Both the position numbers and the translations under genes were made by a program. Below, in pieces: positions 1 through 36,688 of a DNA stretch of 36,688 nt. Below the pieces are notes generated by a model. It searched no databases, was not told the origin of the DNA, and saw only the letters and a list, made by a program, of their open reading frames with translations. Source of the stretch: a virus; IMG/VR virus record IMGVR_UViG_3300042868_011898, positions 1 to 36,688 of that record; one strand, written 5' to 3'. How positions within the stretch are numbered: the stretch's first letter is position 1; every line of letters begins with the position of its first letter.

Positions 1-1
1 T

Positions 2-109
2 GAATTGGAAAACTATATTGAAGACCTCAAATATTCTTTAAGAAGTGAAGAAAGTTTCACACAAAATCCTGAATATGGAAAACAGTGGGGCGATATTGAA
101 AAAATGTAA
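2..109 (+). CDS. C-terminal end of an unidentified gene (partial)
   Basis: An open frame enters from the left edge and ends at TAA 107-109, giving about 35 residues that end in QWGDIEKM. The fragment is acidic and probably helical. It is followed directly by a strong terminator, which supports its being the last gene of an upstream operon. The product cannot be identified from this tail. Confidence 0.6.
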   Translation, partial: ELENYIEDLKYSLRSEESFTQNPEYGKQWGDIEKM

Positions 110-133
110 GTACCATTAAAAATAATTAATTCA

Positions 134-160
134 CCCCATTGAACCCCAATGGGGTTTTTA
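134..160 (+). terminator. Rho-independent terminator
   Basis: An 8-bp stem (CCCCATTG 134-141 with CAATGGGG 147-154) has a 5-nt loop and is followed by TTTTTA. It ends the operon entering from the left. Confidence 0.85.
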
Positions 161-197
161 TTATGAAATACATTGTAACAAACTTAACTATATATGA

Positions 198-205
198 TAT
201 TTATT
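198..205 (+). promoter_or_regulatory. TATTTATA-class late promoter (variant TATTTATT)
   Basis: TATTTATT lies 4 nt before the ATG at 210. It is a one-base variant of the motif found before most leader-protein genes here. Confidence 0.45.
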
Positions 206-209
206 TAGT

Positions 210-1091
210 ATGAGGAATTTGATTTTTAAAGTTTTGAGAGAGGAAGCTGAAATGTCTGAAATGGGCATAAAGGTTAGCCGTTTAAAATCCTTACAACCAA
301 AACAATATCTTGTTAAAACAACAAAGAAAGAAGAAAAGGCAACCGAAGAAAAAAAAAGGTTAAAAACAATAACCGAAAAAGTTAATACATTGTTCTCTCA
401 AATTTCAGATGACCTTAAAAACTTAGGATGGGAAGATATCTATCTTCACCCAAAAAATGAGTTCTTTTATATTATTCTTCCATCAAAAATTAAAACAAAG
501 ATGAGAAGACTTGCTGACCTGTATGGTGAGCTTGTTGAAAACGATTATACAACATTAGTTTCACCTAAAGAAAAGATTGAACAGTTCTATAATGATTATT
601 TTGACTTTTTGGAAAAAGATTTTATATACGCATATGTTGATAAACCAAGAAATAGAACTCACTTCCCGAAAGGACTCCCAAAGAGTTTATTAGGTTATAA
701 TATTGGTATTAAGATTTATAAGCAAATGCTTAATACCTTGAATTTCATTCAGTCTGAGCCAAATGCAACCAAAGAAGTTCAAGCAATATATCGAAAATTA
801 ATTGAATCTCCTGATGTAAATTGTGTTATTTACAAAGACCTTGTTCTATTAATTAAAAAAAGTATTACAAAGGATGAAAAGATTAAGATTGTTGGGGAAA
901 GTATATACGAAAGATACCAAACAAAACCAAACAGTAGAAAACTTGTAATTAATCAATCAATTGTCCTTGATTCAAATCTTATGAGAGAAATCGGTGAGAA
1001 AAGATTACAATCTATGGTTGACGATATCTATTATTACTCAAAAGAAAATTTTAGGGTTCCGTTTGAAGACATGGATTTTGATTTTTATTAA
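210..1091 (+). CDS. Leader-peptide protein, 293 aa, unknown function
   Basis: The first residues (MRNLIFKVLREEAEM) form a short hydrophobic/basic helix ending in V-L-R-E-E, a variant of the [L/I]-x-E leader shared by many proteins of this window, so it may be a prohead-targeted protein cut near residue 11. The rest is lysine-rich and soluble, with a predicted coiled coil around residues 35-70 and no membrane segment. No enzymatic motif is recognised. A TATTTATT motif precedes the start and a terminator isolates it from the upstream gene. The leader assignment is inference from similarity to neighbours. Confidence 0.7.
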   Translation: MRNLIFKVLREEAEMSEMGIKVSRLKSLQPKQYLVKTTKKEEKATEEKKRLKTITEKVNTLFSQISDDLKNLGWEDIYLHPKNEFFYIILPSKIKTKMRRLADLYGELVENDYTTLVSPKEKIEQFYNDYFDFLEKDFIYAYVDKPRNRTHFPKGLPKSLLGYNIGIKIYKQMLNTLNFIQSEPNATKEVQAIYRKLIESPDVNCVIYKDLVLLIKKSITKDEKIKIVGESIYERYQTKPNSRKLVINQSIVLDSNLMREIGEKRLQSMVDDIYYYSKENFRVPFEDMDFDFY

Positions 1092-1101
1092 AAAAAATAA
1101 T

Positions 1102-1437
1102 ATGAAAACACTATTTGCAATTTTAATGTTTTTTATTTCTTTTACATGTAGTTCCCAAGTTAATTTAAAAATTAATTATAACAAAATTATTGATTATGAC
1201 GGGAAAATTAGAAAAGAGTATAAATCAAAAGGGTCTTGGTACGTAACACAAGACTCAGTATTGGTTCAAAAGTATGGTAACGATTCTTTAATTTACAACA
1301 CTACTGAAGTCAAAGGTAGACATGTGTATTACAAAAACAACTTCGACGAAATTGTTGATGTTGTATTTATGATTAACGGACTCACAATTAGAAATTCGAC
1401 TAGACCAAATGAATATTTAATATTTAAAGAAGATTAA
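1102..1437 (+). CDS. Small secreted protein, unknown function
   Basis: The ATG at 1102 is chosen because it places a clear signal peptide at the N-terminus (MKTLFAILMFFISFTCSSQ, cleavage likely after SSQ or earlier). An earlier in-frame start at 994 would lie inside the preceding gene and bury the signal. The mature part, about 90 residues, looks beta-rich and has no recognised motif. It resembles in style the other small exported proteins of the window (start positions 5489, 6597 and 29545). It is followed after 1 nt by a holin-like gene, so a role in the envelope during infection or lysis is possible but not shown. Confidence 0.75.
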   Translation: MKTLFAILMFFISFTCSSQVNLKINYNKIIDYDGKIRKEYKSKGSWYVTQDSVLVQKYGNDSLIYNTTEVKGRHVYYKNNFDEIVDVVFMINGLTIRNSTRPNEYLIFKED

Positions 1438-1438
1438 T

Positions 1439-1738
1439 ATGAAACAAAAAACAAAAAAGAAAGAACCGTCATTTCTCATTAAGATGTTTATGGATGAGAA
1501 TGATATTAATGAAAAATCAATTGTTGGTTTTGGGTCATTTATTATGATGGTAATTTGTCTGGGTATTGACATATATACAGGATTCTTTGGAATGAAGTTT
1601 CCGATTAATGAATTTGTATTTGATGGGTTCCTTTATATTACTCTTGGAGCGTTTGGTATTGCGTCAATTGACAAGTATGTAACGGCTAAGAATAAAATAA
1701 ATGAAATTACTGAAGAGGAAGAAACCACAGAAGGATGA
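1439..1738 (+). CDS. Holin-like two-TM membrane protein
   Basis: 99 aa with two hydrophobic segments (about residues 29-49 and 62-82), a lysine-rich N-terminus and a charged C-terminal tail (KINEITEEEETTEG). This layout fits small phage holins. It resembles the minus-strand protein encoded at 13752-14018: both have a basic N-terminus, two TM segments, and E-x-x-F-D before a glycine-rich second TM. The stop overlaps the next gene's ATG by 4 nt (ATGA), indicating translational coupling. The holin role is inferred from topology; it could instead be a structural or superinfection membrane protein. Confidence 0.6.
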   Translation: MKQKTKKKEPSFLIKMFMDENDINEKSIVGFGSFIMMVICLGIDIYTGFFGMKFPINEFVFDGFLYITLGAFGIASIDKYVTAKNKINEITEEEETTEG

Positions 1739-2118
1739 GATTAATTATAACCGAATCACAACTTAAAAAAATTATTTTAGAACAAGAATCATCCGATTTT
1801 CAGGATTATTTTAATAAGTTGAAAGGGAAAGAAATTAAAATGGATACAAATATACCTGAGATTAATTTGTATAAGGGGAGCATATCTGTGGATGATTTCA
1901 TATCAAAAATAAATAAATCACCATTTAAAGTGACATCATTTTATATTAATAGTGAGGGTTATAATTTTCCTATTGTTTCTGTATCTTTTACTTTGGAGCG
2001 TGGTAATAACTCAATCAGTTTAAGTACAGAACCTTTTAATACTGATAAAGGTTTTACTATGTTAAAATTAACAAAATCTTTGGGTGGAGTTAAGAAAGAA
2101 AAACCAAAAGAAATTTAA
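1735..2118 (+). CDS. Leader-peptide protein, 127 aa (LTESQL class)
   Basis: Begins MRLIITESQLKKIILEQ, a member of the same leader family as the proteins starting at 10148, 25360, 27389 and 27738; predicted cut after the E of I-L-E. The mature part (about 110 aa) appears beta-rich with serine-rich strands around residues 60-105 and a lysine-rich tail. Function unknown. It is translationally coupled to the upstream holin-like gene (ATGA) and its stop overlaps the next ATG by 1 nt (TAATG), so these genes form one operon. Confidence 0.75.
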   Translation: MRLIITESQLKKIILEQESSDFQDYFNKLKGKEIKMDTNIPEINLYKGSISVDDFISKINKSPFKVTSFYINSEGYNFPIVSVSFTLERGNNSISLSTEPFNTDKGFTMLKLTKSLGGVKKEKPKEI

Positions 2119-2465
2119 TGGAATTTGAAAGAGAAGACATAGAACAAGAATTTAACAGAGTTGAGAACGCCATTAAAAGGTTTATGAAAAAACAATATTG
2201 GTGGATTGATGACGTTAACTTGAGTAAAAGTTCTTTTCAAAAAAATAAAATGTCATCAAGTACATTAAAATCTTATGATTTAGATGTGGTAATTGATAAA
2301 AAAAATATGGATTGGCTTAAAGATAATTTTGACGAAATCAATAAAAGTGAAGAACAATTTAATTTATTATTTAATACTGTATTAAGTTCTTTAACTACCT
2401 TTGACTTTAATAACCCAACTCACGTTAGAGTTGATATGACACCAGTAATACAAGATTCCATATAA
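2118..2465 (+). CDS. Unknown small acidic protein, 115 aa
   Basis: Soluble, with alternating charged helices (EDIEQEFNRVENAIKRFMKK) and no leader peptide. The start overlaps the previous stop by one base. It resembles in size and composition the small proteins encoded at 11.5-12.9 kb, but I cannot show homology by eye. No motif is recognised. Confidence 0.65.
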   Translation: MEFEREDIEQEFNRVENAIKRFMKKQYWWIDDVNLSKSSFQKNKMSSSTLKSYDLDVVIDKKNMDWLKDNFDEINKSEEQFNLLFNTVLSSLTTFDFNNPTHVRVDMTPVIQDSI

Positions 2466-2466
2466 T

Positions 2467-3012
2467 ATGTTACAAAACGAAAAAAAAATAGCTGTTGAAA
2501 AATATATTAATACAATGTCTAAAAAAACAGGTATTGAATATAAATACAGCCAAGAACATGGTAACAATTGGGTTGGAATAGTAGTTGACCTGTCAAAATA
2601 TGATAAGAATTCAAAAAACTATGACGAAGAATATTTTAATAAAATATATTCTGAGCCAAAAGGATTTTTTAAGTCAAGAACTTGGAGGCTCGGTGAATTT
2701 ATTAACACAATGAAAAAATTATTATCAATTGATAGTAATATTAAAATATTTTTTGATTTTAAAAATTACGATTATACAAATAAAGTATCTGACGATATTA
2801 AAAAAGCAATTAAAAAAACCAAATTCCCACAAACACAATTTAGATTTGAAACTGAATTTAATGAACCAGGTATAAACATGAGATTTGGTAATTTTCCAGT
2901 TATGGAAAGAGGTACATTTTCAGAATTTCTTGATGAATTAAAACAACTTGTTGATTACGATTTAGATGTTTATCGTTGGGTCTATAGTACTGGCCCGATA
3001 AATGAAGATTAA
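2467..3012 (+). CDS. Unknown protein, 181 aa
   Basis: Starts 1 nt after the previous stop, so it is probably co-transcribed. Soluble, with a mix of charged helices and strands; tryptophans near residues 37, 73 and 172. No leader peptide, signal peptide or membrane segment. Its 3' end overlaps the convergent minus-strand gene by 4 nt. No function is recognised. Confidence 0.65.
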   Translation: MLQNEKKIAVEKYINTMSKKTGIEYKYSQEHGNNWVGIVVDLSKYDKNSKNYDEEYFNKIYSEPKGFFKSRTWRLGEFINTMKKLLSIDSNIKIFFDFKNYDYTNKVSDDIKKAIKKTKFPQTQFRFETEFNEPGINMRFGNFPVMERGTFSEFLDELKQLVDYDLDVYRWVYSTGPINED

Positions 3013-3464
3013 TTATTTTTCTTAATTTTTTCCTCTAAATCACAAAGAGTTTTATAACTATTATCTTGAAATATTACTTTGGGAGTTGATTCCAATAAAA
3101 CAGAATCTCTTATTCTAATTGTCTGACTTTGGTATTTCAAAGTATTTTTCATTCCTTCTATTATTATCATTATTTCTTTCTCTCTCTCAACAATTCTGTT
3201 TGTACATTCTTGTTCATTGAAAATGATTTGCCGATTTAAATCAACCAATTTTCTATTTTGAAATAATAAATTATTACTTAATGTATCAATTTGAGTTTGT
3301 TGGAATGAAATAGTTTTCTTCAGCTCTTCAGTTTCAGGAGAAATTGACTTAAAATATGATGGTAAAACAAATATTATAATTGTCGCCAATACAAGAATTA
3401 TAAGACCTGTCATTCTTTGTCTTCTTGTTAGTGTCGTTAGTATTTGCTGAACATCAAACTTCAT
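3009..3464 (-). CDS. Membrane-anchored coiled-coil protein (i-spanin-like)
   Basis: The start at 3464 (MKFDVQQIL) is preferred over one at 3488, because the TATTTATAAATA palindrome lies immediately upstream of it and would otherwise be inside the gene. The protein has one TM segment (about residues 21-40, after RRQRM) followed by a long coiled coil (about 45-115). This N-in/C-out layout fits Rz-type inner-membrane spanins. There is no overlapping lipoprotein partner here, so the spanin call is tentative; a structural or regulatory membrane protein is equally possible. Confidence 0.55.
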   Translation of the reverse strand: MKFDVQQILTTLTRRQRMTGLIILVLATIIIFVLPSYFKSISPETEELKKTISFQQTQIDTLSNNLLFQNRKLVDLNRQIIFNEQECTNRIVEREKEIMIIIEGMKNTLKYQSQTIRIRDSVLLESTPKVIFQDNSYKTLCDLEEKIKKNN

Positions 3465-3475
3465 ATTTATAAATA
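3464..3475. promoter_or_regulatory. Palindromic TATTTATAAATA, divergent late promoter
   Basis: A perfect 12-bp palindrome giving TATTTATA in both directions. It lies next to the minus-strand ATG at 3464 and 14 nt before the plus-strand ATG at 3490. Confidence 0.55.
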
Positions 3476-3489
3476 TAAAAAAAAACATT

Positions 3490-3675
3490 ATGACACAAGA
3501 AGAAAAATCAAAAGTTTATCAGAGTCTATTACATGAACACGATAAGATTTCAAATCAAATCTCAGCAGTTAAAGGTGAGTCAATAGACCTCAATGAAGAG
3601 CAAAACATGCGTATTTCAAAATTGCAAAACCAACTTAGAAATATATCAATTCAAATGATGTCTTTGATGAAATAA
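3490..3675 (+). CDS. Small coiled-coil protein, 61 aa
   Basis: Short, fully helical, charged protein (many Q, S, K, E) with a heptad-like pattern. It is transcribed divergently from the spanin-like gene and ends at a strong terminator, which supports its being a real gene. Function unknown. Confidence 0.6.
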   Translation: MTQEEKSKVYQSLLHEHDKISNQISAVKGESIDLNEEQNMRISKLQNQLRNISIQMMSLMK

Positions 3676-3680
3676 AAAAA

Positions 3681-3706
3681 CCCCCAAGTTTGGGGGTTTT
3701 TATTTT
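3681..3706. terminator. Bidirectional terminator
   Basis: CCCCCA (3681-3686) pairs with TGGGGG (3691-3696) with A-runs before and T-runs after, so it can serve the plus gene at 3490 and the minus FKBP gene. Confidence 0.85.
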
Positions 3707-3721
3707 AAAGGGTAGTTAAAA

Positions 3722-4147
3722 TTAATTAACTGAAACTACCTCTAAATCAAAGATTAGTTTCTTACCTGCAAGTGGGTGGTTCATATCCAACACTGCGGTT
3801 GATTCTTTAACTTCTTTCACTGTGACCTGAACTGGTCCGTATTGATTCTGACCTTGCAACATGTCACCAACTTTTACGTTTTCGGGAACTTGATTTAGAT
3901 TTACTTCTTGAATCATCATCTCATTCACTTCACCATAAGCATCCTGAGGTTCAATTTCAATTGTCTTTTTTTCACCAATTAACATACCAATTAACCCATT
4001 TTCAAAACCTGGAATTAATTGACCTTCACCGAGTTTTGCTGTAAGTGGGGTACGTCCTTCTTGAATTGAAGTGTCGAAAATTGTGCCGTCTTCGAGTCGG
4101 CCAGTGTAATTTACGGAAACACTGTCACCATTTTTAATTTGCTCCAT
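3722..4147 (-). CDS. FKBP-type peptidyl-prolyl isomerase, SlyD-like
   Basis: 141 aa. The N-terminal FKBP half shows V-N-Y-T-G-R-L-E-D-G-T-x-F-D-T-S (about residues 12-27) and L-I-P-G-F-E-x-G-L-I-G-M (about 44-55), followed by the inserted-flap region (residues about 65-120, with G-D-M-L-Q-G) and the terminal strand L-I-F-D-L-E-V. Length and order match SlyD/FkpA-short enzymes of Bacteroidetes. These isomerise X-Pro bonds and act as folding chaperones in the cytoplasm. It lacks the histidine-rich metal-binding tail of E. coli SlyD. Probably captured from a host; it may help fold virion proteins. Confidence 0.92.
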   Translation of the reverse strand: MEQIKNGDSVSVNYTGRLEDGTIFDTSIQEGRTPLTAKLGEGQLIPGFENGLIGMLIGEKKTIEIEPQDAYGEVNEMMIQEVNLNQVPENVKVGDMLQGQNQYGPVQVTVKEVKESTAVLDMNHPLAGKKLIFDLEVVSVN

Positions 4148-4170
4148 TTTTGTAATTTTTATTAATGATA

Positions 4171-4659
4171 TTAAACTTTTTCTAAGATATCAATAAGCCA
4201 TTCAGGTTTATGTCCATTTTTCCATACCGCAAAATCCATTTTTTCCCCACGGTAGTAGTTTCTATATGATTCAACAACATCGGTTACTTTATATTCATCG
4301 GGCATTGCCTTCGGTGGTTCAGTAAAACCTATGTCTTGAATTTTTGGTTTATTAATTAGACACCACTCAATAACATCCTGTGATTTATGACGTTTTCCGT
4401 ACCTCTGGGTGTATTCTTTAGACAATGATAGACCAAGTTCACAAAGATAAAGATAGTTGCTTAATGAGGACCTGGTCCATATAGAACAGGGGTGATTCTT
4501 ATGGGATAACTTGTACGGTACTTGGTCGGTCGGTTGGTCGGTAGTATGATGAGCTCCACACAACAATTGAGCGGTTTCAAGTATCATTTTAACCACGTGC
4601 TTATCGCAGTGGTCTTTTGCACATTTGTTCACGTCCCAATCTAAAAAGAAAATATTCAT
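4171..4659 (-). CDS. Conserved phage protein of unknown function (HCDKHVVKM family)
   Basis: 162 aa beginning M-N-I-F-F-L-D, with D-H-C-D-K-H-V-V-K-M-I-L-E-T-A-Q-L-L (about residues 17-34), K-x-S-H-K-N-H-P-C-x-x-W-x-R (about 51-63) and E-Y-x-x-R-Y-G-K-x-H-K-S (about 81-92). I recognise this as a family widespread in phages, especially marine myoviruses, and usually left as hypothetical. The conserved His/Cys/Asp set suggests a metal site or nuclease-like active centre, but that is inference. It has its own host-type promoter 5 nt upstream of the ATG. Confidence 0.85.
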   Translation of the reverse strand: MNIFFLDWDVNKCAKDHCDKHVVKMILETAQLLCGAHHTTDQPTDQVPYKLSHKNHPCSIWTRSSLSNYLYLCELGLSLSKEYTQRYGKRHKSQDVIEWCLINKPKIQDIGFTEPPKAMPDEYKVTDVVESYRNYYRGEKMDFAVWKNGHKPEWLIDILEKV

Positions 4660-4664
4660 AGATA

Positions 4665-4672
4665 CAAAATTA
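4665..4672 (-). promoter_or_regulatory. Host-type -7 box TAATTTTG, leaderless start
   Basis: TAnnTTTG on the minus strand with exactly 5 nt to the ATG at 4659, so transcription would begin at or next to the start codon. Confidence 0.6.
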
Positions 4673-4685
4673 CTAAATAATGGGG

Positions 4686-4693
4686 TATTTATA
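4686..4693 (+). promoter_or_regulatory. TATTTATA late promoter
   Basis: TATTTATA followed by an A-rich leader, 16 nt before the ATG at 4710. The same block precedes the gene at 5628. Confidence 0.6.
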
Positions 4694-4709
4694 TAAAAAA
4701 ATTAAAAGT

Positions 4710-5267
4710 ATGAGACAATTATTTAATATTAATGAATCTGAAAAACAAAGGATTCTTGAGATGCATGAAAATGCAACTAAGAAACATTATCTAATAGAAC
4801 AATCTTCTACCTCCTATGAGTTTTCGACAGAGTCGGTGCCCGCTAGACAATTTATATATAAAGAATTCAATTTGTTTAAATCCAATCCTAATTTCGCAAC
4901 TATGACACCTCAACAAAAAATTGATGATTTAAATACTGCAAGAGAAAAATTAAAAACTACGGATATGAACGCTTTAGTAAAAAGGGCACAAGAAGCGGGG
5001 GTAACATCAGGCTCCACCACGGCTTTACAAACTGATTTACAAACAGTTTCAGGTAACGCCAATTTAAAATTTGTCGGGACAGATGGTACTGAAAAAGCAT
5101 TCGTTGATGGTAAGTTAGGTACAAACACTGTGGACGCTCTACTTAGATACCAAATTTATTTATTAGGTCTACCACAACAGACTAAACCTGTGACTAACCA
5201 ATCATATGTTCAGCCAGGGTCCGCAAAAGTTGTTGGGCAAGGAACTTATAATGTTGGGAAAAAATAA
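4710..5267 (+). CDS. Leader-peptide protein, 185 aa (MRQLF class), PG-binding-like
   Basis: The start at 4710 is preferred over an ATG at 4680, because the intervening DNA is the promoter block that also lies untranslated before 5628. The leader (MRQLFNINESEKQR, then L-E-M-H-E-N-A and L-I-E-Q at about residues 28-31) is nearly identical to that of the 5628 protein. After a helical region, residues about 120-155 read F-V-D-G-K-L-G-T-N-T-V-D-A-L-L-R-Y-Q, reminiscent of PG_binding_1 domains (D-G-x-x-G-x-x-T-x-x-A-x-x-x-x-Q). A cell-wall binding role is thus possible but weakly supported. Confidence 0.75.
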   Translation: MRQLFNINESEKQRILEMHENATKKHYLIEQSSTSYEFSTESVPARQFIYKEFNLFKSNPNFATMTPQQKIDDLNTAREKLKTTDMNALVKRAQEAGVTSGSTTALQTDLQTVSGNANLKFVGTDGTEKAFVDGKLGTNTVDALLRYQIYLLGLPQQTKPVTNQSYVQPGSAKVVGQGTYNVGKK

Positions 5268-5489
5268 TTAAATTGTTTTTCCGGGAACGTATTCATAACC
5301 TTTGATGGTGTCACAAGTTACCTCCATAATTAGGTAGTATTCACCGGTTTCCTCATCAATACCTCTGTAATATGTCGTATCACATTTAATAGTTTTTGTG
5401 ATTTGTTTGTTAACTGTTTTAGTATTAATGGTTGAAGAACATCCGAATACCATTAGAACTACTAAGATTAAAAAAGTGATGTGTTTCAT
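5268..5489 (-). CDS. Small lipoprotein
   Basis: 73 aa with a typical type II signal: MKHITFLILVVLMVFGCSS, lipobox V-F-G-C, lipidation at Cys17. The mature protein is about 56 residues, with two further cysteines. The family is unknown. It starts with a host-type promoter TATATTTG 20 nt upstream and is probably expressed early. It could be an outer-membrane o-spanin-like or superinfection-exclusion lipoprotein; neither is shown. It converges with the leader protein that ends at 5267 with no gap. Confidence 0.7.
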   Translation of the reverse strand: MKHITFLILVVLMVFGCSSTINTKTVNKQITKTIKCDTTYYRGIDEETGEYYLIMEVTCDTIKGYEYVPGKTI

Positions 5490-5509
5490 TTGTTATTTGA
5501 TTTATTCTA

Positions 5510-5517
5510 CAAATATA
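5510..5517 (-). promoter_or_regulatory. Host-type -7 box TATATTTG
   Basis: TAnnTTTG on the minus strand, 20 nt before the ATG at 5489, followed by an AAATAACAA leader also seen at the 33919 gene. Confidence 0.6.
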
Positions 5518-5559
5518 CGGTAATTTACTGTTCCGCTCCAAATTTTTATAAAAAAAGTA

Positions 5560-5579
5560 GTTATAAAAAAGTTTATAAC
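5560..5579. promoter_or_regulatory. Operator-like inverted repeat GTTATAAA-N4-TTTATAAC
   Basis: A perfect 8-bp inverted repeat with a 4-nt spacer, repeated exactly at 6670-6689. It lies between two divergent promoters, so it may bind a regulator; no regulator is identified. Confidence 0.5.
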
Positions 5580-5602
5580 CATAAAATTAGTCATTTTTGA
5601 AG

Positions 5603-5610
5603 TATTTATA
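5603..5610 (+). promoter_or_regulatory. TATTTATA late promoter
   Basis: Sits 17 nt before the ATG at 5628 with an A-rich leader like that at 4694-4709. Confidence 0.6.
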
Positions 5611-5627
5611 TAAAAAAAATAAAAAGT

Positions 5628-6122
5628 ATGAGACAATTATTTAAGATAGACGAATCCGAAAAGAAAAGAATCCTTGAAATGCATGAAAATGCAACCAAGA
5701 AAAATTATTTAAATGAACAAGGAGTTCCTGAAACTGCGGCATCTAGTGGAACTAAACTAAATGGAAAAACTTATAAAATGGAAAAAATAATTGATGATAC
5801 TAGTTTACGTCAATTTTTGAATTGGGGTATAAACAGTGCCGAATTAGCCAAAGGACCTCATACCATAAATGTTGGTATGGTTAACACGGCGACTGGTCGT
5901 AATTATACCGTAGCTCCCGAGAGAACTGCTGAACCTGGCCCAGGTGACCCTTATTTTTTAGTAGATATAATTACTAAAGATTTAGATTTAATTGCTCAAA
6001 ATTACACTATTGATGAATTATGTAAAGGTGTTGATAAAAAATTACCACTAAAAAGCATAAAATCATTAGAAATTGCTAAAACTAGAGTTCAATCACGTCT
6101 AGGTTGGTGTAGAAAAGCGTAA
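5628..6122 (+). CDS. Leader-peptide protein, 164 aa (MRQLF class)
   Basis: The leader (MRQLFKIDESEKKR, then L-E-M-H-E-N-A and L-N-E-Q at about 28-31) closely matches that of the 4710 protein, while the rest differs completely. The mature part contains a conserved-looking block D-D-T-S-L-R-Q-F-L-N-W-G (about 56-67) and a C-terminal helix ending R-L-G-W-C-R-K-A. Function unknown. It has its own late promoter and ends at a terminator. The two genes illustrate one leader joined to different cargo. Confidence 0.75.
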   Translation: MRQLFKIDESEKKRILEMHENATKKNYLNEQGVPETAASSGTKLNGKTYKMEKIIDDTSLRQFLNWGINSAELAKGPHTINVGMVNTATGRNYTVAPERTAEPGPGDPYFLVDIITKDLDLIAQNYTIDELCKGVDKKLPLKSIKSLEIAKTRVQSRLGWCRKA

Positions 6123-6137
6123 AATTAATTAAAAATA

Positions 6138-6166
6138 AAAAAAGGAGAGGTTACTCTCCTTTTTTG
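6138..6166. terminator. Bidirectional terminator
   Basis: GGAGAG (6144-6149) pairs with CTCTCC (6154-6159), with A-runs before and T-runs after. It separates convergent genes. Confidence 0.85.
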
Positions 6167-6177
6167 TTTATATTAAT

Positions 6178-6597
6178 TTAATTGTAGATAATTTCAGGAT
6201 TTTTAGTAAAAAACCCTTTAATTAAATCACCCTCACGGTATTCAATAATATAGATAATACTACCTTCATCAGTTTTACCCAAGACTACCAATGATTCTTG
6301 ACTATCCTCTTGTACTACAACATCAATAATATTAGTACTTTGATTAATTTTAATAATTTTGTATTGACTACCTTCACAGGATTCAATTTTTTTACCCAAA
6401 TCGTAAGTTACAACTAACTTATTTTTGTGTTCGTATAAATCAGTGTAAACCAATTTTCCTAGTTCAAGAGCCCGTGTGGTACTAATCAACGACGAATGTT
6501 CAAAAAATTGAGTGGTGTCCAACTTAACAGTAATAACTTGAGAATTAGAAATAAAACTCAAAATGATAAATGTGATTGTGAGAATGGTATTTTTCAT
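6178..6597 (-). CDS. Small secreted protein, 139 aa
   Basis: N-terminal signal peptide MKNTILTITFIILSFISNSQ, cleavage likely after NSQ as in many Bacteroidetes secreted proteins. The mature part is beta-rich with one cysteine and no recognised motif. Transcribed from a host-type TATATTTG promoter inside the duplicated intergenic cassette region. Probably periplasmic; function unknown. Confidence 0.7.
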   Translation of the reverse strand: MKNTILTITFIILSFISNSQVITVKLDTTQFFEHSSLISTTRALELGKLVYTDLYEHKNKLVVTYDLGKKIESCEGSQYKIIKINQSTNIIDVVVQEDSQESLVVLGKTDEGSIIYIIEYREGDLIKGFFTKNPEIIYN

Positions 6598-6617
6598 AGT
6601 GTTTGTTATTTAGAATA

Positions 6618-6625
6618 CAAATATA
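6618..6625 (-). promoter_or_regulatory. Host-type -7 box TATATTTG
   Basis: TAnnTTTG on the minus strand, 20 nt before the ATG at 6597. A TTTG lies 21 nt further upstream, as at 5510-5517. Confidence 0.6.
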
Positions 6626-6669
6626 TGGCAATCTGTCCTGTTACTCCAAACTTTTTATAAAAAAAAGTA

Positions 6670-6689
6670 GTTATAAAAAAGTTTATAAC
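6670..6689. promoter_or_regulatory. Operator-like inverted repeat, second copy
   Basis: GTTATAAA-N4-TTTATAAC, identical to 5560-5579. Confidence 0.5.
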
Positions 6690-6712
6690 CATAAAATTAG
6701 TCATTTTTGATG

Positions 6713-6720
6713 TATTTATA
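6713..6720 (+). promoter_or_regulatory. TATTTATA late promoter
   Basis: Sits 16 nt before the ATG at 6737; likely drives the run of leader-protein genes from 6737 to 10135. Confidence 0.6.
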
Positions 6721-6736
6721 AAAAAAGTTTATTTTT

Positions 6737-7735
6737 ATGAAAAATATTTTGAACGAAGAATTGGACAGAATGCAATATCTCTTTGGTTATAAGAAAGGGA
6801 TTGTTATTTCAGAACAGACTGAAATAAAACAAGGTTCTAAAGGTGACCCATACCAATACAAACAAGATGGTGATAAATATTATTACGCAAAGAAAACAGA
6901 AGGTACAAACGCTAACTGGATTGAGCAAAAAAGTCAAAAAGGAATTGACGCAATTAAAACAAAAATATTTAATAATTCATCTACTACCCCAACTAAAACT
7001 ACCACAACAGATACTGCAACAACCCCAATTGAAAAGGTAACAGCAACAGGTATAAACGTTCAATCGGTTTATGACCAACTTGCGGCAGGAAAGGAAAAAA
7101 TGAATAATCAAACCTTTAACACGTTTGCATATCTAGTAAAAGTTATTCCAGGTGCTGACTCAAGATTACCCGGTACAGGTAAAGTAGACGGAGTGGCTTC
7201 AACTTTAAAGGTAGAAGATTTTAAAGCTAAATTTCCTGATTATTCGTCATATAGATATGTACCAACACCTGAAGGTGGATTTAAACCGGGTATGGATGTT
7301 GAGTCGGGTGCGGTTTATGGAAAGGAACCTATAATTAAAGATACTCAAATATCTGCTGAAGACCAAATGAATCGAACGAAAAAAGACAATGAGGAGAAGG
7401 AAAATCTTGAAAACGAAAACATGATTCAAGAATGGTGTGATTCAAACGAAATATTGGTCGATGAAGAATGTTATCCTGTTGAGGGTATGGATTACAATCA
7501 AGCTAGAAGACAATCATCTATTGATGCTAGAGCAGATAAACATCCTTATAAAAGAGATGAATACTGGAATGAGGAAAATATGATTTATATTGCAATATAT
7601 GGATTTAAAAGTAGAAATAGAAAAGAATTGAAACAAAGAGAAGCTCAAAAGAACGAAAAAGAGACTCCATCAGAAAATCCAAACCCATCTAATCTACCTA
7701 AACAAGATTTTGATTCTGGTGAATATATTGCGTAA
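6737..7735 (+). CDS. Leader-peptide protein, 332 aa (LNEEL class)
   Basis: Leader MKNILNEELDRMQYLFGY followed by K-G-I-V-I-S-E-Q at about residues 20-27, near-identical to that of the next gene. After it come a lysine/tyrosine-rich block (G-D-P-Y-Q-Y-K), a Thr/Pro-rich linker at about 75-95, and a region containing P-G-A-D-S-R-L-P-G-T-G-K-V-D-G-V. The C-terminal third is highly charged. No enzyme motif is recognised. First gene of an operon with the genes at 7742, 8146 and 9245. Predicted head-internal protein by leader. Confidence 0.75.
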   Translation: MKNILNEELDRMQYLFGYKKGIVISEQTEIKQGSKGDPYQYKQDGDKYYYAKKTEGTNANWIEQKSQKGIDAIKTKIFNNSSTTPTKTTTTDTATTPIEKVTATGINVQSVYDQLAAGKEKMNNQTFNTFAYLVKVIPGADSRLPGTGKVDGVASTLKVEDFKAKFPDYSSYRYVPTPEGGFKPGMDVESGAVYGKEPIIKDTQISAEDQMNRTKKDNEEKENLENENMIQEWCDSNEILVDEECYPVEGMDYNQARRQSSIDARADKHPYKRDEYWNEENMIYIAIYGFKSRNRKELKQREAQKNEKETPSENPNPSNLPKQDFDSGEYIA

Positions 7736-7741
7736 AAAGTT

Positions 7742-8134
7742 ATGAAAAATTATTTAAACGAAGAATTAGGTAGAATGAAATTTCTTTTTTCTTATGATAA
7801 AGGAAAAGTTATTTCAGAACAAGAGTCTGATACTACTACCCCATCATTACCAAAGGCAGAACCGACAACTGAATTAGGGAATGTACCAAAATCAACTTGG
7901 GAGGAAATGCAAGAAACTGCAAATACTAAACCGAATTATTATACAGGTGTAGGAGAAAGTATGGACAGAAAATCTGCAAAATCAAAATCCCTGACAAATG
8001 CTCAATTGAATGCTTCAAAAAAATTAAATAAAACAGAAACTAATTTAACAACAAAAGAAATAAATGGATTACTGTCACAAAAAGGTGATGGTAATTACGT
8101 ATATCGTGCTTTATATTATATCACCCAAGTGTAA
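7742..8134 (+). CDS. Leader-peptide protein, 130 aa (LNEEL class)
   Basis: Leader MKNYLNEELGRMKFLFSY followed by K-G-K-V-I-S-E-Q, paralogous to the leader of the 6737 protein. The mature part is short, polar and rich in Thr, Lys and Asn, with no recognised domain. It starts 6 nt after the preceding stop, so it is in the same operon. Function unknown. Confidence 0.7.
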   Translation: MKNYLNEELGRMKFLFSYDKGKVISEQESDTTTPSLPKAEPTTELGNVPKSTWEEMQETANTKPNYYTGVGESMDRKSAKSKSLTNAQLNASKKLNKTETNLTTKEINGLLSQKGDGNYVYRALYYITQV

Positions 8135-8145
8135 AAAAAATTTAT

Positions 8146-9258
8146 ATGAGAAACCTGTTAACTGAGGTACAAAGAATTAAACAAATGATTGGTGTTCCAT
8201 TGAATGAGATGGCAAAACCATCTGAACACCATATTAAATCTATACAGACAATTTTAAGTGTTAATGGTCTTTTAAAAAAAGAGTCCGAATCACTTTTTAA
8301 CCAAATTGTGGAACTCGCTGATGACCAAGTTATAAATTTTGATTTATTAGAACATGGTGTTAAAAACACATTACTCAAAAAAGGTGACAAGTATGTGTCG
8401 ATTGTTAAATATTTTGAAAAAGTTCTTGGTTCTTTAAAGGACAGAGAACCTGATTCATATGAAATTGAGCCAGAACAAGATGACTATAGTTTTGAACCTG
8501 AGGAACCATCAATATTAAAGAAAAAAGTCTTTAGAAAAGAATTATATTACTTACAAGTAGAACTTCTTAAACTTCAAGAATGGTTAATGGAAACAGGTAA
8601 AACAGTTATAATTGTTTTTGAAGGAAGAGATTCTGCAGGTAAAGGTTCAACTATCAAAAAATTTACTGAGAATTTAAATCCAAGATATTTTAATATTATC
8701 GCTCTTGGTATCCCATCTCCTGAGGAAAGACAAGATTGGTTTGGAAGATATAAAAAACATATTAAACCTGGTATGATTAATTTCTTTGACAGAAGTTGGT
8801 ATAACAGAGGTCTTGTTGAACCTGTAATGGGATATGGTTCTGAAGAAGAATATGAACATTTTATGGAAAATGTTGAGAGTTTTGAAAATGAATTAGTTGA
8901 GAAAGGAGACTATCTCTTTAAATTATGGTTCTCAATTGATAAGGAAACTCAAGCAAGACGATTTGATATGAGACAAAAATCACCACTCAAATATTGGAAG
9001 TATTCTCCAAATGATTCCAAGATGCAAGATATGTGGGAAAGGTTTACTGAATTTAAACAAAGACTATTTGATAAGACATCTACAATAAACCATCCTTGGA
9101 TTGTTTTAGACGCAAATGATAAAAAAGTATCGGGATTGAATGCAATTAGATATGTGTTACAAAACATCCCTTATGAAAATAAAAATGAAGAATTATTGGG
9201 TAAGGATTTTCCTGAAGCAATGGCCGTTTTAAAACCTGAAACAAATGAAAATAATTGA
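8146..9258 (+). CDS. ppk2: Polyphosphate kinase 2 (PPK2 family) with leader peptide
   Basis: 370 aa. Residues about 128-345 are a PPK2 domain: Walker A F-E-G-R-D-S-A-G-K-G-S (about 152-162), Walker B/lid F-F-D-R-S-W-Y-N-R-G-L-V-E-P-V-M-G (about 212-228), then W-F-S-I-D-K-E-T-Q-A-R-R-F and a typical W-K-Y-S-P-N-D segment. These enzymes move phosphate between polyphosphate and (d)NDP/NMP. The extra 120-residue N-terminus begins MRNLLTEVQRIKQMIGVPLNE, which fits the window's leader pattern (L-N-E), followed by an acidic linker. Its operon neighbours are leader proteins and a lysozyme. A leader on a metabolic enzyme suggests delivery into the host cell with the DNA; that is inference. Confidence 0.93.
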   Translation: MRNLLTEVQRIKQMIGVPLNEMAKPSEHHIKSIQTILSVNGLLKKESESLFNQIVELADDQVINFDLLEHGVKNTLLKKGDKYVSIVKYFEKVLGSLKDREPDSYEIEPEQDDYSFEPEEPSILKKKVFRKELYYLQVELLKLQEWLMETGKTVIIVFEGRDSAGKGSTIKKFTENLNPRYFNIIALGIPSPEERQDWFGRYKKHIKPGMINFFDRSWYNRGLVEPVMGYGSEEEYEHFMENVESFENELVEKGDYLFKLWFSIDKETQARRFDMRQKSPLKYWKYSPNDSKMQDMWERFTEFKQRLFDKTSTINHPWIVLDANDKKVSGLNAIRYVLQNIPYENKNEELLGKDFPEAMAVLKPETNENN

Positions 9259-10135
9259 TATTTTACAAAAAATAATATTAAAAGAGCAGGAAGGTTCAGA
9301 CCCTAAAAATGCTGATGCATACCCTGACCAAGATGAGTGGGGATTTGATGACGCTTGGACTTGGGGTGAATGGAAAATTTACTATGACGCTCTTGTTAAA
9401 AAAAATGGAGAAACTTCTGCAAAAAAGAGGTTTTTAAAATATTGGGAGGTAGTCCAAGAAGGGACTGGAGTTGTAGGTGATGATGGGATGGACCCAAATT
9501 GGTTTAAAAAGAAAGAAATGTGGAACGGTAAAAAAAATAGACCTTACACAAGACAAGAATTTGAAGATACTTTAAAATATAATGAGAAATACAGTAAATC
9601 TTCTTCATCAAATTCAGAGTTAGTAACAGGAGTTTCAAACAAACTTGTAGAATATGTTAAAAAAGAAGAATTTTTTGTTAAGTGTGTATATGATGACGCA
9701 AATGGAACTCCTTGTATAAGAAAGGATTTTAATGCTTGTTGTCTAAAGGGTAGAAAACCAAAAGGAATTGCAACTATTGGGTATGGTACCGTATATTATC
9801 CTGATGGGACCAAGGTTACCCCATCCGATAAAGATGTTTCAATTGAAACTGCAACCAAATATCTAAAAGTAACTTTAGATACGATAGCTAAAAAATTACT
9901 TAAAATATACCCAAATCTAAACCAACAACAACTTGATGGTATGGCCTCTTTATGTTATAATGTCGGATTTGCTGGATGTACATCAAAGGCCCCTAATTTG
10001 TCTGCGGCAATTAAGAAGAACCCAAATTCCAAAACTAACCCTAAAATAAAACCAAATTTTTTAGATTTTGCAAATGCTAAAAGAAGAACTGATGAGTTTG
10101 GGATATATCATAGTGGAAATTATCCAACTGCATAA
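9245..10135 (+). CDS. GH24 (T4-type) lysozyme with leader peptide
   Basis: 296 aa. The leader MKIIDILQKIILKEQ ends in L-K-E-Q. Residues about 20-115 are an unidentified Trp-rich region. Residues about 125-296 resemble phage lysozymes: catalytic Glu in V-K-K-E-E-F-F, then G-I-A-T-I-G-Y-G-T with P-D-G-T, and the helix L-D-G-M-A-S-L-C-Y-N-V-G-F-x-G-C. It hydrolyses peptidoglycan between MurNAc and GlcNAc. It overlaps the PPK2 gene by 14 nt. The leader suggests a head-packaged entry enzyme rather than a lysis endolysin, though dual use is possible. Confidence 0.85.
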   Translation: MKIIDILQKIILKEQEGSDPKNADAYPDQDEWGFDDAWTWGEWKIYYDALVKKNGETSAKKRFLKYWEVVQEGTGVVGDDGMDPNWFKKKEMWNGKKNRPYTRQEFEDTLKYNEKYSKSSSSNSELVTGVSNKLVEYVKKEEFFVKCVYDDANGTPCIRKDFNACCLKGRKPKGIATIGYGTVYYPDGTKVTPSDKDVSIETATKYLKVTLDTIAKKLLKIYPNLNQQQLDGMASLCYNVGFAGCTSKAPNLSAAIKKNPNSKTNPKIKPNFLDFANAKRRTDEFGIYHSGNYPTA

Positions 10136-10143
10136 TATTTATA
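10136..10143 (+). promoter_or_regulatory. TATTTATA late promoter
   Basis: Located 4 nt before the ATG at 10148. Confidence 0.5.
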
Positions 10144-10147
10144 TAAT

Positions 10148-10468
10148 ATGGGAAAGCAAATTAAATTAACAGAAAGTCAATTAGATAAGATAGTTAATCA
10201 TCTAATGAACGAAAATGCAAGATATGTGATGTCTTTTGATGAATTTATGAGACATAAGAATAAAGACCAGCAATATACTTGTGGGTATGAAAACTTATGT
10301 TTCTTAGTTCACGATGGAAATTACCAAATAGATTTGGGTGAAAAATTCCATGAAAAACACAAAATTCCAAATGGAGTGGGAGGGACTATCTATCACGATG
10401 GAAATAATGTTTATTTCTGCCCTGATTTTGGTGACGATAGACCAAAAAGAACAATTCAGGTTGCTTAA
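10148..10468 (+). CDS. Leader-peptide protein, 106 aa (LTESQL class)
   Basis: Leader MGKQIKLTESQLDKIVNHL followed by M-N-E-N, the same class as the 1735 and 25360 proteins. The mature part is about 84 aa with paired features (C-G-Y-E-N-L-C, then H-D-G-N-Y and H-D-G-N-N-V-Y) that look like two beta-hairpins. No function recognised. Its stop overlaps the convergent minus-strand gene by 4 nt. Confidence 0.72.
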   Translation: MGKQIKLTESQLDKIVNHLMNENARYVMSFDEFMRHKNKDQQYTCGYENLCFLVHDGNYQIDLGEKFHEKHKIPNGVGGTIYHDGNNVYFCPDFGDDRPKRTIQVA

Positions 10469-11133
10469 ACCTGAATTGTCAATATACTAAAATTACGAAG
10501 CTCTTCGGTATTCCATTGGTGGTCAATTGAATATTCTTTACTTTTTAAGTTAAATGTTATGTTTCCTTGAGAGCCCTCGTTGATTTCCCAACCACCAAAG
10601 TCTTCAAGAACAGTATAACAATAATCTTCAATTTCTGATGGTGTTGGAACAGTATCTCCACCAAGTTCCATATCACTTTCAATATAACCACTATCCCCAC
10701 CACCAGTATATGTACAAACTATTTTAGTTACAGAATATTCTTTAAAGATTTTATCAAAAACTTCTTCAGGAATTTCTCCACTACTTCCAGCATCATCATA
10801 ATTACGAACAGAGAAATTACAATTAACGTCAATTGTTTTACTTAAACAATCAAAATCAAAATCTATTGAGAAATAATCAAGGTCATCTTGGTCGTGAAAT
10901 TCATCATTCTCAAAATTATCTGTGTCAATATTATCTAATATTCTTTCCATTAGTAACTCAACTGGTTTGAATTTTTCAATTCTTCTTCCATTTGTATAAA
11001 CATCACCTCCATAAGTGAAGCTACCGTATTCAAAATAACAAGTTGCATTTGCGGTGGTTGACCCAAAACTTCTAATATATATAAAATATTGTGATAAGGA
11101 TTTCTTGTCCTCAGGTGTTAATTGTATTTCCAT
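10465..11133 (-). CDS. Unknown acidic protein, 222 aa
   Basis: The start at 11133 (MEIQLTPEDKK) is chosen because a TATTTATA box lies 3 nt upstream; a longer frame to 11184 would run through the promoter. The protein is strongly acidic, rich in Asp, Tyr and Phe, with repeated beta-like segments and a glycine motif T-G-G-G-D-S-G-Y. No leader, signal or membrane segment. Function unknown. Confidence 0.65.
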   Translation of the reverse strand: MEIQLTPEDKKSLSQYFIYIRSFGSTTANATCYFEYGSFTYGGDVYTNGRRIEKFKPVELLMERILDNIDTDNFENDEFHDQDDLDYFSIDFDFDCLSKTIDVNCNFSVRNYDDAGSSGEIPEEVFDKIFKEYSVTKIVCTYTGGGDSGYIESDMELGGDTVPTPSEIEDYCYTVLEDFGGWEINEGSQGNITFNLKSKEYSIDHQWNTEELRNFSILTIQV

Positions 11134-11136
11134 ATC

Positions 11137-11144
11137 TATAAATA
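11137..11144 (-). promoter_or_regulatory. TATTTATA late promoter
   Basis: Minus-strand TATTTATA, 3 nt before the ATG at 11133. Confidence 0.5.
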
Positions 11145-11498
11145 TTATTTGTCTCTGTTTAGTTTCGCAGACTTCATCATCCACTTAGGTCTTTCTTTAT
11201 TTTCCAAAGACTCAATCCACTCTTTTGCAGTTGGGACATACCCATCGCAGTCCTCTCTTACGTGCATTTCCCCAACATATCTTGTGTATACTATTTTACC
11301 ATCAGAATTAATGAATGATTGACCAAAAATCTTTTCCATTTCAAATATACCTTCAGAGTGGTGACGAAACATTCTATGGATTGAATGACAAATCCATCCC
11401 TTTGTTTCATCCATCCAATTATGCATTGGTAAATAATCTTCAACTTTTCCACCCCATATTTTAACTGAGGATTCTGCGTGTTCAATTGGGTGAGCCAT
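11145..11498 (-). CDS. DUF6915-like conserved protein
   Basis: 117 aa starting M-A-H-P-I-E-H-A-x-S-S. It has G-G-K-x-E-D-Y-L-P-M-H-N-W-M-D-E-T-K, then R-H-H-S-E-G-I-F and Y-V-G-E-M-H-V-R-E-D. This matches a small His-rich family common in phages and bacteria that I recall as DUF6915. The conserved histidines suggest metal binding, but no activity is known to me. It overlaps the upstream gene by 17 nt and probably shares its transcript. Confidence 0.8.
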   Translation of the reverse strand: MAHPIEHAESSVKIWGGKVEDYLPMHNWMDETKGWICHSIHRMFRHHSEGIFEMEKIFGQSFINSDGKIVYTRYVGEMHVREDCDGYVPTAKEWIESLENKERPKWMMKSAKLNRDK

Positions 11499-11769
11499 TT
11501 TCTATTTGTTTTATTGATGATGTTATTTGTAGTTCTTTACCTATTGCAAATAATCTAAAGGAATCCATTACAAGTTGCTCAAGAGCAAAGGGAAATAAAT
11601 CAAGATACTTATCAACATCCTCAACATATAATGTGACGGAACAAGATAAGAATTTCCCAGTAGTGGAATATGTGAAATTTTCAACAATAACTTTCGCATC
11701 TTTTCCAAATAACTCATTTAATTCTCTCTTATGTACTTTATTTATTGTGGTTTGAATATGTGTTTTCAA
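11482..11769 (-). CDS. Unknown small protein, 95 aa, TTG start
   Basis: The frame opens with TTG at 11769 (reading M-K-T-H-I-Q) and has no earlier ATG; the next in-frame Met is far downstream. It overlaps the upstream gene by 32 nt and the downstream one by 17 nt. The composition (aromatic strands, K-rich helices) looks coding, and it fits the run of overlapping minus-strand genes here. No function recognised; the start is uncertain. Confidence 0.5.
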   Translation of the reverse strand: MKTHIQTTINKVHKRELNELFGKDAKVIVENFTYSTTGKFLSCSVTLYVEDVDKYLDLFPFALEQLVMDSFRLFAIGKELQITSSIKQIENGSPN

Positions 11770-12118
11770 GTTTCAATTCCATTTTAAATACTTGTATTCT
11801 TTTATTAACTATAATTTTAATGTAGTGTTTTATTTCTTTTTTTATTTTATCAAAATTTATTTCCGAACTTTCTTTGAAAATTGGGGATTGTAAAAAAGTT
11901 TGGGGTATCTTATCCTCAAAAATAAAAAGTTCTTGTAATGATTCAGTTAAATTAAATTTTAACTTAAAAGATTCTGAATCCGTTACAATTTGAATATCAA
12001 CATCAATTCTATTATCTTTTACTTCTTGTAAATTAACAACCTCAATTCTTTTTATTAAAAGATAGTCAGGTATGACATATTTATTTAAATAATACTCAAG
12101 TAAAATTTTTCTATCCAT
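11738..12118 (-). CDS. Unknown protein, 126 aa
   Basis: ATG at 12118. The protein alternates beta strands (I-D-V-D-I-Q-I-V, F-K-L-K-F-N-L) with lysine-rich helices and has no signal or membrane segment. Its start codon lies only 5 bp from the oppositely directed start at 12124, so its promoter must lie inside the neighbouring gene or it is translated from a longer transcript. Function unknown. Confidence 0.55.
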   Translation of the reverse strand: MDRKILLEYYLNKYVIPDYLLIKRIEVVNLQEVKDNRIDVDIQIVTDSESFKLKFNLTESLQELFIFEDKIPQTFLQSPIFKESSEINFDKIKKEIKHYIKIIVNKRIQVFKMELKLENTYSNHNK

Positions 12119-12123
12119 TTGTA

Positions 12124-12426
12124 ATGAATTATAGTAAAGAAAAAGAACAATTTCAAAAAGTTTTTGGGGGAATTCTAAAAAGAAGGTATAAAAGCATTGT
12201 TGAAGTTGAAGTTAATCCTGAAGATTTTGAGGAGATAATGGAGTATGGAAAAGATTATCCTTTCAGAACATTGGGAGTTACTGTTAACTGGAAAGTTCAA
12301 GTTTCAATTAAGAATAATGAAACTTTTGGTAATCTTTCATCTCTTGGTCAAGATATATTTCATGCAATGTTTAAAATAAAAGGCGTTGTGCCGTGGATTC
12401 ATTTGGAAACAAATTATGAAAGTTAA
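12124..12426 (+). CDS. Unknown small protein, 100 aa
   Basis: ATG at 12124, divergent from the 12118 gene with a 5-bp gap. Helix at 4-20, then strands I-V-E-V-E-V and L-G-V-T-V-N-W-K-V-Q-V. It overlaps the next gene by 11 nt, suggesting a three-gene plus-strand operon (12124, 12416, 12726). Function unknown. Confidence 0.55.
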   Translation: MNYSKEKEQFQKVFGGILKRRYKSIVEVEVNPEDFEEIMEYGKDYPFRTLGVTVNWKVQVSIKNNETFGNLSSLGQDIFHAMFKIKGVVPWIHLETNYES

Positions 12427-12748
12427 TATTAAAAATAGTAGTACAGTTGATTCTAATAAATTAGAAATTATTACGAATTTTATTGGGTTCTGTCACCAAA
12501 ATTCTCCAATCAAAAAAATTGTTGAGGTTGTCTTAGTAGATTTTACATCTGATGAATTATTTAACGGAAAATTTTATTTTATTGTCCAAAATAAAAGTGT
12601 TAAAGAAATTTTAGATTACATAGCATCAATTTGGATTGATGAATTTTCATTTCAAAAAAAAATATCGGTTTCAGGACCTGAAAAAGAATTAATGGTTAAA
12701 TTCTTTTTAGAAAAATTTCCTAATTATGAGAATTTTCTTTACATTTGA
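12416..12748 (+). CDS. Unknown small protein, 110 aa
   Basis: ATG at 12416 is chosen over an upstream TTG at 12386, which would lie deep inside the preceding gene. Mixed alpha/beta pattern (K-K-I-V-E-V-V-L-V-D-F-T-S-D-E-L). Similar in size and pattern to its neighbours, so they may be divergent paralogs. Function unknown. Confidence 0.55.
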   Translation: MKVNIKNSSTVDSNKLEIITNFIGFCHQNSPIKKIVEVVLVDFTSDELFNGKFYFIVQNKSVKEILDYIASIWIDEFSFQKKISVSGPEKELMVKFFLEKFPNYENFLYI

Positions 12749-12944
12749 CATTATTAATGACCATTATATCAAGATAAACAAGTGTATTCACTCGTCAAAA
12801 ACAACTGCTCAGTTTGAATCCTGTGAAAAACTTATTTCTAATTTTGAAAATCTATTTTTAACTAAAAAAGGTAAATATACCAAAAAATTAGTAAAAAATT
12901 TGATTCATGATTTATCATTCGCTAAAGAAAAACTTCTCAAATAA
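12726..12944 (+). CDS. Unknown small basic protein, 72 aa
   Basis: ATG at 12726 overlaps the previous gene by 23 nt. The protein is mostly helical with a lysine-rich C-terminal half and two cysteines. It ends a few bases before a convergent minus-strand gene. Function unknown. Confidence 0.5.
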   Translation: MRIFFTFDIINDHYIKINKCIHSSKTTAQFESCEKLISNFENLFLTKKGKYTKKLVKNLIHDLSFAKEKLLK

Positions 12945-12947
12945 CCA

Positions 12948-13508
12948 TTACTCAGGTTTAAAAAATAGATTCTTCATTGAAAATTTTGGTGGCTTCATAT
13001 CCATTATAATTGCCGCTTCAGCAACAATAACAAGTGTTGCAACAGGAACCCAAGCACCAGTGACTACACCGACAACAACACCCGTAATTAAAATACCTTC
13101 ACCAATTGCGGCCTTTCTCCAACTTTTCTTTTTGACTTTTTCTTGGGCTAAACTATCTTGAGCCATTTCTTTTAATTCTTCTTCTTTATTTGCCCTATTT
13201 GTTTGTTCAACTGCGACCGAATCTAAAACTGTGTAGATATCATATAACTTAAAAAATGAATTTCTTGATAACTCTAATGCTTCAGTACAATTTAAAGAGT
13301 ATTCATACATTGAATCCAAATTACTTTTGAAAATCTCCTTGTATTCCAAGTTCTTTAGGATTTCTACCTCCTGTTTTCTCGTAAAGAACACTCCAGTATC
13401 TCCCTGATATATTATCCTCTTGGGAATAAGATTTGCTTGCCCAAACACTGTCACGCTGAGCATCAGAATAGAAAATAATATTGTTAACTTTTTTAGTGTC
13501 TGTTTCAT
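12948..13508 (-). CDS. Secreted/membrane protein overlapping a spanin-like gene
   Basis: 186 aa. Signal peptide MKQTLKKLTILFSILMLS with cleavage near V-F-G-Q. A long helical, coiled-coil-prone region spans about residues 45-125, then one or two hydrophobic segments at about 137-170 (G-E-G-I-L-I-T-G-V-V-V-G-V-V). It has no lipobox Cys. Its first 188 nt overlap the 3' part of the upstream spanin-like gene in another frame, as in overlapping Rz/Rz1 pairs. A TM segment near the C-terminus plus an exported N-terminus recalls unimolecular spanins, but this is not established. Confidence 0.65.
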   Translation of the reverse strand: MKQTLKKLTILFSILMLSVTVFGQANLIPKRIIYQGDTGVFFTRKQEVEILKNLEYKEIFKSNLDSMYEYSLNCTEALELSRNSFFKLYDIYTVLDSVAVEQTNRANKEEELKEMAQDSLAQEKVKKKSWRKAAIGEGILITGVVVGVVTGAWVPVATLVIVAEAAIIMDMKPPKFSMKNLFFKPE

Positions 13509-13752
13509 TTTTTTTGATTATGTTATTTATTATAGTAGTTTGCTTATTGTCATAGGCATTTTGTAGTTCTACGGTTTCATCGACTAATTTTTCCACAGAG
13601 TCTCTTAACTCTTTAATTTTTTCTAAAGTTTTGTTTGGTTGTTTAGGAGGATGATTCTCAACTTCAATAATTCTTTTGTGTTGTACATACATTAGAACTG
13701 CTAAAATTAAAATTACCAACACATACCAATATTTTTTTAATATGTCAATCAT
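13321..13752 (-). CDS. i-spanin-like (Rz-like) membrane protein
   Basis: 143 aa with one N-terminal TM segment (about residues 9-25, Y-W-Y-V-L-V-I-L-I-L-A-V-L) and a periplasmic helical domain (K-E-L-R-D-S-V-E-K-L-V-D-E). Topology and position fit Rz inner-membrane spanins, which join with an outer-membrane partner to disrupt the envelope at lysis. It starts at the stop of the holin-like gene (1-nt overlap) and overlaps the next secreted-protein gene by 188 nt out of frame. The order holin, spanin-like, overlapping secreted protein forms a lysis cassette. Confidence 0.65.
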   Translation of the reverse strand: MIDILKKYWYVLVILILAVLMYVQHKRIIEVENHPPKQPNKTLEKIKELRDSVEKLVDETVELQNAYDNKQTTIINNIIKKNETDTKKVNNIIFYSDAQRDSVWASKSYSQEDNISGRYWSVLYEKTGGRNPKELGIQGDFQK

Positions 13753-14018
13753 TACATTGGAGATTGTTCGTTTATTGTTTGTTCTTTTGATGGCTTTTTA
13801 AATATTGATTCAACTACCGTTAACCCAAGTCCTCCACCTGAAATTAATGCTAATGCATCAAACATATATTCAGGTAATTCATAGTCGGTAAATGCCCCAA
13901 TATAACAAAATGTAATCAAATTTAATAAAGTGAAAATACTTACGACTCTTTTTGATGAAACTGCTGAATTTGATGATAATAGTTTCCCAAACCAATTAGT
14001 GTTTTTTTCCTTGGACAT
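13752..14018 (-). CDS. Holin-like two-TM protein of the lysis cassette
   Basis: 88 aa. Basic N-terminus with S-S-K-R-V-V-S-I-F (about 21-29), first TM about 25-45, second TM about 57-73 (glycine-rich, G-G-G-L-G-L-T-V-V-E), and a polar tail. This pattern matches small phage holins of Bacteroidetes phages. It resembles the 1439 protein, giving two holin-like proteins in the window. It lies directly before the spanin-like gene. A TATTTAAA variant lies about 15 nt upstream. Confidence 0.7.
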   Translation of the reverse strand: MSKEKNTNWFGKLLSSNSAVSSKRVVSIFTLLNLITFCYIGAFTDYELPEYMFDALALISGGGLGLTVVESIFKKPSKEQTINEQSPM

Positions 14019-14038
14019 AGTATGTTATTTTAAATATT

Positions 14039-14170
14039 TTATCGGCCTTGACCGCGATATGGTTTTTTGTAGTTTTTTGACCTTTTGTTAGCTGTAAACT
14101 TTTTTGTTGACTTATTTGATTTCTTTACTCCAAAAGTTACTTTTTGAGCCCCTGCTGATTTTGTTGCCAT
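14039..14170 (-). CDS. Very small, strongly basic protein, 43 aa
   Basis: ATG at 14170, stop TAA at 14039-14041. The product begins MATKSAGAQKVTFGVKKSNK and ends K-P-Y-R-G-Q-G-R; about a third of its residues are Lys or Arg and there are no acidic residues. A minus-strand TATTTATA box lies 16 nt upstream, which supports expression. Such proteins often bind nucleic acid or are head/DNA-associated; that is inference. It lies just upstream of the lysis cassette. Confidence 0.65.
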   Translation of the reverse strand: MATKSAGAQKVTFGVKKSNKSTKKFTANKRSKNYKKPYRGQGR

Positions 14171-14186
14171 AATATTTTAGTTTACT

Positions 14187-14194
14187 TATAAATA
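14187..14194 (-). promoter_or_regulatory. TATTTATA late promoter (minus)
   Basis: Minus-strand box for the small basic gene starting at 14170. It forms a divergent pair with 14201-14208. Confidence 0.5.
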
Positions 14195-14200
14195 TTATAG

Positions 14201-14208
14201 TATTTATA
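14201..14208 (+). promoter_or_regulatory. TATTTATA late promoter (plus)
   Basis: Plus-strand box, 53 nt before the ATG at 14262; a mirror of the minus-strand box at 14187-14194. Confidence 0.45.
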
Positions 14209-14261
14209 AATTGATATCCGTCCTTAAATGGGCATAAAATGTAAATCCAAATAAATGGATA

Positions 14262-14468
14262 ATGACAACTTGGAAACAGACGCTTCACAAGAATTTGGCG
14301 ACAGTATCTTTAGTAATCGCAACTTTCTTAAACCCTCTTGGGTTCGACGTGCTGTTCAAAATGGTAATGGACTCGACAGGTTCATACTGGAGTACTACAA
14401 TTATATTTTATTGCGTCTCAGCATTATTTTTTGGATTGTATTTTTTGTTGAAAAAATTAATTAAATGA
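14262..14468 (+). CDS. Small two-TM membrane protein, 68 aa
   Basis: Two hydrophobic segments (about residues 14-31 and 45-63) flanked by Lys, ending F-L-L-K-K-L-I-K. It overlaps the next gene by ATGA, typical of coupled genes. The other reading frame here (ATG at 14255, ending at 14464) is less convincing. It may be a third holin-like or a virion membrane protein. Function unknown. Confidence 0.6.
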   Translation: MTTWKQTLHKNLATVSLVIATFLNPLGFDVLFKMVMDSTGSYWSTTIIFYCVSALFFGLYFLLKKLIK

Positions 14469-15094
14469 CAAAAATTAATTTACTTGTAAAGAAAATTTTA
14501 AAAGAGGCTGCAAAAGTCAGAGAATCTATGGTTATAACAGAAAATGTTGATGTAACCGATAATTTAAGATATCACATTGAAAATCAAATTCCACTTTCTG
14601 AGAATGTATTTAGAAGTCATTCTGATTCATTTTTTAATCTAATTAATGAAGTTAGATTTCTTTATGAAAATGGTATGATTGAATTAAGTGAAAAGGATAT
14701 TGAAATAGTTGAAAGTGACTTAGGTAAAAAAGTAGTGTTGTCCAATGGACAAGAAATTTATTTAGATATTCCTATAATTGAAGAGGAATTAAATGAGGCT
14801 GAATATAAAGGTAGAAAAGTACAAGTTGGAAGGCCAATGAGAAATTCTGGTGGTGGAAAAAAATATGTTGTTTATGTTAAGAATCCATCTACAGGAAAAA
14901 TAAAAAAGATTTCTTTTGGTGATGTTCACGGAGGATTGACCGCAAAAGTTTCAAACCCAAAGGCAAGGAAAGCATTTGCGTCTCGTCACCAATGTGCAAA
15001 AAAGAAAGATAGAATGACTGCTGGTTATTGGGCATGTCGTATAAACCGTTATGGTCACCTATGGGGTGGCAAAACCTATGGGGGTTATTGGTAA
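14465..15094 (+). CDS. Leader-peptide protein with DUF5872-like C-terminus, 209 aa
   Basis: The leader MTKINLLVKKILKEAAK ends in L-K-E-A. The middle (residues about 20-115) is acidic and helical. The C-terminal 80 residues contain S-N-P-K-A-R-K-A-F-A-S-R-H-Q-C-A, then M-T-A-G-Y-W-A-C-R and G-K-T-Y-G-G-Y-W. This small Cys/His/Trp module recurs in marine phage and large-virus proteins, and I recall it as DUF5872; its role is unknown, possibly head-related. Coupled to the upstream gene by ATGA. Confidence 0.78.
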   Translation: MTKINLLVKKILKEAAKVRESMVITENVDVTDNLRYHIENQIPLSENVFRSHSDSFFNLINEVRFLYENGMIELSEKDIEIVESDLGKKVVLSNGQEIYLDIPIIEEELNEAEYKGRKVQVGRPMRNSGGGKKYVVYVKNPSTGKIKKISFGDVHGGLTAKVSNPKARKAFASRHQCAKKKDRMTAGYWACRINRYGHLWGGKTYGGYW

Positions 15095-15095
15095 A

Positions 15096-15371
15096 ATGAA
15101 TCTTCCATTTGAACAAAATGATTTATCAGAAAATGTAAAAATTAGGACATTTAGTTCTAATACTGATATTGGTGAATTCACTTGGCACAGAGACAGAGAA
15201 GACAGAGTTGTTGAACTTATCGAAGGAGAAAACTGGTACGTTCAACTTGACAATGAATTACCAAAAAAATTAGTTAAAGAAAATAAAGTATTTATTCCAA
15301 AGGGTGTTTATCATAGAGTAATAAAAGGAGAAGGAGACCTTACAGTAAAAATTCAATTTGTAAATGTATAA
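15096..15371 (+). CDS. Small cupin-fold protein, 91 aa
   Basis: ATG at 15096 is 1 nt after the previous stop; an earlier start at 15051 would lie inside the upstream gene. The motif E-F-T-W-H-R-D-R-E-D-R-V-V-E-L-I-E-G, followed by W-Y-V-Q-L-D, F-I-P-K-G-V-Y-H-R-V-I-K-G-E-G and a terminal V-K-I-Q-F-V, gives the two cupin motifs with histidines in each. Related short proteins occur in marine myoviruses. The fold is likely; the substrate is unknown. It overlaps the next gene by 8 nt. Confidence 0.75.
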   Translation: MNLPFEQNDLSENVKIRTFSSNTDIGEFTWHRDREDRVVELIEGENWYVQLDNELPKKLVKENKVFIPKGVYHRVIKGEGDLTVKIQFVNV

Positions 15372-16362
15372 CGAATCACAACTAAAAGTTGCTAGTTTAA
15401 TTCTTAAAGATAAGGTCTTCAAATACAAAAAGACCATCGGAACCTTTGGAGGGTTTACATTTTATTTTACTGCAAAAATTACAGGTCAAAGAATCATGCG
15501 CTCTATGGGAGAGCCGTTTCCTGTTATTCAAGTTGATGTTAAAATAGTTAGAATTGAGGGATTAGGTGCCGGTATATTTAAAATAGCTAATCATCTAAGA
15601 AAAACATTTAATAGAGTAGAAATGTTAACTTCATACAACTATAACAATGGTATGGACTATATTATGAGAGATATTGGAAATGAACTGGACCAAACGTTCA
15701 AAGTTTTAGATAGTAATGTTTCAGTTCAAGTTGAAAATATGACAATACCTGATGACGTTGAGATTCTTGATGGTTTTGACTTATCTAAGAAAAAAATTAC
15801 AGAATCAAAAATTCCAAGAACTATGGTTAGAGGAATAGTTCAAAAAATTGTTAATATTCTTAAAAAGAAAGAACAAGGAGAATATTACCTACCATTTATG
15901 TCAGGTGGGGAAGAATACAACGTAATTGTTGATGTTAGGTTTAATAATCAGATTGAATCTGCAAGAGATTTTGATTTACAACCATATTTTAACGAAGATA
16001 CTGGTGATGTTGAAATTATAATACAGATTGACCCCGAAAGACTTGAAAAAAATCTATATGCAATTATAAGTGAGTTGAATGATGATATAACTCATGAAAT
16101 GCAACACTCAAGACAATCTGAAGAAGGTAGACTTTCAACCGATGAGTTTGAGGGGAGTAATTTTGAATATTTTATGCAACCTGATGAAATAGAAGCTCAG
16201 TATTTTGGTTTAAAACAAAAAGCAAAGTCTATGGGATTACCTCTTGAAGATGTAATTGATGATTGGTTTATGTTTAGACAAGATAAATTTGGGTTGACCG
16301 ACAACGATGTTGCAAAAATTAAGAATGAGATTCTTCACTTCCGTCCGTCTCAACTCTCTTAA
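15364..16362 (+). CDS. Putative zinc metalloprotease (HEMQH) with leader-like N-terminus
   Basis: 332 aa. The N-terminus (MYNESQLKVASLILKD) resembles the E-S-Q-L leader class, though without the usual cut site. Residues about 240-247 read I-T-H-E-M-Q-H-S, a HExxH zinc-binding and catalytic motif within a predicted helix. About 30 residues later, P-D-E-I-E-A-Q-Y could supply the third (Glu) ligand of a gluzincin-like site. The N-terminal 200 residues are unidentified. Its 3' end overlaps a convergent gene by 44 nt. The protease call rests on the motif only. Confidence 0.65.
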   Translation: MYNESQLKVASLILKDKVFKYKKTIGTFGGFTFYFTAKITGQRIMRSMGEPFPVIQVDVKIVRIEGLGAGIFKIANHLRKTFNRVEMLTSYNYNNGMDYIMRDIGNELDQTFKVLDSNVSVQVENMTIPDDVEILDGFDLSKKKITESKIPRTMVRGIVQKIVNILKKKEQGEYYLPFMSGGEEYNVIVDVRFNNQIESARDFDLQPYFNEDTGDVEIIIQIDPERLEKNLYAIISELNDDITHEMQHSRQSEEGRLSTDEFEGSNFEYFMQPDEIEAQYFGLKQKAKSMGLPLEDVIDDWFMFRQDKFGLTDNDVAKIKNEILHFRPSQLS

Positions 16363-16969
16363 AAAACTTCTTTAAAAAATTTCTTATTGTTGTTGCACTT
16401 AACGCTGTAACACCGGACATTGCAATTCTTTCAGCAATTTCTTGAATACTTTCGGATGTTATTTCACCTCCTTGAGCATATCCATTTAAAATACCAAGAA
16501 TTGGAATTAAGAAAGTAAAACTTGCAATTGCAAATAAATTACCTATAGTAAGACCAATTGACTCTAAAAATCCAACAAGAGCACTTTTTAATTCTTTACC
16601 TTTTTCAAGTGCTAATTCAAATGTTTCAATTAGTCCTTTTTCTTTAATCTTAGAAATTAATTCTGATGTTAGTTTTTCATTATTATAAAATAACAGTGAA
16701 CAAACTCCAAGAACGATTAGATTTAAATTTGCATCAGTTATCTCAACATTTTGGTCTTTGATGTATTGATTTAATGGACCCATAAATCCACCAATCGTCC
16801 CACTCCAAGTCAGAAGAAATTTTAAATCAAATTTCATCATTTTTTGGGTGTCTTTAATATTCTCTTTTCCAATAGAAGTTAAATTTGACAAAACTTTTGA
16901 CAAATCACCCATAAGTGATTCTGTAATTAATTTTCTCTGTACCTCTTCAGAAATTGTAATTTCCATCAT
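16319..16969 (-). CDS. Membrane protein with leader-like N-terminus, 216 aa
   Basis: Begins MMEITISEEVQRKLITES, comparable with other leaders (I-S-E-E, ending I-T-E-S), the only minus-strand gene with such a start. Hydrophobic stretches lie at about residues 50-65, 83-95 and 142-165 (glycine/isoleucine-rich). Between them are amphipathic helices. Start could be Met1 (16969) or Met2 (16966). Possibly a head-packaged protein that inserts into the host membrane; function unknown. Confidence 0.62.
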   Translation of the reverse strand: MMEITISEEVQRKLITESLMGDLSKVLSNLTSIGKENIKDTQKMMKFDLKFLLTWSGTIGGFMGPLNQYIKDQNVEITDANLNLIVLGVCSLLFYNNEKLTSELISKIKEKGLIETFELALEKGKELKSALVGFLESIGLTIGNLFAIASFTFLIPILGILNGYAQGGEITSESIQEIAERIAMSGVTALSATTIRNFLKKFFKRVETDGSEESHS

Positions 16970-16980
16970 ATTTATAAATA
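16969..16980. promoter_or_regulatory. Palindromic TATTTATAAATA, divergent late promoter
   Basis: A perfect palindrome between divergent starts, with the plus ATG at 16982 and the minus ATG at 16969 or 16966. Confidence 0.55.
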
Positions 16981-16981
16981 C

Positions 16982-17629
16982 ATGAAAGATAAGATTAATC
17001 CAAAGTTAGAAGAAGGAGATAGAATTGTTTTAATTATGATGCCAGGTGAAACTGGCGTATCTTATGGTGATAAGGGAACTGTTAGTAAAGTTAACCATGT
17101 ACTTTCATTTATACAATATTTTGTAAATTGGGATAATGGTAGTACATTAGCACTTATTCAAGATTTGGGTGATGAATCGAGCACCGTCGATAAGTGGATG
17201 AAGGAAGATAGTTTTGACAATTTAATGAAATTAAAACAAAAAAAGAACTTGGGAGAATCAGAACAAAGAAAAAAAATGGAACATATAATGTCAAATGTTG
17301 AAGTTTTTAGAACATTTGATAGAGAATTTTTATTTTCATTTTTAGAAAAACTTAGAGAGACAGGGATTATCAATATGTTTAGTGCTGCTCCATATCTTTA
17401 TATGGGTTCAGACAGAATTTATAGTGAGAATAAGTATAACGAAAATAAAGATGATGACGCCTTTGATGAACTTGTTGAAATGGCAGATGAGGCTAAAGAC
17501 AAAATGATTCAGGGGGCGGTTAAAGTCCTTGAAAAAGAAGGTAAGGAAATTACTGTTGAAAGTGTTTCTCGAGTTATTAGAAGATATTCATCTAAAGTAT
17601 TAGATATGTGGATGACTACTTATCACTAA
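16982..17629 (+). CDS. Protein with DUF4314-like N-terminal domain, 215 aa
   Basis: Residues about 10-65 (L-E-E-G-D-R-I-V-L-I-x-M, G-D-K-G-T-V, V-N-W-D-N-G-S-T-L-A-L) match a small SH3-like barrel domain I recall as DUF4314. The remaining 140 residues are helical and charged, ending in R-R-Y-S-S-K-V-L-D-M-W. No leader peptide. Function unknown. Its 3' end overlaps a convergent gene by 30 nt. Confidence 0.65.
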   Translation: MKDKINPKLEEGDRIVLIMMPGETGVSYGDKGTVSKVNHVLSFIQYFVNWDNGSTLALIQDLGDESSTVDKWMKEDSFDNLMKLKQKKNLGESEQRKKMEHIMSNVEVFRTFDREFLFSFLEKLRETGIINMFSAAPYLYMGSDRIYSENKYNENKDDDAFDELVEMADEAKDKMIQGAVKVLEKEGKEITVESVSRVIRRYSSKVLDMWMTTYH

Positions 17630-17866
17630 GAATATCGGGGTTTGCTCACCGAAGTATCCACCCAAGATATTGTAGTCATAATACTCCAAAGATTCTTCTT
17701 CAGACATTTCCTCAGATAATTTTTTAATTATCATATCTTTTGAATAGACAATTCTATTACCTTCTCCAAATTGCTCAGAAATTCCAACAATACAATCATC
17801 AAAATTATCAAGGATTATTGCTCCTTCGGCATATTCATCCAACATACTTCTTTCCATATTCTTCAA
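17600..17866 (-). CDS. Conserved phage protein of unknown function, up to 88 aa
   Basis: Contains E-G-A-I-I-L-D-N-F-D-D-C-I-V-G-I, E-E-S-L-E-Y-Y-D-Y-N-I-L-G-G-Y-F-G-E-Q-T-P-I-F. I recognise this as a small family common in phages, often annotated hypothetical. The first residues (to about 8) overlap the end of the epimerase gene, so the real start may be Met5 (17854) or Met8 (17845). Soluble; no known activity. Confidence 0.72.
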   Translation of the reverse strand: MKNMERSMLDEYAEGAIILDNFDDCIVGISEQFGEGNRIVYSKDMIIKKLSEEMSEEESLEYYDYNILGGYFGEQTPIFLVISSHPHI

Positions 17867-18350
17867 GTGTTATAGCTTCTTCGTCTTTACCATTAATAAC
17901 CATTTTCAAATCCCAACCTGTCATATATTTTGTTATTGTTTCCTTAACATCTGGAACGGAATTCCAGTTAATTGAAACTTCGCTATCTTTATTATAATCT
18001 TTATCTACAAGATAATTTACAACGGTTCCTGATTTTAAAGTTAGAAATCCGTGGGCAAAATAATTTGGAACAAAGACAGCTTGACCTGGAGCTAGTATAA
18101 ACTGGTAAGTGTCACCAAAAGTTTCTTTTCTTAAATCAACACAAAAATCAACAATCTTACCTCTTATAACTGATAGTTTCTTAGTTTGAGCATGTTCCCC
18201 TTGTTGAAGGTGGAGTCCTCTAAATGTGAATAGATTATCACTAATACTAATGTTTGATTGGCACCAATCACCAAAAAGTTTAACTGGTGCAAAACATCCC
18301 CGATTGTCCTCAAATACGGGAGATTCAATTTGAAAAGGTTCTAAACTCAT
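17835..18350 (-). CDS. dTDP-4-dehydrorhamnose 3,5-epimerase-like protein (RfbC/RmlC family)
   Basis: 171 aa with a cupin-type epimerase core: F-E-D-N-R-G-C-F (substrate-binding), F-R-G-L-H-L-Q (catalytic His region, about residues 59-65), G-K-I-V-D-F-C-V-D-L-R, P-N-Y-F-A-H-G-F-L-T-L and Y-L-V-D-K-D-Y. The start at 18350 is an ATG; a TTG two codons earlier is less likely. The family epimerises nucleotide-linked keto-sugars for rhamnose-type sugars. In a phage it could modify host surface sugars or supply a sugar for DNA or virion decoration. The exact substrate is not determined. Confidence 0.85.
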   Translation of the reverse strand: MSLEPFQIESPVFEDNRGCFAPVKLFGDWCQSNISISDNLFTFRGLHLQQGEHAQTKKLSVIRGKIVDFCVDLRKETFGDTYQFILAPGQAVFVPNYFAHGFLTLKSGTVVNYLVDKDYNKDSEVSINWNSVPDVKETITKYMTGWDLKMVINGKDEEAITLEEYGKKYVG

Positions 18351-18392
18351 AAACAATTATAAATCAATTTTTGTAAAATGAAAATACCAACA

Positions 18393-18400
18393 TATTTATA
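18393..18400 (+). promoter_or_regulatory. TATTTATA late promoter
   Basis: Located 15 nt before the ATG at 18416. Confidence 0.55.
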
Positions 18401-18415
18401 GCAAAACATTTTATA

Positions 18416-18898
18416 ATGAGAGCATACTTTTTAAACATATCTGAAGAAGAAAGAAAATCAATCCAAGAAAAGCAAAGAAGTCTTTATGACGGATATAAAA
18501 CAATGGCACCTAAAATTGCAAGTGAAACTCCATTAACTGTGGAAGATTTGGCATTGGATAAAGAAGGAATTACAGTTAATAACAAAGGTGAAGTCACCAA
18601 ATATAAACACATGGGCATTAACAAACCTATGAAAAAGAACTGTAAGGAATGTGGTGAAATGTATGAAGGTGAAGTTTGTGAATGTGGAACAAAAATGTAT
18701 GAAAACAAATCTGAAGTATGTGAAGTATGTGGTGGAGAAATGAATGAAGGGAAGATGTGCGAATGCGGTGGGGCAGGTATGAAATATTCTATGGAAGAAA
18801 TAGAAGAAAGTATAAAAGTGAAATCTAAAAAAGGTCAAGTACATGACCAAATTAATGAGTCACTTGATTGGTTTAGAAAGTTCAACAAATATCTATGA
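18416..18898 (+). CDS. Zinc-ribbon protein with degenerate leader, 160 aa
   Basis: Starts MRAYFLNISEEERKSIQEKQ, recalling the MRQLF.I.ESEK.RILEMH leader. Residues about 75-120 hold four Cys pairs in tandem: C-K-E-C-G, C-E-C-G, C-E-V-C-G-G and C-E-C-G-G, consistent with two zinc ribbons. A lysine-rich tail follows. It overlaps the next gene by ATGA. It may be a nucleic-acid- or protein-binding head protein; function unknown. Confidence 0.68.
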   Translation: MRAYFLNISEEERKSIQEKQRSLYDGYKTMAPKIASETPLTVEDLALDKEGITVNNKGEVTKYKHMGINKPMKKNCKECGEMYEGEVCECGTKMYENKSEVCEVCGGEMNEGKMCECGGAGMKYSMEEIEESIKVKSKKGQVHDQINESLDWFRKFNKYL

Positions 18899-19227
18899 AG
18901 GTAAAAGAAATAATTGATTACTACTATAGTCCAGTAACTGAGACTATTGAAGTGAGCTTTAGAATGAAGGGAGACCCCGAGACTCAAATGAGAGAAGCTG
19001 AGTTTGATTTATTGGTTACAAAAGATTATGGATATACAATTTTAGATTCTGATTATCCTGAGTCTAAAGAGTTTTTATATGAGTATGAAGAAGAAACAGA
19101 TGAATTAGTATTAGGTGACGAACCTGATTTTAATGAGATAAGAATTGATAAAATAGAACTCAAAAATTTTCTAACCGAATACTATAATGAAAATGTTGAG
19201 GAACTACCTGAACTTATTCCATTTTAA
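18895..19227 (+). CDS. Unknown acidic protein, 110 aa
   Basis: Coupled to the upstream gene (ATGA overlap). Predicted beta strands (I-E-V-S-F-R-M-K, F-D-L-L-V-T-K) and a Glu-rich second half (Y-E-E-E-T-D-E-L). No leader, membrane segment or known motif. Confidence 0.6.
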   Translation: MKVKEIIDYYYSPVTETIEVSFRMKGDPETQMREAEFDLLVTKDYGYTILDSDYPESKEFLYEYEEETDELVLGDEPDFNEIRIDKIELKNFLTEYYNENVEELPELIPF

Positions 19228-19231
19228 TAAT

Positions 19232-19474
19232 ATGAAATTTGACATTGATTTATATATTGATATTTTAAACAACCTTTCAGGTGATTCTGAAAAAGTTGAA
19301 ATGGGTGAACAAGATGCTGCCTCATCAGGTGGAGGAAGCTCTAACACTAATAAAAGAGGCTCAAATTGGAATGAACTCTATAAAGTAAATCGTGGAAAGG
19401 CGAATATGCTTGGTCTTAAAGGAGAAAAATGGCAAACAGGATTAACCCGAGGAGTTGCCAACCAAGTATGGTAA
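19232..19474 (+). CDS. Small protein with Gly/Ser linker, 80 aa
   Basis: ATG at 19232 is 4 nt after the previous stop. The N-terminus (MKFDIDLYIDILNNLSGDSE) is a short helix, then a Ser/Gly-rich linker (S-S-G-G-G-S-S-N-T-N), then a C-terminal module N-R-G-K-A-N-M-L-G-L-K-G-E-K-W with G-L-T-R-G-V-A-N. This type of tail occurs in other phage structural proteins by my recollection. It may be a head-related protein; function unknown. Confidence 0.6.
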   Translation: MKFDIDLYIDILNNLSGDSEKVEMGEQDAASSGGGSSNTNKRGSNWNELYKVNRGKANMLGLKGEKWQTGLTRGVANQVW

Positions 19475-19798
19475 TTAACCAAAAATTTTATTTTTAATTC
19501 TTTTAATCAAACTAAGTTTTTTCTCATTCTGTGGTTTACATTCACTAACCATTTTATTTAAGTTTTCCGCAAACATTAAATTAATTTTTTTAGAATTTTC
19601 TAAAATATGTTTTGATGCGGTCTTTGAAACTACCTCCACTTTTTCTTTAATGGATGCAACTCTCTCAATTTGGTGCTCTGCAACAGAAATTCCACCATTT
19701 AAATAATAGATGGTAACATCCAAAATTGTTTCATAATCTAAAATTGTAAAAATAGAATTAGAATTCTTGAGTTTTACTATTTCGTTTTTATGGTACAT
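19475..19798 (-). CDS. Small SH3-like protein, 107 aa
   Basis: The N-terminal 50 residues (K-N-E-I-V-K-L-K-N-S-N-S-I-F-T-I-L, Y-Y-L-N-G-G-I-S-V-A-E-H-Q-I-E) read like a small beta-barrel similar to DUF2158-type proteins. The C-terminal half is helical and lysine-rich. It has a host-type promoter 16 nt upstream. Function unknown. Confidence 0.6.
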   Translation of the reverse strand: MYHKNEIVKLKNSNSIFTILDYETILDVTIYYLNGGISVAEHQIERVASIKEKVEVVSKTASKHILENSKKINLMFAENLNKMVSECKPQNEKKLSLIKRIKNKIFG

Positions 19799-19814
19799 AT
19801 TGTTTAATTTTAAA

Positions 19815-19822
19815 CAAATATA
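19815..19822 (-). promoter_or_regulatory. Host-type -7 box TATATTTG
   Basis: Minus strand, 16 nt before the ATG at 19798. Confidence 0.55.
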
Positions 19823-19846
19823 CTGTTTTTTTTCTCATCTGAACAA

Positions 19847-19854
19847 TATTTATA
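19847..19854 (+). promoter_or_regulatory. TATTTATA late promoter
   Basis: Located 7 nt before the ATG at 19862. Confidence 0.55.
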
Positions 19855-19861
19855 AAAAAAA

Positions 19862-21805
19862 ATGCAAACAAAAATTTCAGAAGAAATACTTAGGTCTAAG
19901 TTACTAATGAATTACAATTCATCTAAAACTTTAGATGAGAATTATTCTTTTATAATAGAACAAGTAACAGGATACGAACAATACTTAATGGACCGAGGAG
20001 GTGATATTGAGTATCAAAAAGAGCAAGAAAGGAAAAGACAAGAAGAGATAGCAAATCAATATCCTAATTATTGTGTTAGGCCTGAATTTGCCGTTTCCCC
20101 ACCAAAAAATAAATTAGGTGCTGAAGGAGTTGAAGCGTTACCTGAAGCACATTGTTATTATATGACTCCCGCCGGAGGAGTTTATTTACATCAACCAAAT
20201 CTCAAGATTGAAACGTTACAATATGATTTAGTTGAGTCTTTGGTCGATACTTTTATGAAGTATAAATATAATGATGAAAAAATAATAAAGAAAGGAATTA
20301 AGACTATCGGGGGGCTTCCAGCATCAGTAGAGAAAGTAAAAGAAACAATACAAGAAAAAATCGAAGAAAGTTTATTAAAATATGTTGGTATGATATGTGA
20401 ATTTACTGTTACTGATAAAAGCGGAGTAACTAGTAAATATACTCTTAAATGGAACTCATCTAAACCATCTAACGCACCAATGGACGCTAAATATATATAT
20501 GCATACCCTGTGGGGTTTTCAAATTACGAATGCCCTGATGGTAATTGTGGAGATATACCCGAGAGTGCAAATTGGGCTAATCCTGTTGAGGTTGATAATA
20601 GAAATGAATTTGATAAGTGGATGGATAAATATGGAACTTGGGTAGAATTAGGTGCAAATGCTCTTTTAATATTAGCTCAATTTATTCCTGGTGTAGGACA
20701 AGTTGTTGGTTTATCAAGATTGCTTTTATATACCGAGGTAGCAGTAGACGTTGGATTTGGAGTCGCAAACACTATTAGGGAAATAAATAGAGAGGATGAA
20801 GTCTCAGCAGGACTATCAGCATTTTTCGCTTTATTGCCAATAGCGTTCCTTAGAAAAGGAGGAAAAACACTAATCGGAAAAATATTTTCAAGGGGAATTG
20901 ATTTGTCAACGTATGATTCAATTGCAAAAAAATTAATAGAAGCCCGTTTGGGCAAAAATGCAACAACTGCAGATTTATACAAATTTTACAAAACACTTTC
21001 TCCTGAAGAAAAGGTAGTGTGGAAACAATTTATGATACATGATGAGGCCACAAAACTTGGATTTGTTAGGGATGTTGCCAAATTACTTAATGACCCTTCA
21101 TCTGCCAATGACATTTTAAAATCACTTGATGAATTTTGGGAAGAAACAACAAAAATTTGGGCTAAATATGGTAAAAAAAGTTTAGAATCAATAGATTACA
21201 TGAAAAGATTATGGGTAAGACAAATGTCTATGGTTGGAATTGGTACAGCATTAGAAGCTATAGGACAATTTGTTGGCTCATTAATGAACACTGAAACAAA
21301 AAAAGAATTTGAATGGATTGGTAAGACTATTCCATTAAGTCAACAAGAAATGTTATTTGTTAATTTTGCAACTAATCCTGAAAGTATAAATCAAACTATT
21401 GAATCTGTAAAAAATCAACCAGGATATCAAGATTTTAAAAACACAATAGACTCTTTAAATACTGGAAGTGCTAATGATAAAGTTAATATAAATTTTGCCG
21501 AGTATTTGAATTCTCAGGTTGACTCAATATCAAATTCTACCTCAATACCATCTGAAAAAGACGTGAAAGAAGAAACACTTAATGAAACTGAACTTGGAAA
21601 AATAGAGTTAGAAGGATGGGTTTGGCAAGGTGATGAGAGGGTAAGTGATTTTATAAAAAAATCCCCACCTGAGTTTAATAATACAAACTATAGGATGATA
21701 AATAATAGATTCTATATTAAGGTACCATTAAATTTAATAAAAAAAGAGGAACCTAAAAAAAAGGAAGAGACTCCTAAATCTAATATTTTGCCAACAATAA
21801 AATAA
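19862..21805 (+). CDS. Large leader-peptide protein with hydrophobic IPGVG module, 647 aa
   Basis: Leader MQTKISEEILRSKLLMNY, then L-D-E-N and I-I-E-Q at about residues 31-34. Residues about 260-330 form a hydrophobic module, A-L-L-I-L-A-Q-F-I-P-G-V-G-Q-V-V-G-L and A-F-F-A-L-L-P-I-A-F-L, that is also present in the 26333 protein and resembles membrane-insertion segments of bacterial toxins. The rest is helical; the C-terminal part has a W-V-W-Q-G-D-E-R segment and a Lys/Glu tail. It lies in tandem with a 994-aa leader protein. A likely role is an ejected protein acting at the host membrane, by inference. Confidence 0.75.
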   Translation: MQTKISEEILRSKLLMNYNSSKTLDENYSFIIEQVTGYEQYLMDRGGDIEYQKEQERKRQEEIANQYPNYCVRPEFAVSPPKNKLGAEGVEALPEAHCYYMTPAGGVYLHQPNLKIETLQYDLVESLVDTFMKYKYNDEKIIKKGIKTIGGLPASVEKVKETIQEKIEESLLKYVGMICEFTVTDKSGVTSKYTLKWNSSKPSNAPMDAKYIYAYPVGFSNYECPDGNCGDIPESANWANPVEVDNRNEFDKWMDKYGTWVELGANALLILAQFIPGVGQVVGLSRLLLYTEVAVDVGFGVANTIREINREDEVSAGLSAFFALLPIAFLRKGGKTLIGKIFSRGIDLSTYDSIAKKLIEARLGKNATTADLYKFYKTLSPEEKVVWKQFMIHDEATKLGFVRDVAKLLNDPSSANDILKSLDEFWEETTKIWAKYGKKSLESIDYMKRLWVRQMSMVGIGTALEAIGQFVGSLMNTETKKEFEWIGKTIPLSQQEMLFVNFATNPESINQTIESVKNQPGYQDFKNTIDSLNTGSANDKVNINFAEYLNSQVDSISNSTSIPSEKDVKEETLNETELGKIELEGWVWQGDERVSDFIKKSPPEFNNTNYRMINNRFYIKVPLNLIKKEEPKKKEETPKSNILPTIK

Positions 21806-21821
21806 TTTTAAAAAAAAAGAT

Positions 21822-24806
21822 ATGAATAAAATTTTAGTTAACGAAGATATCATTAGAATACAGGAACTAATGAATGTGTCAAAAAAATTAAATTTAATCG
21901 GGGATAAATTAAATACAAATTTAGTCTTAGAGTCCAACGTCATAATTAAACCTTTTAGAAAAGGTATTCAGCATTTAACAGATATTTTTGACAATAAAAT
22001 GAGTTATTTTGATAATAAGATTGGCAAATATATTGTAAATGGTTTATCAATTGGTCAAGATATTTTTGATGATATGGTTAATAAATTAAATGTTGATAAA
22101 AATTTAGATAATTTTACGGACATACAAAGAAAAATTGTTGGAAAAATTTTAAAATCTGAGACACTTTATGATGAATTATTTGCGGATGAATTGGCTGCTG
22201 ATTTACTATCATTACCTGAATATATTGGAAAAACTAAAGAAGAAGTATTAGAAGATTTAGCCATTAAATTATTTGCGGCAAGTGATGAAGGAAAGGGGGG
22301 TAAAAAACTTGATGACGTATTAGTAGATGCATATACTGATAAATCTGAAACTCCGCCAAAAACATATTGGGAATATGTTGAATTAATGAAAGAATATTGG
22401 AGAAAAAAAATAGACGGATTACCGGATTATAAAAAAGCCCCTTATAAAAAAGGTGCTAATGTAACAGGACTTGAAAAAGCTGCGGACTATGAAATGCGTT
22501 TAGTTTCGTGGGTTAGAGAAAATGTTGGAAATTTGTTTAAATCAAGACAAAAAATTGAAAAGGAATGTGTTGAATTAATTGACAGAATTAAAAGAAAAAA
22601 CGAGGGGGGAGAAAATATCGGAGACGACCTAAATAAACTTTTCGACAAAATTATAACCTTAAAGGGGTCCCCAACAGAAGATATTAAAAAACTATTCCAA
22701 CAATATCTAACAGAAAATCCTGATTTAAAAGATATTCCAGCATATATAGAGTGGGCTAAAAAAAATGACCTAGAAGGTTTCATATCTCAAGTTGCTGCAA
22801 GTACTTCTGATGCTACTACAAATGTTATCATTTATAGGTTATTATCTGAAATTGAAGGGATTATACCTGTCTATTTTGAAAGATTAAGAAAACCTGACGC
22901 TGACTATTTCGATATAAAACTTAGTGGTAGAAATTGGATTAGAAGAAAAACTTGGGGTTTGATTTGGAAAGATGGTTTAACTCCTAGAGAAATTAGACTG
23001 TTAAGAGCTCAACAAGGATGGAAAGGGTGGTTAGTTGATGATTTTCTTGTAAAGGCGGTACTTGGTTTGGTAATATACCCCATGGTTGGAGATACGATTA
23101 TAGACGCAGTTCTAAACGACCCTATTTTAGAATCAAAAGATAGATTAACTGATGTTTTTAAAAAAATTTGTAATTCAAGTAAAGACACAGAAGTTTCTGG
23201 TAATACCATTTTTTGTACATCAATATTTACAGAGCTCAATAATTTGCAAGCACAAACAGAGGATAGTTTAATAAAAAGGATTAAAAATATTATACCTGAT
23301 ATAATCTCACAATTTGACGGGTACGATTTAGTACCATCAGATATTGATGATACTATTGGTAAGTTTTTTGAGTTTTTAGATAACAGAGGACGCACTCTAG
23401 ACCAAAAAAGTATTGTGACAGTTGTAAATGAATGGTTAGATAGAGAAAAAGTTGACCCAAATAATCCCGTGTATGCCAGATTAAAAGAATTGGGTATTGA
23501 CGTTGATGACAGCAATTATCAAGAACAAGTAGATAAGGCAATTGAAAGACTTAAAGGAGAAGCCGAAGGGATGACATTAAATAAGACTGAGGAAGACTTA
23601 ATGAAACAATTTCCTAACCTTAACCGTTGGATTTGGAGTGATGAAACAGGAATGGAGCTAATTGGTGACGGCTCAAAACAATTTACAGTTAAAGAATATC
23701 CTAGTGGAAAAATATATAACGCAAACAAAACTCCAGAAGGTACTTGGGTTTGGGTATTAGATGATGGTCGAGAGTTCGATATTGGCGACGGCTCTAAACC
23801 TCAATTACTACAACAAAGGCCTACCGACCCAAACATTTCGGCAGGCGGAGAAGAATCTACAGGTATATTAACAAACAGTGAGGCTGAAAGAATTGGATTT
23901 GATTTAAATAAAGTTTTAAATGCTTTAAGGTACCAATATAATGACCGTAGTGCTCAGATTTACGACACAAATAACGACAATAAAGTAATTATTTTTTATA
24001 ATGGTTATTATCTATTTGCCGAAAAAATAAATAATAAATGGTATTGGAATGGTGACAGTTCTAACCTAGTATATGGTGGTGAAGGAAGTACTGGAGAAGA
24101 AAATCAAGGGGAAACGGCACCAAGAGAGTCCTACATAAATAAAAAAAGAATGATTAATCAAGTGAATACAAAAACATTAAAAGAAAGTATTAGAAATAAA
24201 GTACTTCTTAAACACGAAGAAAAGAAATATAAAATTAAAAAAATTAACGAAAACCTTAGAAAGTTTGAAGAAAATTTTTATTACGGCGACTATAACAAGT
24301 TCTTTGATAAAATGTTCAAACTTGCAGAATCTTACAAGAAATCTAAACTTTATTTGAACGAAGATGATAATGTTACTTTTGACAGTGCGTTAATTCAATC
24401 AGGTTTATTTAAGGGACAAGAAGACAGAATGAAACAAGAGTTTAGCAATTATGTTTCTAAAAATTTAGGATTAAAAGGTGAGGTTAGAAGAAATTTTGAA
24501 GATAAAGTTTCAAATTACCCATTCAATGATATTGGACAGTTATTTACTGATACGGATAAAATGATTGACATGATTTATAAATCATTCTCCGATTCTATTT
24601 CAAATGACTCAAGTACACCTGATAATTTTATTTCGGTATTACAATCAACAATAAAACCTTATTTAAAAACTGCAGATTTTGAAAGAAACGTCAAATCAAA
24701 TTTGGCAAGCGTATCTGAACCTATAATGAATAAAGCTAGAAAAAAGGTTGATAATTTGGTTATGAAAATTAAAGAACTTCTTGCAAAAGAAGAATCAAAA
24801 AGTTGA
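21822..24806 (+). CDS. Very large leader-peptide protein, 994 aa
   Basis: Leader MNKILVNEDIIRIQELMN, with a further possible cut at V-L-E-S (about residues 35-38). Mostly helical and charged. It has a Trp/Arg-rich stretch (R-R-K-T-W-G-L-I-W-K-D-G-L) followed by a hydrophobic segment at about 405-420 (A-V-L-G-L-V-I-Y-P-M-V-G), and a repeated I-G-D-G-S-K motif in a strand-rich part (about 610-670). A second K-L-Y-L-N-E-D-D site lies near residue 847, so the C-terminus may be separated by the protease. No enzyme motif. It starts 17 nt after the previous gene. Confidence 0.75.
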   Translation: MNKILVNEDIIRIQELMNVSKKLNLIGDKLNTNLVLESNVIIKPFRKGIQHLTDIFDNKMSYFDNKIGKYIVNGLSIGQDIFDDMVNKLNVDKNLDNFTDIQRKIVGKILKSETLYDELFADELAADLLSLPEYIGKTKEEVLEDLAIKLFAASDEGKGGKKLDDVLVDAYTDKSETPPKTYWEYVELMKEYWRKKIDGLPDYKKAPYKKGANVTGLEKAADYEMRLVSWVRENVGNLFKSRQKIEKECVELIDRIKRKNEGGENIGDDLNKLFDKIITLKGSPTEDIKKLFQQYLTENPDLKDIPAYIEWAKKNDLEGFISQVAASTSDATTNVIIYRLLSEIEGIIPVYFERLRKPDADYFDIKLSGRNWIRRKTWGLIWKDGLTPREIRLLRAQQGWKGWLVDDFLVKAVLGLVIYPMVGDTIIDAVLNDPILESKDRLTDVFKKICNSSKDTEVSGNTIFCTSIFTELNNLQAQTEDSLIKRIKNIIPDIISQFDGYDLVPSDIDDTIGKFFEFLDNRGRTLDQKSIVTVVNEWLDREKVDPNNPVYARLKELGIDVDDSNYQEQVDKAIERLKGEAEGMTLNKTEEDLMKQFPNLNRWIWSDETGMELIGDGSKQFTVKEYPSGKIYNANKTPEGTWVWVLDDGREFDIGDGSKPQLLQQRPTDPNISAGGEESTGILTNSEAERIGFDLNKVLNALRYQYNDRSAQIYDTNNDNKVIIFYNGYYLFAEKINNKWYWNGDSSNLVYGGEGSTGEENQGETAPRESYINKKRMINQVNTKTLKESIRNKVLLKHEEKKYKIKKINENLRKFEENFYYGDYNKFFDKMFKLAESYKKSKLYLNEDDNVTFDSALIQSGLFKGQEDRMKQEFSNYVSKNLGLKGEVRRNFEDKVSNYPFNDIGQLFTDTDKMIDMIYKSFSDSISNDSSTPDNFISVLQSTIKPYLKTADFERNVKSNLASVSEPIMNKARKKVDNLVMKIKELLAKEESKS

Positions 24807-25283
24807 TTTAAATAATTCCCAAGCCTGAAGGAGCTCACTACTGATAACATCTTGAAACATGGTGGGCTCCTTTGGGTAAACGGACTTTAGTCCGGCTTCT
24901 TCAGGGGTTCTATCCCCTTTTTTACTGTTACATTTTGAACAACACGTAACCATATTGGACCAAGTATTTTGTCCTCCCTTTGATTTTGGAATAACGTGGT
25001 CAATAGTCAGATGTCTTTGACTTCCGCAATACACACATCTAAACTTATCCCTTTTCATAATTCTATTCTTAGAGACACTTATTTTTTTGGGTCTATAATG
25101 AATATAATCAAGTAAGCGAATAATGATGGGTCTTAGAAACTCTCCAAGATAAGTTGTTATTGGTTCACCTGTAGATTGCACAACTTCGGCTTTACCCTTA
25201 AAAACAAGGTTAAATCCCCTTTTAAAGCTTGTGACATTAATGGGGGAATAATCTGAATTTAAAACTAAAACTCCTACGTTCAT
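24795..25283 (-). CDS. HNH endonuclease, 162 aa
   Basis: N-terminal strand region V-L-V-L-N-S-D-Y-S-P-I-N-V; then the HNH core: C-V-Y-C-G (zinc pair), H-L-T-I-D-H-V-I-P-K-S-K-G-G (catalytic His), W-S-N-M-V-T-C-C-S-K-C-N-S-K-K-G-D. This is the common stand-alone HNH type seen in phages and Bacteroidetes. It cleaves DNA and may be a homing or recombination nuclease. Its 3' end overlaps the large leader gene by 12 nt. It has a leaderless-type promoter. Confidence 0.9.
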   Translation of the reverse strand: MNVGVLVLNSDYSPINVTSFKRGFNLVFKGKAEVVQSTGEPITTYLGEFLRPIIIRLLDYIHYRPKKISVSKNRIMKRDKFRCVYCGSQRHLTIDHVIPKSKGGQNTWSNMVTCCSKCNSKKGDRTPEEAGLKSVYPKEPTMFQDVISSELLQAWELFKSTF

Positions 25284-25288
25284 TTATA

Positions 25289-25296
25289 CAAATGTA
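25289..25296 (-). promoter_or_regulatory. Host-type -7 box TACATTTG, leaderless start
   Basis: TAnnTTTG with 5 nt to the ATG at 25283, the same spacing as at 4665-4672 and at 28118-28125. Confidence 0.6.
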
Positions 25297-25320
25297 AAAA
25301 ACAGTTTTATAAAATTCAAA

Positions 25321-25356
25321 TTTTTTTTAATGTGGAAGAATATTTATAAATAAAAA
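25321..25356 (+). repeat. Repeated late-promoter block, copy 1
   Basis: T-run, then A-A-T-G-T-G-G-A-A-G-A and TATTTATA at 25341-25348. The same block occurs at 27349-27384, and its 3' part also at 27715-27731. Confidence 0.8.
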
Positions 25357-25359
25357 ATA

Positions 25360-26331
25360 TTGAAAAATATAATAAGATTAACCGAATCAGATTTAACAAA
25401 AATTGTTAAAAGAATCTTGAAGGAACAAGGAGCGGTTGGTATAATTAGGAAAATTATTGCTCCTTCTTCTGATGATTTGGTTAAAGTTTTTGGCGACGAT
25501 GTGGCTAAAAGTGTAGAATTGGCATTAGCAAAGGCTATTAATAAACAAGGCATAAATATCGTCGAAAAACAAGGTAGTTTATATTTAAAATCCCTCAGAG
25601 GAGGTGAGTATTCTCTCAAATCGATAAAAAGTGCTTTAGATGCAGTATCAAGGGGAGACTTAACTATTGACCAAGTATTAACTACATTTCCAAGAAATCT
25701 TGCGGATGGCTCTGAATTTAGAAGTTTGTTTCAAAATATTAAACCTAAAGCATCGTCACAAGTTGCTGGACAAAAAATTTTACAATCATCTTTTACACCA
25801 TTATCTCAAATACCTCAAAAGGAACAAGAAAGACTTTTGGGTATTTTAAACAATTCAAGTATTTCTAAAACATGGTTACCATTTGGCCCCTCACCTGAAA
25901 AAATGAGTGGTTGGAAATTTCACGTATATGGTGAAGATTTATACGATTCAGCTTATTTGTATGATAAATTATTACCAGTAACTCAAAAGTGGGGAGCACA
26001 TGCAAAGGTAGGAGTTGGGGTTGAGTTTTTACCAGGTACAGTACAATGGGGTAAAAAAGGGGCAACTATTTACATTCCACCTGAAGTTATAAAAAATGGA
26101 AAACAAACAGAATTATTATCAGACATACAAAGTGCGATAGGTGGATATAATAAAAAAGGTACTATACAGGGTGATAAATCCATAACTGATAATATAACAT
26201 ATAGGTATGAACTTAGTGGTGAAATTCCATATGGTGAGGGTATAAATATGAGTCAGTATAGACAAATGTATCAATCAAACACTGGAGGTTCCTATAAACC
26301 CAATAATGTAACTGATTTATTTGGCCAATAA
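25360..26331 (+). CDS. Leader-peptide protein (LTESDL class), possible phosphothreonine-lyase-like effector, 323 aa
   Basis: Starts with TTG, supported by alignment with the ATG-started leaders at 27389 and 27738. Leader I-I-R-L-T-E-S-D-L-T-K-I-V-K-R-I-L-K-E-Q. Residues about 186-295 contain W-K-F-H-V-Y-G-E-D-L, then A-H-A-K-V-G-V-G, A-T-I-Y-I-P-P-E and I-T-Y-R-Y-E-L. This order recalls the lyase domain of SpvC/OspF and LanL/LanKC proteins (K-x-H near a lysine, then T-x-Y and Y-R-Y), which remove phosphate from phospho-Thr/Ser by elimination. The match is by eye only and weak. The function would be host signalling interference. Confidence 0.65.
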   Translation: MKNIIRLTESDLTKIVKRILKEQGAVGIIRKIIAPSSDDLVKVFGDDVAKSVELALAKAINKQGINIVEKQGSLYLKSLRGGEYSLKSIKSALDAVSRGDLTIDQVLTTFPRNLADGSEFRSLFQNIKPKASSQVAGQKILQSSFTPLSQIPQKEQERLLGILNNSSISKTWLPFGPSPEKMSGWKFHVYGEDLYDSAYLYDKLLPVTQKWGAHAKVGVGVEFLPGTVQWGKKGATIYIPPEVIKNGKQTELLSDIQSAIGGYNKKGTIQGDKSITDNITYRYELSGEIPYGEGINMSQYRQMYQSNTGGSYKPNNVTDLFGQ

Positions 26332-26332
26332 T

Positions 26333-27331
26333 ATGAATAAAGAACATATAAAAAATAGGTTTAATAATCTTCTTGAATCTAAACTTGGAGATGTTAAACC
26401 TTTATTAAGTGAACAAAGAATTTCTGATTTACCTCAGAATCAACAGACAGGTCCAAAACCTAATTTGGGGCCATCCCCAAAGACCAATGATTTATTTTCC
26501 ACTTTAACTCCGCAACAACAACAACAGTATAAAGACGCACGAAAGGGTCAACCGGATATGGCAAAACAATATAACAGTAAAAAAACAGATAATAACAAAG
26601 TAGATGACCATACCGCTGCTACAATTTTATCAATAGCGACTGCTTTTATTCCTGTTGTAGGTCCGTTTATTTCTGCAGGTATTTCATTGTATGATGCCGC
26701 TAAGTATTATGAAGAAGGAGATTTAAAAAGCGCGGGAATGCAGGCAATGTTTGCGTTTTTACCAGGTGCTGGCGCGGTTATTTCTAAAATTCCTGGTGTA
26801 AAAGAATTAGGTACTAATGGGATGAAAATTCTTGCGACTAAATTATCGACCAAAGCTCCATTAACAAAATTGGAGAGTGAGGTTGCTTCCGGACTATCAG
26901 CTAATAAATCTTTGGTACAACAAGAATTATCTCAAATAACAAAGAATACCGCAAATAAAGCCGCCAAAGCAACAACAGATGTGGTTAAACAAAAATTAAC
27001 TAAAATAGCAAAAACTGGTTTAAAATTTACTACAACTGCTGCAACTTATGGGGCTGCAGGAATAGCTTACGAAAAATCTTACGACAAAATACAAAAAGAT
27101 ACCCCAAAAACTATGTCTGAAACTGAAGGTTATGAATGGTCTTTTGTTAAAGAGGCATTTGGTAGTTCAGGTAGTAAAGAGGATAATGAACTACTTAAAA
27201 AAGCATGGTCAGAAGGTTGGAGACCAGGAACTGTTGTCCCTGAAAAATATCAAACTACTGTTTATAAAACAGAATATGAAGAAGAATTGGCAAATATTGC
27301 CGAACTAGAAAGTTTGGTTATGGGTTTGTAA
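26333..27331 (+). CDS. Leader-peptide protein with IPGVG-type hydrophobic module, 332 aa
   Basis: The ATG at 26333 is chosen over a TTG at 26321, which lies inside the upstream gene's end. Leader MNKEHIKNRFNNLLESKLGD ending in P-L-L-S-E-Q. Residues about 90-155 (I-A-T-A-F-I-P-V-V-G-P-F-I-S-A-G and A-M-F-A-F-L-P-G-A-G-A-V) parallel the module in the 19862 protein. The rest is helical, Ala/Lys-rich, with a proline/glutamine linker at 38-75. Predicted membrane-active head protein; function unproven. Confidence 0.7.
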   Translation: MNKEHIKNRFNNLLESKLGDVKPLLSEQRISDLPQNQQTGPKPNLGPSPKTNDLFSTLTPQQQQQYKDARKGQPDMAKQYNSKKTDNNKVDDHTAATILSIATAFIPVVGPFISAGISLYDAAKYYEEGDLKSAGMQAMFAFLPGAGAVISKIPGVKELGTNGMKILATKLSTKAPLTKLESEVASGLSANKSLVQQELSQITKNTANKAAKATTDVVKQKLTKIAKTGLKFTTTAATYGAAGIAYEKSYDKIQKDTPKTMSETEGYEWSFVKEAFGSSGSKEDNELLKKAWSEGWRPGTVVPEKYQTTVYKTEYEEELANIAELESLVMGL

Positions 27332-27348
27332 TTTCATTTAATAAATAG

Positions 27349-27384
27349 TTTTTTTTAATGTGGAAGAATATTTATAAATAAAAA
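27349..27384 (+). repeat. Repeated late-promoter block, copy 2
   Basis: Nearly identical to 25321-25356 with TATTTATA at 27369-27376; precedes the ATG at 27389. Confidence 0.8.
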
Positions 27385-27388
27385 TAAT

Positions 27389-27655
27389 ATGAAAAAAATA
27401 GTTAGATTAACAGAATCAGATTTAACAAGAATTGTTGTAAAAATTTTAAATGAGCAACCAACCGCGGATACTACAAACACAAAATTACCTCCTTCTTGTG
27501 GAAGTCAGGGGATTCAACGTGTAAAATCCGCTTTGAGTGGAGGTGGGTTGGAAAAAATTGAATTCGACTATCAAAACGGGGCCGCCTTTTTCAGTTTAAA
27601 GGGGGAAGGTAAAGTTTGTGGAGTTAAGATACAAGATTTTATGGGAATGTTTTAA
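27389..27655 (+). CDS. Leader-peptide protein, 88 aa (LTESDL class)
   Basis: Leader K-I-V-R-L-T-E-S-D-L-T-R-I-V-V-K-I-L-N-E-Q, closely related to those at 25360 and 27738. The mature part is about 65 aa: a short P-P-S-C-G-S-Q-G helix start, then an alpha/beta stretch with two cysteines. No function is recognised. Preceded by its own late promoter and followed by a terminator. Confidence 0.72.
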   Translation: MKKIVRLTESDLTRIVVKILNEQPTADTTNTKLPPSCGSQGIQRVKSALSGGGLEKIEFDYQNGAAFFSLKGEGKVCGVKIQDFMGMF

Positions 27656-27679
27656 AATTAAAAAATTAATAGTTAAATT

Positions 27680-27706
27680 CCATCTTCAAGAGAGATGGGG
27701 TTTTTT
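27680..27706 (+). terminator. Rho-independent terminator
   Basis: CCATCT (27680-27685) pairs with AGATGG (27693-27698), then GG and six T's. Confidence 0.8.
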
Positions 27707-27717
27707 ATTTGATAGAA

Positions 27718-27725
27718 TATTTATA
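27718..27725 (+). promoter_or_regulatory. TATTTATA late promoter
   Basis: Located 12 nt before the ATG at 27738, in the same context as 27369-27376. Confidence 0.6.
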
Positions 27726-27737
27726 AATAAAAATAAT

Positions 27738-28043
27738 ATGAAAAAAATAGTTAGACTTACAGAATCAGATTTATCAAGAATTGTTAAAAGAACAATTATG
27801 GAAATGGATATGGATATGGATATGGATTCAGAAACAATAAATGGTTTAAAACGACAAATGGACATGGAAGTTGAAGAAACAGATAGTGTGGATGCATCAT
27901 CAGTAATTGAAGATTTTATGCAATCAATTGCTGATATGAGACCTGAAAAACAACTAGAAGCTATAGAGGATATGATGTTCCAATTAAAAATGTATAAAAC
28001 AAATTTAGGTTTTGCCGGTAAGGGAAACCCAAATGCTAGATAA
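27738..28043 (+). CDS. Leader-peptide protein, 101 aa, with Met-Asp repeat
   Basis: ATG at 27738 is chosen because the leader K-I-V-R-L-T-E-S-D-L-S-R-I-V-K-R and the promoter match the 27389 gene; the in-frame extension upstream contains a terminator and the promoter. After a weaker cut site (I-M-E-M) comes M-D-M-D-M-D-M-D, encoded by four ATGGAT repeats. The rest is an acidic, methionine-rich helical protein ending A-G-K-G-N-P-N-A-R. Function unknown; acidic scaffold or internal head protein is plausible. Confidence 0.72.
   Translation: MKKIVRLTESDLSRIVKRTIMEMDMDMDMDSETINGLKRQMDMEVEETDSVDASSVIEDFMQSIADMRPEKQLEAIEDMMFQLKMYKTNLGFAGKGNPNAR
27804..27827 (+). repeat. ATGGAT hexanucleotide repeat (x4)
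   Basis: Four perfect in-frame copies of ATGGAT directly after the leader's cut site. Confidence 0.9.
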
Positions 28044-28065
28044 TTAAAAATCCTACATAAAATAA

Positions 28066-28096
28066 CCCCCATTCCAAAAGAGTGGGGTTTTTTATT
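28066..28096 (+). terminator. Rho-independent terminator
   Basis: CCCCATTC (28067-28074) pairs with GAGTGGGG (28080-28087) with a T-run after; ends the leader-protein cluster. Confidence 0.85.
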
Positions 28097-28125
28097 TGAT
28101 TAATATTTTTTTTGTCCTATATTTG
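28095..28125 (+). promoter_or_regulatory. Bacteroidetes promoter TTTG-N19-TATATTTG
   Basis: Exact match to the Bacteroidetes consensus: -33 TTTG at 28095-28098, -7 TATATTTG at 28118-28125, spacer 19 nt. The GTG start at 28131 follows after 5 nt. Confidence 0.8.
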
Positions 28126-28130
28126 TACTT

Positions 28131-28343
28131 GTGACGGAAGAGATTAAAGATAAAATTAAAAAGGCTCACTACCTTAAACTTCTCGGGAATATTCCTGAAG
28201 GTTTTGTTATGGTTCACGAAAAAGTTATCGAGGACCTAAAAGATTTTGACAATTGGAAAGATTTCAAGTATAATTCAAATTACATCGAAGAAAAAAACAT
28301 CGAAAAAGTTTTGTCAAAAGATTTTGAAGATGGAAAAATCTAA
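28131..28343 (+). CDS. Small unknown protein, 70 aa, GTG start
   Basis: GTG at 28131 gives a helical, Lys/Glu/Asp-rich protein (E-E-I-K-D-K-I-K-K-A-H-Y-L-K-L-L). The promoter -7 box lies 5 nt upstream, so the mRNA would be leaderless. There is no earlier or nearby ATG; the next is at Met27. Function unknown. It lies before the tRNA cluster. Confidence 0.55.
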   Translation: MTEEIKDKIKKAHYLKLLGNIPEGFVMVHEKVIEDLKDFDNWKDFKYNSNYIEEKNIEKVLSKDFEDGKI

Positions 28344-28353
28344 AGTATCTTTG
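28323..28353 (+). promoter_or_regulatory. Bacteroidetes promoter TTTG-N19-TATCTTTG for the tRNA cluster
   Basis: -33 TTTG at 28323-28326 and -7 TATCTTTG at 28346-28353 with a 19-nt spacer, 16 nt before the tRNA at 28370. The -33 box lies inside the 3' end of the preceding gene. Confidence 0.8.
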
Positions 28354-28369
28354 TAAAAGAATTAAACCA

Positions 28370-28443
28370 GCATCTTTAGCTCAGTTGGTCAGAGCGAAGC
28401 CCTCATAAGGCTTGGGTCGCAGGTTCGAGCCCTGCAAGATGCA
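28370..28443 (+). tRNA. tRNA with CAU anticodon (Met or Ile2)
   Basis: 74 nt. Acceptor stem GCATCTT/AAGATGC, D-arm with AGCTCAGTTGGT, anticodon stem AAGCC/GGCTT with loop CTCATAA (CAT at 28404-28406), T-arm GCAGG-TTCGAGC-CCTGC. G1-C72 is paired, so it is not initiator tRNA. It could be elongator Met or, if the C is modified to lysidine, Ile2 reading AUA. No CCA is encoded. Confidence 0.93.
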
Positions 28444-28470
28444 CTAAAACAGGCGTTCTTTGACATAAAT

Positions 28471-28477
28471 AAAGGAG
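28471..28477 (+). promoter_or_regulatory. Strong Shine-Dalgarno AAAGGAG
   Basis: A near-consensus SD 8 nt before the ATG at 28486. Other genes here have A-rich leaders without SD, which makes this exceptional. Confidence 0.6.
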
Positions 28478-28485
28478 ATAATAAA

Positions 28486-28842
28486 ATGAATGAACAAGTT
28501 TATTTCGTTTTGGGTATGCTCTCGATAGTTGCGGCGGCTTTTGTTGTCATAGTTATTTGGGGTTTGCTTAAGATTAAAAACCAACAAAAGAGTATCGAGA
28601 TACTTCAACAGAGATTAGATGAAATGCCAAGGCAGTTCTATGATGATACAAGACACATCACTCAAACCTTTGACAGACGAGTTGAAGATGTTTGGGGAGG
28701 TTTTAGAGACATAAGAAATGAGGTGGTTGAACTCAGTAAGAGTAATGTGGAACTATCAAAATCTTATACCGACTCAAGAATAGATAAATTAATAGACACT
28801 TACTTTGATGTGGTAGGTGCTAAAAAACAAATCATAAAATAA
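28486..28842 (+). CDS. Membrane-anchored coiled-coil protein, 118 aa
   Basis: One TM segment at about residues 6-29 (F-V-L-G-M-L-S-I-V-A-A-A-F-V-V-I-V-I-W-G-L-L) followed by a long charged coiled coil to the end. Placed between two tRNA genes on what looks like a single transcript and read from a strong SD. Function unknown. Confidence 0.7.
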   Translation: MNEQVYFVLGMLSIVAAAFVVIVIWGLLKIKNQQKSIEILQQRLDEMPRQFYDDTRHITQTFDRRVEDVWGGFRDIRNEVVELSKSNVELSKSYTDSRIDKLIDTYFDVVGAKKQIIK

Positions 28843-28875
28843 ATATATAAACATAGAACGCCTGTTCTAATATAT

Positions 28876-28947
28876 GCCTCTATAGTTAAAGGGATATAAC
28901 TAGGGATTTCTAATCCCTCATTCCAGGTTCGAATCCTGGTAGAGGTA
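28876..28947 (+). tRNA. tRNA-Arg (UCU)
   Basis: 72 nt. Acceptor GCCTCTA/TAGAGGT (G-U first pair), anticodon stem AGGGA/TCCCT with loop TTTCTAA (TCT), T-arm CCAGG-TTCGAAT-CCTGG, discriminator A, no CCA encoded. It reads AGA, a codon heavily used in this AT-rich DNA. Its 3' half overlaps the antisense HNH gene. Confidence 0.93.
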
Positions 28948-29475
28948 CTTTGGGTTCGATTGCTCACCGTGGATTTCACGGTGGCAATTTGAACATAGTA
29001 ACATACATTTATCGAGTTCGTCAATTATAATTTGGTCAAATTTATATCTCTTTAAATGTGACAAACTAAAATCTTTTTTAGTCGGGTCAATGTGGTGAAA
29101 TTCTAAGGCTCCGTAATATTTGTCATATCCACATCTTTCACATTTACCCCCTTTATATTCAATCATTTGTTTTTTTAAGTTTCTTTGCCTAACAACAGTT
29201 TGATGATTAGTACATTGTTTACAATATGAAGAAGAATTAGATTTATCCCTTCTATTATAAAATTCAGATGTACTACATTCTTTCTCACATTTAGGGCAAA
29301 ATCTAGTTTCCCCATAATTTTTTTTGTTAATATCCTTAAAAGGTTTATTAGGTAAATTTATTTGATGTTTTTTAGCCCAATATCTTACTGTTGTAAGTCC
29401 TTTACCTGTTTCTTTACTTATTTGGTTTAGAGATAAACCACTATTAATTTTCTCAATTAAAAATTCTTTAGTCAT
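28918..29475 (-). CDS. HNH homing-type endonuclease overlapping tRNA-Arg
   Basis: The start at 29475 (MTKEFLIEKI) is chosen because a TATTTATA box lies between it and the alternative ATG at 29502. N-terminal helix-turn-helix (G-L-S-L-N-Q-I-S-K-E-T-G-K-G-L-T-T-V-R-Y-W), then a zinc ribbon (C-P-K-C ... C-K-Q-C), then the HNH core C-E-R-C-G-Y, L-E-F-H-H-I-D-P and C-M-L-L-C-S-N-C-H-R-E-I-H. The last nine residues (Y-L-Y-Q-D-S-N-L-E) are read antisense through the tRNA-Arg T-arm and acceptor. Probably a free-standing homing nuclease targeting the tRNA site. Confidence 0.9.
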   Translation of the reverse strand: MTKEFLIEKINSGLSLNQISKETGKGLTTVRYWAKKHQINLPNKPFKDINKKNYGETRFCPKCEKECSTSEFYNRRDKSNSSSYCKQCTNHQTVVRQRNLKKQMIEYKGGKCERCGYDKYYGALEFHHIDPTKKDFSLSHLKRYKFDQIIIDELDKCMLLCSNCHREIHGEQSNPKYLYQDSNLE

Positions 29476-29489
29476 ATGGATAGTTTTTA

Positions 29490-29497
29490 TATAAATA
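29490..29497 (-). promoter_or_regulatory. TATTTATA late promoter
   Basis: Minus strand, 14 nt before the ATG at 29475. Confidence 0.5.
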
Positions 29498-29532
29498 TCC
29501 ATTAAGTTATTTTTTTATTGTAAATTATTAAT

Positions 29533-29540
29533 TATATTTG
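29533..29540 (+). promoter_or_regulatory. Host-type -7 box TATATTTG, leaderless start
   Basis: TAnnTTTG with 4 nt before the ATG at 29545. Confidence 0.55.
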
Positions 29541-29544
29541 TTTA

Positions 29545-29913
29545 ATGAAAAAAACAATCCTCACGCTAGTTTTAGCGTTACTAACAACAGTTACATTTTC
29601 TCAGTACGCATTTTCTTTAACTATTGGTTTTAGGGAAAATTCCGATGAACGATTTACGTTTGGAAAAACTAAAATAATGGAATCCAATATTCCAATTAAG
29701 TTTGATGGAAAAGACATTACCATCTACACCGAGGACATTCAATATTATCAGACATTAATGCCCGAATATGAAACTGAAAATGGTACATATTGGTTAGCAT
29801 ATGATGTTAATATGAAAAAGTGTAAGTTTTATATGGTTAACTCTGATGAACAAAATTTCATAATGATTGAGTACGACGATGTTTGTATCATATATGGAGT
29901 AAATTACGAATAA
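29545..29913 (+). CDS. Small secreted protein, 122 aa
   Basis: Signal peptide MKKTILTLVLALLTTVTFSQ with cleavage likely after FSQ. The mature 102 residues are beta-rich with two cysteines (K-K-C-K-F, D-D-V-C-I-I). Similar in style to the 1102 and 6597 products. Function unknown; followed by a terminator. Confidence 0.72.
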   Translation: MKKTILTLVLALLTTVTFSQYAFSLTIGFRENSDERFTFGKTKIMESNIPIKFDGKDITIYTEDIQYYQTLMPEYETENGTYWLAYDVNMKKCKFYMVNSDEQNFIMIEYDDVCIIYGVNYE

Positions 29914-29933
29914 TTTTCTTATATAAAAAAAGT

Positions 29934-29957
29934 AAAGGGACAATTGTCCCTTTTTTT
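29934..29957 (+). terminator. Rho-independent terminator
   Basis: Palindrome AAAGGGAC-AATT-GTCCCTTT followed by a T-run. Confidence 0.85.
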
Positions 29958-29970
29958 ATGAGGTTTATTA

Positions 29971-29978
29971 TATTTATT
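29971..29978 (+). promoter_or_regulatory. TATTTATA-class promoter (TATTTATT)
   Basis: 31 nt before the GTG at 30010; one-base variant of the late motif. Confidence 0.35.
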
Positions 29979-30009
29979 TATTAGTTCTTAAACTTTAAAC
30001 TTAATAGAT

Positions 30010-30630
30010 GTGATTGAAAATATTTTTGTAGCAGTAATCAGCTCCGTAACATCAATTGTTGTGGCACTTATATCAGCAGGTTTCTTCAAAAGATATATGG
30101 AAAAGAAGGGAGATGCTTCGTCTAAGAAAAAACTAATTAAACAAATTGAGAAAGACGAACTTGTTCATTTTACTTTAAAAGAAATTAGGAGAAAATATAA
30201 CGCAGATAGAATCTACATTATTCAGTTTCATAACGGTGGAATATTCTACACAAATTCACCAATGCAAAAAGCTTCCGTTACATTTGAAAGATGTTCTGAT
30301 GGGCTTGAGAGAGTATCTGACCACTTACAACACATATTTGTTAGTCACTATACTTGGTTTATAAAACACTCTTTAGGTAATACAATGTATTATACTGATT
30401 GTGAAAATATTGAGGATGTTGCAACAAAGGCATTACTTAGAAAGTTTGGGACCCAAGGAACTGTGGCTACCCCAATTTTTGATGTTCAAGACCAATTAGT
30501 TTCAATTCTTGCATTGGATTGGGTATTCAGTGAAATACCTACAGATTTTGTTAGGGATGGAGAGTTTACACAAGAATTTAAAGACGAATTATTGGCAGAC
30601 TCTGAGTCGGTTGGGAATTTGATTATTTAA
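30010..30630 (+). CDS. Membrane-anchored GAF-like protein, 206 aa
   Basis: GTG start at 30010 (the overlapping ATG at 30008 is followed directly by a stop). TM segment at about residues 5-25, a lysine-rich linker, then a domain with A-D-R-I-Y-I-I-Q-F-H-N-G-G-I-F-Y-T, and G-T-Q-G-T-V-A-T-P-I-F-D, Q-L-V-S-I-L-A-L-D-W, a pattern typical of GAF-type sensor folds. Related proteins occur in marine phages by my recollection. Ligand and role are unknown. Confidence 0.62.
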   Translation: MIENIFVAVISSVTSIVVALISAGFFKRYMEKKGDASSKKKLIKQIEKDELVHFTLKEIRRKYNADRIYIIQFHNGGIFYTNSPMQKASVTFERCSDGLERVSDHLQHIFVSHYTWFIKHSLGNTMYYTDCENIEDVATKALLRKFGTQGTVATPIFDVQDQLVSILALDWVFSEIPTDFVRDGEFTQEFKDELLADSESVGNLII

Positions 30631-31385
30631 ACCCAGTCTTTTAATTCATTGTCGTTTACATTACCAGAATTAATATACTTTTTTTCTAAATTAATATTTG
30701 TGTTAACCTCAGCAAATACAGTTTCACCCATAACATCCTCAAATTCACGTTCACTCGTATTACCAGTAGACGCATGTATCATAATAACATATGGGCCGTA
30801 TTTGGACTCATCAATCGGTTCAAGTTCATCTAACATTTCAAGGTAGTTTAAAAGTGATTTATTAATTGATACGTGATTTTTTTGCTCAATAGAATATTCG
30901 CTCCAGCCTTCTTGGTCTCCACTTCCATGGCAATTACCACAAGTTTCATATCCATCTCCGTCACATACTGGACATTCTATGTATCCATCCCCATCACATG
31001 TGTTACATCTATCACCTTCACTATCCTCTCCATTTCCGTTGCAATCATCACATTCAACTCTTTTTTCTCCATCACATTCATGACAATTTATGGTACCATC
31101 TCCGTCGCAATCATCACAACTTTCGTCGGGATGATGTGAGTCAACTTCAATAGTTGAAAAACTAAAAAGGTCTCTCTCACATCTTTGAAGGATATCCTGT
31201 AAATCTCTTCCTTCTTTATATCCTTGAATTAAAAAAGTTAAATAGACTATTTCTTTAGCGTTTAAGGCTTTTTCGATAGGTTTTAAAAATTTATCATTCT
31301 TGATATAATAATATACTCCAGTAGCCGAGGTCGACGCCTTTATGGTTGGAGCAATTTTCTTTGCTAAATTTAAAAGTTTTTGCAT
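30627..31385 (-). CDS. Protein with DnaJ-type zinc-finger repeats, 252 aa
   Basis: Residues about 90-160 contain six C-x-x-C units followed by D/N-G-x-G-like residues (C-D-D-C-D-G-D-G, C-H-E-C-D-G-E-K, C-D-D-C-N-G-N-G, C-N-T-C-D-G-D-G, C-P-V-C-D-G-D-G, C-G-N-C-H-G-S-G). DnaJ has four; here there are six and no J domain. The C-terminal half is unidentified. It may bind unfolded proteins, or serve as a zinc-stabilised spacer. Its 3' end overlaps the GAF-like gene by 4 nt. Confidence 0.8.
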   Translation of the reverse strand: MQKLLNLAKKIAPTIKASTSATGVYYYIKNDKFLKPIEKALNAKEIVYLTFLIQGYKEGRDLQDILQRCERDLFSFSTIEVDSHHPDESCDDCDGDGTINCHECDGEKRVECDDCNGNGEDSEGDRCNTCDGDGYIECPVCDGDGYETCGNCHGSGDQEGWSEYSIEQKNHVSINKSLLNYLEMLDELEPIDESKYGPYVIMIHASTGNTSEREFEDVMGETVFAEVNTNINLEKKYINSGNVNDNELKDWV

Positions 31386-31386
31386 A

Positions 31387-31398
31387 TATTTATAAATA
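31387..31398. promoter_or_regulatory. Palindromic TATTTATAAATA, divergent late promoter
   Basis: A perfect palindrome between the minus ATG at 31385 and the plus ATG at 31412. Confidence 0.55.
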
Positions 31399-31411
31399 TA
31401 TATTTTTTAAA

Positions 31412-32080
31412 ATGGGGAATAAAAAATTATTAAGTGAAATTGATAGAAATAGGGAACTTATGGGTTTAAACCCCATAAATGAATCATATGAGGATTTACC
31501 CAAAATTGTTGACACCTACCCCAATATTACTTTTGCAAATAGAACAAAAAACGATAGATTACCAAAAAATTTATTAGATGATATACAGAATGCTGCAAGT
31601 AGAGCCGGTATTACTGTACAAGTTGATTGGGCCAAAACAGGACATAAAAAATATACTGAATCAGGTAATTTAAGTAGACACTGGAGAGGTACGGCAGTTG
31701 ATATTTCACACGTTAATGGTAAAGGTTGGAGTGACGTATCCTCAGCAAAAGATAATGAGATATACCAAGGAATAGAAGAATTTGCTTCAATTCTTAAAGG
31801 GAAAGGATATAAAATTAATTCAGAAAAAGGAAACGATAAAGCTTTACTATATTTTGGGTTCCCTAACCACGACAACCATTTACACATTTCAAATCAATCT
31901 AATGTCGCATCAACTGATTCTGGTTCTGAGGACGATGATGACGATTCAACACAAGATAATGAAACTGAAAATATCCCAATTTGGGATATTAAAGGCCAAA
32001 TTAAGAAAAAAGGTCAGGAACTAACACAAAAAATAATAGATTTTATCAAAAACGGAGATTTTCTAGATTTTGATAAATAA
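31412..32080 (+). CDS. M15-type peptidase (D-Ala-D-Ala carboxypeptidase/endopeptidase-like) with leader
   Basis: The ATG at 31412 is used; an extension to 31346 would cross the promoter. Leader MGNKKLLSEIDRNRELMGLN ending in P-I-N-E-S. Residues about 85-160 hold L-S-R-H-W-R-G-T-A-V-D-I-S (pattern S-x-H-x-x-G-x-A-x-D, zinc His and Asp) and D-N-H-L-H-I-S (HxH zinc ligand). These enzymes cut peptidoglycan peptide cross-links. An Asp-rich linker and a charged helix follow. With the lysozyme at 9245 it gives two leader-bearing wall enzymes. Confidence 0.82.
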   Translation: MGNKKLLSEIDRNRELMGLNPINESYEDLPKIVDTYPNITFANRTKNDRLPKNLLDDIQNAASRAGITVQVDWAKTGHKKYTESGNLSRHWRGTAVDISHVNGKGWSDVSSAKDNEIYQGIEEFASILKGKGYKINSEKGNDKALLYFGFPNHDNHLHISNQSNVASTDSGSEDDDDDSTQDNETENIPIWDIKGQIKKKGQELTQKIIDFIKNGDFLDFDK

Positions 32081-32090
32081 TAATTAATAA

Positions 32091-32119
32091 AAAAACCCCT
32101 AAGATAAGGGGTTTTTTTA
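32091..32119. terminator. Bidirectional terminator (M15 peptidase / tmRNA)
   Basis: CCCCT (32096-32100) pairs with AGGGG (32107-32111) with A- and T-runs on both sides. It serves the plus M15 gene and the minus tmRNA. Confidence 0.85.
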
Positions 32120-32142
32120 TTTGGTGGAGGTGCGGGGATTCG

Positions 32143-32366
32143 CTTTAATCTCTAAGTTTCCTTAAAGTGTGGACTATATCATCACCCTTTTTGGGTGTCG
32201 GATTCTTATGTGGTATTATGTTAGAAGCGTCTAACCCCCACTAGTCTCTGCACCTTCCTCTTCCTAAGAGGCTCGGCTCAGTGTTATCATCAGCATTACC
32301 TGTTAAGAGTTCACTGAATTCTTCCAATTTTTAATACTACATTCCTGTAGTATGGGTCCGAAATTA
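32143..32366 (-). ncRNA. Group I intron within the tmRNA T-loop
   Basis: 224 nt, no ORF. P1: exon end TGGGTT (32372-32367) pairs with GGACCCA (32359-32353), leaving the required U-G wobble at the 5' splice site. Core: TGAGCCGAGCC and GAAGGTGCAGAGACTA (P4-P7 region), with P7 GACTA pairing TAGTC in GATATAGTCC. The last intron base is G (omega-G, 32143). A P2-like hairpin ATACTACA-GGAA-TGTAGTAT follows P1. Splicing joins TGGGTT to CGAATCCCC, restoring a perfect TTCGAAT T-loop. Confidence 0.88.
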
Positions 32367-32572
32367 AACCCAGGTCTTGCTCATACGGATTAATAAGGAC
32401 TACACGCTTAGGTTAATGATGGTTCTCACCATTCCAAAATATTCCGTTTAGATTACCCTTCCGTAACGGACAACCAAGGGTTTGTTTCTTTTTGGGTAGA
32501 AACCACACCACAGTACGAGCTTCTGTTCCAAGGTTATATGCTTACCGACCCGTTTTGTAGGCTAATTCTAGA

Positions 32573-32638
32573 TTAGGCTACTGATACTTCTTCAGTGCGG
32601 ATGAAACCGAGAGTCTGAAGTTTTGCAATTGTATTGCC
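32573..32638 (-). other. Proposed tmRNA tag reading frame
   Basis: GGC at 32638 to TAA at 32575-32573 would encode a 21-residue tag, G-N-T-I-A-K-L-Q-T-L-G ... E-E-V-S-V-A. The stop lies in a hairpin (CTAAT/ATTAG) as in other tmRNAs. The resume codon is a guess; the tag end V-S-V-A differs from the usual A-L-A-A. Confidence 0.5.
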
Positions 32639-32753
32639 ATTTAACGTTTGTTCCCATAGATTAAAGTGATAGAAAACATCTCACTGCGTGCCCCGATTAA
32701 CAAGTTATGCCAATCAATTCCAAGAACACCCCCATATTTCAAATAACGTGATA

Positions 32754-32785
32754 CAAAGATATAAATAGTTTATTGATATTCCAAG
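32754..32785 (-). promoter_or_regulatory. Bacteroidetes promoter for tmRNA
   Basis: -7 TATCTTTG at 32761-32754 on the minus strand, with CTTG at 32785-32782 (spacer 20). The mature 5' end is 20 nt downstream, leaving a short leader for RNase P removal. Confidence 0.65.
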
Positions 32786-32793
32786 TATTTATT
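32786..32793 (+). promoter_or_regulatory. TATTTATA-class promoter (TATTTATT)
   Basis: 14 nt before the ATG at 32808. Confidence 0.45.
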
Positions 32794-32807
32794 TAAAAAA
32801 GTTTTTA

Positions 32808-33881
32808 ATGTCTTTATATAAAGCACTCATAGATTTTAGGGACAATGATAATGACCCGATGTGGATTCGACAAGAAGATGATGATAATATTGTCAGAGTT
32901 AGAAGCGTAAATAAAACTAAAAGAGGTAAGTCATTACTTTCTTTGGATTTTGATAATGAAACCTATATCAAAATGTTTACGGATACGGATAGTAGAGACA
33001 ATAACAATTCTCACTTAATTAATGTTGCCCTTGGAAGAGGACATTATGGTGACTCTGTTTTTATTGACACTTACTATTTTGGTGATGAAGAAATGAAAGA
33101 GGGAATTATTATTAGACATTTTTCAAATGAGAATATCCAACTTTTAAGGAAAATTCTAAGAATTGCCGCCCCAAGTCTATTAACCAAAATGGAAGATAAG
33201 TATGATGAGATTGGAAGATGGTTATTATCAAATTTTGAAACAAATGCGAGTGAAATTGGTTCAGTTTATGCATATGAGTTTGATACAGCCCTTGTTCAAG
33301 GACTAAGGGATTACATAAATCAAAAATTCTGTAATGTGTTTACACCATATGGTATCATTGAAAAAACTTGTGCTTCAGAATATTACACAACAGTTGATAA
33401 CTTAATTAAGTTTTGGGATAATTCAGGTGCTGGTAAAGAATTATCTATCACTGAAATGTTTAAATTTTTCATATTAGAAAAAGGACTTGAGTTAGATGAA
33501 GATTTATATGATGATTACTATGCTTTTTACGATGACGCAAATTTTGACCAAATGAGTTTTGATAGAACAACAGATAGAGAGTTAGAATCTATACTTGAAA
33601 AACTTGAAGAGCAACAAGAAGAAGGAACACTTGCTCAAAATCTTGAACTGTATGAATTTATAAGTAAACAAAACTATCAATTTGATGTGTGGTACCCACC
33701 AAAATCTGAAAAAACGTTTGGTAAAGTTGAAAAAGATAGAGGTAAAGTCAATTACTTTAAATTTGATGGATTAACTGACGGGGAAATCCAAGTCTTAATT
33801 CAAACCCCTCGTGGAGTTAAAAAAAGTAGTATGGATTTAGACAGATTAAAACTATTTCTTTACCATCCCGAGCTTTTTTAA
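32808..33881 (+). CDS. Unknown acidic protein, 357 aa
   Basis: Starts M-S-L-Y-K-A-L-I-D-F-R-D-N. Strongly acidic and rich in Asp, Tyr and Phe, with two Asp/Tyr-rich stretches (about residues 236-260). No leader, signal or membrane segment, and no recognised motif. A structural or regulatory role cannot be told apart from sequence. Confidence 0.65.
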   Translation: MSLYKALIDFRDNDNDPMWIRQEDDDNIVRVRSVNKTKRGKSLLSLDFDNETYIKMFTDTDSRDNNNSHLINVALGRGHYGDSVFIDTYYFGDEEMKEGIIIRHFSNENIQLLRKILRIAAPSLLTKMEDKYDEIGRWLLSNFETNASEIGSVYAYEFDTALVQGLRDYINQKFCNVFTPYGIIEKTCASEYYTTVDNLIKFWDNSGAGKELSITEMFKFFILEKGLELDEDLYDDYYAFYDDANFDQMSFDRTTDRELESILEKLEEQQEEGTLAQNLELYEFISKQNYQFDVWYPPKSEKTFGKVEKDRGKVNYFKFDGLTDGEIQVLIQTPRGVKKSSMDLDRLKLFLYHPELF

Positions 33882-33892
33882 GAAAGTCTTCG

Positions 33893-33900
33893 TATATTTG
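33893..33900 (+). promoter_or_regulatory. Host-type -7 box TATATTTG
   Basis: 18 nt before the ATG at 33919, followed by an A-rich leader (ATTAAATAACAA) like that before the 5489 gene. Confidence 0.6.
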
Positions 33901-33918
33901 TCAACAATTAAATAACAA

Positions 33919-34731
33919 ATGAAAAATCTTGATTTTTTTAAGAAACTGCTTTCAGTTCCAACCTACACTTACTATGAAGACAAAATGATTGCATTTCTTG
34001 AGAGTCATTTGAATTCCAAGGGATATGAACATTATACCGATGATTACGGAAATGTTTATGTGACCAAAGGTGTCTTATCTGAAGGTGAGAATTATCCTTG
34101 TGTTGTTGCTCATACCGATACCGTTCACAAACTTGACACAATTAATGTTGTTGAGGAAACCCTCCCAAATTCAAAAGGTCAAGATTCATTATGTCTTAAA
34201 GCATATAATGATTTTGATGAACCAACAGGAATTGGTGGTGATGACAAATGTGGTGTTTTTGCTTGTCTTGAACTTCTTGATAAGTTTGACGTAATTAAGG
34301 CGGCATTCTTTGTATCAGAGGAAGTTGGTTGTATCGGCTCAAAAAATGCCGACGACAGATTCTTTGATGATGTCGGATATGTTATTGAGTTTGACGCACC
34401 TGGAGACTACATGGTTACTGAGTATTGTTTCGGAGTTAAACTATACGATAAAGAATCCGAATTCTTTCAAAAGACAGACAAGGTATTGACCGAACATATG
34501 CTTGGGACACCTCAATACATGGTCCATCCTTATACTGATGTATATGCTCTGAAGAAGAAATACAATTTTGCTTGTATCAACTTCTCAATTGGTTATCACA
34601 ACTATCACACAAAAAATGAATATATTTGTGTTGAGGAAGTTGAGGCGGGAATTAAATCAGGGGAAGAACTAATCAAATCTTTGGGTAATGTCAAACATCA
34701 TTTTGACCATCCGTCAAAAGTTAACTTATAA
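33919..34731 (+). CDS. M20/M28-type metallopeptidase (PepT-like), 270 aa
   Basis: Zinc-site motifs in the family order: C-V-V-A-H-T-D-T-V-H (His and Asp ligands region, about residues 54-63), G-I-G-G-D-D-K-C-G-V-F-A (bridging Asp, about 109-120), F-V-S-E-E-V-G-C-I-G-S (catalytic Glu-Glu, about 131-141), V-I-E-F-D-A-P-G (Asp ligand) and a late His in F-S-I-G-Y-H-N-Y-H-T. It is shorter than typical PepT (about 400 aa), and the region between the last two motifs suggests a reduced or missing dimerisation domain. Acts on peptides in the cytoplasm. Host-type promoter; likely host-derived. Confidence 0.85.
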   Translation: MKNLDFFKKLLSVPTYTYYEDKMIAFLESHLNSKGYEHYTDDYGNVYVTKGVLSEGENYPCVVAHTDTVHKLDTINVVEETLPNSKGQDSLCLKAYNDFDEPTGIGGDDKCGVFACLELLDKFDVIKAAFFVSEEVGCIGSKNADDRFFDDVGYVIEFDAPGDYMVTEYCFGVKLYDKESEFFQKTDKVLTEHMLGTPQYMVHPYTDVYALKKKYNFACINFSIGYHNYHTKNEYICVEEVEAGIKSGEELIKSLGNVKHHFDHPSKVNL

Positions 34732-34759
34732 AAAAAAGGGGATTTATTCCCCTTTTTTC
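34731..34759. terminator. Bidirectional terminator between convergent genes
   Basis: GGGG (34738-34741) pairs with CCCC (34749-34752) flanked by A- and T-runs. It includes the stop codon of the Clp gene at 34744-34746. Confidence 0.85.
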
Positions 34760-36688
34760 TTTCTAGTCTTTGGTTTCTTTTCGATAATTTGTTCTTCACA
34801 AATAACATTTTCACCATCTATTTTGATTGTATAAGATTTTTCCTCTTTAATATTACCTCTCAAAACCTCATCTGAAATAAAGTCCTCAAGTTTTTCTTGA
34901 ATTGCTCTTTTTAAAGGTCTCGCCCCATATACCTCATCAAAACCAACTTTTGATACAAAATCAATAATACTTTCATCGAATGTTATATTGAGTTTTAGAC
35001 CCGAAAGTCTGTTTGAAAGTTTATTAATTTCAACCATTACAATCTTTTTAACGTCCTCATCTTTTAGGGTATTAAAGACAATGATTTCATCAAGTCGGTT
35101 AATGAACTCAGGTGCGAAATAGTTTTTAAGTTCCTTATTTAGCATTTGTTTTTTGAGTTCTTGGTCCGCATAAACATTACTTGATTTACCAAAACCAATA
35201 CCAGCTCCAAAATCTTGCATCTTTTTAACCCCAATATTTGATGTCATAATAATCAAACAGTTTTTAAAGTTGATTTTTCTTCCAAAGCTGTCCGTCATAT
35301 AACCTTCATCTAAAAGTTGTAAAAGAGATGAGAAAATGTCTTTATGCGCTTTCTCAACTTCGTCAAACAATACGACCGAGTAAGGTTTGTTTTTAACCTG
35401 TTCAGTTAATTGTCCACCTTCTTCATACCCAACATAACCAGGAGGTGAACCAATCAACCTTGAAACCGAATGTTTCTCTTGGAATTCGCTCATATCGACC
35501 CTGATAAGATTTTCATCACTTCCAAAGATTTGTTTTGCAAGTTCCTTAGCGAGTAATGTCTTACCAACACCAGTCGAACCAAGGAATATAAACGAACCGA
35601 TTGGTTTGTTTGGGTCCTTGATACCCAATCTATTTCTACGAATAGATTTTGCAATTGTTTTAATTGCTTCGGGTTGACCAATAACTGATTTCTCTAAACT
35701 ATCCTCTAAATTTAATAAATTCTTGGTGTCGTCAAGTGAAAGTTTATTAACTGGTATTTTTGTCATAACTGATACCACATCATAAACAAGCTCAATTGGA
35801 ATGTCCTTTCTTTTTGTCAGTAGGTCCTGTTCAAATTTTGTTTTTTCAGACTCAAGTTGAGAAAGAACTTTCTTTTCTCTATCTCTAAGTTGAGCTGCCA
35901 TTTCGTAGTTTTGTTTCTTAACCACAAGAAGTTTTTCCTCACGAATTTTTTGAGATTCCTTTTTTAGTTCGTCAATAATTTCAGGATTTTTAACATCAAC
36001 TTGAGCTCTTGCTCCGACTTCATCTAAAATGTCAAAAGCTTTATCAGGAAACTCTCTATCTGTAATGTATCTGTCGGCAAGTTCAACACAAGTCTGTAAA
36101 ATTTCATCAGTGTAATTTACTTTGTGATGTGTTTCATATTTGTCTTTAACATTATTAAGAATTTGTAATGTTTCTTCCTTGGTTGATGGGGAAACAATTA
36201 CTTTTTGGAATCTTCTATCTAACGCTCCGTCCTTTTCGATGTTCTTTTTAAATTCATCCAAAGTAGTGGCCCCAATACATTGAATTTCTCCTCTTGAAAG
36301 AGCTGGCTTTAATATGTTTGACGCATCCAATGAACCTGAAGCATTACCTGCTCCAACAATTGTGTGAATTTCATCAATGAATAATACGACATTTGGGTTT
36401 GATTGAATTTCTTCTATGATAACTTTTAATCTTTCCTCAAACTGTCCTCTATATTTTGTACCAGCAACAATTGAGTTTAAGTCCAAAGATAAAATTCTTT
36501 TATCGAGAAGATTTCTTGGGCAATCCCCTTGAAATATCTTCATTGCAAGTCCTTCAACAATCGCAGTTTTACCACAACCAGGTTCACCAATAATAATTGG
36601 GTTATTTTTTTTTCTTCTCGATAGAATTTGAGCAATTCTTATAATTTCCTGCTCTCTTCCAACAACAGGGTCAAGTTTGTTTTCTTCT
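34744..36688 (-). CDS. clpC: ClpC-like AAA+ unfoldase (5'-truncated by the window edge)
   Basis: The frame is open to the right edge; the ATG at 36543 is internal. The first ATPase domain shows L-D-P-V-V-G-R-E, Walker A G-E-P-G-C-G-K-T, Walker B V-L-F-I-D-E-I-H and the Y-R-G-Q-F-E-E-R-L pore-loop region. A short middle domain has a UVR-like repeat (K-Q-N-Y-E-M-A-A-Q-L-R-D-R-E), as in ClpC. The second domain has G-S-T-G-V-G-K-T, V-V-L-F-D-E-V-E-K-A-H and R-P-L-K-R-A-I sensor 2. G-I-G-F-G fits the ClpP-docking IGF loop, so it probably feeds ClpP. The C-terminus is Lys-rich. The N-terminal domain lies outside the window. Confidence 0.9.
   Translation of the reverse strand, partial: EENKLDPVVGREQEIIRIAQILSRRKKNNPIIIGEPGCGKTAIVEGLAMKIFQGDCPRNLLDKRILSLDLNSIVAGTKYRGQFEERLKVIIEEIQSNPNVVLFIDEIHTIVGAGNASGSLDASNILKPALSRGEIQCIGATTLDEFKKNIEKDGALDRRFQKVIVSPSTKEETLQILNNVKDKYETHHKVNYTDEILQTCVELADRYITDREFPDKAFDILDEVGARAQVDVKNPEIIDELKKESQKIREEKLLVVKKQNYEMAAQLRDREKKVLSQLESEKTKFEQDLLTKRKDIPIELVYDVVSVMTKIPVNKLSLDDTKNLLNLEDSLEKSVIGQPEAIKTIAKSIRRNRLGIKDPNKPIGSFIFLGSTGVGKTLLAKELAKQIFGSDENLIRVDMSEFQEKHSVSRLIGSPPGYVGYEEGGQLTEQVKNKPYSVVLFDEVEKAHKDIFSSLLQLLDEGYMTDSFGRKINFKNCLIIMTSNIGVKKMQDFGAGIGFGKSSNVYADQELKKQMLNKELKNYFAPEFINRLDEIIVFNTLKDEDVKKIVMVEINKLSNRLSGLKLNITFDESIIDFVSKVGFDEVYGARPLKRAIQEKLEDFISDEVLRGNIKEEKSYTIKIDGENVICEEQIIEKKPKTRKKKGE

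Follow-up and report, generated by a model that had tools for sequence, protein, structure and literature searches.

The stretch of DNA analysed here (the window) is a 36.7-kb fragment (36,688 nt) of an IMG/VR virus record, IMGVR_UViG_3300042868_011898. On its minus strand lies a tmRNA gene (ssrA) split by a group I intron in the T-loop (Table 1). The 5' exon, which includes the tag reading frame and the first two T-loop bases, ends with ...GACCTGGGTT, its last base being 32367; the intron reads TAATTTCGGACCC...GATTAAAG and the 3' exon CGAATCCCCGCACCTCCACCA. Joining the exons in silico gave a 388-nt RNA with the T-loop TTCGAAT, which puts the intron at T-loop subsite 3, between TT and CGAAT. 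A splice placement after GGGUUU and before AAUCC was rejected because it would leave a T-loop of 6 bases. All 7 acceptor pairs (GGGGGTG/CACCTCC) are formed, as are 4 of the 5 pairs of the T-stem (CTGGG/CCCCG), which is fully paired in every other intron-bearing relative listed. The relative L015 has the full T-stem CTGGG/CCCAG, and its 388 exon bases are otherwise those of the window; the mismatch in the window goes back either to a single recent change or to an error in sequencing. A first-pass annotation, made from the sequence alone, had proposed a phage tmRNA with a T-loop group I intron at 32122–32733. It had described a 7-bp acceptor stem, an encoded CCA, a tag frame, a P1 helix with U-G, the core motifs GGTGCAGAGACTA and GATATAGTCC, an omega-G, and a 224-nt removal leaving a 388-nt RNA with the T-loop TTCGAAT. 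Every testable detail of it holds, and the strand can now be given as minus.

Table 1. Features of the split tmRNA gene and its surroundings in the window
Feature	Position	Strand	Evidence or remark
tmRNA gene, whole, intron included	32733..32122	minus	in agreement with the first-pass annotation
tmRNA 5' exon, 367 nt	32367..32733	minus	sequence; 96% identity to intronless orthologue L042
Acceptor 5' strand, in 5' exon	32733..32727	minus	7/7 pairs
Tag reading frame GNTIAKLQTLGFIRTEEVSVA, resume codon GGC, stop TAA	32573..32638	minus	ARAGORN frame in intronless relatives
T-stem 5' strand CTGGG, in 5' exon	32369..32373	minus	T32372 opposite C32134 is the sole T-stem mismatch
Group I intron, 224 nt	32143..32366	minus	RF00028 match; covariation; empty site in L042
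tmRNA 3' exon, 21 nt	32122..32142	minus	remaining T-loop, T-stem, acceptor, discriminator A, CCA
T-stem 3' strand, in 3' exon	32137..32133	minus	sequence
Acceptor 3' strand, in 3' exon	32132..32126	minus	U70 faces G3
Encoded 3' CCA	32124..32122	minus	sequence
Promoter box TATCTTTG, 28 nt upstream of tmRNA	32754..32761	minus	TAnnTTTG type
Intrinsic terminator directly after CCA	32086..32121	minus
Conserved neighbour, 357 aa	32808..33881	plus	no Pfam match; homologues beside many tmRNAs
Peptidase, M42/M28/M20 type	33919..34731	plus	phrog_4191 E 4e-36; Pfam
ClpC/ClpA-type AAA+ unfoldase with ClpP-docking IGF loop	34744..36688	minus	phrog_4871 E 1e-234; Pfam; continues past window end
ORFs with shared N-terminal leaders	1735, 4680, 5628, 6737, 7742, 10148, 19862, 25360, 26321, 27618, others

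The tmRNA of the window was missed by the tools applied to it directly. ARAGORN, with and without its intron option, gave no match to the gene in spliced or unspliced form, RF00023 reached 6 bits on the unspliced window (cut-off 47 bits), and an Rfam E-value scan of the tmRNA region yielded no usable tmRNA match. Relatives were therefore sought. An IMG/VR scan with a pattern of intron end, T-stem and CCA returned 35 contigs, about 20 of which share the layout of the window; of the matches in this first viral scan, L007, L009, L010, L012, L020, L025, L029 and L039 were discarded, most of them being chance matches to a short pattern. Searching with the adjacent 357-aa protein turned up two relatives, L041 (the contig of L015) and L042, and an intron-blind scan with a motif of the 5' exon matched at least 120 contigs. 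Because the viral scans were pattern-based, the counts are lower bounds. All loci together hold at least 104 complete tmRNAs, 16 with the intron and 88 without it. Among the matches listed of the intron-blind sample, the intron was found in 5 of 92 complete tmRNAs; five further contigs of that sample carry it in a gene that is cut off or was not extracted whole. An intron in a phage tmRNA had been called unusual in the first-pass annotation; with these frequencies and at least about 25 IMG/VR contigs carrying it, it is recurrent instead. Group I introns were also seen in L008, L016, L017, L021, L026 and L037 (contigs filed as viral), where they interrupt a different tmRNA group at subsite 7, between GGTTCGAT and T.

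The intronless tmRNA of L042 (388 nt) matched RF00023 over its full length with 79.4 bits and an E-value of 7e-29, and the spliced RNA of the window, also 388 nt, is 96% identical to it. The RF00023 search suggested at first pass thus failed on the unspliced gene and succeeded on its orthologue, and the identity of the window tmRNA is supported by homology to L042. Pseudoknots PK1–PK4 and helix P2 are only implied, through the full-length match of L042. Across the family the acceptor strands covary (111 of 112 pairs, 16 distinct stems). The T-stem strands, which lie on opposite sides of the intron, are paired at 54 of 55 positions in 11 distinct stems, a level reached in 0 of 10000 shuffles, and the lone exception is the mismatch of the window. 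The alanine identity pair, G3.U70, is kept in 103 of the 104 tmRNAs. A tag frame of 20–24 codons starts from the same place in 103/104, and the tags of close pairs differ 82, 36 and 142 times at codon positions 1, 2 and 3, respectively; the conservation of the tag and the predominance of third-position changes imply that it is translated. ARAGORN calls the same frame as GNTIAKLQTLGFIRTEEVSVA in several intronless relatives. An alternative frame from GCA to TAG (AIQLQNFRLSVSSALKKYQ) was rejected because the relatives conserve the GGC frame with its TAA stop. Among the 104 complete tmRNAs, ARAGORN found 46 of the 88 intronless genes and none of the 16 with the intron.

The RF00028 search, likewise suggested at first pass, matched 32376..32150 on the minus strand over the full model (1–253) with 68.8 bits and an E-value of 1.4e-15. 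The covariation set comprised 20 introns and 59 pairs from helices P1, P2, P3, P4, P6a, P7, P7.1, P7.2, P8 and P9, with P5 and P6 left out. These pairs form in 91.7% of cells, two-sided changes occur in 33 of the 59 compared with 20.8 in shuffles, and the covariation score is 0.380 compared with 0.137 for shuffled data. When the partners were slid by 1–3 bases, pairing dropped from 92% to 33–46%. The window intron has a P1 with U.G at position -1, a P3–P8 core with crossing P7, a P9 and an omega-G at G32143. The introns of L024, L040, L073 and L003 would have A in place of omega-G if put at subsite 3, an ending that is hard to reconcile with splicing. In L023, L075 and L144, introns homologous in sequence lie at subsite 2, one base before subsite 3. 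All of these introns are too short for an endonuclease gene, and the 224 nt of the window intron leave no room for a homing endonuclease.

The intron boundaries are fixed by L042, a natural empty site. Its uninterrupted junction reads ...GACCGGGGTTCGACTCCCCGCACCTCCACCA, and the blastn alignment of the window with L042 stops exactly at 32367, the end of the exon. The intron-bearing L144 and the intronless L069 differ by a clean insertion of ∼194 nt, with exons 99.5% and flanks 94–96% identical. Between the window and L015, which both carry the intron, the exons are identical save for the T-stem change and the introns are 99% identical.

A tree of 90 spliced tmRNAs separated the phage genes from three Bacteroidota genes with a support of 98/99. 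On this tree, the presence of the intron requires 11 changes (gain and loss counted together), 10 of them forced by well-supported branches, and a single clade of intron-bearing tmRNAs was rejected by the AU test (p 3e-75). In the intron tree the window clusters with L015, L028, L035 and L043 (100/99), whereas the tmRNA tree rejects a clade of the window, L015, L028 and L035 (p 0.003), as well as one of L013, L034, L040 and L156 (p 3e-10). L156 and L034 share 97% of their intron bases but 84% of their exon bases, and each of the two has an intronless sister with exons 97–98% identical. The scattered presence of the intron and the conflict between the two trees indicate repeated movement or loss among phages, and the data show repeated gain or loss of the intron and its transfer between phage tmRNA genes.

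The genes around the tmRNA are conserved as well. In loci with that much sequence, a ClpC-like AAA+ protein was found within 4 kb upstream of the tmRNA in 36 of 51 and an M42/M28/M20-like peptidase upstream in 42 of 51, while downstream neither was found in 50 loci. The Clp profile match begins at about position 158 in most records, implying that the phage ClpC-like protein probably lacks the N-domain. The ClpP-docking [I/V/M]GF loop is kept in all 53 copies read, and a ClpP gene is present in 6 of the 16 records searched for one. The phage tags are 20–24 aa long and end mostly in V-x-V-A; the three bacterial tags read have 9 aa and ALAA ends (for example, GEDNYALAA in Lutibacter and GEGNYALAA in Flavobacterium). 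GOLLD RNA was observed ∼0.5–2.5 kb from the tmRNA in three relatives (L062 347–755, L113 9732–10142, L086 8757–9168) and also in two huge phages (L004, L005); it is not in the window. Elsewhere in the window, a gene for an HNH protein (28918..29502) abuts a tRNA-Arg (28876..28948) in a stretch that is absent from L042, as for an inserted free-standing endonuclease. The window also carries, as a phage gene, a polyphosphate kinase 2 domain at 8146..9258 (PF03976, E 8e-73).

The phage status was examined through related records. The window is syntenic with L042 and L015 and encodes a phage lysozyme. Twelve of 20 related records hold a T4 gp23-type capsid gene above cut-off, among them those of the intron-bearing L014, L018, L028, L040 and L156, of which L028 is a close relative, and the related records extend up to 274 kb. 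Terminase_6C (PF17289) was useless as a viral marker because it matched 0 records. A TAnnTTTG box precedes 89 of 103 tmRNAs, mostly at about -28, compared with 11 expected after shuffling. TAnnTTTG is the promoter consensus of Bacteroidota, and on this basis the box TATCTTTG is called Bacteroidota-type; because the box precedes the tmRNAs, the host phylum is taken to be Bacteroidota. The window probably comes from a large tailed phage with a Bacteroidota host. Short leaders of one kind, for instance LTESDLTKIVKRILKEQ, recur at the N-termini of at least ten ORFs of the window, with their ends near E[QS]. Given the gp23-type capsid, these leaders may be capsid-targeting sequences cut by a prohead protease.

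We hold it very probable that the locus is a phage ssrA split by a T-loop group I intron, that only the spliced RNA would rescue ribosomes, and that the intron has been gained and lost repeatedly. The anatomy, homology, covariation, empty sites and tree conflict are shown by the sequences, whereas splicing, charging, tagging, the host and the way in which the intron moves are what we infer. In the proposed mechanism, ssrA would be transcribed from the Bacteroidota-type promoter and end at the terminator after the encoded CCA. The intron would fold in the transcript, with P1 pairing its guide sequence with GGGUU of the 5' exon; the first attack, by an external G, would fall behind the -1 U, and the released 5' exon would in turn attack behind omega-G, joining GGGUU to CGAAU. 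The T-arm would exist only in the spliced RNA, which would be charged with alanine through G3.U70 and bind EF-Tu and SmpB, the latter presumably from the host. Stalled ribosomes would then be rescued and a 21-residue tag added. The intron itself would be a small parasite of the T-loop site that carries no endonuclease gene.

The contig could instead be a misfiled bacterial fragment with an ordinary bacterial intron-form tmRNA. Within the 36.7-kb window, no capsid or terminase gene was found, and intron-form tmRNAs are known in bacteria according to the 2025 tmRNA database (PMC11915505). However, gp23-type capsid genes are found in relatives that synteny and tmRNA sequence show to be close, related records reach the size given above, the window has a phage lysozyme, the phage tmRNAs fall on one side of the 98/99 branch from the Bacteroidota genes, and the three bacterial tags read are of the short ALAA type. 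This reading is already largely refuted and hardly credible. A different question is whether the intron passed recently from bacterial tmRNA genes to phages, or in reverse, and did not circulate among phages. A homologous subsite-3 intron was found in the tmRNA of 1 of 395 Bacteroidia genomes (G018, locus L177/L206). It is 76% identical to the window intron, its tmRNA encodes the tag GNNQFALAA and is the only RF00023 match above cut-off in that genome, and the genes beside it belong to the chromosome (Por secretion tail, trehalose synthesis, 3-hydroxyacyl-CoA dehydrogenase). In the database text, moreover, subsite 3 is reported only from class Bacteroidia (PMC11915505). On the other hand, the closest introns to that of the window are all from phages, L177 stands at an unresolved fork relative to the phage introns, and 84,980 genomes gave no real match to the phage-type intron end (0 in a first scan; 14 in a second, each of which proved on one-by-one reading to be a chance match outside tmRNA). 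Recent passage is conceivable though doubtful. In place of the movement between phages and bacteria suggested at first pass, the data show repeated gain or loss and transfer among phage tmRNA genes; for bacteria there is the one homologous Bacteroidia intron, and exchange with them is plausible.

It might also be that the tmRNA of the window is decaying, with an intron or T-stem so damaged that the gene yields hardly any functional tmRNA or none, while the relatives are functional. The T-stem mismatch (U32372/C32134), which L015 lacks in exons that otherwise match those of the window, fits this, as does the loss of the last two pairs of P3, both of which most relatives keep. But the short P3 is common to L015, L028, L035 and L043, the intron is nearly that of L015, and the tag frame and promoter are intact. 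Function need not be lost when a 5-bp T-stem has a single mismatch, and the mismatch may itself have arisen as a sequencing error in a metagenome contig. Decay is considered unlikely. Still less probable is a spliced RNA that tags nothing and has a decoy or regulatory role, such as titrating host SmpB. SmpB was found only in LR756501 among 26 records tested, and a molecule consisting of the tRNA-like domain alone, similar to the one in phage DS6A, has been shown to inhibit tmRNA (PMC4131195, citing Mao et al. 2009). Such a role does not explain why the tag frame of 20–24 codons persists in nearly all members with third-position changes dominating, nor why G3.U70 is retained.

For a split phage ssrA, the nearest known counterparts are the intron-form tmRNAs of bacteria. 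In the main text of the 2025 database, 883 sequences are described with introns at T-loop subsites 2, 3, 7 or 8, and subsite 2 is reported only from Anaerolineae and one Myxococcota (PMC11915505). They share with the phage genes a T-loop group I intron with -1 U.G and omega-G, a T-loop rebuilt on splicing, and a short intron without an endonuclease gene; here the intron lies in phage genomes, and subsites 2 (L023, L075, L144) and 3 are both present. That study counted 79 phage tmRNAs, and its main text is silent on any intron form. A tmRNA gene on a phage is also known from mycobacteriophages Bxz1, Wildcat and others, Bacillus phage G and DS6A (PMC4131195) and from huge phages, some of which have SmpB too (PMC7162821), with no intron mentioned in the passages searched of either paper. 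The huge-phage study was annotated with ARAGORN (PMC7162821). Because ARAGORN is common in phage annotation and finds none of them, intron-bearing tmRNAs go unseen. The 735-kb huge phage LR756501 (region L003 ∼2500–3135) has a group I intron (96.1 bits), whose end falls at the same place in the T-loop, and a tmRNA-like 5' part (RF00023 21 bits, E 4e-7), but it differs in having no encoded CCA, an uncertain acceptor pairing, A for omega-G and its own SmpB. Similar group I introns (∼70–75% identity) occur in the tRNA region of Klebsiella phage Muenster and in cyanophage psbA, at other insertion sites and with no tmRNA. In Muenster (L197 1440–1720), group I-like intron sequence lies unannotated between the annotated tRNA-Ser and tRNA-Asn genes. 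A single query from this tmRNA family, the intronless L102, had no match among 50,697 phage records. Bacterial intron-form tmRNAs and phage tmRNAs are thus known, and the apparently new element is the intron in a phage tmRNA, of which we found no report in the literature searched (mostly open-access, with the PMC11915505 supplement outside it).

With this finding, the range of the intron-form tmRNA widens from bacterial chromosomes to include phages. Gain, loss and cost of the intron can be studied in gene pairs that are nearly identical except for its presence, and the occurrence of subsites 2 and 3 in one phage intron family bears on whether separate invasions or a one-base shift gave rise to these sites. 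Tentatively, we suggest that the phages might run a pathway of their own, in which the V-x-V-A tag would mark proteins for destruction by the ClpC-like unfoldase and the peptidase, with the self-splicing intron gating the tmRNA. If this is true, it would amount to private trans-translation and proteolysis by the phage, apart from the ALAA tagging of the host. The link of tmRNA with a ClpC-like unfoldase and a peptidase, together with tags unlike those of the bacteria compared, makes the reason why phages keep a tmRNA testable.
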